Below, in pieces: positions 1 through 64,000 of a stretch of DNA of 64,000 nucleotides. Location of the stretch: positions 1-64,000 of the forward strand of contig NZ_BOPF01000010.1 in assembly GCF_016863615.1 (NCBI RefSeq). Reading direction: 5' to 3'. Position 1 is the stretch's first letter. Each line of letters opens with the position of its first letter. The position numbers and the translations under genes are program-made. Below the pieces are notes generated by a model. The model searched no databases. It was not told the origin of the DNA and saw only the letters and a program-made list of their open reading frames with translations. Origin of the DNA: Virgisporangium aliadipatigenens (lineage in GTDB: Bacteria > Actinomycetota > Actinomycetes > Mycobacteriales > Micromonosporaceae).

Positions 1-80
1 CTCCCGGCCGCACCGCTCCGGGTCGATCCGCTTCGCATGATCGACCCCTCCGCTGCCACGTCCGCGTCCACTCCGACTGC
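1..80 (-). repeat. Intergenic hairpin repeat, copy C (cut by window edge)
   Basis: Read on the minus strand, this stretch matches the repeat at about 6521-6590 over some 80 bases with few differences. It has an inverted repeat with arms GGGTCGATC (20-28) and GATCGACCC (39-47). The rest of the element would lie to the left of the window. No coding potential is evident. The match was found by eye. Confidence 0.6.
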
Positions 81-118
81 CGGGTTGGACCGCAGGTGTC
101 GCGGGTACGTCGGGGCTT

Positions 119-280
119 ATGACGCAAGAGCAGGCGCCGCGGACCCAGGATCCGGGCGATCCGATCAGCGGCGATCCGGATCGGGTTGCCTCGGCTGAGG
201 ACAAGGAGCCGGGTGGTTCGGCCGATCCGAATCGCAAGGCCGACACCACACGTGAGGCGGCCGTGGAGCCGCCCGACTGA
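119..280 (+). CDS. Small acidic hypothetical protein (53 aa)
   Basis: I do not recognise this protein. An ATG at 119 opens 53 codons with strong G/C at third positions, ending in TGA at 280. The product is hydrophilic, rich in Asp, Glu, Pro and Gly, has no membrane segment or cysteine, and is probably disordered. Only a weak GGGG precedes the start. It lies just after a dispersed repeat and converges on the MmpS-like gene 24 bases away. It could be a chance ORF in GC-rich DNA. Codon quality is the main support. Confidence 0.4.
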   Translation: MTQEQAPRTQDPGDPISGDPDRVASAEDKEPGGSADPNRKADTTREAAVEPPD

Positions 281-304
281 ATGGTGCCGGCTCCAAGCCA
301 AGCC

Positions 305-865
305 TTACAGCATGCAGCCGACGCGGGCGTGGGGGCCGGCGGCCTTGCTCATGGAGGCGACCCGGCCGCGGTCGAGGATGCGGCAGTTGATGCCGTCCTC
401 GTCGGTGGAGAGGCGGCGCGCGCTGAGGCTCATGCCGTTCCCCCGGTCGGTGAAGGTCTTGCGCCAGGGGAGGGCGACGTCCGGGTCCTCGCCGGCCTGC
501 CCGTCGGGCCCGATCCAGCGGAGGCTGACGTGGCCGGCGCCGGTGACCTCGTAGGTGATCGTGCCGCCGGCGGGGGTGGTCTCCTGGTGGCGGGCGGGGG
601 AGGCGGGTGCCCGGCGGAGGCTCGCGGCGGATGCGGCGGCAGCGGCGCGGGCGGCAGGCGTCGAGGGGGCGGTGGGTGCGGGGGAGCCGGACGGGCTCGC
701 CGCGGGCGAGGGGTACCCGCTCGCGAGCGCCGCCGCGGACTCGGTGCCGCCGCTGTCCAGGTGCCGGGTCACGACGGCGACGCCGGTGAGCAGCGCCAGG
801 ACAGCGACGACGGCCACGATGATGTCGACCGGGACGCGCCGGCGGGGTGTGGCATCGAGGTTCAC
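305..865 (-). CDS. MmpS-like membrane-anchored exported protein
   Basis: The short basic N-terminus leads into one membrane segment (a run ending VVAVLALLTGVAVV), then an Ala/Pro/Ser-rich linker, then a C-terminal domain of about 90 residues with the pattern ITYEVTG...LPW...INCRI...GC. That pattern resembles the MmpS domain, whose members partner MmpL lipid exporters or act alone in the envelope. The two cysteines (INC and the final GCML) could form a disulfide. I chose GTG 865 because AAAGG lies 8 bases upstream; an in-frame GTG at 916 is the longer alternative. No mmpL is nearby, so the role is unknown. Confidence 0.7.
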   Translation of the reverse strand: MNLDATPRRRVPVDIIVAVVAVLALLTGVAVVTRHLDSGGTESAAALASGYPSPAASPSGSPAPTAPSTPAARAAAAASAASLRRAPASPARHQETTPAGGTITYEVTGAGHVSLRWIGPDGQAGEDPDVALPWRKTFTDRGNGMSLSARRLSTDEDGINCRILDRGRVASMSKAAGPHARVGCML

Positions 866-996
866 GCGGTGCACCTTTATGTGGTGGTTCGGACCGGTCC
901 ATCGTGGCGGAGCCACCCCGCTCGATGTCCGTTTTTTCCGATTCCGACACTCGGAAGTGTTGCTAATTCAGTGGCGGCTTATATAAGGTGGGCGCC

Positions 997-1623
997 ATGG
1001 TCGATGTGAAGTACGAGATCAACGCCGTCAGCCGGCAGGTCGGCACGCGCACGCTCGACGCCGGCGAGGCCCGGGTCGGGACCCTCATCCGCACCTACAA
1101 CGCGGAGCCGGAGGACGTGTGGGAGGCGATCACCACCCCCGAACGGCTGGCCCGCTGGTTCGCCCCCGTCTCCGGTGAGCTGCGCGAGGGTGGGCAGTAC
1201 GCGATCAAGGGCAACGCCTCCGGCACCGTCCAGCGCTGCGAACCGCCGCGCGGCTTCGACGCCACGTGGGAGTTCGGCGGCGAGGTGAGCTGGATCGAGG
1301 TGCGCCTCAGCGAGGTGCCCGGCGGCACCCGGGTCGAACTGCAGCACATCGCCCACGTCGACGACGAACGCTGGCTCCAATACGGGCCGGGCGCCACCGG
1401 CGTCGGTTGGGACCTGGGTTTCCTCGGGCTGAGCCTGCACCTGTCCGACCCGGCGGCGCGGGACGCGTTCGACGAGGAGGCGTGGGCCGCCTCGGACGAG
1501 GGCAAGGAGTACGTGACCCTGAGCGGCGAACGCTGGTACGACGCCAGCGTCGCCGCCGGCACACCCGAGGCGGACGCGCGGGCGGCGGCGGACCGGACCA
1601 CGGCGTTCTACACGGGCGCCTGA
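997..1623 (+). CDS. SRPBCC/AHSA1-family protein
   Basis: This 208-residue protein shows the AHSA1-type START-like signature near its N-terminus: RTYNAEPEDVWEAITTPERL, then RWFAPVSGELREGGQY. Later strands alternate as in the family (WEFGGEVSWIEVRL, TRVELQHIA). Such proteins form a hydrophobic ligand cavity; the ligand is unknown. ATG 997 is preferred over the in-frame GTG 988 because AAGG at 985-988 is correctly spaced for it. The C-terminus carries an extra helical part (DARAAADRTTAFY). The gene ends inside the 3' end of the convergent XRE regulator gene, overlapping by 16 bases. Confidence 0.85.
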   Translation: MVDVKYEINAVSRQVGTRTLDAGEARVGTLIRTYNAEPEDVWEAITTPERLARWFAPVSGELREGGQYAIKGNASGTVQRCEPPRGFDATWEFGGEVSWIEVRLSEVPGGTRVELQHIAHVDDERWLQYGPGATGVGWDLGFLGLSLHLSDPAARDAFDEEAWAASDEGKEYVTLSGERWYDASVAAGTPEADARAAADRTTAFYTGA

Positions 1624-2399
1624 TCCCGCAGCACCTTCGCGGTCTCCTCGTCGGCCGGGTAGAACGCCTCGATCGCCAGCTCCGACACCGTCACGTCCAG
1701 CGGCGCGCCGAACGTCGCCACGATGCTGACGAAGCGCAGTTCGCGGCCGTCGTGCCGGTAGACCAGCGGCACGGCCACCTCCGTCCCGGGGTCGGGTTCC
1801 TCCGCGGACTCGCCCCCGGGGTAGGCGGCCACCTCCTCGTACAGCGCGGAGATCGCCGGATCGGCCGTCCCGGCCACGTGCCGGCGCAGCCGGTCGAGCA
1901 GGTGCCGGCGCCACTGCGGCAGGTTGACGATGCGGGGCGCCATGCCCTCCGGGTGCAGGCTGACCCGCAGGGTGTTCACCGGCGGCCGCAGCAGATGTGG
2001 CGCGACCGTGGACAGGAACAGTCCCGCGCTGGCGTTCGCGTCGAGCAGGTCGCCGCGGACGTTGTGCACCACCGCCGGGTAGGGCTCGTGGCCCTTGAGC
2101 ACCTGCCGGACGGCCGCCGCGACCGGCGCCAGCGGGGGCGAGTCGAGCCCGCCCTCCCGGAACGCCGGCGCATACCCGGCCGCCAGCAGCAGGTGGTTGC
2201 GGTCGCGCAGCGGGACGTCGAGGCGTTCGGCCAGGTGCAGGACCATCTCGCGGCTCGGGCGGGAGCGGCCGGTCTCGACGAAGCTCAGGTGCCGGGTCGA
2301 CACGTCGGCCTCGATCGCCAGTTCGAGCTGGCTGAGGCGGCGGCGTTCGCGCCAGGCGCGGAGCTGGGTCCCCACCGGGCTGGACAACGATGCGGTCAC
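1608..2399 (-). CDS. XRE-family regulator with MmyB-like ligand domain
   Basis: Residues about 8-65 form a Cro/C1-type helix-turn-helix (LRAWRERRRLSQLELAIEAD, then VSTRHLSFVETGRSRPSREM). The remainder matches the MmyB-like ligand-binding domain found with this HTH in actinobacteria (VVHNVRGDLLDANASAG, LHPEGMAPRIVNLPQWRRHL). These proteins are local transcription regulators whose ligands are mostly unknown. The gene diverges from a small membrane protein gene (2488-2871) across an 88-base gap holding an ATTAC/GTAAT inverted repeat. Control of that neighbour and of itself is the natural inference. Confidence 0.9.
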   Translation of the reverse strand: MTASLSSPVGTQLRAWRERRRLSQLELAIEADVSTRHLSFVETGRSRPSREMVLHLAERLDVPLRDRNHLLLAAGYAPAFREGGLDSPPLAPVAAAVRQVLKGHEPYPAVVHNVRGDLLDANASAGLFLSTVAPHLLRPPVNTLRVSLHPEGMAPRIVNLPQWRRHLLDRLRRHVAGTADPAISALYEEVAAYPGGESAEEPDPGTEVAVPLVYRHDGRELRFVSIVATFGAPLDVTVSELAIEAFYPADEETAKVLRDQAPV

Positions 2400-2434
2400 C
2401 GCACCGACGGTAGCGATCCCGCTGCCCCGCGGCC

Positions 2435-2451
2435 ATTACTCCCGAGGTAAT
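2435..2451. promoter_or_regulatory. Candidate operator between divergent genes
   Basis: ATTACTCCCGAGGTAAT has 5-base inverted arms and is AT-richer than its surroundings. It sits between the divergent starts of the XRE regulator and the membrane protein, so it is a plausible regulator site. The arms are short and no second copy was found. Confidence 0.35.
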
Positions 2452-2487
2452 CGACGTGGTGCACCCCGGGCGGCCACAGTTTCGGCC

Positions 2488-2871
2488 ATGAATGACACAT
2501 TGATCCGGCTGGCCCTACGACTCGACGCTCTCGCCTCCGGCGGTGTCGGACTGGCGCTGCTGCTCGCGGCGCCGGTTCTCGACGGGCCGCTGGGACTCTC
2601 GGCCGGGACCCAGCGCGTGCTGGGGCTCTTTCTGGCGCTCTGGGCACCGCTGTTGCTGGCGCTCGCGGGTCGGCCGTCGATCCGGCCCGGCCCGGTGTGG
2701 GCGGTGCTGGTGGTCAACGTGCTGTGGGTCCTGGAGACCGTGGTGGCCCTGGTCGCCGGGGTCTTTCCGCTCACCGGCCTCGGGGTGGCGTTCATGATCG
2801 TGCAGGCGGTCACGGTGCTCGTCCTGGTCGAGCTGCAGTGGATCGGGCTGCGGCGGCTACAGCAGGTCTGA
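2488..2871 (+). CDS. Small four-helix membrane protein
   Basis: The 127-residue product has four predicted membrane segments (LASGGVGLALLLAAPVL, VLGLFLALWAPLLLALAG, VWAVLVVNVLWVLETVVALV, GVAFMIVQAVTVLVLVELQW) joined by short loops and no catalytic motif. I do not recognise a named family with certainty. ATG 2488 was chosen because the protein is compact and hydrophobic from there, although no strong ribosome site precedes it. It diverges from the XRE/MmyB regulator and is probably its target. Its stop overlaps the convergent phosphopantetheinyl transferase gene by 15 bases. Confidence 0.7.
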   Translation: MNDTLIRLALRLDALASGGVGLALLLAAPVLDGPLGLSAGTQRVLGLFLALWAPLLLALAGRPSIRPGPVWAVLVVNVLWVLETVVALVAGVFPLTGLGVAFMIVQAVTVLVLVELQWIGLRRLQQV

Positions 2872-3531
2872 CGCCGGGCGTTCGCGCACCCGTGGCGGGG
2901 CGGTGGACAGGACGGCCAGCGCCGCGGCGTAGCCCGGGTCGGGGGCCAGGTCGCGGAGCTGTGCCGCCAGGCCGGGGCGGTCCGGGTAGGCGATGAGCGC
3001 CGGCTCCGTGTCGGGCGCGCTGACGTGCAGGCGGTGCAGGCCGAGGGTGATGCCGTCGCCGGTGGCCTTCACCGTGGCCTCCTTACGGGTCCAGTAGCGG
3101 AAGAACCCGGCGAGGTCGGTGGCGCGTTCGGACGGGTGCAGCACGGTCGGGGCCAGTGCCGCCACGTCCACGTCGTGGACCTGTTCGACGTCGACGCCGA
3201 CCGGTCCCGCGGCGGTCAGCGCCACCGCGATCCGGTCGCCGGAGTGCGAGACCGAGGCGTGCAGGCCGGTGCCGGGCAGCGTCGGCTTGCCGTGCGGCAG
3301 CGGGCAGGTGGGGCAGTGGCGTTCGATCCGGACGGCGGTCGGTGCCGTGCCGGTCGCGGCCCCGGCCGCCAGGCGAAGGACCGCCGTCCCGAGCAGTCGC
3401 CGGACCCGGTCGGCGGGGCGGCGCAGCTGCTCGACCCGGGCCTTCTCGGCCGGGTCGAGCAGCGTCGCGAGCGCGTCGTGGGGGGCCTCCGGGGTGGCCC
3501 ACCAGACGGTGCAGGTATCGGCGTCGATCAC
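2857..3531 (-). CDS. 4'-phosphopantetheinyl transferase (Sfp type)
   Basis: The enzyme would transfer phosphopantetheine from CoA to a serine of carrier proteins. Family motifs are present in order: the CoA-binding region around HASVSHSGDRIAVA (residues 91-104), the metal-binding GVDVE (112-116), and W147-x-x-K150-E151-A152 within FFRYWTRKEATVKATG. Its 224 residues fit the Sfp class. The start lies 9 bases after the dctA stop, so the two are probably co-transcribed. No carrier protein, NRPS or PKS gene lies in the window, so its client is elsewhere. Confidence 0.92.
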   Translation of the reverse strand: MIDADTCTVWWATPEAPHDALATLLDPAEKARVEQLRRPADRVRRLLGTAVLRLAAGAATGTAPTAVRIERHCPTCPLPHGKPTLPGTGLHASVSHSGDRIAVALTAAGPVGVDVEQVHDVDVAALAPTVLHPSERATDLAGFFRYWTRKEATVKATGDGITLGLHRLHVSAPDTEPALIAYPDRPGLAAQLRDLAPDPGYAAALAVLSTAPPRVRERPASDLL

Positions 3532-3540
3532 CGCCTCACA

Positions 3541-4935
3541 CTATGCGGTGCGGTCCGGCTCCCGCTGTGCCGCGACGGCCGGAACCGGGGCGGTGTCGGG
3601 CTTCTCGCCGACCTCGACCGGCGCCCCGTGGTCGTCCTCGTCGAGCATGGTCGCCTCGTCGAACGGGTCCTCGCCGGCCAGCACCCGGTGCGCCTTCTCC
3701 CGGTCGAACTCGTTTGACCAGGTGCCCACGAGGAGCGTGGCGACCGCGTTGCCGGCGAAGTTCGTCAGGGCACGCGCCTCGGACATGAACCGGTCGATGC
3801 CGACGATGAGGCCGACGCCCTCGACGAGTTCGGGGCGGTGCGACTGGAGCCCGCCGGCGAGGGTGGCGAGGCCCGCACCCGTGACGCCGGCCGCGCCCTT
3901 CGACGCCACGATCATGAACAGCAGCAGCCCGATCTGGTTGCCGAGCGAGAGCGGCTTGTCGAGCGCGTCGGCGATGAACAGCGAGGCCATCGTCAGGTAG
4001 ATGGCGGTGCCGTCGAGGTTGAACGAGTAGCCGGTCGGCACGGTGATGCCGACGACGCCCCGGGAGACGCCGATGTGTTCCATCTTCGCGATGAGGCGCG
4101 GCAGCGCGGACTCCGACGACGACGTGGAGACGATCAGCAGGAACTCCCGCGCCAGGTACTTCAGCACCAGGAACAGGTTGAGCCCGGTGACCATGCGCAG
4201 CAGCGCGAACAGGATCACGAACACGAAGATCGCGCAGGTCAGGTAGAACGCCGCCATGATCTGCAGCAGGCCGATGACGGCGTCCCAGCCGGTGGCGCCC
4301 ACGACGTTGGCGATGGCGCCGAAGGCACCGATCGGAGCCACCCACATGATCATCGCCAGGATGCGGAACACCAGCCGCTGGATGTGCCCGATACCCCGCA
4401 GGATCGGCTCGCCCGCCCGCCCCATCGCCTGCACCGCGAACCCGGTCAGCAGCGCCACCAGCAGCGTCTGGAGCACCTGGCCGCTGGTCAGCGAGGAGAC
4501 GAGCGTGGTCGGGATGATCCCGAGCAGGAAGTCGGCGGTGCCGGTCTTCGGTGCGGCCGGGGCCTTGCCGGTGATGTCCAGGCCGGTGCCGGGGTGCAGG
4601 ATGTTGCCGACCACGAGGCCGATGATCAGCGCGATCGTGGACATGACCAGGAAGTAGCCGAGCGCGAGCCCACCCACCTTGCCGACCCGGGCGGCCTGGC
4701 GGACCGAACCGATGCCGAGCACGATCGTGCAGAAGATGATCGGACTGATCATCATCTTGATCAGCGCGATGAACCCGTCGCCGAGCGGCTTCAACTCGAC
4801 GGCGAACTTCGGCGCGACGAGGCCGACGACCACGCCGAGCACGACCGCCACGATGACGGCGATGTACAGCCAATGTGTCCGGTCGCGACGGCGCGGCGGG
4901 GCCGGGGACTCCGGCGTGGCGGCGGTGGGAGACAT
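3541..4935 (-). CDS. dctA: C4-dicarboxylate:cation symporter DctA
   Basis: This 464-residue inner-membrane carrier belongs to the DAACS family and would take up succinate, fumarate or malate. Visible signatures are the serine-rich re-entrant loop (VSTSSSESALPRLIAKME), the helix motif TGYSFNLDGTAIYLTMASLF, and the C-terminal region DRFMSEARALTNFAGNAVAT. The acidic tail after residue about 420 is a poorly conserved extension. The start has AGGAG about 8 bases upstream. An 11-base odd palindrome (4948-4958) lies just upstream. It is followed at 9 bases by the phosphopantetheinyl transferase gene, an unusual partner. Confidence 0.93.
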   Translation of the reverse strand: MSPTAATPESPAPPRRRDRTHWLYIAVIVAVVLGVVVGLVAPKFAVELKPLGDGFIALIKMMISPIIFCTIVLGIGSVRQAARVGKVGGLALGYFLVMSTIALIIGLVVGNILHPGTGLDITGKAPAAPKTGTADFLLGIIPTTLVSSLTSGQVLQTLLVALLTGFAVQAMGRAGEPILRGIGHIQRLVFRILAMIMWVAPIGAFGAIANVVGATGWDAVIGLLQIMAAFYLTCAIFVFVILFALLRMVTGLNLFLVLKYLAREFLLIVSTSSSESALPRLIAKMEHIGVSRGVVGITVPTGYSFNLDGTAIYLTMASLFIADALDKPLSLGNQIGLLLFMIVASKGAAGVTGAGLATLAGGLQSHRPELVEGVGLIVGIDRFMSEARALTNFAGNAVATLLVGTWSNEFDREKAHRVLAGEDPFDEATMLDEDDHGAPVEVGEKPDTAPVPAVAAQREPDRTA

Positions 4936-4947
4936 GGAGGTTTCTCC

Positions 4948-4958
4948 TGTTCACTGAA
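4948..4958. promoter_or_regulatory. Short palindrome upstream of dctA
   Basis: GTTCACTGAAC is a perfect 5+1+5 palindrome directly upstream of the dctA ribosome-binding site. It could be an operator. It is short and has no second copy that I noticed. Confidence 0.25.
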
Positions 4959-5002
4959 CCTGGGGTATTGAATGCCATCCCTACCGTGACCGGCATCACG
5001 CG

Positions 5003-6484
5003 TCAACGGAAGGCGTTGATCACTGCGCTGAACGGCACCACCTGATCGGACGAACGCAACGCGGGCAATCGAACCGTCACCTCTGCGACGCCTTCGTCCG
5101 CCAGTTCCCGGAATCGTCCTATGTGGTCGTTCACGGTGCCGGCGTTGACGTCGGCGGCGAAGCGGGCCGCGCTCGTCCGGCGGGGACGGAGGCGTTCGAT
5201 CTCACGGGCGAGCGTCGCGTCGTCCGGTGCCACGAGAGCCGTCGACAGGTGGGTGAGCGCCACCTCCGCCGGGTCGCGGCCGGCCGCTTCGCAGTGTTCG
5301 CGCAGCACGCGTGCCTTGCGCCGCACCGTTTCCCGGTCGCCGAAGACGTTCGCCGCGTCGGCGTAGCGGGCCGCGAGGCGCAGGGTCCGCTTCTCCCCGG
5401 AGCCGCCGACGATCAGCGGCACGCGTTCCTGCACCGGTCTCGGGTAGCACAGCGCCTCGGGCACCTCCAACGCCCGCCCGGAGAACGCCGGCGCGCCCTT
5501 GCCCCAGATCAGCGGCAGCACCCGCAGCGCATCCTCCAGCAGCGCGTACCGGTCGCCGACCGGCGGGAACTCCCAGCCGTACGCCTTGTGCTCGGCCGCG
5601 AACCAGGCCAGCCCGAGCCCGCACACCGCCCGCCCGGCGCTGAGCACGTCCAGGGTGGCGACGATCTTGCCGAGGTGCGCGACGTTGCGGTAGGTGACGC
5701 CGCTGACCAGGGTGCCCAGGCGCACGCGTGACGTGCCGGCCGCGAGCCACGCGAGGGTCGTCCAGCTCTCCAGGAAGTCCTCGAACGGCCGGCCGATCTG
5801 CGGGATCTGGCGGAAGTGGTCCATCACGTAGATCGCGTCGAAGCCGACCTCCTCCGCGGCGTTCGCGATGTCCCGCAGCGCCTCCGGTGCCGGCCGGTCG
5901 AACCCGAACTCGCCGATGTGCAGCCCGAAGCGCAGGCCGGTCGGGGTGTCCCGCTGGCGCCGCGCCGACTCGTTCGCCGAGACGAACGCCCGGGGCACGA
6001 CGCGTACCGGCCGTTCGGTCAGGACCCGGTCGAAGCCCTCGCCGGCCAGCCCATCGCGGATCGCCGGCCAGGCGCGCAGCTGCGCGGTGAGCACCTCGGC
6101 GGGGATGCGCCGGTCGCGGGCCCGGTTGCGTTCGCGGCACTGCGCGGCCGGCGTGTCGAACGCGACCGCCACGCACGGCAGCCCCCGCCGCCGCGCCGCC
6201 GCGAGCCACCCCGCCCGCCGCTCCCGATCCGTACCGAGCGTGTCCACGACGGTCGTCAACCCCCGCGCGATCCGTTTCGCGACCACCATTTCCAGCAGCT
6301 CGAACGCATCCGCACTGGCCGCCAGATCGTCGGGGCCCGTCCCGACGGCCGCCCGCAGCGCGTCACTCGACACGACGGCCGCGGCCGGAAAGTGCGCGGC
6401 CGCCCAGGAGGACTTTCCCGACGCGCCCGGGCCGACGAGCACGACGACACAGGGATCCGGCAGGTGCACCGCTTCGACCGACAT
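5003..6484 (-). CDS. P-loop kinase fused to F420/FMN luciferase-like oxidoreductase
   Basis: Two domains are joined in 493 residues. The first 160 or so resemble small P-loop nucleic-acid or zeta-toxin-like kinases: Walker A GPGASGKS (18-25), then SSDALR, VVDTLGTDRERRAGWLAAAR and a lid-like RERNRARDRRIP. From about residue 170 a luciferase-like monooxygenase domain follows (GLRFGLHIGEFGFDRPAPEA, DAIYVMDHF, RVRLGTLVSGVTYRN, GLAWFAAEHKAYGWEFPP). The substrates are unknown. ATG 6484 begins just before the P-loop strand; upstream codons fall in the repeat. The coupling of the two activities is not obvious from context. Confidence 0.85.
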   Translation of the reverse strand: MSVEAVHLPDPCVVVLVGPGASGKSSWAAAHFPAAAVVSSDALRAAVGTGPDDLAASADAFELLEMVVAKRIARGLTTVVDTLGTDRERRAGWLAAARRRGLPCVAVAFDTPAAQCRERNRARDRRIPAEVLTAQLRAWPAIRDGLAGEGFDRVLTERPVRVVPRAFVSANESARRQRDTPTGLRFGLHIGEFGFDRPAPEALRDIANAAEEVGFDAIYVMDHFRQIPQIGRPFEDFLESWTTLAWLAAGTSRVRLGTLVSGVTYRNVAHLGKIVATLDVLSAGRAVCGLGLAWFAAEHKAYGWEFPPVGDRYALLEDALRVLPLIWGKGAPAFSGRALEVPEALCYPRPVQERVPLIVGGSGEKRTLRLAARYADAANVFGDRETVRRKARVLREHCEAAGRDPAEVALTHLSTALVAPDDATLAREIERLRPRRTSAARFAADVNAGTVNDHIGRFRELADEGVAEVTVRLPALRSSDQVVPFSAVINAFR

Positions 6485-6520
6485 CAGGCCAGTGTCGCCC
6501 GGACCGCGAGGCGACTGTAC

Positions 6521-6623
6521 GCGGACGCGGCAGCGGAGCGGTCGATCACGCCGAAGGCGGATCGACCCGGAGCGGTGCGGCGGGAGCAGCGGTCGCGCCC
6601 CCGACGGACCGTCGCAATGAAGC
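6521..6623 (+). repeat. Intergenic hairpin repeat, copy A
   Basis: This copy has hairpin arms GGTCGATC (6540-6547) and GATCGACC (6560-6567) and ends in GTCGCAATGAAGC (6611-6623). It is clearly related to copy C at the left window edge (inverted) and to copy B near 29.1 kb, where the stem has changed on both sides. It ends immediately before the stop codon of the convergent TetR gene. Confidence 0.65.
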
Positions 6624-6626
6624 TCT

Positions 6627-7256
6627 TTACGCTTTGAGCTCTTGGAATTTGATCTCGAGGCCCGCAACGATCGCGGAGAGCCCCATCTCGAACGCGCCCT
6701 CATCCACCTTTTCGCCGTGCTCGCGCAGCCGGTGCGCGCCCGACAGCGTCGGGTACTGCTGCGCGTAGACGGCCGGGTCGTCCGGGAACCCCTGGGCGAA
6801 CGACCCCAGCGCCGACCCGGCCACGAAGTAGCGCATCATCGCGCCGATGTGCGTCGCCTCGCGCGGCGGCCAGCCGGCGTCGACCAGCGCCCCGTAGACC
6901 GCTGCCGCGAGCCGCAGCGCGGCCGGACGGCGGGCCGGCCCGTGCGCCAGGAACGGCACCGCGTGCGGATGCGCCGCGAGCGCCGCCCGGTACGCCCGGG
7001 CCCACCGGGTGAGCGCCTCCGGCCACGGCGCCTGCCCGAACATGCTGAGATCCACCTCGGCGATGATGGCGTCGGCCGCCGCGTCGAGGATCTCCTCCTT
7101 CGTCGCGAAGTGGTTGTACAGCGACGGCGCGCGAACGTTGAGCTCCTGGGCGAGCCGTCGGGTGGAGAGCGCGTCGAGCCCGTCGGCGTCGATGATCGCG
7201 ATGGCCCGTTCGACGATGCGTCCCCGGTCGAGCAGGGGAAGGCGAGGTCTGGCCAT
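6627..7256 (-). CDS. TetR-family transcription regulator
   Basis: The 209-residue protein starts at ATG 7256. Its N-terminal HTH reads RIVERAIAIIDADGLDALST, then RRLAQELNVRAPSLYNHFAT, then KEEILDAAADA, a typical TetR DNA-binding domain. The C-terminal helical part has the features of the TetR_C class seen in TetR/TetR-like proteins (FLAHGPARRPAALRLAAAVY, MMRYFVAGSALGSFAQ). The gene lies 11 bases downstream of the acyl-CoA dehydrogenase gene in one transcription unit. A 19-base palindrome upstream of that operon (8478-8496) is its likely operator, giving autoregulation released by an acyl-CoA or related ligand (inference). Confidence 0.9.
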   Translation of the reverse strand: MARPRLPLLDRGRIVERAIAIIDADGLDALSTRRLAQELNVRAPSLYNHFATKEEILDAAADAIIAEVDLSMFGQAPWPEALTRWARAYRAALAAHPHAVPFLAHGPARRPAALRLAAAVYGALVDAGWPPREATHIGAMMRYFVAGSALGSFAQGFPDDPAVYAQQYPTLSGAHRLREHGEKVDEGAFEMGLSAIVAGLEIKFQELKA

Positions 7257-7267
7257 GGCGTCACACC

Positions 7268-8437
7268 CTACGCGAGGTGGCCGCCGACCGAGGTGTAGCC
7301 CCGGAGCAGGTCGCGCGAGATGATCAGCCGCTGCATCTCGTCGCTGCCCTCGTAGATGCGCAGCAGGCGCACCTGGCGGTACCAGCGTTCGATCGGCAGC
7401 TCGCGCGTGTAGCCCATGCCGCCGTGGATCTGCAGGACCTTGTCGACCACGTCGTTGACCATGTTGGCGCCGTACAGCTTGGCGATCGAGGAGGCGTGGC
7501 GCGGGTCGCGGCCCTGGTCGACGGTCCAGGCGGCGTGCAGGACCAGCCAGCGCGCGGCCTCCAGTTCGACCTCCGCGTCGGCGATCATCCACTGGATGGC
7601 CTGGCGTTCCGACAGCGGCTTGCCGAACGTGACCCGCGAGCGGGCGTGGTCGATGGCCATCTGCAGGGTGCGTTCGGCGATGCCGAGGGCGCCCGACGGG
7701 ATGATGTAGCGGCCCCGGCCGATCCACTGCATGCCGAGCGTGAACCCCTGGCCGACCTCGCCGAGCACGTTGCGCGCGGGGACCCGCACGTCCTCGAAGA
7801 CCAGCGACGCCGGCCCGCCCTCGCCCATCGTCTGGATGAACTCCGACTTCCAGCCCATCGACCGGTCGACCAGGAACGCCGTCGAGCCCTCGTGCGCCTT
7901 CTTGTCCCGGTCGGTGCGCGCGACGACGATGGCGAAGTCCGCGTCGTTGCCGTTGGTGATGAACGTCTTCTCGCCGGAGAGCACCCAGTCCTCGCCGTCG
8001 CGGCGGGCGGTCATCCGGATGGCCGAGGGGTCGGAGCCCGCACCCGGTTCGGTGATGGCGAAGCAGGAGATCCGGTCACCGGCGATGGTGGGGATCAGGT
8101 ACTCGCGCTTCTGCTCCTCGTTGGCGTAGTACAGGATGTTGTCGGCCTCGCCACCGAAGCGGAACGGCACGAAGGTGCGCCCGAGCTCGGTCCACACGAG
8201 CGACTGCGTGACGGCCGGCAGCGCCATCCCGCCGTACTCCTCGGGGGTGCCGAGCCCCCAGAAGCCGAACGTCTTCGCCTTCTGCTGGAGGGTGCGCAGC
8301 TCGTCGCGGGTGAATCCGGGCTCGCCGCGGCGTTCCCGGCGGAGCACCTCGTCCTCCAGCGGCATCACCTCGCGGGTGATGAACGCGCGCGCCGTCTCAC
8401 GGATGGCCTGCTGCTCGTCGGTGAGGGAGAAGTCCAC
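7268..8437 (-). CDS. Acyl-CoA dehydrogenase family protein
   Basis: The 389-residue flavoprotein has the full family architecture. The N-terminal helical part starts MDFSLTDEQQAIRETARAFI. The FAD/substrate signatures are CFAITEPGAGSDPSAI and GEKTFITNGNDADFAIVVAR. The C-terminal part holds FGKPLSERQAIQWMIADAEV and the catalytic-base region RIYEGSDEMQRL with its glutamate. It would oxidise an acyl-CoA, passing electrons to ETF; the chain length or branching cannot be read. It leads an operon with the TetR gene 11 bases downstream. A palindromic operator lies about 40 bases upstream of the start. Confidence 0.92.
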   Translation of the reverse strand: MDFSLTDEQQAIRETARAFITREVMPLEDEVLRRERRGEPGFTRDELRTLQQKAKTFGFWGLGTPEEYGGMALPAVTQSLVWTELGRTFVPFRFGGEADNILYYANEEQKREYLIPTIAGDRISCFAITEPGAGSDPSAIRMTARRDGEDWVLSGEKTFITNGNDADFAIVVARTDRDKKAHEGSTAFLVDRSMGWKSEFIQTMGEGGPASLVFEDVRVPARNVLGEVGQGFTLGMQWIGRGRYIIPSGALGIAERTLQMAIDHARSRVTFGKPLSERQAIQWMIADAEVELEAARWLVLHAAWTVDQGRDPRHASSIAKLYGANMVNDVVDKVLQIHGGMGYTRELPIERWYRQVRLLRIYEGSDEMQRLIISRDLLRGYTSVGGHLA

Positions 8438-8477
8438 GGGGTGCCTCCGGGATGGGGTGGGCGGGCGAGCCGACGTA

Positions 8478-8496
8478 AAACTATCAGTGGTAGTTT
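8478..8496. promoter_or_regulatory. TetR-type operator of the ACAD-TetR operon
   Basis: AAACTATCAGTGGTAGTTT is an inverted repeat with arms AAACTA and TAGTTT plus matching inner CA and TG. It is conspicuously AT-rich and lies about 40 bases upstream of the acyl-CoA dehydrogenase start. Its form fits TetR dimers. Binding by the adjacent TetR protein is inferred. Confidence 0.7.
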
Positions 8497-8530
8497 CCGT
8501 CGTACAAGCGCCCGCCCGCGGCCCCTCCCG

Positions 8531-9499
8531 TCAGGCCTTGCCCAGGTAACGCGCCGCGCCCGGGTGCAGCGGCACCGGGTCCGTGTCCGGGCCCGAGGTC
8601 CGGTCGTAGTTGCCGGCCTCCGGGTGCACCTCGATCAGCTCCTGCTGGCGCTCGTAGAGGATCTTCGTCAGGTCGTAGGCCAGGTTCTCCGGCATCGACT
8701 GGTCCACCACCAGCAGGATCGACACGCAGATCGACGCGACCGGCGTCAGCTGGTCGTAGACGCCCTTCTCGATCTGGCCGACGCTGTACGCCGACCCGTA
8801 CTGCTGGCGCAGCGGCTCCAGCACCTCGTCCGACTTCACCAGCTCGAACTTCGCCTTGTCCGGGCCCGTCAACAGGTCGGTGATACCCGGCGTCGGCAGG
8901 CCACCGGAGAAGAACATCGCATCCGTCGTGCCGGCCTTCATGCCCTTCGTCGTCTCCGGCAGCGACAGCCGCTGCCGCGTCATGCCGGTGTCCGGGTCCA
9001 CCCCCGCCGCCTTGAGCAGCCGGCCGGCGAGCACGTCCGTACCGGAGTTCGGCGAACTCGTCGAGACCTTCTTGCCGGCCAGGTCCTTCAACGACTTGAT
9101 GCCGAGCCCGGTGCGCGCCACGACGTGCGTGTAGTTGCGGTAGACCCGCGACAGCGCGCGGATCTGCTGCGGCTTGTCCTTGAAGGCGTTCTGGCCGCGG
9201 AACGCGTCGGCGGCGCTGTCGGCCAGCGTGAACGCCACGTCCATGTCGCCCGAGGTGACCCGCTGGATGTTCTCGCCGGAGGCGCCGGTCGGCTCGGCAC
9301 GCGCCGAGTAGCCCGGCAGGTGGCGTTCGATCACGTCGGCCAGGCCGCCGCCGAGCTGGTAGAACACGCCCGTGGTGTTACCCGTCGCGATGAACAGCCG
9401 CCCGTCGTGCCACCGCTTCGGCGTGTCCGGCGACGAGCACGCCGCCAGCGCACCCAGTGTGCCGATGGTGAGGAACGAGCGTCGTCCCAGTCTGGTCAT
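8531..9499 (-). CDS. TAXI-type TRAP solute-binding lipoprotein (1)
   Basis: The 322-residue protein is a TAXI-family substrate receptor. It opens with a twin-arginine motif (RLGRRSFLTI) and a lipobox LAAC with Cys21, so it should be a Tat-exported lipoprotein on the outer face of the membrane. Family signatures are FIATGNTTGVFYQLGGGLAD, EPTGASGENIQRVTSGDMDV, KKVSTSSPNSGTDVLAGRLL and DAMFFSGGLPTP. The ligand is unknown; family members bind small carboxylates or amino acids. It overlaps the upstream roadblock gene by 4 bases, so it is translationally coupled to a signalling gene rather than to a permease. A second receptor lies at 12574-13572. Confidence 0.9.
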   Translation of the reverse strand: MTRLGRRSFLTIGTLGALAACSSPDTPKRWHDGRLFIATGNTTGVFYQLGGGLADVIERHLPGYSARAEPTGASGENIQRVTSGDMDVAFTLADSAADAFRGQNAFKDKPQQIRALSRVYRNYTHVVARTGLGIKSLKDLAGKKVSTSSPNSGTDVLAGRLLKAAGVDPDTGMTRQRLSLPETTKGMKAGTTDAMFFSGGLPTPGITDLLTGPDKAKFELVKSDEVLEPLRQQYGSAYSVGQIEKGVYDQLTPVASICVSILLVVDQSMPENLAYDLTKILYERQQELIEVHPEAGNYDRTSGPDTDPVPLHPGAARYLGKA

Positions 9500-9903
9500 C
9501 GCACTCCCGCCCGTGTCGCCGGTTCCAACGCATCCGCCACGCGATGCACGAGCATCGCTGTCTCGTAACCCACCTGGCCCAGGTCGCAGCCGGGTGCCCC
9601 GAGCACGCCGACCAGGGCGCGGTTGCCCACGGCCATGATCAGCATCACGCCGCCGTCCATGTCGACGATGGTCTGGCGCACCAGTCCCGTCGACAGGCAG
9701 CGCGCCGCACCGGAGGTGAGGCTCGCCAGACCGCTGATCACCGCCGCCAGCTGGTCGGCGAGGTCCGCGGAGAGATCCTGGGAGGTCGCCAGGCGAAGGC
9801 CGTCGCCGGAGACCGTCAGCGCCTGGACGGCGTCCGGCACCTGCTGGACGAACTGCGTCATCAGCCAGTCGAGCGGGCCGGTGCCGTTGTTGTGAGGCTG
9901 CAT
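9496..9903 (-). CDS. Roadblock/LC7 domain protein (CvnB-like)
   Basis: This 135-residue single-domain roadblock protein has the family pattern LDWLMTQFVQQVPDAVQALT, then VSGDGLRLATS, then DLADQLAAVISGLASLTSGA and VVLIMAVGNRAL-like strands. In actinobacterial conservons such proteins (CvnB) follow a sensor kinase and work with a DUF742 protein and a small GTPase. Here it follows a CvnA-like kinase at 30 bases, but no DUF742 or GTPase gene follows; a TAXI receptor gene overlaps it by 4 bases instead. A role in relaying kinase output is inferred. Confidence 0.88.
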   Translation of the reverse strand: MQPHNNGTGPLDWLMTQFVQQVPDAVQALTVSGDGLRLATSQDLSADLADQLAAVISGLASLTSGAARCLSTGLVRQTIVDMDGGVMLIMAVGNRALVGVLGAPGCDLGQVGYETAMLVHRVADALEPATRAGVR

Positions 9904-9933
9904 ATCAGTGGTCCTTCGGTGCGGGAGGTGTAC

Positions 9934-12480
9934 TTATCGGTTGCCGCTGCGACGCTGCGCGGCGGTGACGCCTTCGGAGAGCGCGGACAGCCGCGCCCGC
10001 ACGGAGTTCGGGTCGATGAGGCCGGACGTGGGAGCACCGGGCTGCACGGCCGCCGCGGGCTCCGGCGGCGCCGCCGGATCGGCCGACGGGTCGTACGCCG
10101 AGCCGGGCCGCCGCTTGGGCAGCAGGCCGTCCGGCTGCTGCGGTGGAACGGCCGGCGCGACCGGCACCGGGCCGAGCGGGGTACGCCCCGGCCCCGTCTG
10201 AACGGCCGGGATCTGCTGCGTCTGATCGTTCGGCTGCGCGGAGACGGACACCGGCGTCCGCCGGCCCGCACCGATCTCCGCCGGCCGTGGCGGCTCCGGC
10301 AGCGAACCCGGGAAGCCGTTGCCCCGCCCCGGATCCGTCACCATGCCGTTGCCCCGCGCGGCACCGGCGCCGACCGGGCTCGCCGCGGCGACCTCCGCCT
10401 GACGCGACCGCACGAACGGCCGGATCTCCAACGTCGGCGGCCCCGCCGCCAGCGACACCTCCGGCAGCTGCTGCTGCGGCGCCGGCGGGCGCTGCGCCTC
10501 GGCCGACAGCGCGCGGGGCAGGCCGTCGCCGCCGGCCAGGGCGGTACGCGGCAGGTACACGTAGGCGACGGTGCCGTCACCGGTGGCCATCAGCTCCACC
10601 TGGAACCCGTGCCGGGCGGCCAGGCGGGAGACCACGTGCAGGCCCATCGTGCCGGCCGCGGCACTGGACAGCGCCGCCGGGCGGGCCAGCCGCGCGTTGA
10701 TCTGGTCCAACCGGCCGGGCGAGATACCCACACCCCGGTCGTGCACCCGGACCGTCACGCCGTCCAGGGTGCGCCGCGCGTCGACGTACACCTGCGTCTC
10801 CGGCGGCGAGAAGTTCGTGGCGTTCTCCAGCAACTCCGCCAGCAGGTGCATGAGGTCGCCGATGACCGCGCTGGACAGCTGCACCTGCTCGACGTTCACC
10901 TGGACGCGGGCGTAGTGCTCGATCTCACCGGCCGCGGCCGTCACGACCACGCCCAGCGGGTACTCGCCGGTGGCGCCGCGGCTCGGCTCACCGCCCGCGA
11001 GGACCAGCAGGTTCTCGCCGTTGCGGCGCATGCGCGCGGCCAGGTGGTCCAGGGAGAACAGGCGCGCCAGCTCGGCGGGGTCGGTCTCGGTGCGCTCGAA
11101 CTCGTCCAGCAGCCGCAGCTGGCGTTCGACCAGGGTGCGGATGCGGCGGGCGAGCACCTCGGCCATGCGGGACAGGTCCACGCGCAGTTCGGCCTGCTCG
11201 GCGGCGAGGCGCAGCGCGGCGCGGTGCACCGTGACGAACGCCTCCGCCACCTCACCGACCTCGTCGCCGTCGGACGACAGCCGCTGGGTGAGCACCTGGG
11301 CAGCGCTCTCCCGGACGACGTTCTCCGGCTTGGCGCCGAGGGAGACGGCGTTGATGGCGTTCGGCAGTTCGTGGCGCGCCACCGTGAACGCCGCCGCGCG
11401 CAGCCGGCGCAGACGGCGCGAGATGCGCACCGCGAGATAGGTCGCCACGGAGAGCACCAGCACGGCGACGGCCGCGGTGAGCGCTCCCGTCGCGATGGCC
11501 GTGCGGGTGGTGGCCGTCGCCGTGTTGTCGGCCTCCTCGTCGAGGCTGTCCGACAGGGTGAGGCTCAGCTGGTTGAGGCGGCGGATCGTATTACTCTGCG
11601 CCACGTACCAGGCGTCGGCGTCCTTCTTCACCGCATCGCCGTCGGGGGTGGTGCTCTCCAGGACGCCGAGGATCAGCTTGTCGGCGTTCTCGACGTCGCT
11701 GCCGGAGATCAGCCGCTGGTACGCCTCGCGCGAGGGGCCGCTGGCGACCCGGGTGAAGTCCGCCTCGCGCTGGTCCCGGGCGCCGTGCAGGAGGGCCAGT
11801 TGGGCCTGCTCGCCGTTCTGCAGGCTCTTGCGGCCGAACACGGCGCGCAGGAGGTCGCGTTCGAGCGAGGCGAGCTGCTCGATACCCACGATGGTGGCGA
11901 CCTCACGCGCGGCGGCGGCGAGGTCGGGGTCCAGGATCTGCGGCGCGAGCGCGTCGGCGACGGCCAGCAGGCTGGTGGTGATGTCCCGGTACACCACGGC
12001 GGCGCGGGCCTGCTCGGTGGCGGTACGGGCGTTGTTCAGGCTGTTGAGTTGCGCCTCGGCGGCGTCGAGCGCGGCGCGCAGCTCCGGGGCGGCGGTCCGG
12101 GTGTCGGCCGCGCTGTCGCGGAAGTCCTTCATCGCCTGGTCGACCCGGCTCCGCTGCGCGGAAACCAGCTTCTCACCGGACTTGCCGCCACGGTCTTTCA
12201 GCGCGGCGGCCTCGGCGTTCTCGCGTTCGAGCTCGTGCACCAGCCGGGCCGTGGCGGTGGCCGTCCCGGCGAGGACCCGGGCGCGGGCCGCGTCGGTGGC
12301 GGCTCCGATCGCCTCGCGGGTCTGCACGACGCCCAGCGCTACGAACGCCAGCAGCGCGACGATGATGGGGGTGAGCAACTGCGTGCGCACCGACCACAGT
12401 TGTCCCCGTCCGCCCGGCCGATAGCGGTGACCGGTGACGGAGGCGTCCACCGTGGTGCGGGGACCGGACGCGAGCGCCAT
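9934..12480 (-). CDS. Conservon-type sensor histidine kinase (CvnA-like)
   Basis: The 848-residue membrane kinase has a first transmembrane segment at about residues 30-50, an extracytoplasmic NIT-like helical sensor region, a second segment near 325-345 (ALTAAVAVLVLSVATYLAV), a HAMP-like stretch, and a C-terminal ATPase domain. ATPase boxes are HLLAELLENATNFSPPETQV (N box), HDRGVGISPGRLDQIN (G1) and GTMGLHVVSRLAARHG (G2). No convincing H-box histidine is visible, as is usual in this class. A long Pro/Gln-rich tail follows. It sits between a TAXI-TRAP permease/receptor pair and a roadblock/receptor pair, suggesting it senses the transported solute (inference). Confidence 0.9.
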   Translation of the reverse strand: MALASGPRTTVDASVTGHRYRPGGRGQLWSVRTQLLTPIIVALLAFVALGVVQTREAIGAATDAARARVLAGTATATARLVHELERENAEAAALKDRGGKSGEKLVSAQRSRVDQAMKDFRDSAADTRTAAPELRAALDAAEAQLNSLNNARTATEQARAAVVYRDITTSLLAVADALAPQILDPDLAAAAREVATIVGIEQLASLERDLLRAVFGRKSLQNGEQAQLALLHGARDQREADFTRVASGPSREAYQRLISGSDVENADKLILGVLESTTPDGDAVKKDADAWYVAQSNTIRRLNQLSLTLSDSLDEEADNTATATTRTAIATGALTAAVAVLVLSVATYLAVRISRRLRRLRAAAFTVARHELPNAINAVSLGAKPENVVRESAAQVLTQRLSSDGDEVGEVAEAFVTVHRAALRLAAEQAELRVDLSRMAEVLARRIRTLVERQLRLLDEFERTETDPAELARLFSLDHLAARMRRNGENLLVLAGGEPSRGATGEYPLGVVVTAAAGEIEHYARVQVNVEQVQLSSAVIGDLMHLLAELLENATNFSPPETQVYVDARRTLDGVTVRVHDRGVGISPGRLDQINARLARPAALSSAAAGTMGLHVVSRLAARHGFQVELMATGDGTVAYVYLPRTALAGGDGLPRALSAEAQRPPAPQQQLPEVSLAAGPPTLEIRPFVRSRQAEVAAASPVGAGAARGNGMVTDPGRGNGFPGSLPEPPRPAEIGAGRRTPVSVSAQPNDQTQQIPAVQTGPGRTPLGPVPVAPAVPPQQPDGLLPKRRPGSAYDPSADPAAPPEPAAAVQPGAPTSGLIDPNSVRARLSALSEGVTAAQRRSGNR

Positions 12481-12503
12481 TGTCTCTCCAGGTGATTCGG
12501 TGC

Positions 12504-12550
12504 GTCCCGGGCCGGTGGTGTGAAAGGATTCACGGCCACCGGCCCGGGAC
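12504..12550. terminator. Strong intergenic hairpin between TAXI receptor 2 and kinase
   Basis: A perfect 15-base inverted repeat has arms GTCCCGGGCCGGTGG and CCACCGGCCCGGGAC, with an inner GTGAA/TTCAC stem. It lies in the 93-base gap between the TAXI receptor stop and the kinase start on the minus strand. No T-run follows, so it may only attenuate read-through or set relative transcript levels. Confidence 0.5.
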
Positions 12551-12573
12551 GATTCAGCTGAGCCCGGAACGTG

Positions 12574-13572
12574 CTACTTGCCGAGTGCGTACGCCGAGCC
12601 GCGGTGCAGCTGCACCGGGGTGGTGTTGCCGGCGATCGCCTTGTCGATGCCCTCGGCCGCCTTGTTCACCTTGACGAGTTCGGCCTTCTTGTCCAGCAGG
12701 GTCTTCGTCAGGGCGCAGGCGATGTTGGGGTCGATGTCATCCTTGACCAGCAGGACGTTCGGCACCACGATGCTCTGCGCGTCGGCCGTCTGCTTGTAGG
12801 TCGCCGCAGGAATCTTACCGGCCGAGTAGGCCGGGCTGATCTCCTGGAGCTTCGGCAGGAGCGGCGTCGGGTCGATGAACTTCGCGCCGTCCTTCAGCGA
12901 GGTGAACAGATCGGTGATGCCGCCGGTCGGCAGGCCGCCGGACCAGAAGAAGCCGTCGATCGTGCCGTCCTTCATGCCGTCGACCGTCTTGGTCAGGTCC
13001 AGCCGCTGGGGGCTGATGTCCTTCTCCGGGTCGAGGCCGGCGGCCTTGAGCATGCGCAGCGCGATGACCTCGGTGCCGGACTTGGCCGAACCGACGGAGA
13101 TCCGCTTGCCCTTCATGTCGGCGACCGAGTTGATGTTGGCCCCCGAGCGCACGATGACGTGCGTGTAGTTGTCGTAGATGCGCGCGAGCGCCTTCACCGG
13201 CTGCGGGCTGGTGAACGACTCCTTGCCGTTCACGGCGTCCGACGCGGTGTCGATCAGCGAGAACGCGACCTGGTGGGTTCCGGCCACCAGGAGCTGGATG
13301 TTCTGCACCGACGCGCCGGTCTCGGCGGCCGTGGCGGTGATCTTCTTGCCGGTGGCCTCACCGATCTGCGTCGCGTAGGCGTTGCCGAGCGCGAAGTAGA
13401 CGCCGGTCTGGTTGCCCGTCGCGATGCTCAGCCGGGTGTCGGCCGGCGGCTCGCAGGTGATCGGGGCATCCGCGCTGCCGGCCGTCGTGTCGGCATCCTT
13501 GCGGCCACCACAGCCGCCGGTGGCCGCGACAGCGACCACCAGCGCCACGGCACCGAGCAAGGTCTTTCTCAT
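12574..13572 (-). CDS. TAXI-type TRAP solute-binding lipoprotein (2)
   Basis: The 332-residue receptor has a Sec-type lipoprotein signal with lipobox ATGGC and Cys21. TAXI signatures are LSIATGNQTGVYFALGNAYA, AAETGASVQNIQLLVAGTHQ, KRISVGSAKSGTEVIALRML and DGFFWSGGLPTGGITDLF. It would bind the solute outside and hand it to the fused permease, whose stop overlaps its start by 4 bases (ATGA). It resembles the receptor at 8531-9499 in layout but not closely enough to look like a recent duplicate, so the two may bind different ligands or one may serve signalling. Confidence 0.92.
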   Translation of the reverse strand: MRKTLLGAVALVVAVAATGGCGGRKDADTTAGSADAPITCEPPADTRLSIATGNQTGVYFALGNAYATQIGEATGKKITATAAETGASVQNIQLLVAGTHQVAFSLIDTASDAVNGKESFTSPQPVKALARIYDNYTHVIVRSGANINSVADMKGKRISVGSAKSGTEVIALRMLKAAGLDPEKDISPQRLDLTKTVDGMKDGTIDGFFWSGGLPTGGITDLFTSLKDGAKFIDPTPLLPKLQEISPAYSAGKIPAATYKQTADAQSIVVPNVLLVKDDIDPNIACALTKTLLDKKAELVKVNKAAEGIDKAIAGNTTPVQLHRGSAYALGK

Positions 13573-15827
13573 GAGAGTTCTCCTTCGGGGGTCGCGACGC
13601 CACGCCGGCGCCGCACAAAAACGAGGAACGTGGCGAGGAGCGCCACCCCGACGCCGACGGCCGTGCTGACCGGGCTGAGCCAGAGCAGCAGCACGCCCGC
13701 GACGGCGGCGACGATCCGTTCGGGTGTGCCCGCCCGGCCGATGCCGGGGATCCAGCCGCCGGTGGCCACGGCGAGTGCCGCGACGGAGACGGCGGAGGCG
13801 AGCAACGCGTAGACGATCTCGCCGGCGGGTCCGAGGCCGAGCAGCCCGTTTCCGGCGGGAGCGGCCACGAACGCGATGGGCACCGCGTAGGCGGGCAGCG
13901 CGTACCGCAGCGTCTGCCACATGGTGGGGACGATGCGCCCGCCCGTGACGGCCGCCGCGGCGACCGATGCGAGGGCGGTGGGGGGAGTGGCCTCGGACAG
14001 CACCGCGAAGTAGAAGACGAACATCGCGACGGCCGCCTCGGACGCCCCGAGGTCGAGCAGGGCGGGGCCGATGATGACCCAGCCGATGATGAACGACGCG
14101 GTCACCGGGACGGCCAGCCCGAGGAGGGTCAGCGCGATCGCGGCGAACAGTGCGGTGAACAACCGGACCAGGGTGGGGTCGTCGGCGAGCGCCTGGCCAC
14201 CCTTGATCAGCAGGTTCGCGGCCTGCGGGCCGAGCCCGGTCTTGGTGGTGTTGACCGCGATGATGCCGGCCGCGGCGCAGACCGCCACCACCGGAAGCAC
14301 GCTGCGCACGCCCTCGGCGAGGGACATCAGCACCTGCCGGACCGCGCTCAGGGCCGCCCGGCCCACGTTGCGGTCGTCGCCGCGGGAGAAGCGGACCAGT
14401 CCCTCGATGACCCAGCCGGCCAGCGCGAACAGCGTCGCGTACACCACCGCGCGGGTGGCCGTGAATCCGTACGCCAGCAGACCAATGATGATGAACAGCG
14501 AGAGGAAGTGGTACCCGAAGCGGGCCAGGAGCCGCAGCGGAGAGGGCGTGTCCAGCTCGACCGCCCTGGTCCCCGAGCGCCGCGCGTCGATCTCGACGGC
14601 CAGCAGGATGCCCAGGTAGTAGAGGACCGTGGGGATCGTCGCCCAGCCCAGCACCTTGAGGTACGAGACCCCGAGGTACTCCGCGATGATGAACGCCGCC
14701 GCGCCGAGCGTGGGCGGCGAGAGGATCGCGCCGACGCCGGCCGCGGCGAGCATGCCGCCCGCGCGTTCGGCGGGGTAGCCGGCCTTCTTCAGGATCGGCC
14801 AGGTGACGGCGCCGATGCTCACCGTCGTCGCGGCACCCGATCCGGAGACCGTGCCGAGGAGGAAGCCGGCCGAGACGGCGGTGCGCCCGGGCGCGCTGCG
14901 CGAGCCGCGGAACGCCGCGACGGACAGGTCCACGAAGAACTTGCCGGCGCCGGCGAGTTGCAGCACCCCGCCGTAGATCGTGAACAGCACGATGTACGTG
15001 GCGGCCACGTCGAGCGGGGTGCCGTAGAAGCCGCTGCCCGAGTTGTACAGCCCGTCGATGATCTCCGACATGTCCATGCCGGCGTGAGCGATGTCCCACG
15101 TCTGCGGGATGTACCCGCCGTAGTAGCCGTACGCGAGGAAGAGCAGGCACACCGCGGGCAGGATCCAGCCGGTGGTCCGGCGGCAGGCCTCCAGGACGAG
15201 GAGGAGCAGGATGCCGCCCATGACGACGTCGGCCGGCGCGAGCAGGCCCTGACGATCAAGGAAAGCGTTGTATCCTCCGCCCTCATCCGCGCCGAACGAG
15301 ATCGGCAGCACTGGATAAAGGCAGGTCACGAGTGCCAAAAGAGCCAGGACCCAGTCCCACGCCCGGGGTCGGCCGTCGACGCGGTCGGCTCCGATCGGCT
15401 TGGCACGCCCCGGCAAACGGAACTCGATGGAATAACACAGGAAAATCAGCGGCAGGACCGTTGCCAGGAAAAGTATCAAGTAATACTGGCTGCCCTGCGC
15501 CAAAGGTCTGAACAATTGCCAAAGAGCGAACAGTCCGGAGCTGATCGCACCGATGGTGACAAGGATCGCGGGTATGCCGGTGAGGACCCGGCCCGGCTTC
15601 TCCTCGTCGTCGACGACGATCTCCGGCGGCGTGCCGAACTCGCTGATGGTGTGGTCGTGTGTGCTTGGTTGTACGGGTTCGTCCGCCGCCGCGGGGAGGC
15701 CGTTCCGGTCGTCCTCCCGGAGGCTCACAGGAACCTCGGATGTGTTGCCCGATCGCGATTCTGGTTGAGCAGCACCGCTCGCGGAATCAACGGCATCCGA
15801 GCCGTCAATTGGTGCGGCTGAATACAC
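13569..15827 (-). CDS. TRAP transporter fused permease (DctQM type, TAXI)
   Basis: The 752-residue integral membrane protein begins with a hydrophilic cytoplasmic stretch of about 90 residues, then a DctQ-like part with about four helices and a DctM-like part with many more. Family marks include GGYIPQTWDIAHAGMDM, LLGTVSGSGAATTVSIGAVT, GILAAAGVGAILSPPTLG-like loops (AGVGAILSPPTLGAAAFIIA) and FYFAVLSEATPPTALASVAA. It would drive sodium- or proton-coupled import of the solute delivered by the TAXI receptor gene that overlaps it. The operon reads permease, receptor, kinase, roadblock, second receptor. Confidence 0.93.
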   Translation of the reverse strand: MYSAAPIDGSDAVDSASGAAQPESRSGNTSEVPVSLREDDRNGLPAAADEPVQPSTHDHTISEFGTPPEIVVDDEEKPGRVLTGIPAILVTIGAISSGLFALWQLFRPLAQGSQYYLILFLATVLPLIFLCYSIEFRLPGRAKPIGADRVDGRPRAWDWVLALLALVTCLYPVLPISFGADEGGGYNAFLDRQGLLAPADVVMGGILLLLVLEACRRTTGWILPAVCLLFLAYGYYGGYIPQTWDIAHAGMDMSEIIDGLYNSGSGFYGTPLDVAATYIVLFTIYGGVLQLAGAGKFFVDLSVAAFRGSRSAPGRTAVSAGFLLGTVSGSGAATTVSIGAVTWPILKKAGYPAERAGGMLAAAGVGAILSPPTLGAAAFIIAEYLGVSYLKVLGWATIPTVLYYLGILLAVEIDARRSGTRAVELDTPSPLRLLARFGYHFLSLFIIIGLLAYGFTATRAVVYATLFALAGWVIEGLVRFSRGDDRNVGRAALSAVRQVLMSLAEGVRSVLPVVAVCAAAGIIAVNTTKTGLGPQAANLLIKGGQALADDPTLVRLFTALFAAIALTLLGLAVPVTASFIIGWVIIGPALLDLGASEAAVAMFVFYFAVLSEATPPTALASVAAAAVTGGRIVPTMWQTLRYALPAYAVPIAFVAAPAGNGLLGLGPAGEIVYALLASAVSVAALAVATGGWIPGIGRAGTPERIVAAVAGVLLLWLSPVSTAVGVGVALLATFLVFVRRRRGVATPEGELS

Positions 15828-15953
15828 GACCGCGTACGATACCCGACAGAAGCGGGTCGCAGTAGCTGTTGCTTTGCGTCACGAAATCGGCAGTTTTCCC
15901 CGCGCGTCGTCACCGAGCGCAGATCATCTGTCACGGTTCGGTCTCGCCGTTGG

Positions 15954-15967
15954 TGATCTTAAGATCA
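15954..15967. promoter_or_regulatory. Perfect 14-base palindrome in divergent promoter region
   Basis: TGATCTTAAGATCA is a perfect palindrome in the 190-base gap between the divergent TRAP permease gene and the orphan protein gene starting at 16018. Its AT content is unusual here, and it lies about 50 bases before the preferred GTG. It is a good candidate operator for one or both genes. Confidence 0.45.
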
Positions 15968-16017
15968 TGGTGCCCGACGCATCGAACCACCCCCCTGAAA
16001 CTTTCGCAGGAGCCGCC

Positions 16018-17466
16018 GTGCCCGAGCCCACCGGAGTCGTCTTCCCTACGGTGCGTGGTGCCCGTAGCACGTCCGCGCTAGGTCGACGGATAGTAGCCGA
16101 CGCCTTACGCGCGACCGATCCCGTCGGGGCCCGGGCCGCCGAGGGCGAGACCAACTGGCGCAACGACTATCTGGTGCATTTCCGGCGCCTGCTGGAGGCC
16201 GGACTGGACACCCCCGCGGCGGCCGTCGAGATCGCCCGCGCCGGTGTCGCATCCGTCCACGCAAATATGAAATACGTCGATGGAGATCGGGAAGTTCCCT
16301 TGGCGGAGGCCTTTCTCGCGCCGGAGGAAGGGGAGCCGCTCGGCACGGAGACCGTCGAGGGGACGGCCGCCGCCCAGCGCGGGCTCGTCGTGCCGTACCG
16401 CGGGCAGCGGCTGCGCGGCGACGACCTGTGCCGCCAGCTCGACACCTGGGTGAAGGCCGGCGTCATGGAGCCCGGCTGCGCGGCGGCCGTTCGGGCGGTC
16501 CACGACAATCCACAGTGGACAGACCTGGGCGACCGCAAGGTGGTGGTGCTCGGCGCGGGCGCCGAGATGGGTCCGCTGACCGCGCTGTTGCGCTGGGGCG
16601 CCGAGGTCGTCGCGGTCGACCTTCCCCGACAGGCCCTGTGGGAACGGGTGCTGACCACCGCGCGCCGCTACGCCGGCCGCGTGCACGTGCCCGTGCGTTC
16701 GGCCGGCGACGCCCCGCTGGAGCAGCGCGCCGGCGCCGACGTGCTGCACGAACTGCGCCGCGTGACGGCCTGGATCGACGGGTTCGACGGGCCGCTGGTG
16801 CTCGGCAACTACGTCTACGCCGACGGCGGCACCAACGTGCGGGTCTCCGCGGCGGTCGACGCGCTCACGGCGCGGCTGCTGGATCGCCGCGACGGACTGA
16901 CGCTGGCGTTCCTCGCGACGCCGACGGACACCTTCGCCGTGCCGGCCGCGACGGTGGCGGAGTCCACCCGCCGGTACGTGGCGGCCCGGCGGCTGGCCCG
17001 GCCGGTCCGCTGGCTCAGCGCCGGGAACCTCCTGCGGCGCAACTACCCGCCGGAGGCCGATCCGGGGATCAACGACAGCCTCGTCCCGCAGCAGGGGCCC
17101 AACTACGCGCTGGCGAAACGCCTGCAGCGCTGGCGGGCCACCGCCGCACGCGCCGCGGGGATCCCGGTCTCCCTGCACGTCGCGCCGGCGACGCGCACCC
17201 GCAGCGTGACCCGCAACCGGGCGCTCGCGGCCGCGTACGCCGGCGCGCACCGGTTCGGGGTCGAGATCTTCGAACCGGCGACCAGCAACACGCTCATGGC
17301 CGCGCTCCTCGTGCACGACCTGCACGCGAGTCTGGCGCCGCGCGAGCACCCGTGGCTCGACGAGTCGTACACGGCCGCGCACGGCGGGTTGTGGACCTGT
17401 CCGTACGCGCCGCGCAGCGCGCTCGGCCTGGCCGCCCTGCTCGGGTGGGGCAGCGCGCGCGGGTAG
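16018..17466 (+). CDS. Orphan Rossmann-like protein, function unknown
   Basis: I do not recognise a characterised family. The 482-residue protein has a central dinucleotide- or SAM-binding-like motif KVVVLGAGAEMGPLTALLRW followed by GAEVVAVDLPR, which suggests a Rossmann fold. C-terminal conserved-looking patches are NYPPEADPGINDSLVPQQGP, HVAPATRTRSVTRNRALAAA and FEPATSNTLMAALLVHDL. There is no signal peptide or membrane helix. I chose GTG 16018 because CAGGAG sits 5 bases upstream; an in-frame ATG at 15967 lacks a ribosome site and overlaps a palindrome. It stands alone between a transporter operon and a kinase gene. Confidence 0.8.
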   Translation: MPEPTGVVFPTVRGARSTSALGRRIVADALRATDPVGARAAEGETNWRNDYLVHFRRLLEAGLDTPAAAVEIARAGVASVHANMKYVDGDREVPLAEAFLAPEEGEPLGTETVEGTAAAQRGLVVPYRGQRLRGDDLCRQLDTWVKAGVMEPGCAAAVRAVHDNPQWTDLGDRKVVVLGAGAEMGPLTALLRWGAEVVAVDLPRQALWERVLTTARRYAGRVHVPVRSAGDAPLEQRAGADVLHELRRVTAWIDGFDGPLVLGNYVYADGGTNVRVSAAVDALTARLLDRRDGLTLAFLATPTDTFAVPAATVAESTRRYVAARRLARPVRWLSAGNLLRRNYPPEADPGINDSLVPQQGPNYALAKRLQRWRATAARAAGIPVSLHVAPATRTRSVTRNRALAAAYAGAHRFGVEIFEPATSNTLMAALLVHDLHASLAPREHPWLDESYTAAHGGLWTCPYAPRSALGLAALLGWGSARG

Positions 17467-17505
17467 CCCGCCGGAGTGCTCTGTTGATGTTTCCGCCCCG
17501 GTGAG

Positions 17506-19287
17506 ATGGGTACGGCCTGGGTCATGCGGGCGCTCGGCGGTCGGTACCGACTGGAATCCCCGCTGGGCGCCGGTGGCATGGCGGCGGTCTGGCGCGGGCA
17601 CGACGTCGTGCTCGGCCGTTCGGTCGCCGTCAAGCTGCTGACCCCGCGCCTCGCCGACCGCGCCTCCCGCGAGCGGATCCGGGCCGAGGCGAAGGTCGCC
17701 GCCCGACTCACCCACCCCAACGTCGCGGGGGTCTACGACTTCGGGGAGTCGCGCCGGGGCCGTCGCAAGATTCCCTACATCGTGATGGAACTGGTCGACG
17801 GGCCCACGCTCGCCGAGCGGCTGCGCGGCGGCACCCCGCACTGGCGCACCGCCGTGTGCATCGCCGCCGAGGTGGCCGCCGCGCTCGCCGCCGCCCACGC
17901 CCGCGGCGTCGTCCACCGGGACATCAAGCCGGGGAACGTCATGCTGGCGCGCACCGGCGTCAAGGTGGTCGACTTCGGGATCGCCGCCGCGGCCGGCGCC
18001 CTGGAGGACAACCACGGCCTGCTGCTGGGAACGCCCGCGTACGTGGCGCCGGAGCGGTTCGACGGCGAGTCCCTGCCGGCGACCGACGTGTACGCGCTCG
18101 GCGTCGTCCTGTACCAGTGCCTCGCGGGACGGCTCCCCTGGGCGGCGGAGACGGCGACGGAGTTCCTGACCGCGCACCGCGAACTGCCACCGCGTCCGCT
18201 GCCGCACATCGACGGCCTGCCCGCCGACGTCGTGGAACTGGTCGACCAGTGCCTGCGCAAGCCGCCCGAGGAACGCCCGTCGAGCCTCTACGCCGCACTG
18301 GTGCTGGCCGAGGCGGCCGGCGTCTCGCTGATCCTGCCGCAGGTGGGCGACGCCGACTCCGTGCTCGCCGCGCCGGCGCCCGGGCGTTCCACGGCCCGCG
18401 AGGAGACCCGGACGGCGGCGGTGCCGCTGGACGACCCGGACGACGCGACGGCCGGCTGGGTACCGCCGGCGCTGGAGCCCGAGACGGAGCCGGCCGCGCC
18501 GACACCCGTTCGCAGCGGTGGTGCGTACCCGCGGCGACGGCGGGCGTACGCGGCGTTCGGGGCGATGGGGGTGCTCGCGGCCGGGCTGGCCGTCACGGCG
18601 ATGCAGTTCGGGCCGAGCGACGCGGCCGTGGTGCCCGCGACGGCCGGCCCGCGCCCGGCCGGGCACTGCGAGGCGCGCTTCAGCGGCGACTACGTGCCGG
18701 GCGGTTCGTTCACGGCCGACCTGGTGCTGGTGAACACCGGCGGCGCCACGCTGGACCGCTGGCAGTTGGACTTCGCGGTGCCGGACGGGCAGAAGGTGAC
18801 CGACGCGCACGGGGCGAGCGTGGCGCAGGACGGCACGACCGTCCGGCTCACCGGTGAGGAACGCCTCGCCGCCGGTTCGCAGCTGACGCTCACCCTCGTC
18901 GGCACCTACGCGGACCGCCCGGTCGCGCCGAGCCGGTTCATGCTCGGCGGGGTGCCCTGCGAGCACACGAGTTCGGACCTGCGCGGCACGGCGCCGGGTG
19001 TGCCCGGCGGCAACGGCGGTGACACGGAGGAGGGCACCGACACCACCCGGAACGACTCCCGCACCGGCCCGCGCGGTAACGGCCCGCGATCGAACGGTGA
19101 CGATGTGCCGGCGCCGGCCGCTCCGGTGCCGCCGGCGACGAGCCCGTCACCCGCGGCGCCGTCGCCCGAGCCGCCCGTCGAGCCGAGCCACCCCGGCCCA
19201 CCTGCGACGGAGGAGCCGCCCGCTTCGTCGCCGACCGTGCCGGCCGATCCGGCTCCGGACGTTCCCGTGACGGATTCCCGTTTGTAG
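17506..19287 (+). CDS. Ser/Thr receptor kinase with extracellular CBM2-like domain
   Basis: The 593-residue protein is a Hanks-type kinase: glycine loop GAGGMA (21-26), Lys43 in AVKLL, catalytic HRDIKPGN with Asp139, DFG with Asp156, and an APE motif. A linker leads to one membrane segment near 345-365. Instead of PASTA repeats, the outside part (about 383-485) has a CBM2-like beta-sandwich pattern: CEARFSGDYVPGGSFTADLV, a Trp in DRWQLDFAVPDG, and a final Cys (GGVPCE). A disordered Pro/Ser tail follows. It may sense carbohydrate or cell-wall polymer (inference). An alternative start is ATG 17524. Confidence 0.9.
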   Translation: MGTAWVMRALGGRYRLESPLGAGGMAAVWRGHDVVLGRSVAVKLLTPRLADRASRERIRAEAKVAARLTHPNVAGVYDFGESRRGRRKIPYIVMELVDGPTLAERLRGGTPHWRTAVCIAAEVAAALAAAHARGVVHRDIKPGNVMLARTGVKVVDFGIAAAAGALEDNHGLLLGTPAYVAPERFDGESLPATDVYALGVVLYQCLAGRLPWAAETATEFLTAHRELPPRPLPHIDGLPADVVELVDQCLRKPPEERPSSLYAALVLAEAAGVSLILPQVGDADSVLAAPAPGRSTAREETRTAAVPLDDPDDATAGWVPPALEPETEPAAPTPVRSGGAYPRRRRAYAAFGAMGVLAAGLAVTAMQFGPSDAAVVPATAGPRPAGHCEARFSGDYVPGGSFTADLVLVNTGGATLDRWQLDFAVPDGQKVTDAHGASVAQDGTTVRLTGEERLAAGSQLTLTLVGTYADRPVAPSRFMLGGVPCEHTSSDLRGTAPGVPGGNGGDTEEGTDTTRNDSRTGPRGNGPRSNGDDVPAPAAPVPPATSPSPAAPSPEPPVEPSHPGPPATEEPPASSPTVPADPAPDVPVTDSRL

Positions 19288-19357
19288 CCTTGGTGTCCGG
19301 CTCCGTAAACGTCCACAGTGGACAGTGATCGGACGGCAATTCCCTTGCGTTCGAATG

Positions 19358-19375
19358 CCTAAGGTATTCCTTAGG
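19358..19375. promoter_or_regulatory. Perfect inverted repeat upstream of LuxR-type gene
   Basis: CCTAAGGTATTCCTTAGG has perfect 7-base arms around TATT. It lies in the 225-base gap upstream of the LuxR-type regulator, about 140 bases before its start, and is a plausible operator. The same gap contains a GTCCACAGTGGAC palindrome at 19311-19323. Confidence 0.4.
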
Positions 19376-19512
19376 AAGCACTTGAGCCGGTAGCGTACGC
19401 GCGAAATTGCCGGTGAAGTTTCCTGGTCTGCCGACCTGTCGGCGGATTGACTCACACCGTGCGGCCGTCTCTTCGGTCGCCGTCCATACGTCCCCGACCC
19501 CCGGGAGAGACC

Positions 19513-20334
19513 ATGGCCGTACCGGCCCGTTCGACGGGTCCGTACGACGTCTGCGTCGTCGTGGCCGACCCGCTGGCCCGGTTGGGTGTGCGCTACCTTC
19601 TCGTCGGCTCGCCCCGGGTGGCGTCCGTCAGCCTGTACCGCTCCGTGGCCGAGGTGCCGACCGCACGCGCCGCGTCGGCCGTTCTCGTGATCGTCGACCC
19701 GCCCGTCGAGGCGCTGGTCACCATCGCGTCCCGCTGGCGCACTCTCACGCTCCTGTCCGACGTGGCGCTGGCCCCCGTGGTCAACGTCATCCGCGCGGGC
19801 GTGCGCGGCGTGCTCGGCACCGAGACCGACCCGGCCGAGATGCGTTCCGCGCTCGACGTGGTCGCCACGGGCGGCATGTACCTCGGCCGTTCCGTCTCGC
19901 AGCTGCTCGCCCGCTCGACCGGTGGTGCCTCGGCGGTGCGCCGGGGGGCGCCGACCCGCGCCACCGGCACCGGCACGCCGCGACACAGCGGCGTCGTCGC
20001 CGCGCGCAAGCCAGTGACGGGCCGGCCGGTCTCCGTTCCGGCCCAGCCGCCGGCTCCCACCGGGCGCCAGACGGTCTTCCCGCCGGCGGCGGACGAGCAG
20101 AGCGCGCCGTGGCAGCGTTCGATGGCGCTGGCGCCGCGCGAGGTGCAGACGCTGCAGCTGATCGCGCGCGGGCTCACGCACGCCGCGGCGGCCCGCGAGC
20201 TGGGGCTCACCGAGGCGACGGTCAACACGTACGTGAAGCGGATCCGCTCCAAGCTGCACGTGGGAAACAAGGCGGAGCTGACCCGCCGGGCGATCGAGCT
20301 GGGCTACGTCCGCCCGCACTCCGCTGCCGGTTGA
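19513..20334 (+). CDS. LuxR/NarL-type regulator with atypical receiver
   Basis: The C-terminal HTH is classic: LAPREVQTLQLIARGLTHAA, then ARELGLTEATVNTYVKRIRS and KLHVGNKAELTRRAIELGY. The N-terminal part has receiver-like strands, but the acidic pair reads VADP, the phosphoacceptor region VIVDPP, and the usual lysine near GVLGTETDP is replaced. Phosphorylation by a kinase is therefore doubtful. A Pro/Thr-rich linker of about 60 residues separates the domains. ATG 19513 is preceded by GGGAGAG. No histidine kinase gene is adjacent; the preceding Ser/Thr kinase gene is a possible functional partner. Confidence 0.85.
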   Translation: MAVPARSTGPYDVCVVVADPLARLGVRYLLVGSPRVASVSLYRSVAEVPTARAASAVLVIVDPPVEALVTIASRWRTLTLLSDVALAPVVNVIRAGVRGVLGTETDPAEMRSALDVVATGGMYLGRSVSQLLARSTGGASAVRRGAPTRATGTGTPRHSGVVAARKPVTGRPVSVPAQPPAPTGRQTVFPPAADEQSAPWQRSMALAPREVQTLQLIARGLTHAAAARELGLTEATVNTYVKRIRSKLHVGNKAELTRRAIELGYVRPHSAAG

Positions 20335-20370
20335 TGCCGACGGCCGATCGTTTTTGGCTCGGAGAGCGCT

Positions 20371-22617
20371 CTACGTGACTCGCGCGTCGCGTAGCGCGAG
20401 AACCTTCGACAGCCGCGCCTCGTCGTGGTGGCGTTCGAACGTGCTGATGGCGAGGTCGATCACCTCGCCGGTGCGCGGATGGCCGACCTGGGCGAGCGCC
20501 GTCGCCAGATCCACCAGCGCCCGGCCGCTGCCGGTCAGGTCGCCCGCGTAGCCGAAGTAACGCAGCGCGCGGTCGTAGGCGTCGATCGCGTCGGTCAGTC
20601 GCCCGGTGTGCGCGTAGGCGTTGCCGAGCCGGACCTCGATGTACCCGTCGATCGAGTTGCGGGTCGGCAGGGCCAGCCCGTCCTCCTGCCACTCCTTCGC
20701 GGCCACCGTCAGCAACGAGATCGCGGCCTCGACGTCGCCCTCGGCGATCTTCGTGTCGGCGTGGAAGTACGTCGTCACGACCCGGCCCACGCGGTAGCCG
20801 ACCCGGGTGAACAGCTCCCGCGCGGTGGCGAAGAACTCGGCGGCGGCCGCCACGTCCGGCGGCTTGCGGCGCATCGCCACCCCGCCCAGGTGCGCCAGGC
20901 CCCACGCCTCCTGGTGCAGGTCGCCGTGCGCGCGGGCCAGTTCGATCGCCCGCCGGAACTGCGTCGCGCCCTCGTCCGGCCGGCCGAACACCACGTGCAT
21001 CACCCAGCCGAGGCTGTTGCGCTGCCCGGCCTCGGCCACCGGGTCACCCAGCGCCTGCGCCGCCGCGACGCCGAGCGCGTACACCTCGGCCCAGGGCACC
21101 GCGCCGAAGTGCCGGTCGGAGTACCAGTAGAGGGAACGGTTGGCCGCGAGCACCCGCGCGTGCCGGCCGTCGGCGGCGGCCTGCCGGATGGCCCACCACC
21201 ACTGCTCCCGCTGGGCGCCGAGCCAGGCCAGGGCGGCGACGCCGGTGCTGAACGCGTTGCGGGGATCGGCGGGGCCGTCCATGTCGAGCCACGCGCCGGC
21301 GGCGTCCACGGTGTCGAGCAGCCGGTCGACGACCCGCGTGCGCGCCTGCGCGGCCGTCGCGGGCTCCTCCTCGGCGGCCAGGCGTTCGGCGGCGAAGACC
21401 GCGGTCAGGTCGTGCAGCACGTACCGGTCCGGAACGGTGCCCGGTGCCAGCAGCCCCGCGTCGACCAGCCCCTCGAAGACCTCCACGGCGTCGTCCGTCT
21501 CCGGCCCGAGCAGCAGCGCCGCCACCTCCAGCGGATACTGCCGCCAGCGCAGCAGGGGGAGGCGGCGCAGCAGCCGGCGGCCGCGTTCGGGCAACTGGGC
21601 GTACGACACCGCGAACGCGCTGCGCACCTGCACGTCCCCGGCCCGCAACAGGTCCAGCCGCCGCTGCTCGTCGTCGAGCTGCGCGGTGAACGTGCCGATC
21701 GGCCACTGTGGACGGTCGGCCAGCCGGTTGCCCGCCACCCGCAGCGCCAACGGCAGATGCCCGCAGAGCGCGGCCAACCGGGCGGCGGCCGCGGGGTCGG
21801 CGGCGGTGCGCTGCGGCCCGACGATGTCGGCGAGCAGGTCCTGCGCCTCGTCCGGCGCCAGCACGTCCAGGCGCATCCGGCGCACCCCGGACAGGCCGGT
21901 GAGCGCGTGGCGGGAGGAGACCAGCACCAGCCAGTTCGGGCCGGTGGGCAGCAGCGGGCGCACCTGTGCCTCGCTCGCGGCGTTGTCCAGCACCAGCAGC
22001 CCCGAGCGCCGCGCACTGATCATCCGGTACCGCGCCAGCCGGGCCCCGGTCGACGCCGGCAGCTGCGTGTCCGGATCGCCGAGCGCCGTCAACAGCTGGT
22101 CCAGCGCCTCGTCGACGCCGAGCGGCGGATCGTCCACGCCGCGCAGGTCCACGAAACACGTGTCGGTGTAGCCGGCCGCCGGGAACTCCGTGTCGGCGGC
22201 GATCCGGTGGGCCGCCCGCACCAGCAGGCTCGTCTTGCCCACGCCGGGCGGGCCGTGCACCACGAGCACCGCGCCGGCCGGGCCGGCCGTGTCGACAAGT
22301 GCGGTGAGCGCGTCCAACTCCGAACGGCGTCCGGTGAAGTCGCGCACGTCCGGCGGCAGGCACTGCACCCGGTCCGCCGCCGCGGGCTCGGCACGCGCCG
22401 CGCGCAACAGCTGGCCGCGGTCGTGGTCGCCCAGCCCGAGCGCCTGGGCCAGCTCCTCCACCGTGTGCCGGCGGGGACGACTCACCTGGCCCAGTTCGAG
22501 ATTGCGGACGGTGCGCACCGACAGCCCCGCCGCCGCGGCCAACTCCTCCTGTGTCCGTCCAGCCGCCCGCCGGTGCTGGTGCAACAGCTCACCGAAGTGA
22601 ATGGCGACATCGTCCAC
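20371..22617 (-). CDS. XRE HTH - NB-ARC - TPR regulator
   Basis: The 748-residue protein joins three parts. Residues about 8-65 are a Cro/C1-type HTH (FGELLHQHRRAAGRTQEELA, AAAGLSVRTVRNLELGQVSR). A STAND NTPase follows, with P-loop GPPGVGKTSLL near residue 125, SGLLVLDNA as Walker B and GHLPLALRVAGNRL as the GLPL-like motif. The C-terminal third is helical TPR repeats (RNSLGWVMHVVFGRPDEGAT, RLGNAYAHTGRLTDAIDAYD). Such proteins are ATP-switched regulators of antibiotic or developmental genes in actinomycetes. It converges on the LuxR-type gene with a 36-base gap. Confidence 0.92.
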   Translation of the reverse strand: MDDVAIHFGELLHQHRRAAGRTQEELAAAAGLSVRTVRNLELGQVSRPRRHTVEELAQALGLGDHDRGQLLRAARAEPAAADRVQCLPPDVRDFTGRRSELDALTALVDTAGPAGAVLVVHGPPGVGKTSLLVRAAHRIAADTEFPAAGYTDTCFVDLRGVDDPPLGVDEALDQLLTALGDPDTQLPASTGARLARYRMISARRSGLLVLDNAASEAQVRPLLPTGPNWLVLVSSRHALTGLSGVRRMRLDVLAPDEAQDLLADIVGPQRTAADPAAAARLAALCGHLPLALRVAGNRLADRPQWPIGTFTAQLDDEQRRLDLLRAGDVQVRSAFAVSYAQLPERGRRLLRRLPLLRWRQYPLEVAALLLGPETDDAVEVFEGLVDAGLLAPGTVPDRYVLHDLTAVFAAERLAAEEEPATAAQARTRVVDRLLDTVDAAGAWLDMDGPADPRNAFSTGVAALAWLGAQREQWWWAIRQAAADGRHARVLAANRSLYWYSDRHFGAVPWAEVYALGVAAAQALGDPVAEAGQRNSLGWVMHVVFGRPDEGATQFRRAIELARAHGDLHQEAWGLAHLGGVAMRRKPPDVAAAAEFFATARELFTRVGYRVGRVVTTYFHADTKIAEGDVEAAISLLTVAAKEWQEDGLALPTRNSIDGYIEVRLGNAYAHTGRLTDAIDAYDRALRYFGYAGDLTGSGRALVDLATALAQVGHPRTGEVIDLAISTFERHHDEARLSKVLALRDARVT

Positions 22618-22656
22618 GCTGCGATGGTCACAGATGGTTCCGCAGAAGGGAACGGT

Positions 22657-22701
22657 GGTGGCCGGTTACGTGGGGTTTTCCACCCGGTGTAACCGGCCAC
22701 C
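22657..22701. terminator. Hairpin between LPMO and NB-ARC genes
   Basis: Perfect 13-base arms, GGTGGCCGGTTAC and GTAACCGGCCACC, flank an inner GTGG/CCAC stem with a T-rich loop. The hairpin lies after the LPMO stop and before the start region of the NB-ARC gene as transcribed on the minus strand, hence downstream of the LPMO gene. It may terminate LPMO transcription. Confidence 0.5.
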
Positions 22702-22708
22702 GTGCACA

Positions 22709-22740
22709 AGCAGTCAAACTAGCGAGCAGTCGAACTAGCG
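22709..22740. repeat. 16-base tandem duplication over the LPMO stop codon
   Basis: AGCAGTCAAACTAGCG is followed directly by AGCAGTCGAACTAGCG, a 15/16 match. The second copy contains the LPMO stop (TAG at 22735-22737 read on the minus strand), so the sequence around the stop has been duplicated into the 3' flank. Confidence 0.6.
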
Positions 22741-23865
22741 GGACTGGCATCCGACGACGGGTGCCGCGGCCGGCGCGGTGCCGTTGCCCAGGAGGCCGAA
22801 CGTCGTCGACTGGCCGGCGTTCAGCGCGCCGTTCCAGGTCTCGTTCGTGACGGTCACCAGTGTGCCGCTCTGGGTGTACTTACCGCTCCACACCTGGGTC
22901 ACCTGCTGCCCCTCGCCGAAGGCGTACGAGGCGGTCCATCCCGCGATCGCGGCCGTTCCGGAGTTGCGCACGGTCACCTCGCCCTGGAAGCCGCCGTTCC
23001 ACGAACCGGTCACCCGGAACGTGGCCGCGCAACCGCCGCCGGGCTGCGGGGAGTTGCTCGACGGAGCCGCCGAGGACGGGCGCGCCGACGACGGGGCGGC
23101 CGACGAGGGACGCGGCGAGGACGGGGCCGGCGAGGACGGGCCGGGCGAGTTGCCACCCGGGCCGATGCCGGTGACCTCGCCGTTGCCGCCGTCGAACGTC
23201 ACGTCCGAGCAGCCGTAGAAGGTCTCCTGGCTGTCCGAACGGCTCCACACCGAGTAGATGATGTGCTTGCCGCTCTTGCCGGAGGGCAGGTTGCCGGTCC
23301 AGTAGTAGTGCCCGTCGTTGGTGCCGACGGCGCCGTTCTGCGGCGGGTTGGTCACCTGGAGGAACGGCGTCGACTCGAGGTCGCTCCACGCCAGCGCGCG
23401 GGTCGGGCTCCAGCTGTCCTTGGTCACGTACATGTAGAACGTGCCCGGGTGGTGCGCCCAGTTGCTGTACCGCCAGTTGAAGCTCGCGCCCGAGGTGAGG
23501 TGCGTCTGCGGCCAGTCGTCGCGGGCCAGGTTGTACGCCGCGAAGGTCGAGTTGCCGCCGCTGCACAGCGAGCCGTCCGGGACGAACCCGACCGTGCGGC
23601 CGGCGCCGTCCGAGCGCAGCACCGAGAACCAGTTGTAGAGCGGGTTGGCGCCGCCCTGCGCGACGGCCGCGCTGCAGGCCGGGTTGTGCGGCACGATGTT
23701 GCCGTTGCTGTTGGACAGGCCGTCCCGCCAACAGTTGTAGGTGCGGGAGCCGGGCGCCATCATGGCGCCGTGCGCCAGGGCCGGCGACGGGGTGAGAACG
23801 GCCACCGCCCCGGTCGCGGCCAGGATGACGGCGGCCGAAAGCGCCGCTTTCAGCGTTCTTCGCAT
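22735..23865 (-). CDS. Lytic polysaccharide monooxygenase (AA10) with CBM2
   Basis: This secreted copper enzyme would cleave cellulose or chitin oxidatively. A signal peptide ends at ALA31, leaving His32 (HGAMMAPGSRTYNCWRDGL) as the mature N-terminus and first half of the histidine brace. The second histidine is in NWAHHPGTFYMYVTKDSW. The catalytic domain ends near residue 235 (CSDVTFDGG). A Ser/Pro linker leads to a C-terminal CBM2 of about 100 residues (CAATFRVTGSWNGGFQGEVT, ATFGLLGNG-like end, final Cys). AGGAG sits 8 bases before the start. CBM2 together with the neighbouring CE3-like esterase favours cellulose or xylan-containing substrates. Confidence 0.93.
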   Translation of the reverse strand: MRRTLKAALSAAVILAATGAVAVLTPSPALAHGAMMAPGSRTYNCWRDGLSNSNGNIVPHNPACSAAVAQGGANPLYNWFSVLRSDGAGRTVGFVPDGSLCSGGNSTFAAYNLARDDWPQTHLTSGASFNWRYSNWAHHPGTFYMYVTKDSWSPTRALAWSDLESTPFLQVTNPPQNGAVGTNDGHYYWTGNLPSGKSGKHIIYSVWSRSDSQETFYGCSDVTFDGGNGEVTGIGPGGNSPGPSSPAPSSPRPSSAAPSSARPSSAAPSSNSPQPGGGCAATFRVTGSWNGGFQGEVTVRNSGTAAIAGWTASYAFGEGQQVTQVWSGKYTQSGTLVTVTNETWNGALNAGQSTTFGLLGNGTAPAAAPVVGCQSR

Positions 23866-23984
23866 CGATGTTTCTCCTTAGGGCGGGTGAGCAGAATGGT
23901 CGATTCGACTCAGCCGCCGCGCCAGGGCGCGCCGCATTCGCTAACTGTTTGCGCTGGTGGGAGGCATCTCGGGAGTGCAAGTTT

Positions 23985-24587
23985 TCAGGACGCGGCCTGG
24001 TAGCGGGTCCTTACGTCGTTGATGTTGCGGCCGTCGCTGAAGCCGACCGTGGCCCGCTTCCGGTACTCCTCGGGCAGCAGGGCGCGCAGGCGTTCCTGGT
24101 AGCCGTCGCCGCCCTCGATGACGTGCACGCCCGGGGGGTCGAGGCGGGGTTCGTAGACGATCGGGCCGACGAGCTTGGGCGCGTAGTCCCAGGGGCGGTT
24201 CTCCTGCTGGACGGCGCACAGGTAGTAGCCGTAGACCTTGGTGACCTCCTCGGTCGACGCCGCCGACGCGGGCTCGAAGCCGTAGACCTCGGCCGTGCAG
24301 TACACCGGGTCGGGCTTGCCGTCGGCCGGCGGCGCGGAGGCGATCTCGTGGTGGCCGTGCGCCTGATGCTGGGCCGGCGTCGAGCGCTCCAGCGTCTGCG
24401 CGATCTGTGCGGCGAGGCGCTCGTTCAATGTGGACGGTCCGGGGCCGGCGGTGGGGGCCGGTGACCGTTCGCTCAAGGAATAGAGAACGCCCACGACGAC
24501 GATCGCGGCGAGCACGGCCGCGCCGACCGCGAGCCAGCGCCGGCCCTGGGACGGCGGACGCGAGGGAGCCTCTGCGGTGACGGACAT
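23985..24587 (-). CDS. Membrane-anchored exported protein of unknown function
   Basis: I do not recognise a characterised family. The 200-residue protein has a basic N-terminus, one membrane segment (LAVGAAVLAAIVVVGVLYSL) and an outside domain with a His-rich patch (HQAHGHHE), two cysteines (VYCTAEVYGF and YGYYLCAVQQ) and a conserved-looking end (YRKRATVGFSDGRNINDVRT). It lies between the LPMO gene (same strand, 119 bases) and the divergent esterase gene. Placement suggests an envelope protein expressed with the secreted enzymes, but that is inference only. The His cluster could bind metal. Confidence 0.7.
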   Translation of the reverse strand: MSVTAEAPSRPPSQGRRWLAVGAAVLAAIVVVGVLYSLSERSPAPTAGPGPSTLNERLAAQIAQTLERSTPAQHQAHGHHEIASAPPADGKPDPVYCTAEVYGFEPASAASTEEVTKVYGYYLCAVQQENRPWDYAPKLVGPIVYEPRLDPPGVHVIEGGDGYQERLRALLPEEYRKRATVGFSDGRNINDVRTRYQAAS

Positions 24588-24779
24588 GCGGGGGAGTGTG
24601 CGCTCCCGCGCGCCGCGGACGCGAGGGCGCGGCCGCCCGACGGAGGTCGCACCCGTCGCGTGCGTGAAAGTTTCGCGGCGGCGGCGCTGGTCGGAGCGGG
24701 TGCGGGCCGCTTTGCGGTCGCTTGACGGATCGGTGGCGCCCTATGGTCGCCGCGCCTTTTCGCGGAAGGCCACCCCCAG

Positions 24780-25883
24780 ATGAAGCATTATGTGAAGGCC
24801 CTGCTCGCCGTGTTCGTCATGCTCGCGGCGGGACTGCTGATCGCCGCGCCGGCCCGCACGGCGCCCACCGACCCCGTGCGGATCGTGCCGCTCGGGGACT
24901 CCATCACCGGGTCACCGGGCTGCTGGCGGGCCCTTTTGTGGAACCGCCTCCAGTCGGCCGGGTACACCGGAGCGGACTTCGTCGGCACCCTGCCGCCCCA
25001 GGGCTGCGGCGTCGCCCACGACGGCGACAACGAGGGGCACGGCGGCTACCTCGCCACGAACATCGCCAACCAGAACCTGCTCCCCGGCTGGCTCTCCGCC
25101 ACCGACCCCGACGTCGTGCTCATGCACCTCGGCACGAACGACGTCTGGAGCAACATCGCGCCGGCCGCGATCCTGAGCGCGTTCACCACGCTGGTGAACC
25201 AGATGCGGGCCGCCAATCCCGACATGCGCGTCCTCGTCGCGCAGATCATTCCGATGAACCCGGCCACGTGTGCGGAGTGCGGCGCGCGCACGGTGGCGTT
25301 CAACGCGGCGATCCCGGCGTGGGCGGCGGGGCTGTCCACCGCGCGGTCCCCGATCGTGGTCGTCGACCAGTGGAGCGGGTTCAGCACCGCCACGGACACC
25401 TACGACGGCGTCCACCCGAACGCGTCCGGCGACCAGAAGATGTCGGACAGGTGGTACCCGCCGCTGCGGACGGTGCTGGACGGCGGGCTCCCGTCGGCGT
25501 CGCCCAGCGCGTCGCGCAGCCCCTCGGCCACGCCGTCGGCGTCGCGTTCGGCCTCGGCCTCGCCGACCGGCTCGCCGGCGACGGGTGGCTGCGCGGCGGA
25601 GTTCACGGTGGTCGGGTCGTGGCCGGGCGGCTTCCAGGGCGAGATCGCGGTGCGCAACCCGGGAACGGCGGCGCTGCGCGGCTGGACCGTGACGTTCCGC
25701 CTGCCGAGCGGGGTGACGGTGACCCAGACCTGGAACGCCCGGCTCACCCAGTCGGGTCAGGACGTGACGGCGTCCAATGTGGACTGGAACGGCGCCGTGC
25801 CGGCGGGCGGGGCGACGACCTTCGGCCTGCTCGGCAACGGCACGCCGGGCGCGGCGCCCGCGGTGACCTGCCGCGCCGGCTGA
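24780..25883 (+). CDS. SGNH-type carbohydrate esterase (CE3-like) with CBM2
   Basis: The 367-residue secreted hydrolase has a signal peptide of about 28 residues. SGNH blocks are PLGDSITGSPGCWRALLW (nucleophile Ser in GDS), GHGGYLATNI (block II Gly), HLGTNDVWSN (block III Asn) and YDGVHPNASG (Asp/His pair). The spacing and the GDSITGSPG motif are typical of CE3 acetylxylan esterases. A Ser/Ala/Pro linker follows from about residue 235, then a CBM2 (CAAEFTVVGSWPGGFQGEIA, ending AAPAVTCRAG). It would deacetylate xylan outside the cell, complementing the LPMO. GGAAGG lies upstream of ATG 24780. Confidence 0.92.
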   Translation: MKHYVKALLAVFVMLAAGLLIAAPARTAPTDPVRIVPLGDSITGSPGCWRALLWNRLQSAGYTGADFVGTLPPQGCGVAHDGDNEGHGGYLATNIANQNLLPGWLSATDPDVVLMHLGTNDVWSNIAPAAILSAFTTLVNQMRAANPDMRVLVAQIIPMNPATCAECGARTVAFNAAIPAWAAGLSTARSPIVVVDQWSGFSTATDTYDGVHPNASGDQKMSDRWYPPLRTVLDGGLPSASPSASRSPSATPSASRSASASPTGSPATGGCAAEFTVVGSWPGGFQGEIAVRNPGTAALRGWTVTFRLPSGVTVTQTWNARLTQSGQDVTASNVDWNGAVPAGGATTFGLLGNGTPGAAPAVTCRAG

Positions 25884-25891
25884 AGATCCTT

Positions 25892-25938
25892 GCGCCTCCT
25901 GTGACACCTCCACCGGCGTGTCGCGTCACAGGAGGCGC
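25892..25938. terminator. Bidirectional hairpin between convergent genes
   Basis: Perfect 14-base arms, GCGCCTCCTGTGAC and GTCACAGGAGGCGC, occupy most of the 65-base gap between the convergent esterase and DUF1445 gene ends. There is no clear T-run. A shared terminator is the likely function. Confidence 0.6.
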
Positions 25939-25948
25939 GATCATGAGG

Positions 25949-26722
25949 TCAGGCGGCGTACGCGGCGTCGCGGACGTCCGTGACCAGCATGTGCCCGGGC
26001 GCGTGGCTTATCGCGAACGCGGGCTTCGACGCCATCACCGCCGCCTGGGGCGTCACGCCGCAGGCCCAGAAGACCGGCACGTCGCTGTCCTCCACGGTCA
26101 CGGCGTCGCCGAAGTCCGGCCGCGACAGGTCGGTGATCCCCAGCGCGGCCGGGTCGCCGATGTGCACCGGCGCGCCGTGCACCGCCGGGAAGCGGCCGCT
26201 GACCAGGACGGCGGTCGGCACGAGCGGGGCGGGGACCGGCCGCATCGACACCACCATCGGCCCGGCGAGCCGTCCCGCGGGTCGGCACGCGACCGACGTG
26301 CGGTACATCGGGACGTTCCGGCCCTCCTCCAGGTGACGCACGGGGACGCCGGCGTCGAGGAGCGCGCGTTCGAAGGTGAAGCTGCAGCCGATCAGCACCG
26401 CCACCAGGTCGTCGCGCCAGTAGGCGGTCGCGTCGCCGACCTCCGCGACGCACTCGCCGTGTTCCCAGATCCGGTAGGCGGGCAGGTCGGTGCGCAGGTC
26501 CGCCCCGGGCGCGAGGACCGTGGTCGGTGCGCCCACCTCGCTCACGTCGAGGACGGGGCAGGGGCGTGGGTTGCGCTGCGCGAAGAGCAGCAGATCATAA
26601 GCGAGGTCCCGGGGAACGGCGATGAGGTTGGCCTGCGCGTAGCCCGGAGCCCATCCCGCGGTGGGCCGGCGCTCGCCGGCGCGGAATCGGGCCCGTGCCG
26701 CGGCCGGTTCTGACACGGTCAT
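25949..26722 (-). CDS. DUF1445 (YcsI-family) putative hydro-lyase
   Basis: The 257-residue protein has the family blocks [54 protein letters not shown]-like ([20 protein letters not shown]), [19 protein letters not shown]-like and [19 protein letters not shown] eukaryotic relative is D-glutamate cyclase, which makes 5-oxo-D-proline. Bacterial members are annotated as putative hydro-lyases. It diverges from pxpBCA, whose products hydrolyse 5-oxoproline, across a 95-base region with a palindrome (26737-26753). A shared 5-oxoproline or D-glutamate pathway and shared control are reasonable inferences. Confidence 0.88.
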
Positions 26723-26736
26723 GTGCTTGAATGTAA

Positions 26737-26753
26737 GGATTGTTGAACGATCC
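26737..26753. promoter_or_regulatory. Candidate operator between DUF1445 and pxpBCA
   Basis: GGATTGTTGAACGATCC is an odd palindrome: GGAT, GTT / AAC, ATCC match on both sides. It lies in the divergent promoter region. The TTGTTGAAC core resembles sites of GntR-family repressors, but no GntR gene is in the neighbourhood. Confidence 0.5.
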
Positions 26754-26817
26754 GGCAATCCCTTGACGTCATCTGCCGATTCGGGGATGGTTCGTTCACA
26801 CGGCTGAGAGGTGGCTG

Positions 26818-27438
26818 ATGAAACGGCGGGTGGTGCGCGTAGGGCCCTCCGCGGTGCTCCTCGACGTGGCCCCGGAGCGGGTACCCGCCTGGTACGCCTG
26901 GCTCCTCGCGCGGCGCGACGCGGGGGAGTTCGCGGCGCTCGACGTGGTGCCCGCGGCGCGGACCGTGCTCCTGGACCGGGTCGACGAACCCGAACGGCTG
27001 GTGCGGCTGCTGCGCGGCTGCCCACCGCCGCCGGACGTCGACGAGCACACCGGGGGACTGGTCACCGTGCCGACCGTCTACGACGGCGAAGACCTCGACG
27101 ACGTGGCCGAACGCTGGGGCATGTCGCGCGAGGCGGCCGTGCGCCGGCACACCGGGATCGAGTTCCGGGCGGCGTTCTGCGGGTTCGCGCCCGGGTTCGC
27201 CTACCTGACCGGGCTGCCGGCCGAGCTGCACGTGCCCCGGCGGGACGAACCGCGCACCAGGGTGCCCGCGGGCTCGGTGGCCCTGGCGGGGGAGTACGCG
27301 GCCGTCTACCCGGCCGCGTCGCCCGGCGGGTGGCGGCTGATCGGGCGCACCTCGCTGACGCTGTTCGACCTCGACGGGACGCCGCCGGCGACGCTGACGC
27401 CCGGGACGCGTGTGCGGTTCGCGGCGGTGTCGTCATGA
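26818..27438 (+). CDS. pxpB: 5-oxoprolinase subunit PxpB (KipI-like)
   Basis: The 206-residue protein is the small subunit of ATP-dependent 5-oxoprolinase, which with PxpC and PxpA opens 5-oxoproline to glutamate. Family marks include [11 protein letters not shown] at the N-terminus, [20 protein letters not shown], and the strongly conserved [50 protein letters not shown]. It is the first gene of pxpBCA. Its stop originally probably overlapped the pxpC start (ATGA); a 17-base tandem duplication now separates them. Confidence 0.93.
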
Positions 27439-27457
27439 TCGCGGTGTCGTCATGATC
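27424..27457. repeat. Perfect 17-base tandem duplication at the pxpB/pxpC junction
   Basis: GCGGTGTCGTCATGATC occurs twice head to tail (27424-27440 and 27441-27457). Each copy has the ATGA of a stop/start overlap. The pxpB stop uses the first copy and the pxpC start uses the second. Confidence 0.9.
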
Positions 27458-28297
27458 ACTGTGCGGCGGGCCGGTGCGCTGACGACCGTGCAGGACCTCG
27501 GCCGGCCGGGTTGGGCGCACCTCGGCATCCCGGCCGCGGGAGCGGTCGACCCGCCGGCCCTCGCGCTGGCCAACCGGCTGGTGGGCAACCCGCCCGAGGC
27601 GGCCGGACTGGAGATCACCGTCACCGGGTGCGCCCTGCGCTTCGAACGGGCCGCCGTGGTGGCCGTGACGGGGGCCGTTCCGACGCGGGTGCGCGGCGGG
27701 GACTTCGGGGTGCCGTTCGTCGTTCCCGCGCGGGGGCTGCTGGAGATCGGCCCGGCCGGCACGGGGGTGCGCACCTACCTGGCCGTGGCGGGTGGGCTCG
27801 ACGTGCCGCCCACGCTCGGCAGCCGCGCGACGGACACGCTGTCGGGGCTCGGGCCCGCGCCGCTGCGCGACGGCGACGTGCTGCCGGTCGGCCCGGCGAG
27901 TGGCGAACCGGCGCCGGTGTGGTTCTCCGTGCCGGCCGCCGTCACCCGGCCAGTCGCGCTGCGGCTCTGGCCCGGCCCGCGGGTCGACTGGTTCGCGGCG
28001 CCGGAGGCGATCTTCGCGGCGGAGTACGCGGTGTCGCCGCGTTCCAACCGGGTCGCCGCGCGCCTCACCGGGCCCGCGCTGGAACGCCGGACCGGCGGCG
28101 AACTCGCCAGCGAAGGACTCGTGCTCGGCGCGGTGCAGGTGCCGGCGGCCGGGGAGCCGCTGGTGTTTCTCGCCGACCATCCCACCACCGGGGGGTATCC
28201 GGTGATCGGGGTCGTGGATCCCGCCGACCTGCCGGCGCTGGCGCAGAGCCGCCCGGGCACACCCGTCAGATTCCTCCGGGAGGGCGCATGGACCTGA
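27452..28297 (+). CDS. pxpC: 5-oxoprolinase subunit PxpC (KipA-like)
   Basis: The 281-residue biotin-dependent-carboxyltransferase-like subunit has the family start TVQDLGRPGWAHLGIPAAGA, then LEITVTGCALRF, ARTYLAVAGGLDVPPTLGSR-like and FLADHPTTGGYPVIGVV. ATG 27452 is in frame with the conserved MITVRRAGALTTVQDLG; the upstream ATG at 27435 reads into a six-codon dead end because the intervening duplication is 17 bases. The 3' end overlaps the pxpA start by 10 bases, indicating translational coupling. Confidence 0.92.
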   Translation: MITVRRAGALTTVQDLGRPGWAHLGIPAAGAVDPPALALANRLVGNPPEAAGLEITVTGCALRFERAAVVAVTGAVPTRVRGGDFGVPFVVPARGLLEIGPAGTGVRTYLAVAGGLDVPPTLGSRATDTLSGLGPAPLRDGDVLPVGPASGEPAPVWFSVPAAVTRPVALRLWPGPRVDWFAAPEAIFAAEYAVSPRSNRVAARLTGPALERRTGGELASEGLVLGAVQVPAAGEPLVFLADHPTTGGYPVIGVVDPADLPALAQSRPGTPVRFLREGAWT

Positions 28298-29040
28298 ACG
28301 CCGACCTCGGTGAGGGCTTCGGCCAGTGGCGCCTGACCGAGGACGATGCCCTGCTCGACGTCGTCACCAGCGCGAACGTCGCCTGCGGGTTCCACGCCGG
28401 GGATCCGCTGACGATGCGGCGGGTGTGCGCCTCGGCGGCCGCCCGGGGAGTGGCGGTGGGGGCGCAGGTGTCCTATCGGGACCTGGCCGGGTTCGGCCGG
28501 CGGTACATCGCCTACGAACGCGCCGAACTGACGGCCGACGTCCTGTACCAGCTCGCCGCGCTCGACGGCATCGCCCGCGCCGCCGGCACCCGGGTCGCCT
28601 ACGTCAAGCCGCACGGCGCCCTCTACCACGCCGCCGCCGCGGAACCCGCCCAGGCGAACGCCGTCCTCGACGCCGTCCGCGACTACGACCCCACCCTGGC
28701 GCTGCTCACCCTCCCCGGCTCCCGACTCGCGAAGGCCGCCGCCGAGGCCGGCACGCGCGTGGTGGCGGAGGCCTTTCTCGACCGGGCCTACACCCGGGAA
28801 GGCGGCCTCGTACCCCGCACCCAGGAGGGCGCCGTGATCCACGACGCGCGGGTGGTGACGGCACGAGCGGTGCGCCTGGCCAGGGAGGGCGTCGTGGAGG
28901 CGGCGGACGGCACGGTGGTCGAGGTGCACGCCGAGTCGATGTGCGTCCACGGCGACACACCTGCTGCGGTGGACCTCGCCCGCCAGGTTCGCGAGGCCCT
29001 GGTCGACGCCGGCGTGGAGGTGGCCCCCTTCGCGGCATGA
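28288..29040 (+). CDS. pxpA: 5-oxoprolinase subunit PxpA (LamB/YcsF)
   Basis: The 250-residue subunit shows the LamB/YcsF hallmarks MDLNADLGEGFGQW, TSANVACGFHAGDPLTMRR, VGAQVSYRDLAGFGRRY, RVAYVKPHGALYH and VVAEAFLDRAYTREGGLVPR, and ends near the conserved HAESMCVHGDTPAAVDLARQ. It completes pxpBCA for ATP-dependent hydrolysis of 5-oxoproline to glutamate in the cytoplasm. ATG 28288 lies within the end of pxpC with AGGG just upstream. A dispersed repeat follows the stop. Confidence 0.94.
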   Translation: MDLNADLGEGFGQWRLTEDDALLDVVTSANVACGFHAGDPLTMRRVCASAAARGVAVGAQVSYRDLAGFGRRYIAYERAELTADVLYQLAALDGIARAAGTRVAYVKPHGALYHAAAAEPAQANAVLDAVRDYDPTLALLTLPGSRLAKAAAEAGTRVVAEAFLDRAYTREGGLVPRTQEGAVIHDARVVTARAVRLAREGVVEAADGTVVEVHAESMCVHGDTPAAVDLARQVREALVDAGVEVAPFAA

Positions 29041-29060
29041 CCGGGGAGCGGGCCAAGAAA

Positions 29061-29237
29061 CCTAGCCTCCTAGGACGCGAAGTCCCACCGCGGACGTGTC
29101 ACGGTCCGCACGACCCGGCGCCCCTGCTGCACGCGAACGCGGAAGCGGAGCGGCCGACGACGCGAAGCGAGTCGGCCGGGAGCGTTCGCCCCCTCTTGAA
29201 CTACGGTCGCGCCCCAGACGCGGGTGCGACATGAAGC
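29061..29237 (+). repeat. Intergenic hairpin repeat, copy B (longest copy)
   Basis: The element fills most of the 298-base gap between pxpA and tex. It starts with CCTAGCCTCCTAGGA (a CCTAG/CTAGG hairpin), has a nested hairpin with outer arms GCGAACGC (29133) / GCGTTCGC (29182) and inner arms CGGCCGAC (29151) / GTCGGCCG (29171), and ends in GTGCGACATGAAGC (29224-29237). The middle matches copies A and C; the two ends match copy D at 37.3 kb. No ORF is supported. A near copy of the end, GTGCGACATAAAAA, recurs about 50 bases later. Confidence 0.65.
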
Positions 29238-29338
29238 TTTTAGAAAAAGACGGCGACGCGCCGATACCCCCGCGGTGCGACATAAAAATAGCCGCACCGG
29301 CAGAATGTCCCCGGTACGGCGAGCGAAGGAGCACTGAC

Positions 29339-31858
29339 GTGACGGTCCCCATCCCCCAGCGGATCGCCGAGGAGCTGGGCGTACGCCCCGGTCAGGTCGA
29401 GTCCGCCGTCGGGCTGCTCGACGGTGGAGCGACGGTGCCGTTCATCGCGCGGTACCGCAAGGAGGTGACCGGCGCGCTCGACGACGCCCAGCTGCGCACC
29501 CTCGAGGAACGCCTGCGCTACCTGCGCGAGCTGGAGGAACGCCGCTCCGCGATCCTCGAGTCGATCGACTCCCAGGGCAAGCTCGACGACGCCCTGCGCG
29601 CGCAGATCATGGAGGCCGACTCGAAGGCCCGGCTGGAGGACATCTACCTCCCGTACAAGCCGAAGCGGCGCACCAAGGCGCAGATCGCGCGCGAGGCGGG
29701 CCTCGAACCGCTCGCCGACGCGCTGCTGGGCGACCCGACATTGGACCCGACGGCCACCGCCGCCCCGTACGTCGACGCGGAGAAGGGCGTGCCCGAGGTG
29801 CAGAACGCCCTCGACGGCGCGCGGGCCATCCTGGTCGAACGCTTCGCCGAGGACGCCGACCTCATCGGCGCGCTGCGCGAGACGATGTGGGAACGCGGCA
29901 CCGTCGCGTCGACCGTGCGCGAGGGCAAGGAGGAGGCCGGGGCGAAGTTCTCGGACTACTTCGCGTTCAGCGAGCCGTTCACGAAGCTGCCGTCGCACCG
30001 GGTCCTGGCGCTGTTCCGCGGCGAGAAGGAGGAGATCCTCGACCTCTCGCTGAACCCCGATGTCGAGGACGCCCCGTCGCCGTCCGTCTACGAACAGCGC
30101 ATCGCCGCGCGATTCGGGATCCGCGACGACCAGCGGCCCGCCGACAAGTGGCTCAACGACACCGTCCGGTGGGCGTGGCGCACGCGCATCCTCGTGCATC
30201 TCGGCATCGACCTGCGGATGCGCCTGTGGCAGGCGGCCGAGGAGGAGGCCGTGAAGGTGTTCGCGGCCAACCTGCGGGACCTGCTCCTGGCGGCCCCGGC
30301 CGGCACCCGCACGACGATGGGCCTCGACCCGGGCTTCCGCACCGGCGTGAAGGTGGCCGTCGTGGACGCGACCGGGAAGGTCGTCGCGACGCACACGATC
30401 TACCCGCACGTGCCGCAGAACAAGTGGGACGAGTCGATCCACATCCTGGCCGCGCTCGCCAAGGCGCACAGCGTCGACCTGATCGCGATCGGCAACGGCA
30501 CCGCCTCCCGGGAGACCGACAGGCTCGCCGCCGACCTGATCAAGCGCCACCCGGAGCTCAACCTCACGAAGATCGTGGTCTCCGAGGCCGGCGCCTCCGT
30601 CTACTCGGCCTCCGCCTACGCCTCCCAGGAACTGCCCGAGCTCGACGTGTCGCTGCGCGGCGCGGTGAGCATCGCGCGCCGGCTCCAGGACCCACTCGCC
30701 GAGCTCGTGAAGATCGACCCGAAGTCCATCGGCGTCGGCCAGTACCAGCACGACCTCGCCGAGGGGAAGCTGTCGCGCAGCCTCGACGCCGTCGTGGAGG
30801 ACTGCGTCAACGGCGTCGGCGTCGACCTCAACACCGCCTCGGTGCCGCTGCTGACCCGCGTCTCCGGCATCGGTTCCGGCCTCGCCGCGAACATCGTCGC
30901 GCACCGCGACGCCAACGGGCCGTTCCGGTCGCGGGCCGCGCTCAAGGAGGTGCCGCGGCTCGGGCCGAAGGCGTTCGAGCAGTGCGCGGGCTTCCTGCGC
31001 ATCCCCGGCGGGGACGACCCGCTGGACGCGTCGAGCGTGCACCCGGAGGCTTACCCGGTCGTGCGGCGGATGCTCGCCGAGGCCGGCACCGAGCTGAAGG
31101 AGCTGATCGGCAACCGGGCGGTGCTGCGCACGCTGAAGCCGGAGAAGTTCGTCGACGACACGTTCGGGCTGCCGACCGTCACCGACATCCTGTCCGAGCT
31201 GGAGAAGCCGGGGCGGGACCCGCGGCCGGCGTTCAAGACGGCGACGTTCGCCGACGGGGTGGAGAAGCTGAGCGACCTCGCCTCGGGGATGGTGCTCGAG
31301 GGCGTCGTCACCAACGTGGCCGCGTTCGGGGCGTTCGTCGACATCGGCGTCCACCAGGACGGGCTGGTCCACGTCTCGGCGATGTCGCGGACGTTCGTCA
31401 AGGACCCGCGCGACGTGGTCAAGCCGGGTGACATCGTCAAGGTCAAGGTCCTCGAGGTGGACATCCCGCGCAAGCGGATCTCCCTCACCCTCCGTCTCGA
31501 GGAAGAAGCTTCCGGGGGAACGGCGCAGCCAGGTGCGCGCTCTCGTGGCGGCGACCGCGGCTCCGGGCAGCCGGGTGGTCAGCGCGGCGGCGGTGGTCAG
31601 CGCGGCGATGGCGGTCAGCGCGGCGGCGGTGGTGGGCCGCGCGGCGAGCGTTCCGGCGGCGGGGGTCGCCCGGGTGGCGGCCAGCGCTCCGGCGGGAGCC
31701 AGCGCACCGGCGGTGGCGGCGACCGGCGCGGCGGCGGTGGTTCGTCGGGCGGCGGCTCGTTCGGCAACGACGCGATGGCCGAGGCCCTGCGCCGGGCCGG
31801 GCTCGCCGGCGGTGGCGACCAGGGCAGCGGCGGCGGTCGGGACGGCCGCCGGCGGTAG
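29339..31858 (+). CDS. tex: Tex-family transcription accessory RNA-binding protein
   Basis: The 839-residue cytoplasmic protein has the Tex domain order: N-terminal helical part ([20 protein letters not shown]), the YqgF/RuvX-like nuclease fold ([20 protein letters not shown]), helix-hairpin-helix repeats ([20 protein letters not shown]), and a C-terminal S1 domain ([20 protein letters not shown]...[12 protein letters not shown]). Tex/Spt6-like proteins act on transcription elongation complexes and RNA. The last 85 residues are an Arg-Gly-Gly tail that likely binds RNA. GTG 29339 is preceded by GAAGGAG at 8 bases. The gene stands alone after the copy B repeat. Confidence 0.95.
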
Positions 31859-31933
31859 GCCGCGGGTTCCACGTTCCGCGGGGTTCCGTTCGGGTAGGCG
31901 GTAGGTATCCGTTCAGCCCGAAAGGAACCGGTC

Positions 31934-32485
31934 ATGACCATTGCAGGTCGTAAAGTCGCCTTCCTTGTCAGCAAGGAGGGGATCGAACAGGTCGAGCTCA
32001 CGGAGCCGTGGAAGGCCGTCGAGGAAGCGGGCGGCACGCCACAACTGATCTCGCCGGAGGCCGGAACGGTCCAGGGGTTCAACCACCTGGACCCGGCGGA
32101 CACGTTCCCCGTGGACGTGACCGCGGCCGACGCCGACCCGAACGCCTACCACGCGCTCGTGCTCCCCGGCGGCGTCGCCAACGGCGACCTGCTGCGCTGG
32201 CAGGATTCCGCCCGGCAGTTCGTGCGCGGGTTCCTCGCCACGGGGCGGCCGGTCGCCGTCATCTGCCACGGCGGCTGGATCCTGATCGACGTGGACGGCG
32301 TGCGCGGCCGCCGCCTCACGTCGTGGCCCAGCATGGCCGTGGACTTCCGCAACGCCGGCGCCGAGTGGGTCGACGAACAGCTCGTCGTCGACAACGCGGG
32401 CGGCCACCCGTTGATCAGCAGCCGCAAGCCGGACGACCTCCCGGCGTTCTGCCAGGAGCTGGTGGCCCAGGTCGGCAAGGACTGA
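31934..32485 (+). CDS. DJ-1/PfpI-family protein
   Basis: The 183-residue protein has the PfpI fold signatures KVAFLVSKEGIEQVELTEPW near the start, YHALVLPGGVANGDLLRW with the usual catalytic-side Glu region, and the nucleophile elbow VAVICHGGWILI. Family members act as deglycases, glyoxalases, chaperones or peptidases; the specific activity cannot be read. Spacing to tex is 75 bases, and the upstream GAAAGGA gives a ribosome site. It converges with the HAD hydrolase gene (21-base gap). Confidence 0.9.
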   Translation: MTIAGRKVAFLVSKEGIEQVELTEPWKAVEEAGGTPQLISPEAGTVQGFNHLDPADTFPVDVTAADADPNAYHALVLPGGVANGDLLRWQDSARQFVRGFLATGRPVAVICHGGWILIDVDGVRGRRLTSWPSMAVDFRNAGAEWVDEQLVVDNAGGHPLISSRKPDDLPAFCQELVAQVGKD

Positions 32486-32506
32486 GCCCGGTCCGCTCTC
32501 CGGTCC

Positions 32507-33253
32507 TCAGCCGGACGGCGACGAGAGCAGCAACTCGGCGGCGGTGGCGAACGAGTCGGCCACCGCCGTCGCCGTCGGCGAGTCCGGGGCGTCGGCGTAC
32601 TCGCCGGTGGTGACGCGGATCGAACGGGCCCCCGCGGCGACGGCGATCGCCACGTCCTTGCCCGGCCGGTCGCCGACCACGACGAGCTCCTCGACGGGAC
32701 AGCCGATCAGCTCCGCCGCGTGACGCAGCCCGCTGGGGTGCGGCTTACGGGACGGCCGCCCGCCCAGCTCGTCGGTGATGACGATCGCGTCGAACGCCTC
32801 GGTGAGCCCGGCCGCCGCCAGCTTCGCCCGCTGCAACACGGGCGAACCGTCGGTGAGGCACACCAGCGGGTAACGCCCGCGCAGCGCGACGAGCGCCTCC
32901 CGGGTGCCCGGGTACAGCGGCAGCACGGTCGGCTGGTACGCCACGAACGCCGCGAGCAGCCGGGGAAGCACCGCCGCGACGGCCTCCCGCGGGATGCCGC
33001 ACGACGTGAGCGCCCGGTCGATGGTGCCGCCCCGGTCGGAACCGGCGTGCAGCTGCGTCCGCAGCGCGGTGGTGATCGCCGCGGCGTTGAGCCCGCTCGC
33101 GGCGGCCGCCTCGCCCACGGCGGCAGCGGCGCCGTCGAGGTACGAGACGTGCGGGTAGAGCGTGTCGTCGAGATCGATCACGACCCCTGCCGGGGGAGGT
33201 CCCGGCAGGCCACGACGCTGCCGGGTGGCCGTTTCGGTGGTCACGGTCCACAT
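32507..33253 (-). CDS. HAD-superfamily hydrolase
   Basis: The 248-residue phosphatase-like protein has motif I VVIDLDDTLYP, motif II LVCLTDGSP, motif III Lys in GGRPSRKPHPSGLRHA and motif IV VVVGDRPGKDVAIAVAAG. The helical cap between motifs I and II is of the C1 type. It would hydrolyse a small phosphorylated metabolite; the substrate is unknown. No close operon partner: the next gene on the same strand begins 62 bases upstream as its neighbour's 3' end. Confidence 0.88.
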   Translation of the reverse strand: MWTVTTETATRQRRGLPGPPPAGVVIDLDDTLYPHVSYLDGAAAAVGEAAAASGLNAAAITTALRTQLHAGSDRGGTIDRALTSCGIPREAVAAVLPRLLAAFVAYQPTVLPLYPGTREALVALRGRYPLVCLTDGSPVLQRAKLAAAGLTEAFDAIVITDELGGRPSRKPHPSGLRHAAELIGCPVEELVVVGDRPGKDVAIAVAAGARSIRVTTGEYADAPDSPTATAVADSFATAAELLLSSPSG

Positions 33254-33314
33254 GGTGCCAGCCCCGTGGGCCGTGGGACACCGAACGCGCCCATTCCCGA
33301 AGCGTGGAATCTGC

Positions 33315-34481
33315 TTACGTGCCGGACCAGTGCAGGAGGAGGGCGGTGGCGTCGTCCTGGAGCTGTTCGTGCTGGTGCTCCAGGATCGCCTTGACGAGGC
33401 GGCGCATCGTCTCGGCCGGCGACACCTCGTCGGTGAGGGTGCGGCCGACGAAGTCGACGAGCCGGTCCCGGCCGAAGAAGTGGCCGTGGATGTCGCGGGC
33501 CTCGATGACGCCGTCGGTGTAGAAGAGGACCCGGTCCTCCGGTTCGAGTTGCTCCTCGGCGATCTCCGGCGGGCCGTCGATCCGGCCGAGGCCGAGCGGC
33601 AGCGCGGTCGGCGCGGGCAGGTCGCGGACCAGCTGGTTGTTGCGCAGCAGCAGCCCGCCGGGATGGCCGGCCGACACCCAGCGCAGCAGCCCCTCGTCCA
33701 GGGTCAGCTCGGCCAGCGTCCCGGTGACGAAGAGGTCCGGGAACTGCGCGTTGACCCACTTGTCGACCGAACGCACCGTGTCGAGCAGGTCGAGGCCGCA
33801 GCGGCGGGCGTTGCGGTAGGCGTTCAGCGCGACGGTGGTGAGCGTGCTCGCCGTGATGCCGTGGCCCACGCCGTCGAAGATCGCCAGGTGCAGCTTGCCG
33901 CCGTCGATCGCGTAGTCGAACGCGTCCCCGCCGACGTCGTAGCAGGGCTCCAGGATGCCGGAGACCCCCACGGCGGTGGCGCTGAACGTGAGCGGCGGCA
34001 GCAGGTTCCAGATGATCTCCGTGGCGACCTGCATGGCCGAACCGCGGCGCAGGCGCTCGACGGCGTCGGCATAGCGCCACCGGCTGCTGAGCAGCCCCGC
34101 GACGGCCGAGGCGAGCGCGGCGGACGCGGCCCGCACCCCGGCGTCGGGCGGCACCTTCGCGTCGACCTCCAGCACACCGATGCGGTGCCCGGCGTCGCTG
34201 ATCGGCAGCCACAGCCGGGACCCGCCGTCGCCCTCGACCGGAACGCCCAACGCGTAGGCCCGCCCGGCCAGCGTCCCGTCGATCGGCACGGTCTCCCGCG
34301 GCGGCGACCCGTCCCCGAGGAACGGCGTCAGCCGCTCCTGCCCGTAGTCGGCGAGGTAGGCGACGAGCGCGTCGGTGCCGAGCGCCGCCGCGGCCTCCAT
34401 GAGCAGGGCGGGCATCCGCGTCGGGACGGACTCCTGAGCGGACAGGAGCAGGTCCTGCACCGCTGCGGAACCGTGTGCCAC
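33315..34481 (-). CDS. GAF-SpoIIE (PP2C-type) serine phosphatase
   Basis: The 388-residue protein has an N-terminal GAF-like sensor (DALVAYLADYGQERLTPFLG, SRLWLPISDAGHRIGVLEVD) and a C-terminal SpoIIE/RsbU phosphatase domain. Metal-binding motifs are EPCYDVGGDAFDYAID, LAIFDGVGHGITASTL and RVLFYTDGVIEARD, followed by DDATALLLHW. Such proteins dephosphorylate anti-anti-sigma factors in partner-switching stress pathways. No anti-sigma genes are adjacent. It is transcribed away from the tRNA attenuator region on its right. Confidence 0.92.
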   Translation of the reverse strand: MAHGSAAVQDLLLSAQESVPTRMPALLMEAAAALGTDALVAYLADYGQERLTPFLGDGSPPRETVPIDGTLAGRAYALGVPVEGDGGSRLWLPISDAGHRIGVLEVDAKVPPDAGVRAASAALASAVAGLLSSRWRYADAVERLRRGSAMQVATEIIWNLLPPLTFSATAVGVSGILEPCYDVGGDAFDYAIDGGKLHLAIFDGVGHGITASTLTTVALNAYRNARRCGLDLLDTVRSVDKWVNAQFPDLFVTGTLAELTLDEGLLRWVSAGHPGGLLLRNNQLVRDLPAPTALPLGLGRIDGPPEIAEEQLEPEDRVLFYTDGVIEARDIHGHFFGRDRLVDFVGRTLTDEVSPAETMRRLVKAILEHQHEQLQDDATALLLHWSGT

Positions 34482-34509
34482 CAGGCGTCTCCCGCCGTGC
34501 TTTATTCGT

Positions 34510-34539
34510 TTGCGCGGGGTCGCGCCCGGCTCTTACCGT
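34510..34539 (+). promoter_or_regulatory. Candidate promoter of the leader/tRNA operon
   Basis: TTGCGC (34510-34515) and TACCGT (34534-34539) are separated by 18 bases and fit the loose actinobacterial housekeeping consensus (TTGnnn / TAnnnT). A start near 34546 would give a leader of about 38 bases before the small ORF. It is a hand prediction only. Confidence 0.4.
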
Positions 34540-34583
34540 AGTCGTCGTACCACCCGGGCAGGCAAACCAAACGGGAGCATCTC

Positions 34584-34628
34584 ATGTGGCAGCACCACGG
34601 CTCATATGCCGGCAGGCGAAGCGACTAG
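34584..34628 (+). CDS. 14-residue leader peptide MWQHHGSYAGRRSD
   Basis: ATG 34584 is preceded by GGGAG at a 6-base spacing, an excellent ribosome site, and the ORF ends in TAG at 34626-34628. The peptide has Trp, two consecutive His, Ser and Tyr near its start, encoded TGG CAC CAC ... TCA TAT. TCA and TAT are rare codons in this GC-rich genome. The four tRNA genes downstream are Trp, Ser, His and Tyr. Its expected role is to stall ribosomes when these tRNAs are uncharged or missing, not to act as a peptide. It is too short for standard gene finders and the assignment is inference. Confidence 0.55.
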   Translation: MWQHHGSYAGRRSD

Positions 34629-34651
34629 CGCGTCCACAAGCGCTCCCGTCG

Positions 34652-34684
34652 CCCCGCCTCCGCACCCGTCGGACGCGGGGTTTT
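34652..34684 (+). terminator. Intrinsic terminator upstream of tRNA-Trp
   Basis: CCCCGCCTCCG (34652-34662) pairs with CGGACGCGGGG (34670-34680) with one mismatch in 11, a 7-base loop, and TTTTCT directly after. It lies between the leader ORF and the first tRNA, where only a conditional terminator makes sense. Confidence 0.75.
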
Positions 34685-34713
34685 CTGTGTCTCCCTACGT
34701 TTTCTGTAGCCCT

Positions 34714-34785
34714 ATGGGTGTAGCTCAACGGAAGAGCGTCGGTCTCCAAAACCGGAAGGTGGGGGTTCGAATCCCTCCGCCCGTG
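34714..34785 (+). tRNA. tRNA-Trp (anticodon CCA)
   Basis: A complete 72-base cloverleaf folds: acceptor ATGGGTG/CGCCCGT (with two G-T pairs), D stem GCTC/GAGC, anticodon loop CTCCAAA with CCA, T arm GGGGG-TTCGAAT-CCCTC and discriminator G. CCA is not encoded. The wobble-rich acceptor differs from usual actinobacterial tRNA-Trp, which suggests a divergent second copy. It is the first tRNA after the attenuator. Confidence 0.9.
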
Positions 34786-34879
34786 CGTATCCAAAACTCC
34801 ACAGTGGATGGTTAGAAATGATCGGTGCCCGTCGCTGGCGCCGATCGCCCCGGCGCCGACACCTTACGGCGCCGTGGAG

Positions 34880-34915
34880 CCCGGGGCCCGCCGGTGTGAA
34901 CGGCGGGGCCCCGGG
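34880..34915 (+). other. Strong hairpin between tRNA-Trp and tRNA-Ser
   Basis: CCCGGGGCCCGCCG and CGGCGGGGCCCCGGG form a long G/C stem (one bulged base) around GTGTGAA, 7 bases before tRNA-Ser. With no T-run, it may be a processing or RNA-stability element in the polycistronic tRNA precursor. The 137-base spacer also holds a TCCACAGTGGA palindrome (34798-34808). Confidence 0.45.
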
Positions 34916-34922
34916 CACTCTC

Positions 34923-35008
34923 GGAGAGGCCAGCCGATGTGGCGCCGGCACCCGTCTCGAAAACGGTCTGGGGTGACTCCCGTGCGGGTTCGACTCCCGC
35001 TCTCTCCG
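34923..35008 (+). tRNA. tRNA-Ser (anticodon CGA), divergent
   Basis: This class II tRNA of 86 bases has acceptor GGAGAGG/TCTCTCC, D stem GCCG/CGGC, anticodon loop CTCGAAA with CGA, a long variable arm (GGGG TGA CTCC), T arm GCGGG/CCCGC and discriminator G. The junction before the D stem reads CCA, so the near-universal U8 is absent, and the first anticodon-stem pair is a mismatch. It reads as intact but atypical. Confidence 0.85.
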
Positions 35009-35021
35009 CTTGCATCACCGT

Positions 35022-35092
35022 GGTGTCTGTAGCTCAGTGGCAGAGCGCCGGATTGTGGTTCCGGTGACGAGGGTTCGATTCCCCCAGACGCC
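35022..35092 (+). tRNA. tRNA-His (anticodon GTG), divergent
   Basis: The acceptor GTGTCTG/CAGACGC, the extra 5' G at 35022 opposite C at 35092 (the G-1:C73 identity pair of tRNA-His), D stem GCTC/GAGC and anticodon loop TTGTGGT are all present. By hand the T stem is one base short, with three G-C pairs and an A-C mismatch. It is either a divergent functional gene or one starting to decay. Confidence 0.78.
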
Positions 35093-35097
35093 CTCCC

Positions 35098-35180
35098 GCG
35101 GGTGCGCCGACGTAGGAGAGTCGGGCCTGGCTGTAACCCAGGTGCCTTGCGCTCAGGGGGTTCGAATCCCTCCACCCGCA
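35098..35180 (+). tRNA. tRNA-Tyr (anticodon GTA), divergent
   Basis: The 83-base class II tRNA has acceptor GCGGGTG/CACCCGC, a 5-pair D stem CCGAC/GTCGG, anticodon stem CCTGG/CCAGG with loop CTGTAAC, a variable arm, T arm GGGGG-TTCGAAT-CCCTC and discriminator A. Position 8 is C instead of U. Only 5 bases separate it from tRNA-His. Its 3' end directly abuts the stop codon of the convergent membrane protein gene. Confidence 0.88.
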
Positions 35181-35951
35181 TCACCTTTGCGCAAGGGCGC
35201 CGATCGCGTCGAGGAAGACGGCGGCGTCGACCCGTTCGCCGCGCTGGTACGGATACTCCAGCTGGTACACCGAGAAGAGCAGCAGCGCCGACATCGCGCC
35301 GAGCATGCCGTTCAGGGCGAGGTACTCGGCCCGGCCGCGCACGCCGAAGAGCAGGGCGTTCCCCAGGGTGATCAGCGAGCCGATGACGAGCGCGAGCCAC
35401 ATCACGCCGGGCAGCCCCTCGTCGGAGGCCGCGATCCGGGCGTCCCGCGCGGCGGCCAGTTCGCGCAGGGTCGTGCGCGCCTCCGCCTGCCGGCTCGCCC
35501 GGTTGTCGTCCGCCGGGTCGGTGCCGTCGACGACCTGCCAGATGTCGTTCACCGTCGTCGGGCCGGCCGCGCCCAATGCCTTGCCGGAGGCCATCTTCGG
35601 CCACTCGTCGTGGGCCACGACGTCGATGTAGCGGTCGGTCAGGCCGCGCAGCCGGGTGCGCTGGTCGTCGGGGAGCGTGTCCGCGTAGCGGCGCAGTTCG
35701 ACGACGGCGCGGGCCTCCTGGCGGCTGTTGTCCTGCGCGGCGTCGTTCGCCTCCCAGACGCTCAACACCACGAACGTCAGCAGGATCGCGTAGAGCACGC
35801 CGATGATGGCGAACGCCAGCCCCGCCACGTCGTTGTTCTCCACCCGCACGGCTACGGGCACGTACTTCTGCACCACGATCCCGGCCGCGACGACCAGACC
35901 CGTCACGACGAGAACGGCGGCCAGCCCCCCGACGATCGTTTCCACGTTCAC
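35181..35951 (-). CDS. DUF4239-like (bestrophin-like) membrane protein
   Basis: The 256-residue protein has an N-terminal pair of membrane segments (TIVGGLAAVLVVTGLVVAAG and GLAFAIIGVLYAILLTFVVL), a long soluble helical loop with the sequence VWEANDAAQDNSRQEARAVV, and a C-terminal pair (MWLALVIGSLITLGNALLFG and NGMLGAMSALLLFSVYQLEY). This is the layout of DUF4239 proteins, which resemble bestrophin channels. The function is unknown. Its stop codon begins one base after tRNA-Tyr, so transcription of the two loci converges. Confidence 0.82.
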   Translation of the reverse strand: MNVETIVGGLAAVLVVTGLVVAAGIVVQKYVPVAVRVENNDVAGLAFAIIGVLYAILLTFVVLSVWEANDAAQDNSRQEARAVVELRRYADTLPDDQRTRLRGLTDRYIDVVAHDEWPKMASGKALGAAGPTTVNDIWQVVDGTDPADDNRASRQAEARTTLRELAAARDARIAASDEGLPGVMWLALVIGSLITLGNALLFGVRGRAEYLALNGMLGAMSALLLFSVYQLEYPYQRGERVDAAVFLDAIGALAQR

Positions 35952-36008
35952 GCGCCGTCCCCGCCCGCTAGTGTCTGATTTGCACCAAATCTAAGCAGCG
36001 CGTGGGCC

Positions 36009-37226
36009 GTGCGGTCCGGCGTTCGACGGAGTTTGCGAGGGACGTCACCGGCCGTGCTCACCCCCCTGTTCGTCCGTTCGACCGTGCTCCTCGCCGTGCT
36101 GGTGGCGGTGCCCGCACCCGCGTCCGCGGCGCCCGTTGACGTGCTGCCCGAGGGGCTGGTCTGGGTCGCCACGCCACCCGGAGCCGGAACGTCGGTGCTG
36201 CACCGCGTCGGCGCCGACGGCCGCGTCACCCGCCAGCGCCTGCCCTACCCGATGAACGCCATCGGCTGCGCCGCGGACGGCACCGTGTACGGCCTGGGTG
36301 ACGGGTTCGGCGGCGGCCCGCGACCCGTGCGCGTCGAACCCGACGGGACGGCCACGCCGCTCGGGCGGGTGCGCGGGCTGCGCCGCTACGGGCTCGCCAC
36401 CGGCTATGCGGCCACGTTCCGCGGCGAACGCCTCGTCGTGCGCACCGACGGCGAGCTGCGCGAGCTCACCCTCGAACGCCCCCGCCAGGAGCGCACCGCC
36501 CGCCTGCCCGACCTGCCCTACCTGGGGGACTGGGACGCCGACGCCGACGGGAACCTCTGGTCCGTGGCCGGTGCCCGACGGCGCGGCGCCGAACTGATCC
36601 GCATCGACGCGGCCGGCCGCGCGGTCGACCGCGCCCGCATCCCGCACCTGCCGGGCGGCCGCGCGTACGGCGGGGTGGCGCTGGATTCCGCCGCCGAGGC
36701 GCTGTACGCCCTGTACCACCACGCCGAGCGCGCGAGCGTGCTGTACCGCGTGCCGCTGCGGGCGCCCGAGCGGGCGGTGGAGGTCGCCCGGCTCGACCCG
36801 GCGGTCTCCACCGACGCGGCGATGTGCCCGGTGGAGCGGGCCACGCCCCAGGCGATCCCGCCCGAGGAGCCGGCCCCATCACCGGCCCCTTCACCGGCCC
36901 CGCAGCCGTCGCCTTCCCCTTCGCCGCCGCCGTCTGCGTCGCCTTCGCTTCCGCCGTCGCCCGCGCTTCCCGGGTCGTCCGGAGCCCTGCCGCCGGTGGC
37001 GCGCGTGCTGATCCCGCCGCTGTCCACCGCGGCGCCGCCGGCGACCGAACCCGCACCCGTGCCGGTCCCGTCGAAGCGCCGGCCCCGCCGCACGCCGCAG
37101 CCCGTGGCCGCCCCGCCCGAGCAGCCCTCGCTGCTGAGCAAGCGGGCCCTGCCGGTGGTCAGCGCGCTCATGATGATCGCCGCCGTGACGACCCGTCTGG
37201 CCCGCACCATCCGCCGCCCCCGCTGA
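36009..37226 (+). CDS. Secreted propeller-like protein with C-terminal anchor
   Basis: I do not recognise a characterised family. The 405-residue protein starts with a signal peptide (FVRSTVLLAVLVAVPAPASA). About 240 residues of repeated strand motifs follow (VTRQRLPYPMNAIGCAADGT, NLWSVAGARRRGAELIRIDA, GGVALDSAAEALYALYHHAE), typical of a beta-propeller. A long Pro/Ser linker, a short hydrophobic stretch and a basic end (RLARTIRRPR) suggest a C-terminal membrane anchor; no LPxTG is present. The start could be GTG 36009 or GTG 36054. It may be a surface binding or sensing protein. Confidence 0.72.
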   Translation: MRSGVRRSLRGTSPAVLTPLFVRSTVLLAVLVAVPAPASAAPVDVLPEGLVWVATPPGAGTSVLHRVGADGRVTRQRLPYPMNAIGCAADGTVYGLGDGFGGGPRPVRVEPDGTATPLGRVRGLRRYGLATGYAATFRGERLVVRTDGELRELTLERPRQERTARLPDLPYLGDWDADADGNLWSVAGARRRGAELIRIDAAGRAVDRARIPHLPGGRAYGGVALDSAAEALYALYHHAERASVLYRVPLRAPERAVEVARLDPAVSTDAAMCPVERATPQAIPPEEPAPSPAPSPAPQPSPSPSPPPSASPSLPPSPALPGSSGALPPVARVLIPPLSTAAPPATEPAPVPVPSKRRPRRTPQPVAAPPEQPSLLSKRALPVVSALMMIAAVTTRLARTIRRPR

Positions 37227-37277
37227 CATCCCCGGTAGCACTCGCGCGCCGGGGTACTCCACGCCGAAGGCAAGGAG

Positions 37278-37369
37278 CCTAGCCTCCTAGGATGCCTGGC
37301 GCCCAGCGCGGACGGCGCACGGACGGGGGACGGAGATCGGGGGCCGGCGGCAGACGTGCGACATGAAGC
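37278..37369 (+). repeat. Intergenic repeat, copy D
   Basis: CCTAGCCTCCTAGGA (37278-37292) and GTGCGACATGAAGC (37356-37369) are identical to the two ends of copy B at 29.1 kb, while the middle is different and lacks the hairpin. The element fills the gap before the convergent ATP-grasp gene. Nothing else is seen in this 150-base stretch. Confidence 0.55.
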
Positions 37370-37377
37370 ACTCGTCG

Positions 37378-38268
37378 TCACGCGATCGGATCGTCGCTCC
37401 GGACCAGGCGCTCCAGGAGCAGGGACGGATCCGTCTCCCGGGGGAGATCGCTCACCTGGCCGTCGCCGACCTCGACGACCCGCCAGCGGCCGTCCGCGCG
37501 CAGCGCCAGATCCGTCGTGACGAGCTGGCAGCCCAGCCGCGCCACCGGCGGCGCGATCCGGGTCAGGTCCGGCGCCCCCACCTCGCCCGGCGCGTCCGGG
37601 TGGGCGGTTACCAGCATCGGCGCCCCGTCGAACCACCACACCCGGATCTCGTCGGCGTGCCCCGGCCGCCGCAGGTACGGCTCGAAGCGGCGCAGGACCA
37701 CGCCGCCGGCGAGGTCCTCCTCCTGGCGTTCGACGAAGGTGGAGACCACGGCGTGCAGGGCGGCGACGTCGAAGAGGTTGGGGATGTAGCAGGCCTCGTC
37801 CCACTCGTGCTTGCGGGACTTGACGTAGTCCTTGACGATGCCGGGGCCGCCGCCGATCGCGGCCGTCGCGGCGGCGAGCGCGGCCGGCGTCGGCGGCACC
37901 CCGGGCCGCGTCGGCAGCCAGACCGACGCGGGCGTCACGTCCACGAAGATTTCGTACCAGCCGGGGAACTCGTGCGCGCGCCGGTACTCCTCGGCGGTCA
38001 CGACCAGGGCGGCGCCCCGGCCGTGCAGCGCCTCCTCCAGCTGCGCGTAGCGGGCCGACGGGATCATCCAGCCGCGGTACCAGGCCGGGCCCAGACCCTC
38101 GGGGACCCGACGGACGGCCGCCGCGGCGTCCCCGCGCAGCAGCGCGTCGTGGTCGACCAGGGCGACGGTGCCGTCGAACGCGGCCACCGCCTCCGCCTCG
38201 CGGGCGAAGTGCGCGTCGGGACTGCGCGGTCGCAACGGATCCGCGCAGAAGAGCACGGCGGTTCCCAT
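37378..38268 (-). CDS. ATP-grasp domain protein (DUF4343-like)
   Basis: The 296-residue protein starts MGTAVLFCADPLRPRSPDAH and has ATP-grasp-like features in the C-terminal half: GIVKDYVKSRKHEWDEACYI (a nucleotide lysine region), GVVLRRFEPY, and the metal-binding end LALRADGRWRVVEVGDGQVS. It resembles DUF4343 ATP-grasp proteins, which are thought to ligate amino acids or peptides. The substrate is unknown. It follows the aminoglycoside-phosphotransferase-like gene by 29 bases on the same strand and may be co-transcribed with it. Confidence 0.82.
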   Translation of the reverse strand: MGTAVLFCADPLRPRSPDAHFAREAEAVAAFDGTVALVDHDALLRGDAAAAVRRVPEGLGPAWYRGWMIPSARYAQLEEALHGRGAALVVTAEEYRRAHEFPGWYEIFVDVTPASVWLPTRPGVPPTPAALAAATAAIGGGPGIVKDYVKSRKHEWDEACYIPNLFDVAALHAVVSTFVERQEEDLAGGVVLRRFEPYLRRPGHADEIRVWWFDGAPMLVTAHPDAPGEVGAPDLTRIAPPVARLGCQLVTTDLALRADGRWRVVEVGDGQVSDLPRETDPSLLLERLVRSDDPIA

Positions 38269-38297
38269 CGGGGCAGCGTAGTCGCCCGACGGGAGGT

Positions 38298-39122
38298 TCA
38301 GGGCCGGAGGTCGGCCACGTTCTCCCGGGCCCACGCGCGGTCGCGCAGGATCTGGTCGCCGACGCCCTCGGCCCACATGCGCGCCCAGCCGCCGCCGCGT
38401 TCGACCGCCGCGCGCTTCATCGCGAAGTACGAACGGTGCCAGCGCCGGTCCGCCATCCCGAGAAAGTCCGCCCGCCGTTCGTCGTCGAGCCCGTACGCGT
38501 CGCAGAACAGCCGGATCCGCCCGCCCGCGTCGAGATCCCGGAACGCCGGATCCCGGTCGACCGGCGGGCTCATCGGCGCCCAGTAGCGCAGCGTCGTCAC
38601 GATGTCGAACAGCCGCGTCGACGGCCGCGCGAGGTCGAAGTCGATGAACCCGACCGGCCGGCCGTCGCGGCAGATGACGTTCTCGACGGTGAGGTCGTTG
38701 TGGCACACCAACTCCGGGGCCGCGAACGGCATCGGCGCCTCGGGCACCGGCGCGCGTTCGGGCCAGTGCACCCCGTCCGGCAGCGTGAACCCCTCGCACG
38801 CGTCGTGCAGCCGCCGCTGCAGCCGGGCGATCCCGACCAGGAGTTCCTCGTCGGCGGCCCACGGGTGGATCGGCCGGCCGCCCATCTCCCCGGGCACGAA
38901 CGTCAGCACGTCGCGCCCGCGCGCGTCGACGCCGAGCCAGCGCGGGGCCGCCTCGAAGCCCACGTTCTCCAGGTGCAGCAGCAGGTGGCGAACGGGTTCG
39001 CTGTGCGGGCCGGGCGGGCGGCGCACCGTGTCGCCGATGCGCACCAGCCCTTCCGTGACGTCGCCGCCGAGCAGCGGCACCTCGGCGGCCGCGGGATCGG
39101 GTTCGCGGAAGGTGGGCGTCAT
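38298..39122 (-). CDS. Aminoglycoside-phosphotransferase-family protein
   Basis: The 274-residue protein has the APH kinase core: LVCHNDLTVENVICRDGRPV (Brenner motif, HND in place of HGD) and GFIDFDLARPSTRLFDIVTT with the metal-binding Asp. The N-lobe and C-terminal helices (FCDAYGLDDERRADFLGMAD) fit the fold. Members phosphorylate antibiotics, choline or homoserine, so resistance cannot be claimed. It diverges from the AraC/VOC operon across 18 bases and precedes the ATP-grasp gene. Confidence 0.88.
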   Translation of the reverse strand: MTPTFREPDPAAAEVPLLGGDVTEGLVRIGDTVRRPPGPHSEPVRHLLLHLENVGFEAAPRWLGVDARGRDVLTFVPGEMGGRPIHPWAADEELLVGIARLQRRLHDACEGFTLPDGVHWPERAPVPEAPMPFAAPELVCHNDLTVENVICRDGRPVGFIDFDLARPSTRLFDIVTTLRYWAPMSPPVDRDPAFRDLDAGGRIRLFCDAYGLDDERRADFLGMADRRWHRSYFAMKRAAVERGGGWARMWAEGVGDQILRDRAWARENVADLRP

Positions 39123-39140
39123 GCGTGCAATGATCGCGGC

Positions 39141-39959
39141 ATGGCGGCTGTCGAACTGCGGCCGGGTGCCGCGCTGGCGCCGTTCGTGGCCCGGATGGGC
39201 CGGTACCGGGGGGACCATCCGCCCGGGCGCGAACTGTCGCTGCCGACCGGTGCCGTGCAGTTGACCGTCAACCTCGCCGAGGACGCGCTGTCGCGCTGGG
39301 GTGCGGCGCCGATGCGGGTCGGCGGGGCGGGGTTCGTGGGTCCGTCCGGCGGGCCGGCGGTGATCGATCCCGCGCAGCAGCGCGACACCGTGTGGGTGCT
39401 GTTCCGCGCCGGTGGGGCGGCGGCGTTCCTGCCGGGCGGGGCGCACGAACTCCGCGACGGGCTGGTCGACCTGGCCGACGTGTGGGGGCGGGACGGCGCG
39501 ACCCTGCGCGAACGGCTGCTGTCCGCGGCCGACCCCGTGCGCGCCCTCGAGCGGGTGCTGACCGGGCGGCTGCTCAGGGGACCCGACCCGGCGCTCGTCG
39601 CCGCGGCACGTGCGCTGCACGACGGGGCGAGCGTGGCGGCGACCGCCGACCGGCTGGGCTGGACCACGCGGCACCTCGGCCGCCGGTTCGCCGCCGGGAT
39701 CGGGTTGGCGCCGAAGCGGTTCGGGCGGGTGCGGCGGTTCCAGCGGCTGCTGCGGGCGGTCACGGCGGGCGGCGCTCCGGACTGGGCAAGGCTCGCCGTC
39801 GAGTGCGGGTACTACGACCAGGCGCATCTGGTGAACGAGTTCCGTGACCTGTCGGGGCTGACGCCGGGCGCCTACCGGCCGCGCGACCCGGCCGCCCGCA
39901 ATCACGTGCCGCTTTCTCCAATACCGCCGGAGGGTTCCGGCCGATCATCGGAGGCATGA
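39141..39959 (+). CDS. AraC-family transcription regulator
   Basis: The 272-residue regulator has an N-terminal sensor part with the DUF6597-like strand pattern (ELSLPTGAVQLTVNLAEDAL, RAGGAAAFLPGGAHELRDGL) and a C-terminal AraC domain: ARALHDGASVAATADRLGWT, TRHLGRRFAAGIGLAPKRFG, and the second HTH LAVECGYYDQAHLVNEFRDL, SGLTPGAYRP. ATG 39141 gives the compact start MAAVELRPGAALAPFV. It overlaps the VOC gene by 4 bases (ATGA) and probably controls it. Confidence 0.92.
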   Translation: MAAVELRPGAALAPFVARMGRYRGDHPPGRELSLPTGAVQLTVNLAEDALSRWGAAPMRVGGAGFVGPSGGPAVIDPAQQRDTVWVLFRAGGAAAFLPGGAHELRDGLVDLADVWGRDGATLRERLLSAADPVRALERVLTGRLLRGPDPALVAAARALHDGASVAATADRLGWTTRHLGRRFAAGIGLAPKRFGRVRRFQRLLRAVTAGGAPDWARLAVECGYYDQAHLVNEFRDLSGLTPGAYRPRDPAARNHVPLSPIPPEGSGRSSEA

Positions 39960-40327
39960 TCCGGAACCTGCATCCCCGCCTGGTCGTCACCGACGCGGCC
40001 GCCGCGATCGCGTTCTACGGGAACGTCCTCGGCGCGACCGAACGCGAACGCCACACCGACGACGGAAAGATCGTCAACGCCACGCTCTCCCTCGCCGGCA
40101 CCACGCTGGCCGTGAAGGACGAGGGGCACGGCGACCCGTCGCCGCGAACGCTGGGTGGCACACCGGTGATCCTCACGCTGACCGTCGACGACCCCGACGC
40201 GCTGGTGGAATCCGCCGTGCGCGCCGGCGCGACGGTGCTCCACCCGGTGAACGACCACGCCTACGGCCGGGGCGGCCGGATCCAGGACCCGTGGGGCCAC
40301 CAATGGATGATCTTCGCTCTAGACTGA
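39956..40327 (+). CDS. VOC-family (glyoxalase/bleomycin-resistance-like) protein
   Basis: The 123-residue single-domain protein has the two beta-alpha-beta-beta-beta modules of the family: HPRLVVTDAAAAIAFYGNVL and VILTLTVDDPDALVESAVRA, ending DPWGHQWMIFALD with a metal-ligand-like DPWGH. It could be an isomerase, dioxygenase or binding protein; the family name alone gives no substrate. It is translationally coupled to the upstream AraC gene (4-base overlap) and followed after 5 bases by a methyltransferase-like gene. Confidence 0.9.
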   Translation: MIRNLHPRLVVTDAAAAIAFYGNVLGATERERHTDDGKIVNATLSLAGTTLAVKDEGHGDPSPRTLGGTPVILTLTVDDPDALVESAVRAGATVLHPVNDHAYGRGGRIQDPWGHQWMIFALD

Positions 40328-40332
40328 GGCCG

Positions 40333-40938
40333 GTGAGCACCGTTCCCACAGAGCTGGCCGTCGGGCTGCGCGACGCGCTCGGGCTGCAGGCCGCCGTCGA
40401 GACCGGCACCTTCGAGGGCGCGTCGACCCGCCTGCTGGCCGGGACGTTCGCCCGGGTGTGGAGCATCGAGTGGTCGGCCGAGCTGGTCGACCGGGCCCGG
40501 GTCAGCCTCGCCGACCTGGACAACGTCCGCCTCGTGCACGGGCCCACGCAGGACCTCATCGGCTCGGTGGCGGCCGCGGCCGGACCCGCGCTGTACTGGC
40601 TCGACGCGCACTACGCCGGCCCGGGCACGGCGGGTTCCGGGACCGACTGCCCGATCCTCACCGAGATCGCGGCGATCGACGCGGCCGGACACGGCGCCGG
40701 GTCGTGCCTCCTGATCGACGACGCGGACATCTTCCTCAGCCCGCCGCCGATGCCGCCCGGGCAGAAGCACCCGCGCTACTGGCCCACCCTGCTGGAGACG
40801 ATCGACGTGCTGCGGGCGCGGCACGACCGGCACATCACCGTCCTCGGTGACGTGATCGTGGCCGTGCCGCCCGCCTGTGCCGTCGTCGTCGACCGCTGGT
40901 GGCACCGGGCTCCGGCGAGCGTCCAAAGCGTGTCCTAG
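40333..40938 (+). CDS. Class I SAM-methyltransferase-like protein
   Basis: The product of about 201 residues has a SAM-binding motif I variant (AAVETGTFEGASTRLLAG), an acidic end of strand 2 (VWSIEWSAELVDRA) and the strand 4 pattern ALYWLDAHYAG with a final SCLLIDDADIF. These motifs are typical of methyltransferases found in glycan and secondary-metabolite clusters. GTG 40333 is preferred; ATG 40303 is in frame but lies inside the VOC gene. It overlaps the convergent PhyH gene end by 4 bases, so it may belong functionally with that cluster or with the AraC operon. Confidence 0.75.
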   Translation: MSTVPTELAVGLRDALGLQAAVETGTFEGASTRLLAGTFARVWSIEWSAELVDRARVSLADLDNVRLVHGPTQDLIGSVAAAAGPALYWLDAHYAGPGTAGSGTDCPILTEIAAIDAAGHGAGSCLLIDDADIFLSPPPMPPGQKHPRYWPTLLETIDVLRARHDRHITVLGDVIVAVPPACAVVVDRWWHRAPASVQSVS

Positions 40939-41723
40939 GCGGCGAGGCCGCGTAGGACGGCGCGTTCGACCGGGGTCGGCGCGGGATTCGCCGGATCGAG
41001 GTTGAGCTCGCCGACCGACGTCAGCGGCGGCTGGGCCAGGAACCGGGGCACGCTGCCGCGGTGTGCCTGGCCGGCGTGCACCAGGAACGGGTGGCACAGG
41101 TAGACGTCGCCGGCGTTGCCCGTGGCCAGCGCGACCGGGCGGGACTCGGTCGGGCCGAGCAGCCGGAACAGCTCCGCGTCCGAGGTGCCCGCCCGCCCGG
41201 CCGGCGCGAGCAGCCGCGGCACGTCCAGGTGCGAACCCACCCGGATCCGGGTCGGCGCGTCCGCGGAACCGACGTCGCTGAAGAGCATCAGCACGAGCAG
41301 CGAACGGTTGCGCGACCACAGGTTGAGCCCGTACCGGCCCTCGCCCAGGGGATAGCTGCCGTCGACGTGCCATCCCGTGTCGCTCGGCTCCGGCAGGCCC
41401 GGCAGCCGGACGACGAACCAACCGAGGTTGCGCAGCGGGTGCCACCGTCCCCGGCCGGCGAGGCGGTCGTACGCCGCGTGCAGCGTCGGCGTGTTGCCGG
41501 CCCGCACGAACAGCGGATCGGGCGCGTCGAAGATGAACTCCACGGCCTCGGTCCAGGTCGAACGGTCGTCGGGATCGGCGTTGATGTGCCGCCAGGCGAG
41601 GGCCCGGCACTCGTCGGCCAGTTCGCGCGGTATGGCGCCCGCCACCTTGACGAAGCCGTCCTCCTCGAACCGGGCGACCTGTTCGTCGTCGAGGACCGGC
41701 GGCGCGGTGTCGCTGAGCGTCAT
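40935..41723 (-). CDS. Phytanoyl-CoA dioxygenase (PhyH)-family enzyme, 1
   Basis: This 262-residue non-haem iron(II)/2-oxoglutarate dioxygenase has N-terminal FEEDGFVKVAGAIPRELADE, the iron-binding HxD in TGWHVDGSYPLGEG, and the distal His in YLCHPFLVHAGQAHRGSVP with the 2-oxoglutarate-binding Arg nearby. Family members hydroxylate lipids, amino acids or antibiotics. It lies 23 bases downstream of a radical SAM gene whose own start overlaps a glycosyltransferase/deacetylase gene, suggesting a three-gene biosynthetic unit. A second, distinct PhyH protein is at 49681-50568. Confidence 0.9.
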   Translation of the reverse strand: MTLSDTAPPVLDDEQVARFEEDGFVKVAGAIPRELADECRALAWRHINADPDDRSTWTEAVEFIFDAPDPLFVRAGNTPTLHAAYDRLAGRGRWHPLRNLGWFVVRLPGLPEPSDTGWHVDGSYPLGEGRYGLNLWSRNRSLLVLMLFSDVGSADAPTRIRVGSHLDVPRLLAPAGRAGTSDAELFRLLGPTESRPVALATGNAGDVYLCHPFLVHAGQAHRGSVPRFLAQPPLTSVGELNLDPANPAPTPVERAVLRGLAA

Positions 41724-41746
41724 GTGTGCCTCCCCGTCGGAGCAGG

Positions 41747-42940
41747 TCAGTTGACGGTCGTGAGGGTCGGCGGCGACATGAGGTAACTCGTCACGCCGCG
41801 AACGTCGCGCGCCACCATGGGATAGCCGTCCGCCTCCAGCCGCGCGGCGAGCGGCACCAGATAGGCCTGCGCCTCGCGCTTGGCCGCGCTGGGCAGGTTG
41901 CGGATCGACAGCTCCTCCGGCTCGCGCACGGTGTTGCTCAGGTGCACGGGCAGCCCGCGGCCGAGCGCCCAGTCGACGACGTTCTCCAGGTCGAACACGT
42001 TGTCGCGCTGCGGTGCGGCGTGGATCGAGAGCCGCACGACGTCCCGGACCCGATCCGCGTTGCGCTCGAAGTCGGCCCACCGGCCGCCGATGCGGACCTG
42101 TTCGAAGACCGGCCCGACGCCGTCGCAGGAGGCCTCCAGCGAGACCCGCTTGAACGCCCGCCACAGCTCCAGGATGTCGGCCGGCAGCGCGGTCAGGTTG
42201 GTGGCGTAGGTGAGGTCGACCTCCGCGGCCCGCCCCGACTCGACGAACAGCCGCAGCAGCGGCCGGTGCGCGCGCAGCAGCAGCGGCTCGCCGCCGGCGA
42301 AGTACATCGACGTGATCGCCGGCAGGTTCTCCTCCAGCGCCCGCCAGAACCCGGGATCCTCCGAGTACGGGTCGAGCGAGCGCTTGAGCCAGGTGTCCGG
42401 GTGATGGCGCACCAGCGAGGAACTCGTCGGCACGTCGCACATCACGCACCGCAGGTTGCAGTGGTTGCCCAGCCGCAGGTCGAGATAGCTGGGGAAGCCG
42501 TCGACCGAACCGTCCTCGGCGGTGCGTTCGCGGCACTCCTGCACGGAGGGGACCGGGGTGCCCTGCCGCAGCATCTGCAGGCGCAGCGAGTCGCCGGCCA
42601 GCCGTTCGCGGGTGTAGCAGTCGCGGCAGGCGGGGGTCGGCTCACCGGCGAGCATGGCCAGCCGGGTCGCCCGCAGCCGCGGACTGTTGAACGCCTCGTC
42701 GAGCGACATGACCATGTCCGGGTTGTCGGCCGCGAACGTCGAGTTGGCGGTGCACCCGACGGCGTCCTCGCGCAGCACCATGCGTTCCGGGCGGCTGCCG
42801 CGGTACTGGGGCCAGTTCTGCTGGGCGCTGGTGTCGACGCAGCAGCGGGAGTAGACCCCGTCGACATGGGCGCACAGGTGGGTCCACGGCAGGTGGCAGA
42901 AAACCTTGTCGATGCCCTGGGGGTCGGGTGCTTCGGTCAT
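41747..42940 (-). CDS. Twitch/SPASM-like radical SAM protein
   Basis: The 397-residue enzyme has the radical SAM cluster motif in YLDLRLGNHCNLRCVMCDVP (CxxxCxxC). Ahead of it is a cysteine-rich N-terminal module (FCHLPWTHLCAHVDGVYSRC, then ACRDCYTRERLAGDS) like the twitch/SPASM domains that bind extra Fe-S clusters. The SAM-binding GGEP is in YFAGGEPLLLRAH. Twitch enzymes modify small molecules, sugars or peptides. No precursor peptide gene is visible next to it. It overlaps the upstream glycosyltransferase/deacetylase gene by 4 bases and precedes PhyH. Confidence 0.9.
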   Translation of the reverse strand: MTEAPDPQGIDKVFCHLPWTHLCAHVDGVYSRCCVDTSAQQNWPQYRGSRPERMVLREDAVGCTANSTFAADNPDMVMSLDEAFNSPRLRATRLAMLAGEPTPACRDCYTRERLAGDSLRLQMLRQGTPVPSVQECRERTAEDGSVDGFPSYLDLRLGNHCNLRCVMCDVPTSSSLVRHHPDTWLKRSLDPYSEDPGFWRALEENLPAITSMYFAGGEPLLLRAHRPLLRLFVESGRAAEVDLTYATNLTALPADILELWRAFKRVSLEASCDGVGPVFEQVRIGGRWADFERNADRVRDVVRLSIHAAPQRDNVFDLENVVDWALGRGLPVHLSNTVREPEELSIRNLPSAAKREAQAYLVPLAARLEADGYPMVARDVRGVTSYLMSPPTLTTVN

Positions 42941-44403
42941 CTCGTTCTCCTGTCCCGTCGGTTGGGTCGATCGCCGCCTGTGCCGTCGCCCGGCAGGGCC
43001 GCCGTCGTCAGGCCGCGCGCGGCGATGCCGGTCAGCAGCCGTTCGAGCAGGACGCGGGCGAACCGGTCCGCCAGCGGGTCGTCGGTGCCGAGCGCGGAGT
43101 CGTGCAGCAGGACCACGCCACCGGCCAGGTCGTCGGTGTCGAGGACGCGCTCCGCCGCCCGGGCGGCCGATCGATCGACGTCCGCCGTGCTCCGGCACTG
43201 CGGCCAGTGCTTCCAGTCCTCGGTGTCGTGACTCCATTGAACGAGTTCGCAGTCCGGCCGCCACCGCCGCACGGCGTCGTGCACGTGGCTGTCCTCGTCA
43301 CCGGCGCCGAACGGCAGTCGCACCCGGGTCGGACCCGGCCGGGCGACGCCGTCCAGCAGGCGCTGCGTGTCGTCGAGTTCGCGGATCACCTCCTCCCGGC
43401 TCAACATGTCGAACTGGCGGTGCGTGAACGAGTGCCCGTGCACCGGATGGCCCGCGCGGACGATCTCGGCGAGCCGGGCGGGATGCTCGCGGACGGCCTT
43501 TCCCACCACGAAGAACGTCGCCGTGGCGCCGTGCCGCCGCAGGACGGCCAGCAGCTCGGGCGTGTTGCGGCTCGGGCCGTCGTCGATGGTCAGGTACACG
43601 GCCCGGGAGGGGTACCGGGTGCGCACCGGCACCCGCCTGCCGCGCAGCAGCCGGGCGGGCGTGAGCCCGCGCGCGAGCCGGCCCGCGGCGAGCGCGCCGG
43701 CGTGCAGGTGCCCGCAGCCGGCCGGGCGGTGGATCGCCCGCGGGAACCGCGATTCGCGCACCGCCGCGCGGTGCAGGTCCTCCAGCCGGAACCCGTCGGC
43801 GACCAGCCGCGCCGGGTCCCGCCAGCGCGCCGGCACGACGACGTCGACGACGGCCTCCTCGGCCAGGGCCAGCGAGGCGCCGTAGCCGATCAGCCGGCCG
43901 GTGATGTAGAGGTCGTCCCAGCGCCGCACGGCCGGGTTGAACGCGCCCACCTCGCGCAGCAGCCGGCGGTCGAAGAGCGCGCTGCCGCCGAACGGCGACA
44001 CGACGGGACCGACGCGGCCGTTGTGCACCGCGGCGCGGGTCGGTGTCGGCCGTTCCCGCCCCTGCGCGTCGAGCACCCGGGTGCGCCCGAGAACGGCGGC
44101 GTGCCCGCGGCGTGCGGAGGTCAGGTGGCGTAACCAGCCCCGCCCGGGTCGGCTCCCGCCGTCGACGTAGACGATCAGGTCGGTCTGCGCGGCGGCCAGC
44201 GCGGCGTTGCGCGCGGCGGCGCGTCCGGGTCGGCCGACCGCCAGGAACGGGTACCCGGCCGCGCGGGCCTCCGGCTCGGCCCCCGGGTCGCCCGCCACGA
44301 GCAGCGGAACCCGACCGTCGAGCTCCTCGACGCCCGGCGCCCGCAGGGTGCTCCGCACCGGAGCGCCGGCCACCGCGGTCACGATCACCGTGGTCTCGGA
44401 CAC
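42937..44403 (-). CDS. GT2-like glycosyltransferase fused to NodB polysaccharide deacetylase
   Basis: The 488-residue protein has an N-terminal GT2-like part (AARNAALAAAQTDLIVYVDG as the nucleotide-sugar DxD-like region, PFGGSALFDRRLLREVGAFN, RRWDDLYITGRLIGYGA) and a C-terminal NodB domain from about residue 280. NodB motifs are YLTIDDGPSRNTPELLAVL (catalytic Asp), HGHSFTHRQ (metal His pair), RLPFGAGD and a final VVLLHDSALGTDD. It would transfer a sugar and deacetylate a glycan or sugar conjugate. It heads an operon with radical SAM and PhyH genes and diverges from the flavodoxin gene. Confidence 0.88.
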   Translation of the reverse strand: MSETTVIVTAVAGAPVRSTLRAPGVEELDGRVPLLVAGDPGAEPEARAAGYPFLAVGRPGRAAARNAALAAAQTDLIVYVDGGSRPGRGWLRHLTSARRGHAAVLGRTRVLDAQGRERPTPTRAAVHNGRVGPVVSPFGGSALFDRRLLREVGAFNPAVRRWDDLYITGRLIGYGASLALAEEAVVDVVVPARWRDPARLVADGFRLEDLHRAAVRESRFPRAIHRPAGCGHLHAGALAAGRLARGLTPARLLRGRRVPVRTRYPSRAVYLTIDDGPSRNTPELLAVLRRHGATATFFVVGKAVREHPARLAEIVRAGHPVHGHSFTHRQFDMLSREEVIRELDDTQRLLDGVARPGPTRVRLPFGAGDEDSHVHDAVRRWRPDCELVQWSHDTEDWKHWPQCRSTADVDRSAARAAERVLDTDDLAGGVVLLHDSALGTDDPLADRFARVLLERLLTGIAARGLTTAALPGDGTGGDRPNRRDRRTR

Positions 44404-44556
44404 GGCCGGACTAGCGTGTCGGGCCGGAGAATGCGCTGGCAGCCAGTGTCACCGTGACCTCCCCCGTGGACGGTTGACCAACGAAGCATAGCGATCTATC
44501 GGTGCCCCGTGCGCACATTCTGGTTTGGACCGGGGTGGGGCGGATAGACCGTTCCC

Positions 44557-45162
44557 ATGAAGGCACTGATCGTCAATTGCACGTTGAAACCGTCGCCGCA
44601 GACCTCCAACACGGAGGCGCTCGCCAACGTGGTGGCCGCCGCGCTGACGTCGGAGGGCGTGGTCGTCGATTGGGTCCGCGCCGTCGACCACGACATCAAG
44701 CCGGGCGTGGAGAGCGACATGGGCGACGGGGACGCATGGCCGGCCATCCGTTCGAAGATCCTCGACTCGGACATCCTGATCGTCGCGACACCCACCTGGC
44801 TCGGCAAGCCCTCGTCGGTGACCCAGCGGGTGCTCGAACGGATGGACGCCATGCTGTCGGAGACCGACGACAGCGGCCGTCCCGTGGCGTACAACCGGGT
44901 CGCGGGAGTGGTGAACACCGGCAACGAGGACGGGGCGCACCACGTCATCACCGAGATCTGCGGGGCGCTGATCGACATCGGGTTCACCGTTCCCGGGCAG
45001 GCGTGGACGTACTGGCACCGCGGGCCGGGCGCCGGACCGGACTACATCGACGACCCGACCGGGCACGACTGGTCGGCAAAGACCGGCCGGGCGATGGCCG
45101 CGAACCTCATCGGGGTGGCGAAGGCGCTGTCGCACGGGGCGATGCCGGTCCCGCCGGCATAG
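44557..45162 (+). CDS. Flavodoxin/NADPH-dependent FMN reductase-family protein
   Basis: The 201-residue flavodoxin-fold protein has the N-terminal phosphate loop LIVNCTLKPSPQTSNTEALA, the second loop VATPTWLGKPSSVTQRVLER, and GVVNTGNEDGAHHVITEICG near the flavin. It likely reduces quinones, FMN or other acceptors with NAD(P)H. It precedes an ArsR-type regulator gene by 9 bases, forming a two-gene operon. The pairing suggests a redox response, but the inducer is unknown. Confidence 0.9.
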   Translation: MKALIVNCTLKPSPQTSNTEALANVVAAALTSEGVVVDWVRAVDHDIKPGVESDMGDGDAWPAIRSKILDSDILIVATPTWLGKPSSVTQRVLERMDAMLSETDDSGRPVAYNRVAGVVNTGNEDGAHHVITEICGALIDIGFTVPGQAWTYWHRGPGAGPDYIDDPTGHDWSAKTGRAMAANLIGVAKALSHGAMPVPPA

Positions 45163-45171
45163 GGTCCCTGC

Positions 45172-45687
45172 GTGAGCGACGACGCGTTCGAGGCGGAGAC
45201 CCCGGCACAGTTCAAGGCGCTGGCGCACCCGTTCCGCCAGCGCCTGCTCTTCGCCCTCGGCGAACGGCCGGCCACGATCAGCCAGCTCGCCGTCGCGCTG
45301 GACGCGCTCAAGGGCAACGTCTCGCACCATCTCAAGGTGCTGCGCGAGGCGGGACTGGTGCGCGACGCCGGCACCCGCACCGTGCGCGGCGGCACCGAAC
45401 GCTACTTCGCCCGCGCCGCCGCCCGCGTCGTCGCCCCGACGGCAGTGCCCGGGACGGCCGCCGCGCTGCTGGGCGCGATCGCCACCGAGATCGAACGCAG
45501 CCCCGCCGAGCACGTTCTGACGCTGCGCCACGTGCGGCTCTCCGCCGAGCAGGCGGCCCGGCTCACCGAGGCCCTGGAGGAGATCGTCGCCGCGGCACCC
45601 GACACGCCGGACCAGCCCCGCCACGGCCTCCTGGTCGCGCTCTACCAGCAGGCGGAGCCCGCACCGGACACCGATGCGGGCCCCTGA
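45172..45687 (+). CDS. ArsR-family regulator
   Basis: The 171-residue protein starts at a GTG and has a winged HTH: FKALAHPFRQRLLFALGERP, ATISQLAVALDALKGNVSHH, LKVLREAGLVRDAGTRTVRG and GGTERYFARAA. The rest is an acidic helical C-terminal part without metal-binding cysteines, so it is not a classical metal sensor. It follows the flavodoxin gene and probably regulates that operon (inference). Confidence 0.9.
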   Translation: MSDDAFEAETPAQFKALAHPFRQRLLFALGERPATISQLAVALDALKGNVSHHLKVLREAGLVRDAGTRTVRGGTERYFARAAARVVAPTAVPGTAAALLGAIATEIERSPAEHVLTLRHVRLSAEQAARLTEALEEIVAAAPDTPDQPRHGLLVALYQQAEPAPDTDAGP

Positions 45688-45696
45688 GAGCTGCTC

Positions 45697-46866
45697 CTAG
45701 CGGGTGCCGATCCAGGCTCCGTCGACCGCCACCGCCGTCGACCCCTCCGCCACCACGGTGAGGTCCTCGAAGGTGATCCGGCTGCCCGGCGGTTCGATGC
45801 CGGTCACCGTCAGGAAGCGGCCGCCGCCGAGGTCGACCACCAGGTACCGCATCGGCGCCGACCCGTCCGTGCGCTCGACCGCCCGGGCCGGCCGGCCGGC
45901 GACCGTCAGCTGCCGACCGCCCTCGGGGGCGCTCGTGCGCGGACCGATCTCGACGCTGAGCGTCGCCGGGCCTTTCTTCACCTGCGCGTCCTTGTCCTGC
46001 TGCGCGGTGTCGGCGTTCTTCCCGCCGCCGGGCAGTGCGGACGCGGACGGGCCGGGCCGCGACAGGCTGACGGCCGGCTCGGGGATCGCGGGCCTCTCCG
46101 GGCCCCGGCCGCCCATGCGGATCGTCATGCCGGACGGCGTGTCGCCGTAAACCTCGTAGCGGTCCAGCACGATGCCGGCCGGCATGACGTTGTGCGTGGG
46201 AACGTCCTGCAGGGTTATTGCGCGCCCGTCCGGCCGCACCCCGCGGGCCACCCGCAGCAGGTCGTCCCGGGAGAGGCCGAGCCGGCCCTCGGACACGGTC
46301 GCGATGTGGTCGGGGTCGATCCGCCACTCCAGGTAGGACTTATCGGCGCCGCCCTCTCTGCCGTGGTAGAAGCCCGGCCTGCCGTCGATGTCGACGGGCG
46401 TACCCTCGTTGGCTTCCGGGTGGGCCGGGTCGGCGTCGCGGTTGAGCGTGAAGGAGAGGCCGCCCTTTGCGCCGTCCGGCTCCACGGAGCTGTTGGTGTA
46501 GATCCGCTGGACCCCGAACGGGCCGGTCTCCGTCTTCGAGGTGAACAGTCGGGAGCGTTCGGTCAGGCCGTCGGGCAGCCACGTGGGGCGGTACAGCAGC
46601 CCGACGGTGAGGTCCTGCAAGGGGGCCGCGGTGGCGCTCGCGCTCGGTGCGGCGGAGTCCTCGCCGGTGCCTGTTCCCCCGAGGAAGTAGGGGAGGGAGA
46701 CGGTGGCCGCGAGGGCAAGTGCCAGCGCGGCCCCGCCCAGACGCAGCTGCCTCGTGCGGTGCGCGGCACGGGCCGGAAGCGCCCGACGGATCCGGTCCGG
46801 GTCGACGGTGTCGGCCGCCCGCCGCTCCTGGGCGCGGCGGATCAGGTCCTCGAGATGGTCGGTCAC
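45697..46866 (-). CDS. Membrane protein partner of ECF sigma factor (anti-sigma-like)
   Basis: The 389-residue protein has a short cytoplasmic N-terminus (TDHLEDLIRRAQERRAADTV), one membrane segment near residue 40-60, and a large outside domain with a repeated strand pattern (VGLLYRPTWLPDGLTERSRL, VPTHNVMPAGIVLDRYEVYG, TFEDLTVVAEGSTAVAVDGA). Its GTG start overlaps the sigma factor stop by 4 bases, the usual arrangement of an anti-sigma factor. No zinc-binding HxxxCxxC motif is seen, so anti-sigma function is inferred from position only. Confidence 0.75.
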   Translation of the reverse strand: MTDHLEDLIRRAQERRAADTVDPDRIRRALPARAAHRTRQLRLGGAALALALAATVSLPYFLGGTGTGEDSAAPSASATAAPLQDLTVGLLYRPTWLPDGLTERSRLFTSKTETGPFGVQRIYTNSSVEPDGAKGGLSFTLNRDADPAHPEANEGTPVDIDGRPGFYHGREGGADKSYLEWRIDPDHIATVSEGRLGLSRDDLLRVARGVRPDGRAITLQDVPTHNVMPAGIVLDRYEVYGDTPSGMTIRMGGRGPERPAIPEPAVSLSRPGPSASALPGGGKNADTAQQDKDAQVKKGPATLSVEIGPRTSAPEGGRQLTVAGRPARAVERTDGSAPMRYLVVDLGGGRFLTVTGIEPPGSRITFEDLTVVAEGSTAVAVDGAWIGTR

Positions 46867-47408
46867 TTCTGCTCCCCGGTGGTGATCAGCGATCCCGGAA
46901 CGGCGGCGCGCAGCGTCGCCAGGGCCCGGGAAAGGTGGGTTCGGACGGTGACCGTTCGACACTGGAGGAGGTCGGCGATCTGATCGACCGTCAGGTCCTC
47001 GTAGAAGCGCAGCGCGATGACGGCCCGCTGGCGCGGCGGCAGCCCGGCGATGAGGCGCATGAGGGCGTCCCGCTCGTCCCGGGCCCCGGTCGGGTCCGGC
47101 ACCGGCGCCACGACGAGGTCCATCGAGTCCCGCGACAGCGGCACCAGGCGGGCGGCCCGGCGCCGGCGCCACGACAGGAACTCGTTGAGCACCATGCGTT
47201 TGACGTACAGCTCCGGAGCGTCCATCCGGCCGATCCGTCGCCAGCGCGCCTGTGCTCGCACGAGCACGTTCTGGGTGATGTCCTCCGCCAGATGCGGGTC
47301 CCAGGTCACCACCGTGGCGTAGCGCACGAGTGCGCCGAGCCGGCTCGATACGAACTCCTCGAACGTCACGAGCGTCCCCTCCGTCGAATGGTCTGCCTCG
47401 AAACGCAT
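46863..47408 (-). CDS. ECF sigma factor, SigE family (1)
   Basis: The 181-residue protein has region 2 (LVRYATVVTWDPHLAEDITQ, NVLVRAQARWRRIGRMDAPE) and region 4 (LPPRQRAVIALRFYEDLTVD, QIADLLQCRTVTVRTHLSRA). These match the SigE group of actinobacterial ECF factors. It is co-transcribed with the membrane protein that overlaps it. Target promoters are not identifiable here. A GTG at the VTFEEF position is an alternative start. Confidence 0.92.
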   Translation of the reverse strand: MRFEADHSTEGTLVTFEEFVSSRLGALVRYATVVTWDPHLAEDITQNVLVRAQARWRRIGRMDAPELYVKRMVLNEFLSWRRRRAARLVPLSRDSMDLVVAPVPDPTGARDERDALMRLIAGLPPRQRAVIALRFYEDLTVDQIADLLQCRTVTVRTHLSRALATLRAAVPGSLITTGEQK

Positions 47409-47449
47409 CGAGCGACGCGAAGTGATGACACCCCTCTAGAGTTTGTCGA

Positions 47450-48655
47450 ATGTCGTTGCGGAAGGGCGCCAACGTACCGGTGCCGACGGGGGCTGTGCGG
47501 GCGGTCATGGGCTGGCGCGGCGGGGCGGGGGTGCCCGACGCGGACTTCTCCGCGCTGCTGCTGGCCGGGGGACGGGTGCGCGACGACGCCGACTTCGTCT
47601 TCTACAACCAGCCTGTGCACGGCTCGGGCGCGGTGCGCCACGAGGGCAAGGCGTCCGCCGGGGGCGAGGTCACCGACACGGTCCTGGTCGATCTGTCCAC
47701 AGTGGAGCCCTCGGTCGAACGGGTCGTGCTCGCGGCCTCGGCCGACGGCGGCACGTTCGGGCGGGTGCCGGGGCTGCACGTGCGGCTGCTCGACGCCGGC
47801 ACCGGCGCGGAACTGGCGCGCTACGACAGCCACGACGCCACCACCGAGACGGCGTACGTGCTGGGGGAGCTGTACCGGCGCGACGGGGCGTGGAAGTTCC
47901 GCGCGGTGGGGCAGGGGTACGACGCCGGGCTCGCCGGATTGGCGACGCACTTCGGCATCACGGTGGACGACGCCCCGCCCGCTGCTCCCGCTCCGCCGCC
48001 CGCTCCCGCGCGGCCTCCGGCGCCCGGGCCGGCACCGCTTCCCGGGCTGCCGATCTCGTTCGACGTCGGCGGGATGACCCAGATCGACCCCAGGGCCTGG
48101 CAGGACCCGAACGGCGACGTGGCCGTCGTGGTGCCGATCGACCTCGTCCCGGACCTGCCCGCGGCCCTGTCGGAGCCCGCGGCGCTGTTCCGCGCGGTGG
48201 CGATCAAGGACGCGCAGAGCGGTGCGGGGCTGGTCGAGGGCGAAGTGATCACCGTCGACGGGCTGCCCGCGATGCGCCAGATCATCAAGATCAAGCATCC
48301 GCACCAGCCGACCGGCCTGGTGTTCATCGGTTCGCTGCTGATCCCGCGGGCCACCTGCAGCGTGGTGCTCAAGGTGCAGTGCCCCGAACAGGGCACCACC
48401 GGCATGCGGGAGGCCATGATCGTGGCGCGGGTGGGGATCGACGGGGCGTTCCCGCCGAGCCGGTACGCGCCCGACGTCGACCTGCGCGCACTCGGTGGGC
48501 TGCCGACCAACGTGGCCGACGACCCGGCCTACGACGCGACGTTCCCGGACCATCCGCTGTCGCGCTGCCGGCGGCTGCTGGCGCGGCTGATCCCGACCGT
48601 GCGGGTGGCGGACGCGTTTCGGGCGGTGCCGCCGTTTGCGGGCCCTAGGCGGTGA
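47450..48655 (+). CDS. TerD-domain protein with extra C-terminal domain
   Basis: The first 175 residues form a TerD domain: [40 protein letters not shown] and [20 protein letters not shown], with the calcium-site-like acidic runs of the family. After a Pro/Ala linker, residues about 205-390 form a second domain ([60 protein letters not shown]), whose fold looks DcrB/PsbP-like by eye. TerD proteins belong to stress and phage-related membrane systems. No other ter gene is present. It overlaps the convergent discoidin-like gene by 11 bases. Confidence 0.85.
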
Positions 48656-49466
48656 ACACCGCGATGTCGATGATCGAGTAGCCGTACTCGCTGATCCGGG
48701 CGAGGCCGGTGATCTTCACGTAGCGGGACGTGTTGCCGGTCGCGAAGAACACGGTCGTCCCGCCGTTGCCGTTGGCGGTCTCGTAGACCTTCTTCCAGGC
48801 GTTGCCGTCCCCGGAGACCTCCACCTGGAACCGGGTGGCGTAGGCGCGTTCCCAGGTGATGGCGACACGGCCCAGCGGGTACTGGTTGCCGAGATCGAGC
48901 TTGATCCACTGGGGGTCGGCGAACCCGCTGCCCCACCGCGTCTCGCCGTTGCCGTCGATGGCGTTGGACGGAGCCAGGTGCGGCGCCTCGACGCTGGAGG
49001 CCTCGACGGCGGCGCCCGCCGCCACGTTGCGCGGCCCGGCGGGAGCCGTGTTGCCGACGGCCGGTGCCGCGGAAGCCGCCGTCGGCGACGCCTTCGACGG
49101 GGCCGGCGAGGCACTGGCCGACGCGCTACCGGCACCGGCGACCCCCTCTTCGGTGGCCGGCTGGTCGGTGGTGCCGTCGGGTGCCAGTTGCGGACCGGTC
49201 TGCTGTGCGGCCGGTGGCGCCACCGGCCGGTTACGGGGCGGACGAACGGGTCCGAACGCGTACGCCGCGACGGAGAGCATCGCCACCAGCACCGCGAGGA
49301 TCAGCGTGCGCCGCCGCCGCAGCACCGACGTGCCGAACGGGTCCCGGGCCGGGAACGGCGTGTACTCCACCATCTCCGGCGCCGGGGCCGGAACCTGTCC
49401 GCCGCTACGGGTGACCACCAGTGTCGTCGCGCGGACGGGCCGTCCGGGGTCACGGTGATCAGCCAT
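48645..49466 (-). CDS. Membrane-anchored discoidin (F5/8 type C)-like protein
   Basis: The 273-residue protein has an N-terminal cytoplasmic part with Pro-rich sequence, one membrane segment ([18 protein letters not shown]) and a Ser/Ala/Pro linker. It ends in an F5/8 type C domain of about 120 residues: [60 protein letters not shown]. These domains bind carbohydrate or lipid. It starts at ATG 49466. It converges on the TerD fusion and may act at the cell surface on glycans. Confidence 0.88.
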
Positions 49467-49680
49467 GCCGGTGATTGTCTCCAGAACCGCCACCGAACGC
49501 CAGTCCGCCCTGTACCGATGCGTCCGCCTGTGCCGCCCTCGCGCGCGCGGACGCCACCGGACATCGATCGGTTGCAGTGATCTTTGCCTCCGCAACCAAG
49601 AGGAACGTCTTTCGCGTCTGTTCCGTAGCTGACGCAGCTGACTCTCCGTAGCAGCTGCGCGTTCACCAAGGGGGACCAGG

Positions 49681-50568
49681 TTGACCACTTCCACGACCGC
49701 GATTCCGGCCGGCATCACGGCGGAGCAGCGCGCCGACTTCGAACGTGACGGCTACATCATCGTTCGGAACGTTCTCTCCACCGAGGAGGTCGCGCACTAC
49801 ACGGCCGCCATCGACGAGGTGTACGCGGCGCACAAGGCCGCCGGCGCACTCGGCCCGGACGGCCAGCTGCACAAGCTCAGCGCGGTCGCCTCGTGCCCGC
49901 CGCTCGCCGGTCTCGCCTCGCACCCGACCGTGTTCCCGCTGGTCTGGTCGATCCTCGGGTGGAACGTGCACATCTACCACTCGCACCTCGACGTGCATCC
50001 CACGGTCACGGAGCGTACGCCTTACCGGTTCGAGTGGCACCAGGACGGCGGCCGCCAGAACCGCGAACTGGAGACGAACCCGCGCCCGCGGCTGTCCGTG
50101 AAGCTGGCGTTCTGGCTCTCGGACGTGTCGCAGCCCGGGCGCGGCAACTTCCAGGTCGTGCCGGGCAGCCACCTGACGAACCGGATCGACGGCCCGCCGC
50201 GCCGGGACATGCAGTGGCCGGCTCCGGAGGGCGCGATCGAGGTCTGCGCCAACCCCGGCGACGTGGTCTTCTTCGACCGCCGTATCTGGCACGCGCGCTC
50301 GTTCAACTACTCCGACATCACCCGCAAGGCCGCCTTCTTCGGCTACACCTACCGCTGGGTCGCCCGGCGCGACGAGGTTCCCGCCGAGTCGGCGGAGTAC
50401 ACCCCGATCCAGCGGCAGCTCTTCGACATGCTCGACGCGAAGACGGTGCTCGACCCGGAGCTGAGCGGCGACCACGCGTGGGGCCACTTCCCCGAGGACG
50501 TGCCGCTGCACGGGTACCTGAAGGAGAACAACCTGCTCGACCCGTCGTACCCGCCGCTCCAGCCCTGA
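49681..50568 (+). CDS. Phytanoyl-CoA dioxygenase (PhyH)-family enzyme, 2
   Basis: The 295-residue dioxygenase begins at TTG 49681; AAGGGGG about 7 bases upstream supports this rare start. Family signatures are FERDGYIIVRNVLSTEEVAH, the iron site HxD in FEWHQDGGRQNRELETNPRP, SVKLAFWLSDVSQPGRGNFQ and the distal His in FFDRRIWHARSFNYSDI. It would hydroxylate a small substrate with 2-oxoglutarate. It is monocistronic between divergent genes, and it is not closely similar to the PhyH protein at 40935-41723. Confidence 0.9.
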   Translation: MTTSTTAIPAGITAEQRADFERDGYIIVRNVLSTEEVAHYTAAIDEVYAAHKAAGALGPDGQLHKLSAVASCPPLAGLASHPTVFPLVWSILGWNVHIYHSHLDVHPTVTERTPYRFEWHQDGGRQNRELETNPRPRLSVKLAFWLSDVSQPGRGNFQVVPGSHLTNRIDGPPRRDMQWPAPEGAIEVCANPGDVVFFDRRIWHARSFNYSDITRKAAFFGYTYRWVARRDEVPAESAEYTPIQRQLFDMLDAKTVLDPELSGDHAWGHFPEDVPLHGYLKENNLLDPSYPPLQP

Positions 50569-50605
50569 CGCGTTCTCGACGCGTAGGCCCTCGGGACAGG
50601 TCGGC

Positions 50606-51085
50606 TCAGAAGAGCGAGCCGACCTTCTCCAGGAAATCCCCGATCGTGTGCAGGGCATCGGCGGCGACGTTGATGCCCCAGACACCGGCCGCGCAGATGG
50701 CGAGCGTGACCAGGGTCCACAGCAGGGTGCCGATCGCCGCGACCAGGTGTGCCGCCAGCGCCAGGCCGGCGCCGCGGGACCCGTGCGCCAGGCACTCGCG
50801 GCGCGCGGACTTCGCCAGGCCGAGGCCGGCCGGCGGGAAGATCACGGCGACGGCCATGGCCACCGCCGCGGCCGGGTTGAACGGCGGTCCCACCGGCGGG
50901 GGCGACGGGAGCCGGGGGAGCCGCTCGGCGGGGTAGGGAAAGACCTGGTTCTCCGCGCCGGGGTAGCGGGCCGCCACCTCCCGGCCGGAGACCGTGCGCG
51001 GGTCGCGGGGCGCCGGGACGATCTCCCCGGAGACCGCTTGTCCCGGAAGCGTCCCCCACTGCTCCCGCTCCGCACCGCCGCTCAT
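50606..51085 (-). CDS. Small membrane protein with proline-rich N-terminus
   Basis: I do not recognise a family. From ATG 51085 the 159-residue protein has a hydrophilic Pro-rich N-terminus (ERLPRLPSPPPVGPPFNP), two hydrophobic segments (AAAVAMAVAVIFPPAGLGLA and AAHLVAAIGTLLWTLVTLAI), and an amphipathic C-terminus. The layout resembles DUF4190-type proteins with a proline-rich tail region. It sits alone between the PhyH gene and lhgO. Confidence 0.65.
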   Translation of the reverse strand: MSGGAEREQWGTLPGQAVSGEIVPAPRDPRTVSGREVAARYPGAENQVFPYPAERLPRLPSPPPVGPPFNPAAAVAMAVAVIFPPAGLGLAKSARRECLAHGSRGAGLALAAHLVAAIGTLLWTLVTLAICAAGVWGINVAADALHTIGDFLEKVGSLF

Positions 51086-51223
51086 GCCGCCGACTCGCTT
51101 CGCTCCCCGGCGCCATGAGACTCGAGCGCCCAGTGCTTCATGATTCGCTCCCGCAAGCGTGCGCTCATGCGGCGATACGTTACCGAGCTGCGGCAACGGG
51201 CGGTGGCCGGCGACCCGGGCCGA

Positions 51224-52417
51224 TCAGTCCGACTCGGTGAGCAGTTCGTCGGCGATGCGGCGGCCGATGAGCAGCGACGCCGTCGCGGCGGGGGACGGCG
51301 CGTTGAGCACGTGCAGGACCGCACCGGTGCGCCGGAACAGGAAGTCGTCGACCAGCCTGCCGTCCCGTCCGACGGCCTGCGCGCGCACTCCCGCCGGCGC
51401 CGGCCGCAGATCCTCGGCCCGCACGTCGGGCAGCATGCGCCGCACCGCCGCCACGAACGACCGCGCCACGAAGGAGCGCAACAGTTCGCCGGCGCCGACC
51501 CTGCCGTACCTGCGGGCCATCCGCCAGGCGCCGGGGTAGCGCAGCGAGTCGGCGAGGTCCCGGGGGGAGATGTCGCGCCGCCGGTAGCCCTCCCGGGCGA
51601 AGGCCGGAACGGCGTTCGGGCCGAGGTGCACGTGGCCGTCGAGCCCGCGCGTCAGGTGCACGCCGAGGAACGGCAGGTCCGGGTCGGGCACCGGGTAGAC
51701 GAGGCCGCGCACCAGGTGCTCGCGTTCGGGGACCAGCTCGCGGTACTCGCCGCGGAACGGCATGATGCGCACACCCGGGTCGGCGCCGGTCATCCGGGCG
51801 AGCCGGTCGGACTGCAGGCCGCCGCAGACCGCGACCCGGTGCGCGGCGAACGTCTCCTTCGCGGTCGTCAGCCGCACCTCGCCGGCCCGTGCGGCGATGC
51901 CGCTGACCGCTTCGCTCAGCCGGATGGTGCCGCCGGCGGCGGTCAGTTCCTCGCCGAGGACGGCGCAGACCCGGCTGTAGTCGACTCGCCCGGTGGACTC
52001 CACGACCAGCCCGGCGACGGCGCGCAGCGCCGGCTCCCGCTCGCGGATCTCGTCGGGCGAGGCCTCCCGGACGGGCACGCCGTTTCGCTTACCGCGTTCC
52101 CGCAGAGCCTGGAGGCGGGGAAGCTCGGCCGGTGACGTCGCGACGACCAGCTTGCCCGGCACGTCGTAGGGAACGCCCCGCGCGGCGCACCACTCCTTCA
52201 TCGCCTCCGCCCCGCGCACGGCGAGCGTGGCCTTGAGCGAACCGGGCGCGTAGTACAGCCCCGAGTGGATCACTCCGGAGTTGCGTCCGGTCTGGTGGGC
52301 GGCGAGCGTCGCCTCCTTCTCCAGCACCACGACCGGCCGGTCCGGCTCCCGCTCCTGGAGCGCGCGAGCGGTGGCGAGACCGACGATGCCGCCCCCGACG
52401 ACCACGTTGGGCAACAT
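51224..52417 (-). CDS. lhgO: L-2-hydroxyglutarate oxidase/dehydrogenase
   Basis: The 397-residue FAD enzyme oxidises L-2-hydroxyglutarate to 2-oxoglutarate at the membrane. Signatures are the N-terminal dinucleotide fold NVVVGGGIVGLATARALQER, the family motif HQTGRNSGVIHSGLYYAPGS with the substrate-binding residues, VDYSRVCAVLGEEL and FLGVHLTRGLDGHVHLGPNA. Its length fits the family. The gene stands alone. Upstream of it lies a 400-base intergenic region shared with the divergent GH62 gene. Confidence 0.92.
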   Translation of the reverse strand: MLPNVVVGGGIVGLATARALQEREPDRPVVVLEKEATLAAHQTGRNSGVIHSGLYYAPGSLKATLAVRGAEAMKEWCAARGVPYDVPGKLVVATSPAELPRLQALRERGKRNGVPVREASPDEIREREPALRAVAGLVVESTGRVDYSRVCAVLGEELTAAGGTIRLSEAVSGIAARAGEVRLTTAKETFAAHRVAVCGGLQSDRLARMTGADPGVRIMPFRGEYRELVPEREHLVRGLVYPVPDPDLPFLGVHLTRGLDGHVHLGPNAVPAFAREGYRRRDISPRDLADSLRYPGAWRMARRYGRVGAGELLRSFVARSFVAAVRRMLPDVRAEDLRPAPAGVRAQAVGRDGRLVDDFLFRRTGAVLHVLNAPSPAATASLLIGRRIADELLTESD

Positions 52418-52733
52418 GAAGGTGACCTTTCGGAGATGGGCTGCGGCGGGAGCCTAACAGTGCCCCGGAACGGCCGCGTCGCTCAATCGGTCGCTCCCGC
52501 CGGGCGGCAGGGCGGCTTTATGTTTCGACGTTCACGTCGGACAATCTATTGGTGCCGAGCGCAGTGATGCGCGGCAACGACCCGCCGGAATCGCGGCGGA
52601 TAACACTTTTCCCGGGACCATCTCAGTCGTTTCCGGAAGTGAATTCGGGGCCTTGAAAGGTCGCGAACGGTCTGCCAATATGGCCAGACCCAAACGCATT
52701 CCCGCCCTCGCCGTCGACGCCTTCCGCCAGTTG
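52418..52733. other. Gene-free region upstream of lhgO and GH62 genes
   Basis: This divergent intergenic stretch has lower GC than its surroundings. I see no supported ORF; a 71-codon minus-strand frame at 52532-52747 lacks a ribosome site and coding bias. A GGTGAC/AAGG region serves lhgO. The right end leads into a LacI-type operator. It probably holds promoters for both genes. Confidence 0.5.
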
Positions 52734-52749
52734 ATGTTAACGCTCACAT
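52734..52749 (+). promoter_or_regulatory. LacI-family-type operator upstream of GH62 gene
   Basis: ATGTTAACGCTCACAT has ATGT/ACAT arms and a central CG, the form of LacI/PurR-type operators in front of actinomycete hydrolase genes. It lies about 70 bases before the GH62 GTG. Control by a sugar-responsive LacI protein encoded elsewhere is inferred. Confidence 0.55.
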
Positions 52750-52818
52750 TTGCATTCGACTTTGGCGCCGATGGATCGGACGAGAGCGCACCCCCAGCAG
52801 TCCGTTAAGGAGCATCCC

Positions 52819-54324
52819 GTGCACCTCATGGGTGACCATCCCGATTCGACTCCCCGCCGGCCCGCCCGCCGTCGGTGGTCGGCGGCCGTCCTGGCGGTCC
52901 TGACCGTCCTGGGCGCCGGCGTCGCCGTCGCGACCACCGTGACGGCGGCATCCGCGGCGACGATCGACCCCAACGCGTCGTACATCCTGGTCAATCGCAA
53001 CAGCGGCAAGGCCCTCGACGTCTACAACCTCGCCACCGGCGACGGGGCGCGGATCACGCAGTGGACCCGAAACGACGGGCTTCAGCAACAGTGGCAGTTC
53101 GTCGACTCCGGCGGCGGCTACTACCGGCTCAAGTCGCGGTTGTCCGGCAAGGTCCTCGACGTCTACAACTGGTCGACCGCCGACGGTGCGGCGATCGTGC
53201 AGTGGACCGACAACAATGCCGCCAACCAGCAGTTCAGCATCCAGGACATCGACGGCTACATCCAGCTGATCAACCGCAACAGCGGTAAGGCCGTCGAGGT
53301 TCAGGGCGCCTCCACCGCCGACGGTGGAAACGTCGTGCAGTACGCCGACTGGAACGGCGCAAACCAGCAGTGGCAACTCGTCCCGGTCGGCTCCTCCAAC
53401 CCGGGCAACCCCGGCGCCTGCACGCTGCCGTCGACGTACCGCTGGAGTTCGACGGGGTCGCTGGCCAATCCGCGCTCGGGCTGGGTCTCGCTCAAGGACT
53501 TCACCGTCGCTCCGTACAACGGCCGGCAGCTCGTCTACGCGACGACCCACGACACCGGAACGCGCTGGGGCTCGATGAACTTCAGCCCGTTCACCAACTG
53601 GTCGGAGATGGCATCGGCGAGCCAGAACGCGATGTCCTCCGCCGCCGTCGCGCCGACGCTGTTCTACTTCGCGCCGAGAAGCCTGTGGGTGCTGGCCTAC
53701 CAGTGGGGTGCGACCGCGTTCTCCTACCGGACCTCCACCGACCCCACCAACCCCAACGGGTGGTCGGCGGCCCAACCGCTCTTCTCCGGCACCATCACGG
53801 GCTCCAGCACCGGCCCGATCGACCAGACCCTCATCGGCGACGGCACCAACATGTACCTCTTCTTCGCCGGCGACAACGGCAAGATCTACCGGGCCAGCAT
53901 GCCCATCGGCAACTTCCCCGGTAACTTCGGCACCTCCTCGACGGTGGTCATGAGCGACTCCACCAACAACCTGTTCGAGGCGCCCCAGGTCTACAAGGTG
54001 CAGGGGCAGAACCAGTACCTGATGATCGTCGAGGCGATCGGCGCGAACGGGCGCTACTTCCGCTCGTTCACGGCCAGCAGCCTGAACGGCTCGTGGACCC
54101 CGAACGCCGCCACCGAGAGCAACCCGTTCGCCGGCAAGGCCAACAGCGGCGCCACCTGGACCAACGACATCAGCCACGGGGAGCTGCTGCGCACCGGCCC
54201 GGACCAGACGATGACCGTGGACCCCTGCAACCTCCAGCTGCTCTACCAGGGGCGTTCGCCGAATTCCGGCGGCGACTACGGCCTGCTGCCGTACCGGCCC
54301 GGGCTGCTCACCCGGCAGCGGTGA
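52819..54324 (+). CDS. Secreted GH62 alpha-L-arabinofuranosidase with ricin-type CBM13
   Basis: The 501-residue enzyme has a signal peptide (ending ASA near residue 45), an N-terminal ricin B-like CBM13 with three repeats ([54 protein letters not shown]), and a GH62 five-bladed catalytic domain from about residue 200. GH62 marks include [20 protein letters not shown] (catalytic-base Asp region), [40 protein letters not shown] (Glu) and [16 protein letters not shown]. It releases arabinose from arabinoxylan. GTG 52819 is preferred: AAGGAG lies 6 bases upstream. Confidence 0.95.
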
Positions 54325-54396
54325 CGGACGCCGGTTGACGCACGACGCGCCGCGGTAGCCGTGGCGCGGTAGGCATCCGACGAAAACGCAAGCCCT

Positions 54397-54435
54397 GCTG
54401 TCAGGTGGTCACTCTCGGTCCGACCGCCTGACAGC
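54397..54435. terminator. Strong hairpin downstream of GH62 gene
   Basis: GCTGTCAGGTGGTC (54397-54410) pairs with GACCGCCTGACAGC (54422-54435) over 14 positions, one being a G-U pair, around an 11-base loop. No T-run follows. It may end GH62 transcription or be part of the structured leader of the next gene. Confidence 0.5.
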
Positions 54436-54607
54436 ACGGTTGCCGTCCGGGTCGCAAAGTGGTTGCAGCAGCCCGACCGGGCTGCCGGGATGCGATGAAC
54501 CGCCGGGCGAATGCTGGTCGCCCAGGGTCCCCCGGACAGGGACCCGCCCCGGCGGGGAGCGAGAGGCGAAACCGAGCCCGAATCAGTTCGAGGCTTGGAG
54601 CCCCCGT

Positions 54608-55420
54608 ATGCCCGGACCGTTGAACGCCGCGCCGCTGCGTCCCCGCGTCAGCGTCGTCATCCCCACCCTCAACGAGGCGCGCAACCTGCCGCACGTCTTC
54701 GGCCGTCTCCCCGAGGACCTGTACGAGGTGGTGCTCGTCGACGGGCGTTCGACGGACGACACGGTCGCCGTCGCGCGGGCGCTCCGCCCGGACGTCAAGG
54801 TCGTCCTCCAGACCAGGCGTGGCAAGGGGAACGCCCTCGCGTGCGGGTTCGCCGCGTGCACCGGCGACATCATCGTGATGATCGACGCGGACGGCTCCAC
54901 GGATCCGGCCGAGATTCCGGCGTTCGTGGCCGCGCTGGTGGCCGGCGCCGACTTCGCCAAGGGCTCGCGTTTCGTCGAGGGCGGCGGCAGCAGCGACATC
55001 ACCCGTGTGCGGCGGGCCGGCAACAAGGGCCTCAACGTCCTCACGAACATCCTCAACGGGACCCGCTTCACCGACCTCTGCTACGGCTACAACGCCTTCT
55101 GGCGCAGCACCCTCGACGTCCTGGGCCTCACTCCCGGAACATCCGGTGACGAGATGCGCTGGGGCGACGGCTTCGAGATCGAGACCATCATCAACGTGCG
55201 CGTCGCGCGGGCCGGCCTCTCCGTCGCCGAGGTGCCCAGCTACGAACGCGACCGCCTGCACGGCGAGAGCAACCTGAACGCCGTCACCGACGGCCTGCGC
55301 GTGCTGCGCAGCATCGCCCGCGAGCGGCTGCGCCCCAAGCACGTCGAACGCCGCACCGCCATGGCCGACCGCCGCCGCGTGCGCAACTCCACCGACCGTC
55401 GCATCCGCGCCTGGGCCTGA
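54608..55420 (+). CDS. GT2-family glycosyltransferase (1)
   Basis: The 270-residue GT-A transferase has the N-terminal SVVIPTLNEARNLPHVFGRL, the nucleotide-binding VVLVDGRSTDDTVAVARA, a DxD region in IIVMIDADGSTDPAEIPAFV, and the acceptor-side motifs YGYNAFWRSTLDVLGL and EVPSYERDRLHGESNL. This pattern is close to dolichol-/polyprenyl-phosphate sugar transferases. There is no membrane tail. ATG 54608 is preceded by GGAG. A 280-base structured region separates it from GH62. It precedes the large surface protein by 51 bases. Confidence 0.9.
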   Translation: MPGPLNAAPLRPRVSVVIPTLNEARNLPHVFGRLPEDLYEVVLVDGRSTDDTVAVARALRPDVKVVLQTRRGKGNALACGFAACTGDIIVMIDADGSTDPAEIPAFVAALVAGADFAKGSRFVEGGGSSDITRVRRAGNKGLNVLTNILNGTRFTDLCYGYNAFWRSTLDVLGLTPGTSGDEMRWGDGFEIETIINVRVARAGLSVAEVPSYERDRLHGESNLNAVTDGLRVLRSIARERLRPKHVERRTAMADRRRVRNSTDRRIRAWA

Positions 55421-55471
55421 GCCCGGCCCCTCAGCAAACCCTTCGACGAATCCGGAATGAGAGAAGGTCCC

Positions 55472-58400
55472 GTGCAGAAAAGTTCGTTCCTGCGGCTGCT
55501 CGCCGCCGGTGCCTCCGGGGCATTGGCCGCGGGCGCGCTGGCGTCGCCGGCGTTCGCCGCGGCCGTTGTGACAGCGGCGTCGGGGGGCACCGCGATATCG
55601 GCCACGACCGCCGGCCCCACCGGCACCTACACCACCCTGGGCAACATGGTCGTCGACGAGGACAACCCGGGAGAGATCTCCAAGGGCCGGTTCCAGATCA
55701 ACGCGCCGGCCGGGTTCGAGTTCCGGACGACGTCGAGCGTGACCGTCACGTCGAGCGGCCCGACCAGCAGCCGCCGGCCGACGCTGTCGGCGTCCGCGTC
55801 GTGCACCAGCAAGAGCTCGTCGTCGTTGTCGGTCACGCCGACCGCGACCGCGATCACGTTCTACATCTGCGACCTGTCCACCTCGGAGAGCATCGTCACG
55901 ATCGGCGCGACCGGTGGCACCGTCGGCGTGCGGCCGACCGCCAACACGCCGCTCGCGAGCGGGCAGCTCTACCTGGACGGCAGCACCGGCGCGGTCACCG
56001 TCTCGGGCGTCACGCGCGGCGTGGGCGGCACCAACTTCGGCACCCTCACCGAGGTTCCCGGCCCGACCACCAACCTGGTGCCGGTGCTGCCGGCGACGGC
56101 CACGGCCGGGGTCGCGCAGACGGCGACCGTGACCGCCAAGGACGCCTACGGCAACACCACGCCCGCCTACCGCGGGGCCGTGCGGTTCACCTCCTCCGAC
56201 CCGGCCGCGGTGCTGCCGGCGGACTACACGTTCACCGCCGGTGACGCCGGGGCGCACACGTTCACGACGCCGGTGTTCAAGACGGCCGGCAGCCGTAGCC
56301 TCACGGCCACCGACAAGGCGTCCGCGTCGATCGCCGGCGTCACCACGACCGCGGTCACCGCGGCGAACGCCACGAGCCTGACGATCGCCGGCATCGCGAC
56401 GCCGACCACGTCCGGCGCCTCGACGACGGCGACCGTGACGGCGAAGGACGCGTTCGGCAACGTCGCCACGGGCTACCGGGGCAGCGTGAGCTTCACGTCG
56501 TCCGACGCGGCCGCGGTGCTGCCGGCGGGCTACACCTTCACGGCGGGCGACAACGGCGCGAAGGCGTTCCCCGGAATCGTCCTGAAGAGTGCGGGGAACC
56601 AGTCCGTGTCGGTCTCCGACGGTTCCCTCGGATCGACCCAGAGCCCGATCACGGTGACGGTCGGGACGCTCGCCTCGCTGGCGGTCTCGCCGGGAACGTC
56701 CACAATGGACGCCGGCACCTCGCGCACCTTCACGGCGCAGGGCCGGGACGCGGCGGGCAACAGCCTCGGCGACATGACCGGCGGCGCGACGACCTGGACG
56801 ATCTCGCCCGACGGCTCGTGCGCGCTCAACGTCTGCACCGCGACCGTCGCCGGTCCGCACACCGTGCAGGCCACCCGCGGCGCCGCCACCGGCACCGCCG
56901 CGCTCACGGTCAACCCGGCCGCTCCGGTCGTCTCCGTCGGCCTTTCCGCGGGAACGCTCACCGCCGACGGCGCGTCCTCCGCGACCGTCACCGTCACCGT
57001 CGCCGACCAGTACGGCAACCCGCGTAAGAACGACACGGTCGACCTGTCGACCGACGGCGGCGCGCAACTGTCCACTGTGGTCAATCACGGCGACGGCACC
57101 TACACCGCCACCGTGACCGCCTCGACCGTCGCCGGCACCCAGACCATCACGGCGACCGCGGGCAGCGCCACGGCCGGCCGCGTGCTGACCCTGGTGGCCG
57201 GTCCGGCGGCGGCGATGACGCTGGTGCTCTCCCCGGCGACGCTCACCGCCGACGGCACCTCGGCGGCGGACGCCACGATCACCGTCGCGGACCAGTTCGG
57301 GAACCCGCGCGCCGGCGACACCGTCGCGCTGGTGAGCGACGGCGACGTCACCGTCTCGGCAGTGACCGACCAGGGCTTCGGGGTGTACACCGCCACGGTG
57401 ACCGCGTCGACGACGGCCGGCACCGAGACGCTCACCGCCTCGGCCGGCGCCGTGTCGAAGACCGCGACGCTGACCGAACTCGCTCCGCTCGCCGTCTCCG
57501 GTGTCTCGCCGGCCAGCCGCGGCCAGGGCGCCAACGGCGGCGCGTTCGGCCAGAGCGTGACCGTCACCGGCACCGGCTTCACCCCTGGCGCGCAGGCCGA
57601 CTTCGGGCCGGGCGTCACGGTGAAGTTCACGACGGTGGTCGACGCGACCCAGCTCGTGGCGCACGTGGTCGTCGCGGCGGACGCGGCACCGGGTGCCCGC
57701 ACGGTCACGGTGAACCTGGCCGACGGCCGTTCGGTCTCCTGCGCCGGCTGCTTCACCGTCAACGCCGGCCCGTCGGTCAGCGGCGTCGGCCCCGACGCGA
57801 TCGGCCCCGGCGGCCAGCGCACGATCACCGTCACCGGGAACGGCTTCACCGCCGACACCAAGGTGACGATCCCGGCCAGCGGCGTCGCGGTCACCTCGGT
57901 CGCGGTCACCGACGCGCACACCCTGGTGGTGGGGCTGTCGACCTCCTCGGTCGCCGTTCCCGGCCCGCGCGATCTGATCATCACGAACCCGGGCGACGCC
58001 GGCCAGACCACCTGCGCCGGTTGCCTCACCGTCACGCCGGCCCCGGTCGTCTCCGACGTCACCCCGGCGGTGCTCGGCGGCGGCGCGCAGACCACGGTCA
58101 CCGTCACCGGCGCGAACTTCACCGACGGCGCGCGGCTCTCGTTCGCCGGCAGCGGCGTGGCGATTCTCTCCCAGCAGCGGGTCGACGCGAACACGCTCAC
58201 CGCGGTCGTCTCGGTGGCCGGCGCGGCCGTCCCGGGTGCCCGCACCGTCAGCGTGATCAACGGCGACGCCGGCAAGGGCTCGACGGCGACGGCGTTCGCG
58301 GTCAGCGGCGCGCCGACCGTCACCGGGATCGCACCGGCGACCATGGCGCGGGGCGGCTCGGGCCAGGTCACCATCACCGGAACGGGCTTCGCGGCCGGCG

Positions 58401-58576
58401 CGGCCGTCTCGCTCAGCACCGGCGTGACCGTGACGGACGTGCAGGTCGTCAGCGACACCACGATCACCGCGGTCGTCTCGGTGGCCGCCAACACGGGGGC
58501 CGGCAGCCGCACGGTCCTGGTGACGAACGCCGACTTCGGCAAGGGCACCTGTGCGGGGTGCTTCAAGGTCAGCTGA
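55472..58576 (+). CDS. Large secreted Ig-like/TIG repeat surface protein
   Basis: The product of about 1034 residues has a signal peptide (LLAAGASGALAAGALASPAFA), an N-terminal unknown region of about 170 residues, and then tandem Big-type Ig repeats (TATVTAKDAYGNTTPAYRGA, TATVTAKDAFGNVATGYRGS, VTVTVADQYGNPRKNDTVDL, ATITVADQFGNPRAGDTVAL). Four C-terminal IPT/TIG domains follow, three ending with a CAGC pair (SCAGCFTV, TCAGCLTV, TCAGCFKV). No LPxTG or membrane anchor is visible. GTG 55472 has AGAAGG at 4 bases. It is likely an adhesin or matrix protein. Confidence 0.88.
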   Translation: MQKSSFLRLLAAGASGALAAGALASPAFAAAVVTAASGGTAISATTAGPTGTYTTLGNMVVDEDNPGEISKGRFQINAPAGFEFRTTSSVTVTSSGPTSSRRPTLSASASCTSKSSSSLSVTPTATAITFYICDLSTSESIVTIGATGGTVGVRPTANTPLASGQLYLDGSTGAVTVSGVTRGVGGTNFGTLTEVPGPTTNLVPVLPATATAGVAQTATVTAKDAYGNTTPAYRGAVRFTSSDPAAVLPADYTFTAGDAGAHTFTTPVFKTAGSRSLTATDKASASIAGVTTTAVTAANATSLTIAGIATPTTSGASTTATVTAKDAFGNVATGYRGSVSFTSSDAAAVLPAGYTFTAGDNGAKAFPGIVLKSAGNQSVSVSDGSLGSTQSPITVTVGTLASLAVSPGTSTMDAGTSRTFTAQGRDAAGNSLGDMTGGATTWTISPDGSCALNVCTATVAGPHTVQATRGAATGTAALTVNPAAPVVSVGLSAGTLTADGASSATVTVTVADQYGNPRKNDTVDLSTDGGAQLSTVVNHGDGTYTATVTASTVAGTQTITATAGSATAGRVLTLVAGPAAAMTLVLSPATLTADGTSAADATITVADQFGNPRAGDTVALVSDGDVTVSAVTDQGFGVYTATVTASTTAGTETLTASAGAVSKTATLTELAPLAVSGVSPASRGQGANGGAFGQSVTVTGTGFTPGAQADFGPGVTVKFTTVVDATQLVAHVVVAADAAPGARTVTVNLADGRSVSCAGCFTVNAGPSVSGVGPDAIGPGGQRTITVTGNGFTADTKVTIPASGVAVTSVAVTDAHTLVVGLSTSSVAVPGPRDLIITNPGDAGQTTCAGCLTVTPAPVVSDVTPAVLGGGAQTTVTVTGANFTDGARLSFAGSGVAILSQQRVDANTLTAVVSVAGAAVPGARTVSVINGDAGKGSTATAFAVSGAPTVTGIAPATMARGGSGQVTITGTGFAAGAAVSLSTGVTVTDVQVVSDTTITAVVSVAANTGAGSRTVLVTNADFGKGTCAGCFKVS

Positions 58577-58588
58577 CCTGGGGTAGGG

Positions 58589-58632
58589 GCGCCGCCCGGA
58601 CCACGCTTCGCGCGGTCCGGGCGGCGCTTTTT
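58589..58632 (+). terminator. Strong intrinsic terminator after surface protein gene
   Basis: GCGCCGCCCGGACC (58589-58602) and GGTCCGGGCGGCGC (58614-58627) form a perfect 14-pair stem around an 11-base loop, followed by TTTTT. It is the clearest factor-independent terminator in the window. Confidence 0.92.
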
Positions 58633-58703
58633 GTGCGTAATGTCGGGGTGCGTCAATATGGGTGCCCGCCCGCCTCTACACACGGAGGCAGGAAGGAGCG
58701 CCG

Positions 58704-59201
58704 ATGCGCCAAGAGTGGGAACGGGAGTACGTCGAGTACGTCACCGCACGCCTCCCGGCACTGCGCCGGGCCGCGTACCTGCTGTGCCGCGACCCGCACC
58801 GCGCGGACGACATCGTGCAGGCGACCACCACGACGCTGTACTGCCGCTGGCGGCGGGTGCGCTCGGCCGACAGCGTCGACGCCTACGTGCACCGAATGCT
58901 CGTGCGCAAGTACCTGGGGGAACGGCGGCTGCGCTGGTCCGGCGTGGCGCTGATGCCGAGGCTGCCGGAGGCGGCGCAGCCGGCGGCCGAGGGCGTCGAG
59001 GAACGCGACGTGCTGCGGGCCGCCCTCGCCCGACTGACCCACGCCCAGCGCACGGTGGTGGTGCTGCGCTACCTCTGCGACCTGTCGGTGCCGCAGATCG
59101 CGGAGATCGTCGGATGTTCGGAGAGCAATGTGCGCAGCCATGCGTCGCGGGGCCTCGCGGCACTACGGGAGACGCTCGGCCGGGAAGGAGCGCACGCGTG
59201 A
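58704..59201 (+). CDS. ECF sigma factor, SigE family (2)
   Basis: The 165-residue sigma factor has region 2 (LRRAAYLLCRDPHRADDIVQ, ATTTTLYCRWRRVRSADSVD) and region 4 (LTHAQRTVVVLRYLCDLSVP, QIAEIVGCSESNVRSHASRG). ATG 58704 follows GGAAGGAG at 5 bases. It overlaps the next gene by 3-4 bases (GTGA), so the pair is translationally coupled. The terminator at 58589-58632 isolates it from the surface protein. It may control the glycosyltransferase genes downstream (inference). Confidence 0.92.
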   Translation: MRQEWEREYVEYVTARLPALRRAAYLLCRDPHRADDIVQATTTTLYCRWRRVRSADSVDAYVHRMLVRKYLGERRLRWSGVALMPRLPEAAQPAAEGVEERDVLRAALARLTHAQRTVVVLRYLCDLSVPQIAEIVGCSESNVRSHASRGLAALRETLGREGAHA

Positions 59202-60424
59202 ATGGAGACGATCTTGCGACGCGATTCAGGGGGTTCGCCCTGCCACCGGGGCTCGACACGACGAACGCCGTCGAGGCGGGGCGGCGTGCCGTGCGCCGGC
59301 GCCGGCTGGCGATCGCCGGTGCGGCGGCGGTGCTCGTGGTGGCCGCCACGGGCGTGGCCTACGCGGCCGTGATCCCCGCCCCCGAACGCCGACCGGCCGA
59401 TGCGCCGGAGGTGGTGCGGCTGGACATCACCCCCGGCGAGCCGCTCACCGGCTGCGTGCCGCGGGACCTGCCGATGCCGGGCGGGAAGCGCGGGGCGGTG
59501 CGGCAGGACGGTGCTACCGATCGGACCGGACGGTACGTGCTCGCCGGGGTGACCGGGACGGGTTTCGCCGACTCGAGTGCGGCGCCGGTACGGGTGCTGT
59601 GGCGGGACGACACGATCGCGGCGCAGCAGGACGGTGTGCAGTGGTTGACGGTGAACGCCGCGGGGATGATGGCCGGCCTCGAGACCTACTACGGCCACGA
59701 CCGGCGGGCGTTCCTGGCGCGTGACGGCTCGTGGTACGAGCTGATGAAGCCGGCGGGCTACGCGCTGGCGGTGCCGGCGGCGGTCAACGAACGCGGCGAC
59801 GTCTTCGGGACGCTGGTGCGCGAGGTCGATGCGGGCGACATGCTGACCCGCACCGGCTACCGGTTCCACGACACGCCCGCGCCGGCCGATCGCGACCTGG
59901 TCTACTGGTCGGCGGATGCCCGCGGCGAGCCGCGGATCCTGAGCGAACCCGGCGAGGCCGAGGCGATCGGCTTCGACGACCGGGGCAATCTGGTGGCGTC
60001 GGTGCGCACGGGGGCCGCCGATCACACGCCGTACGTCTGGTCCCCGGAGCTGACGAGCGGCGGTCCGTTGACCCTCCCGGCGGGGATCGGGGGCTTCCGG
60101 GCGACGTTCCTGCGGGGCGGCCTGCTGTACGGCCGGCTGGGTGAGCTGCCGGCCCGCTGGGACCTGCGGGCCAACCGGCTGGTGCGCATCGGCGACCGGG
60201 CGCGCGACGTGTTCGCCGCGAACGACGAGGGCTGGCTGGTGTACGAGGGGGCGGCCGGCCAGATGCTGCTCTCCCCGGACGGTGTCGAACATCCGCTCGC
60301 GGGCGACCCCGACGGGAGCGGGCGCCTCGCGGACCCGATCTGGATCGGCCCGGGGGGCCGGTCGTTCGTGGCCGGCCGGGCGGGCGTGGCTCCGAGCGTG
60401 CTGGCCCGCTGGACCTGCGGGTGA
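59198..60424 (+). CDS. Membrane-anchored propeller-like partner of ECF sigma factor
   Basis: The 408-residue product has a short cytoplasmic part (NGDDLATRFRGFALPPGLDT), a membrane segment (RLAIAGAAAVLVVAATGVAY), and a long outside domain of repeated strands with AVNERGDVFGTLVREVDAGD, AIGFDDRGNLVASVRTGAAD and VLARWTCG at the end, typical of a beta-propeller. It overlaps the sigma factor gene and is positioned like an anti-sigma factor, but no anti-sigma domain motif is visible. GTG 59198 has GGAAGGAG upstream. Confidence 0.78.
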   Translation: MNGDDLATRFRGFALPPGLDTTNAVEAGRRAVRRRRLAIAGAAAVLVVAATGVAYAAVIPAPERRPADAPEVVRLDITPGEPLTGCVPRDLPMPGGKRGAVRQDGATDRTGRYVLAGVTGTGFADSSAAPVRVLWRDDTIAAQQDGVQWLTVNAAGMMAGLETYYGHDRRAFLARDGSWYELMKPAGYALAVPAAVNERGDVFGTLVREVDAGDMLTRTGYRFHDTPAPADRDLVYWSADARGEPRILSEPGEAEAIGFDDRGNLVASVRTGAADHTPYVWSPELTSGGPLTLPAGIGGFRATFLRGGLLYGRLGELPARWDLRANRLVRIGDRARDVFAANDEGWLVYEGAAGQMLLSPDGVEHPLAGDPDGSGRLADPIWIGPGGRSFVAGRAGVAPSVLARWTCG

Positions 60425-60460
60425 CCGAATCTCCGCGTGCGGCCGCCCACCGAGGGTAAC

Positions 60461-61438
60461 GTGAAGTGTCTGTCTCATTACTCTTGGTGGGGGCCGCGCG
60501 TGGGGAGCGTTTCGGTGGTGGTGTGCACCCACACCGACCGGCGGCTCGGGCTGCTCCGTGAGTGCGTCGACAGCCTGTTCGCGGCCGAACCGGCGCCGCA
60601 CGAGGTGATCGTGGTCGTCGACGACAACCCCGGCCTGCTGGCCCGCCTCCCGGCACTGCTGCCCGCCGACACGAAGCTGCTCGCCAGCACCGGCAAGGGC
60701 GTCTCCGCCGCCCGCAACACCGGGGTCGAGCACGCCTCCGGGGAACTGGTGGCGTTCATCGACGACGACGCCGTGGCCGACCCGAAGTGGCTCGCCGAGA
60801 TCGCCCGGCCCTTCGAGAAACCGGACACCGTGGCCGCCGGGGGACGGATCGTGCCGCGCTGGGAGGCCGGCAACCCGCGCCTGCCCGACGAGCTGTTCTG
60901 GGTGGTGGGCTGCACGTACGCCGGCCATCCGACGACGCCGCAGCCGGTGACCCGGCCGATCGCGTGCAACATGGCCGCCCGGCGGGACGCGCTGCGGGCG
61001 GTCGGCGGCTTCCCGCACGACTTCGGGCCGAGCGGCCCCAGCGCGAAGAACCACTCCAACGAGGAGATCGCGCTCGCCGTGGCGCTGCGGCGACGGTTCG
61101 GGCCGGAGAGCATCTGGTACGCGCCGGACGCGCTGGTGCACCACTTCGTGCCGGCGTCCCGCGTGGGCTGGCGGTACCTGTGGACCCGTTGCGTCGCCGA
61201 GGGCATCAGCAAGGCGGACGTGCACGTGCGGTACGGGCCGGCGGCGATGGGGTTCGACCAGTCGTACGCGCGCCACACGCTCATCCCCGCCATCGTGCGC
61301 TACGCCCGGCAGGGTGTGGTGAAACGGGACCGGGCCGCCGGTGTGCGCGCGCTCGTGGGCGCCGGGGGACTGCTCGTCACGGCGGGGGCGTACGGCGGGC
61401 GCTTCGTCGCCAGCGGGCTGCGGCCCGCGTCCACATGA
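60461..61438 (+). CDS. GT2-family glycosyltransferase (2)
   Basis: The 325-residue GT-A transferase has VSVVVCTHTDRRLGLLRECV, VIVVVDDNPGLLARLPALL, STGKGVSAARNTGVEHASGE, the DxD region VAFIDDDAVADPKWLAEIAR, and the acceptor-side RRDALRAVGGFPHDFGPSGP with NEEIALAVALRRRFG. GTG 60461 is supported by GAGGG 4 bases upstream. It starts a run of coupled genes: its stop overlaps the next start by 4 bases. These enzymes build a surface polysaccharide or glycolipid of unknown structure. Confidence 0.9.
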   Translation: MKCLSHYSWWGPRVGSVSVVVCTHTDRRLGLLRECVDSLFAAEPAPHEVIVVVDDNPGLLARLPALLPADTKLLASTGKGVSAARNTGVEHASGELVAFIDDDAVADPKWLAEIARPFEKPDTVAAGGRIVPRWEAGNPRLPDELFWVVGCTYAGHPTTPQPVTRPIACNMAARRDALRAVGGFPHDFGPSGPSAKNHSNEEIALAVALRRRFGPESIWYAPDALVHHFVPASRVGWRYLWTRCVAEGISKADVHVRYGPAAMGFDQSYARHTLIPAIVRYARQGVVKRDRAAGVRALVGAGGLLVTAGAYGGRFVASGLRPAST

Positions 61439-62463
61439 GACTGCTGCTCGTGACCCGCGGGTTCCCGCCGCGGGTGGGTGGGGTGGAGACGCTGTGCCGG
61501 CAACTCGCCCACGGGTTCGCCGCGCGCGGGACGGACGTGACGGTGCTGACGTTCGGGGGAAGGGCGCCGCGCAGCGTCGAGCGCGGGCCGTTCCGGGTGC
61601 TGCGGGTGCCGAGCCGCGGGGACGCGTTCGAGTGGTCGCCGGACCTCGTGCGGGTGCTGCGCGGGCTGCGCGCCGACGTGTGCCACGTGCACAACCTGCA
61701 CTCCACGGTCGCGGCCGGCGTGTGGGCGAGCCGGACCCGGCCGTACGTGCTGACCTGTCACTACCACGGCGCCGGGCACACGCCGGCGGCGCGCCTGCTG
61801 CATCCGGCGTACCGGCGCCTGGGCAGGCACATCGTGCGCGGGGCGGCCGCGGTCACGGCCGTGTCGGCGAGCGAGGCCGCACTGGTGGACCGCCACTTCG
61901 GGATCGCGCCCGAGGTGATCCCCAACGGCGTGGAGCCCGTGCCGGCCGCGCCGCCCACGCAGGACAAGACCCTGGTGGTCGTCAGCCGGCTGGTCGGCTA
62001 CAAGCGGGTGGACGCCGTGCTGCGGGCCCTTGCCGAGCTGCCCGGGTACACGCTGCGGGTGATCGGTGACGGTCCACAGTGGAACGATCTGCGCCGCCTC
62101 GCCGACCGGCTGGCCGTCGCCGACCGGATCCGTTGGGAGCAGGGGCTTTCCGACGCGGCCGTGCGGGAGGCCGTCGGCGCGGCGGCGGTGCACGTCAACC
62201 TGTCGAGCGCGGAGGCGTTCTCCTACACGGTTCTGGAGGCGCTCGCGGCCGGGACGCCCGTGGTCACCAGTGGGGACACGGCGCTGTCCGCGTGGGCGCG
62301 CCGCTTTCCCGACGCGGTACGCACCGCGGACCCGTCGCGCCCCGCCGAGGTCGCCGCCGCGATCCAGGGCGTTTCGGGGGAACGGGTCCAGGTCGACCTC
62401 GGCGAGTATGCGCTCACCGCGGTCCTCGACCGGTACCAGAGGGTCTACGAGCGGCTGGCATGA
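61435..62463 (+). CDS. GT4-family glycosyltransferase (1)
   Basis: The 342-residue GT-B enzyme has the N-terminal LLLVTRGFPPRVGGVETLCR, ADVCHVHNLHSTVAAGVW, and the C-terminal donor site: TLVVVSRLVGYKRVDAVLRA (Arg/Lys), EAFSYTVLEALAAGTPVVTS (the E-x7-E signature) and a final helix. It is retaining and would use a nucleotide sugar. Both ends overlap neighbours by 4 bases (ATGA), showing a single coupled operon. Confidence 0.92.
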   Translation: MRLLLVTRGFPPRVGGVETLCRQLAHGFAARGTDVTVLTFGGRAPRSVERGPFRVLRVPSRGDAFEWSPDLVRVLRGLRADVCHVHNLHSTVAAGVWASRTRPYVLTCHYHGAGHTPAARLLHPAYRRLGRHIVRGAAAVTAVSASEAALVDRHFGIAPEVIPNGVEPVPAAPPTQDKTLVVVSRLVGYKRVDAVLRALAELPGYTLRVIGDGPQWNDLRRLADRLAVADRIRWEQGLSDAAVREAVGAAAVHVNLSSAEAFSYTVLEALAAGTPVVTSGDTALSAWARRFPDAVRTADPSRPAEVAAAIQGVSGERVQVDLGEYALTAVLDRYQRVYERLA

Positions 62464-63629
62464 GGATCCTGCTCGTGTCGGACTTCTACCCACCGGCCCC
62501 CGGTGGGCTGGAGGCACACGTGCGCCGCCTCGGCCACGAACTGCACCGGCGCGGCCACGACGTGACCGTGGTCGCCGGCGGCGGCCTCCCCGACACACCG
62601 TCCACTGTGGACGATGGCGTGCGCGTGCACCGCATCCCCGGCGGGCTGCGACGCCTTCCCGGCGCCTACGGCAAGCACGGGCGCGCGTTCCACCCGCCGT
62701 GGGCGGATCCCGCGTTCCGGCGGGTGCTGGAGGGCATCATCGGGTCGACCGAACCGGACGTGGTGCACGCGCACGGGTGGTGCGAGTTCAGCGTCGTGGC
62801 GGCCGCCGGGGCCAGGCCGGTCGTCGTGACGTTGCACGACTACGGGCTGCGCTGCCCGAAGAAGAACCTCCTGCGCGGCGGGGAGGAGTGCCGCGAGGGC
62901 CGGGGCCTGCGCTGCCTCACCTGCCAGGGCCCCGAACAGGGCATCGTGAAGCGGGGCGTGCTCAGCGCCGCGCTCGGCTACACCGTGCCGCGCTTCACCG
63001 GCCGGGTGACCCGCTTCCTCGCCGTCTCCGAACACGTGGCCCGCCGGCACCGCGAGACGCGCGGCATCTCGGTGCAGGTGATCCCGAACTTCCTCGACCT
63101 GCCCGAGGGCGCGTGGAGCCCGCCGGGGGAGGGGCTGCTCTTCGTCGGCCCGGGCGACCGGCACAAGGGCCTTCCGGTGCTGCTGGACGCGGTGCGCCGG
63201 ATGCCCCCGGATCTGGCCCGGCTGCACGTGGTCGGCACGGCGGGGCCGCCGGGCGGGGTCTCCGGGGTCGCGTTCGCCGGCCGCCTCAGCGGCGAACCCC
63301 TGTGGCGCCGCTACCGGGAGTCGGCCGTGGTGGTGGCCCCGCCGATCTGGCCGGACCCGTGCCCGACGGTGGTGCTGGAGGCGATGGCGGCCGGCCGTCC
63401 CGTGCTCGGCACCCGCATCGGTGGCATGCCGGATCTGGTCATCGACGGCGTCACCGGCACGCTCGTGCCGCCGGGCGACCCGGCCGCACTGGCGAACGCC
63501 GCCATCTCGCTGCTGAGCGACCCCGAGCGGGTGGCGTTGATGTCACACGCCGCGTACGCGCGCTCCCGGGACTTCGCGACGTCCACTGTGGTCGATCGCA
63601 TCGAGTCGGTCTACGTGGACGCGCTATGA
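62460..63629 (+). CDS. GT4-family glycosyltransferase (2)
   Basis: The 389-residue GT-B enzyme has LLVSDFYPPAPGGLEAHVRR, PDVVHAHGWCEFSVVAAAGA, and a cysteine-rich insert after LHDYGLRCPKKNLLRGGEEC (CREGRGLRCLTCQG) that is common in one GT4 group and may bind a metal. The donor site shows LLFVGPGDRHKGLPVLLDAV and PDPCPTVVLEAMAAGRPVLG. It overlaps both neighbours by 4 bases. The gene contains one exact and one near copy of the TCCACWGTGGA palindrome. Confidence 0.92.
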   Translation: MRILLVSDFYPPAPGGLEAHVRRLGHELHRRGHDVTVVAGGGLPDTPSTVDDGVRVHRIPGGLRRLPGAYGKHGRAFHPPWADPAFRRVLEGIIGSTEPDVVHAHGWCEFSVVAAAGARPVVVTLHDYGLRCPKKNLLRGGEECREGRGLRCLTCQGPEQGIVKRGVLSAALGYTVPRFTGRVTRFLAVSEHVARRHRETRGISVQVIPNFLDLPEGAWSPPGEGLLFVGPGDRHKGLPVLLDAVRRMPPDLARLHVVGTAGPPGGVSGVAFAGRLSGEPLWRRYRESAVVVAPPIWPDPCPTVVLEAMAAGRPVLGTRIGGMPDLVIDGVTGTLVPPGDPAALANAAISLLSDPERVALMSHAAYARSRDFATSTVVDRIESVYVDAL

Positions 63630-64000
63630 AACTCGCCTCGGTATGTGTCGGGTTCCCGTTGGCGGGGCTGCTGTTCGTGGCCGCGTACCACCGCGCCGAA
63701 CGGGACGCCGGCTGGGAGCACGAGCTGTACTGGGGCGGCGTGGCGCTGGCCGTCGCGACGGCCGGTGCGGCGTTCGCGCTGTCGACGGACCGCCGTCGGG
63801 CGGGTGCGTGGCTGACCGTGGTGCTGGCGGTGCTGCTGTCGCTGCCGAAGTTCCTGCGCGCGCCCGCGTACTTCAACTTCTACGACGAGCAGGCGCACGT
63901 GCGCGCGGCGCAGGCGTTGCTGGACGGCCTGCCGCTGTTCGCGGAGAACCCGCTCAACCGCGTGGTGGCGGACTATCCGGGCCTGCACGCCGCGACGGCC
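63626..64000 (+). CDS. Membrane glycosyltransferase-like protein (partial, 3' cut)
   Basis: The first 125 residues show at least three membrane segments (VCVGFPLAGLLFVAAYHRAE, GGVALAVATAGAAFALST, WLTVVLAVLLSLPKFL) and an outside loop YFNFYDEQAHVRAAQALLDG, whose acidic DE and nearby His resemble the first-loop motif of GT-C transferases. The gene is cut by the window edge. It overlaps the GT4 gene by 4 bases and continues the polysaccharide operon. Confidence 0.75.
   Translation, partial: MKLASVCVGFPLAGLLFVAAYHRAERDAGWEHELYWGGVALAVATAGAAFALSTDRRRAGAWLTVVLAVLLSLPKFLRAPAYFNFYDEQAHVRAAQALLDGLPLFAENPLNRVVADYPGLHAATA

Follow-up and report, generated by a model that had tools for sequence, protein, structure and literature searches.

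Leader peptides that list the amino acids of the tRNA arrays behind them: a probable ribosome-mediated attenuator in Virgisporangium aliadipatigenens and related bacteria

Results

Anatomy of the tRNA locus

The window analyzed in this study, a stretch of 64,000 nucleotides from Virgisporangium aliadipatigenens (NZ_BOPF01000010.1, positions 1 to 64,000), contains a small tRNA cluster preceded by a short ORF (Table 1). ARAGORN called four tRNAs in total at this locus (34714-35180), exactly the Trp(CCA), Ser(CGA), His(GTG) and Tyr(GTA) genes that the first-pass annotation had named, and the Trp and His genes alone passed the cut-off of the Rfam tRNA model. Separate, divergent copies of all four are found elsewhere in the genome, indicating that the window tRNAs are redundant. 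The 14-codon ORF and its ribosome-binding site were found where they had been placed earlier, and the peptide holds Trp, His, Ser and Tyr, the amino acids of the four tRNAs. A random 13-residue peptide with the pooled composition of the leaders described below would contain all four with P 0.009, and the comparative evidence for a match between leader and array is far stronger than this value. We agree with the earlier reading that the two Ser codons of the leader, TCA and AGC, are not read by the array's Ser(CGA). The promoter-like pair proposed upstream stood in part: a strict sigma-70 consensus scan of the locus returned no promoter, but the pair fits the looser pattern TTG-N16..19-TANNNT, which recurs before 69 of 92 leaders (mean 1.2 and maximum 5 in single-base shuffles).

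Table 1. Features of the leader and tRNA genes in the window
Feature	Position	Strand	Basis
Promoter-like pair TTGCGC / 18 nt / TACCGT	34510-34539 (34510-34515, 34534-34539)	+	fits TTG-N16..19-TANNNT
Ribosome-binding site GGGAG, 6 nt upstream of ATG	34573-34577	+	sequence
Leader ORF MWQHHGSYAGRRSD, 14 codons and stop, with Trp, His, Ser and Tyr inside	34584-34628	+	sequence, comparative matching
Predicted antiterminator 5' arm, in the last codons of the leader	34614-34625	+	fold of 34605-34664, z -4.66
Predicted antiterminator 3' arm, overlapping the terminator 5' arm	34648-34659	+	folding
Predicted intrinsic terminator, stem 34651-34681, T run to 34684; exclusive with the antiterminator	34651-34684	+	consensus scan, folding
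tRNA-Trp(CCA), divergent array type	34714-34786	+	ARAGORN, Rfam
tRNA-Ser(CGA)	34923-35009	+	ARAGORN
tRNA-His(GTG)	35022-35093	+	ARAGORN, Rfam
tRNA-Tyr(GTA)	35098-35180	+	ARAGORN

The nearest neighbors recognized by Pfam lie on the opposite strand and encode a SpoIIE-type phosphatase before the locus and a bestrophin-like protein after it. Among ten neighboring ORFs searched against Pfam, none was named as a toxin or defense gene, and four had no Pfam match. Control by a T-box riboswitch was considered and set aside, as the window has no T-box match at the Rfam gathering score. Two G+C segments between tRNA-Trp and tRNA-Ser (34880-34915), CCCGGGGCCCGCCG / CGGCGGGGCCCCGGG, form an almost perfect inverted repeat that has no T run; it may act as a second terminator or mark a site of processing.

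Energy calculations gave two mutually exclusive folds of the leader region. Folded alone, 34605-34664 formed the antiterminator suggested in the first pass, in which 34614-34618 pairs with 34655-34659 and 34621-34625 with 34648-34652 (z -4.66; 0 of 200 shuffles equally good). A fold that starts just past the stop codon, as if the ribosome had freed the downstream part, gave the terminator instead: 34629-34690 formed the stem 34651-34681 followed by TTTT at 34681-34684, with -25.2 kcal/mol and z -1.9 for the entire stretch (11 of 200 shuffles equally good). Folds that start at 34575 or 34600 and run to 34690 returned to the antiterminator (z -1.7 and -1.8, equaled by 11 and 13 of 200 shuffles, respectively), with the caveat that a 5-pair hairpin at 34665-34679, which is the consensus scan's own terminator match, persists in these antiterminated folds. 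On these energies, the antiterminator is predicted to exclude the terminator, as originally proposed, and a ribosome that has reached the stop codon would overlap it.

The array family

The locus search covered the window's genome and those of 100 relatives (101 genomes in all), and a search with tRNA-Trp covered 354 genomes of the family, 117 of which had a match. One hundred regions were fetched, comprising 93 of the 123 tRNA-Trp matches outside the window and 7 regions from the locus search; the 30 tRNA-Trp matches left out came mostly from one genus (g4), and 2 of them lie within fetched regions. In the fetched regions and the window, ARAGORN called arrays of 1 to 33 tRNAs with a divergent tRNA-Trp first. 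When 20 regions picked from the tRNA-Trp matches of further searches were considered, 14 held a lone tRNA-Trp and 6 held arrays. Twelve non-actinobacterial matches of a pattern scan were rejected: each was either a single tRNA-Trp gene or an ordinary cluster without an array led by tRNA-Trp. The array family is most likely one of Micromonosporaceae and their relatives. The window, with 4 tRNAs, falls short of a tRNA array unit, which is described as 20 or more tRNA genes (PMC5966550); set beside homologous loci with up to 33 tRNAs, it appears to be a reduced relative rather than an array unit.

A short leader ORF with a ribosome site precedes the leading tRNA-Trp in 98 of the 101 loci, window included. 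Leader starts were curated by eye for 94 of these, and four more (L130, L140, L096 and L166) were added after a further look; the latter are counted within the 98 and stand outside the curated statistics. The remaining three loci were excluded from the counts. L182 and L188 have no leader ORF and are both lone tRNA-Trp genes, judged to be of the canonical type. At L184 a leader ORF is present and covers the eight amino acids of the other tRNAs, and the first tRNA was not called as Trp. Apart from a changed anticodon loop (CTGAAAGA), this leading tRNA (965-1039) looks like the tRNA-Trp of the arrays, and the leader and a terminator-like hairpin remain.

The 94 curated leaders are 14-65 residues long (median 43) and start with ATG in 85 cases and GTG in 9. 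After two repeated pairs were dropped, 92 distinct leader/array pairs were available for comparison. A permissive scan, run without a shuffled control, placed a terminator-like hairpin after the leader in 80 of these loci and found none in 12.

Leaders list the amino acids of their arrays

We compared the amino acids of the array tRNAs with those of the leader peptides. Across all 98 loci, the leaders hold codons for 776 of 801 array amino acids, and the list is complete in 75 loci. For the 92 distinct pairs the count is 760 of 784 (97%), against a mean of 82% and a maximum of 87% for swapped leaders (2000 trials), and a mean of 82% and a maximum of 85% for random peptides of the same composition (500 trials). 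The other two reading frames of the leaders covered 67% and 71%. When the ORF was chosen automatically, 754 of 798 amino acids were covered (swapped mean 80%, maximum 84%), and the association survived a row-centring that removes the size of array and leader (z 12.8, 93 pairs). Homologous loci had been named in the first-pass annotation as the place to check the reading: there the leader ORF is kept, and its codons are not random but track array content.

All 136 amino acids of the 40 arrays with at most six tRNAs are covered, where 109.7 were expected. The leaders of three Trp and Asp arrays (L112, L113 and L115) contain TDDTDD, an array of Trp, Gln and Tyr (L185) follows the leader MRRWQYPYLVLTGRRS, and one of Trp, Lys and Met (L169) follows MMWQAAMKLCSPGVSWRNG; at L179, the identical nine amino acids are missing from both array and leader. 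The six arrays of at least 28 tRNAs (L143, L145, L153, L158, L183 and L190) have leaders of 40-43 residues with 19-20 different amino acids, and random composition gives such diversity with P 0.0004 to 0.011 in each case. Among the 11 arrays with at least 16 amino acids, leader diversity was not above chance in L117 (24 tRNAs) and L125 (23 tRNAs), which agrees with the absence of C, F, N and Y from their arrays.

The reverse match is weaker. In 1056 cases an amino acid has no array tRNA; it is also missing from the leader in 455 of them (43%, against 32% for swapped leaders) and present in the leader in 601. This indicates that the rule is containment of the array's amino acids in the leader rather than equality. 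L120 (Trp alone) and L121 (Trp and Asp) share the same leader peptide, as if tRNA genes were lost before codons.

A comparison over 32 isoacceptors showed that when an isoacceptor is in the array, its codon is commoner in the leader (Mantel-Haenszel odds ratio 2.1, p 2.5e-5, a p-value that, like the others of this comparison, ignores the relatedness of loci). In the boxes that share no codons, TTG or TTA occurred in 12 of the 19 leaders that precede an array with a Leu TTR tRNA versus 11 of the 73 others; the corresponding counts were 7/12 versus 18/80 for Arg AGR, 40/40 versus 36/52 for Ser AGY, and 25/25 versus 56/67 for Ser TCN. Some isoacceptors went in the opposite direction, for example Val(CAC), with 8 of 17 leaders with the tRNA and 14 of 20 without it. 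Judging from these codon counts, isoacceptors likewise tend to match, beyond the amino acids.

Another array in the window's genome, G000:C25, comprises 18 tRNAs and lacks Trp, His, Tyr, Leu, Val, Asp and Asn. Its leader, MSAKQTTFGPMNEIRRPACQPAGFRMSEAREAGMGRWAG, covers 13 of 13 array amino acids (P 0.011) and is without D, H, L, V and Y, and thus without the common residues Leu and Val.

These results bear on an alternative in which the leader would be a general translation-stress switch: any slow ribosome, whether caused by an antibiotic, starvation or ribosome damage, would activate the array, and the codon content would be unselected. Several long leaders do hold nearly all amino acids, so that almost any stall would register, and the tRNA operon of the cyanobacterium Anabaena is reportedly activated by antibiotics that target translation (PMC10272220). 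However, such a switch leaves unexplained that leader content tracks array content, with complete coverage in the small arrays, that isoacceptors match as well, and that the G000:C25 leader dispenses with Leu and Val. We consider it improbable.

The match might also be inherited, related arrays keeping related leaders while shared composition makes the overlap look specific. Many leaders are indeed homologous, the 92 pairs falling into 39 clusters; nevertheless, this explanation is very unlikely. When one locus per leader cluster was taken, the mean z was 8.6, a value reached by 0 of 500 permutations in each of 20 draws, and when pairs were permuted within leader clusters, 0 of 5000 permutations reached the observed association. 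Ten more arrays, which did not belong to the first set and of which nine lie in other genomes, together had 129 of 141 amino acids covered versus 106.4 expected.

Arrays outside the first set

Taken singly, L222 (17/17) and L223 (18/18, with the second-ranked start in the same frame taken as its leader), which like the Curtobacterium and Kineosporia arrays represent other families, each had a chance P of 0.0035. L218 and L219 each covered 16 of 18 (P 0.059 and 0.051, respectively) and L221 covered 15 of 18 (P 0.20), none of the three reaching significance by itself; L220, with 14 of 19 (P 0.77), was no better than random. In Kineosporia babensis, Trp and Leu tRNAs stand behind the leader MNITTLLSLRLTSWRLPWPELPS, and both amino acids are covered, which is likewise not significant by itself (P 0.59).

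Two plasmid arrays of Curtobacterium (L192 and L195) have leaders of 43 and 44 residues that contain all 20 amino acids, with P 0.03 and 0.05 for the coverage of the arrays. A strong hairpin (z -6.2) follows each leader, with a T-rich tail in L192 and no T run in L195, and a relative of the leader is present on a third Curtobacterium plasmid. The L192 leader (NZ_CP126274.1, 3747-3878 of the region) is annotated as a hypothetical protein, WP_258377915.1; this database entry, with its full set of 20 amino acids, is most likely the leader peptide of an attenuator.

Longer ORFs, alike in sequence, lie upstream of arrays on Mycobacterium/Mycolicibacterium plasmids (L193 3885-4169, 94 residues; L194 3929-4210, 93 residues). 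Both hold all 20 amino acids, as a random peptide of that length does with P 0.22 and 0.23, so their content is explained by chance at 93-94 residues (P 0.22-0.27), though they may be list-like leaders of a longer type. In two phages, one mycobacteriophage and one Streptomyces phage, no leader was seen by eye.

Conservation of the antiterminator

The peptide ends of many leaders are GRWR-, GRRR- or ERWSG-like; the RNA that encodes them is GG(U/C)GGCG-like and base-pairs with the terminator's 5' arm, which is GCCGCC-like. This pairing at the end of the leader is kept in six alignable clusters of at least four members and in a mixed set of 14; two further leader clusters of at least four had too few terminators to align. 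The reading frame over the antiterminator RNA varies between clusters, as judged by eye, indicating that the RNA is what is kept. Covariation of the antiterminator, which the first-pass annotation had named as a check, fared less well than the pairing itself: a compensatory change was seen in just one pair in each of four clusters, and the pairs are mostly invariant, so that covariation support is weak.

The last nine codons paired with the terminator arm at a mean of -13.5 kcal/mol, compared with -11.9 kcal/mol for shuffled sequences, and did better in 53 of 79 loci, while the preceding nine codons paired no better than shuffled ones (24 of 76 loci). Native and swapped antiterminator partners scarcely differ (z -1.7). 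These comparisons amount to consistency, not covariation.

That the product of the ORF is a small peptide with a function of its own, apart from attenuation, is scarcely credible. One of the leaders does carry a protein annotation (WP_258377915.1), but the sequences differ widely between clusters, and what recurs among them is the amino-acid list, the antiterminator arm encoded at the end, and the terminator.

Discussion

We conclude from the sequence comparisons that a ribosome-mediated transcription attenuator very probably controls this supernumerary tRNA array and that it senses the tRNAs it can resupply. Feedback on tRNA supply, the role first suggested for the window locus, is the reading that fits best, and the matching of leader and array supports it.

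In the mechanism that we propose, RNA polymerase would transcribe the leader and a ribosome would follow along the short ORF. If all codons were read at speed, the ribosome would reach the stop codon and cover the last codons, which form the 5' arm of the antiterminator, and the terminator would form ahead of the first tRNA gene. If a tRNA needed for the leader were scarce, because it was uncharged, depleted or cut, the ribosome would stall upstream and the antiterminator would form; the array would then be transcribed until its tRNAs, which are presumed to be functional, relieved the stall. Because the codon repertoire of the leader is kept matched to the array, the switch would sense what the array can supply, and scarcity of a listed tRNA would be its natural trigger. 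In the largest arrays, nearly all 20 amino acids would be sensed in about 41 codons. Since any stall ahead of the last codons would leave the arm free, one terminator could serve some 40 sensed codons.

A broader reading, to which we lean with less confidence, treats such self-listing leaders as a class that works like a checksum: a frame that would have to be read to its end for the operon to shut off, with at least one codon for each tRNA species that can be supplied and up to 20 amino acids in all. Such leaders would serve a homeostatic translation reserve, sensing the loss of any listed tRNA, for example where phages, rivals or the defenses of the cell itself deploy enzymes that cut tRNAs, and replacing just that repertoire.

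The leaders of the trp, his, ilv and thr operons are well known for ribosome-mediated transcription attenuation of amino-acid operons. The loci described here resemble them in having a predicted promoter, a short ORF with codons related to the product, and a predicted antiterminator exclusive with an intrinsic terminator. They differ in that the tRNA itself would be regulated, in that up to 20 amino acids are listed rather than one to three, and in that the codons in most array leaders are spread out instead of standing in runs. Actinobacterial leader ORFs that sense translation via premature termination are also known from Streptomyces trpS1 and from the upstream ORF attenuators of the whiB7 type; those control a synthetase or a regulator, whereas the array leaders would control tRNA genes.

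Another supernumerary tRNA operon, the long trn operon of Anabaena sp. PCC 7120, is described as normally repressed and as activated by translational stress (PMC10272220). In contrast to the arrays studied here, it is controlled by a repressor protein, the ribbon-helix-helix protein TrcR, and the words 'leader', 'attenuat' and 'terminator' do not occur in the available text of that paper (PMC10272220). The tRNA array units of mycobacteria, also found on plasmids and in phages, are described as redundant, spread by mobile elements and often containing an HNH endonuclease gene (PMC5966550). Our arrays resemble them in being redundant with other tRNA genes; the sections devoted to those units do not deal with regulation (PMC5966550), and the two mycobacterial plasmid arrays that we analyzed differ in their longer upstream ORF, whose content is within chance. 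A literature search, with most subscription papers and preprints outside its scope, returned no account of leader peptides, attenuation or regulation in tRNA arrays. We rate the parts as known kinds and their combination as new, namely a leader that inventories the tRNAs it controls within ribosome-mediated attenuation.

The role of the supernumerary tRNA arrays of mycobacteria is described as not clearly understood (PMC5966550). A self-listing leader indicates what should switch an array on and allows a direct, codon-by-codon test of the trigger. It would be a natural sensor for the depletion of many tRNAs at once, usable as a reporter, and with it the range of ribosome-mediated attenuation would grow from a few amino acids to almost all of them. 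About a hundred related bacterial tRNA clusters share this design.

Additional observations

Similar stretches (CTCCACAGTGGATGG, GAACTTCATAGTGGATGG and GAACTTCACAGTGGTGGC) were noticed by eye near array tRNAs in the window's genome, at 34787-34820 of the window and immediately before tRNA-Pro at L031, and on the mycobacterial plasmids, immediately before the first tRNA at L193 and L194. Elsewhere in the window, 54481-54587 matches the c-di-GMP-II-GAG riboswitch exactly at the gathering score (40 bits); this segment overlaps long ORFs, and the match may be due to chance. ARAGORN also called a tRNA-Pyl(CTA) in the same genome (L213, G000:C2 572146-572218), which is probably a false call.

Some arrays contain more than tRNA genes. 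The interval between tRNA-Ile and tRNA-Arg in the 33-tRNA array L153 holds a full bacterial class A RNase P RNA on the minus strand (2949-3313, 254 bits). The gap between Gly and Gln tRNAs in arrays was considered as a possible structured RNA and rejected, since it has no Rfam match near the gathering score and contains an ORF whose end is HNH-like. Array gaps of 500-600 nt hold an ORF in L107 (1168-1605), with similar ones in L105, L131, L138, L170, L174 and L183. The end of this ORF (CAYCGG...DHVLPRSRGG...) is one that we take to be HNH-like. An HNH-like ORF within the array is likewise reported for mycobacterial arrays (PMC5966550).
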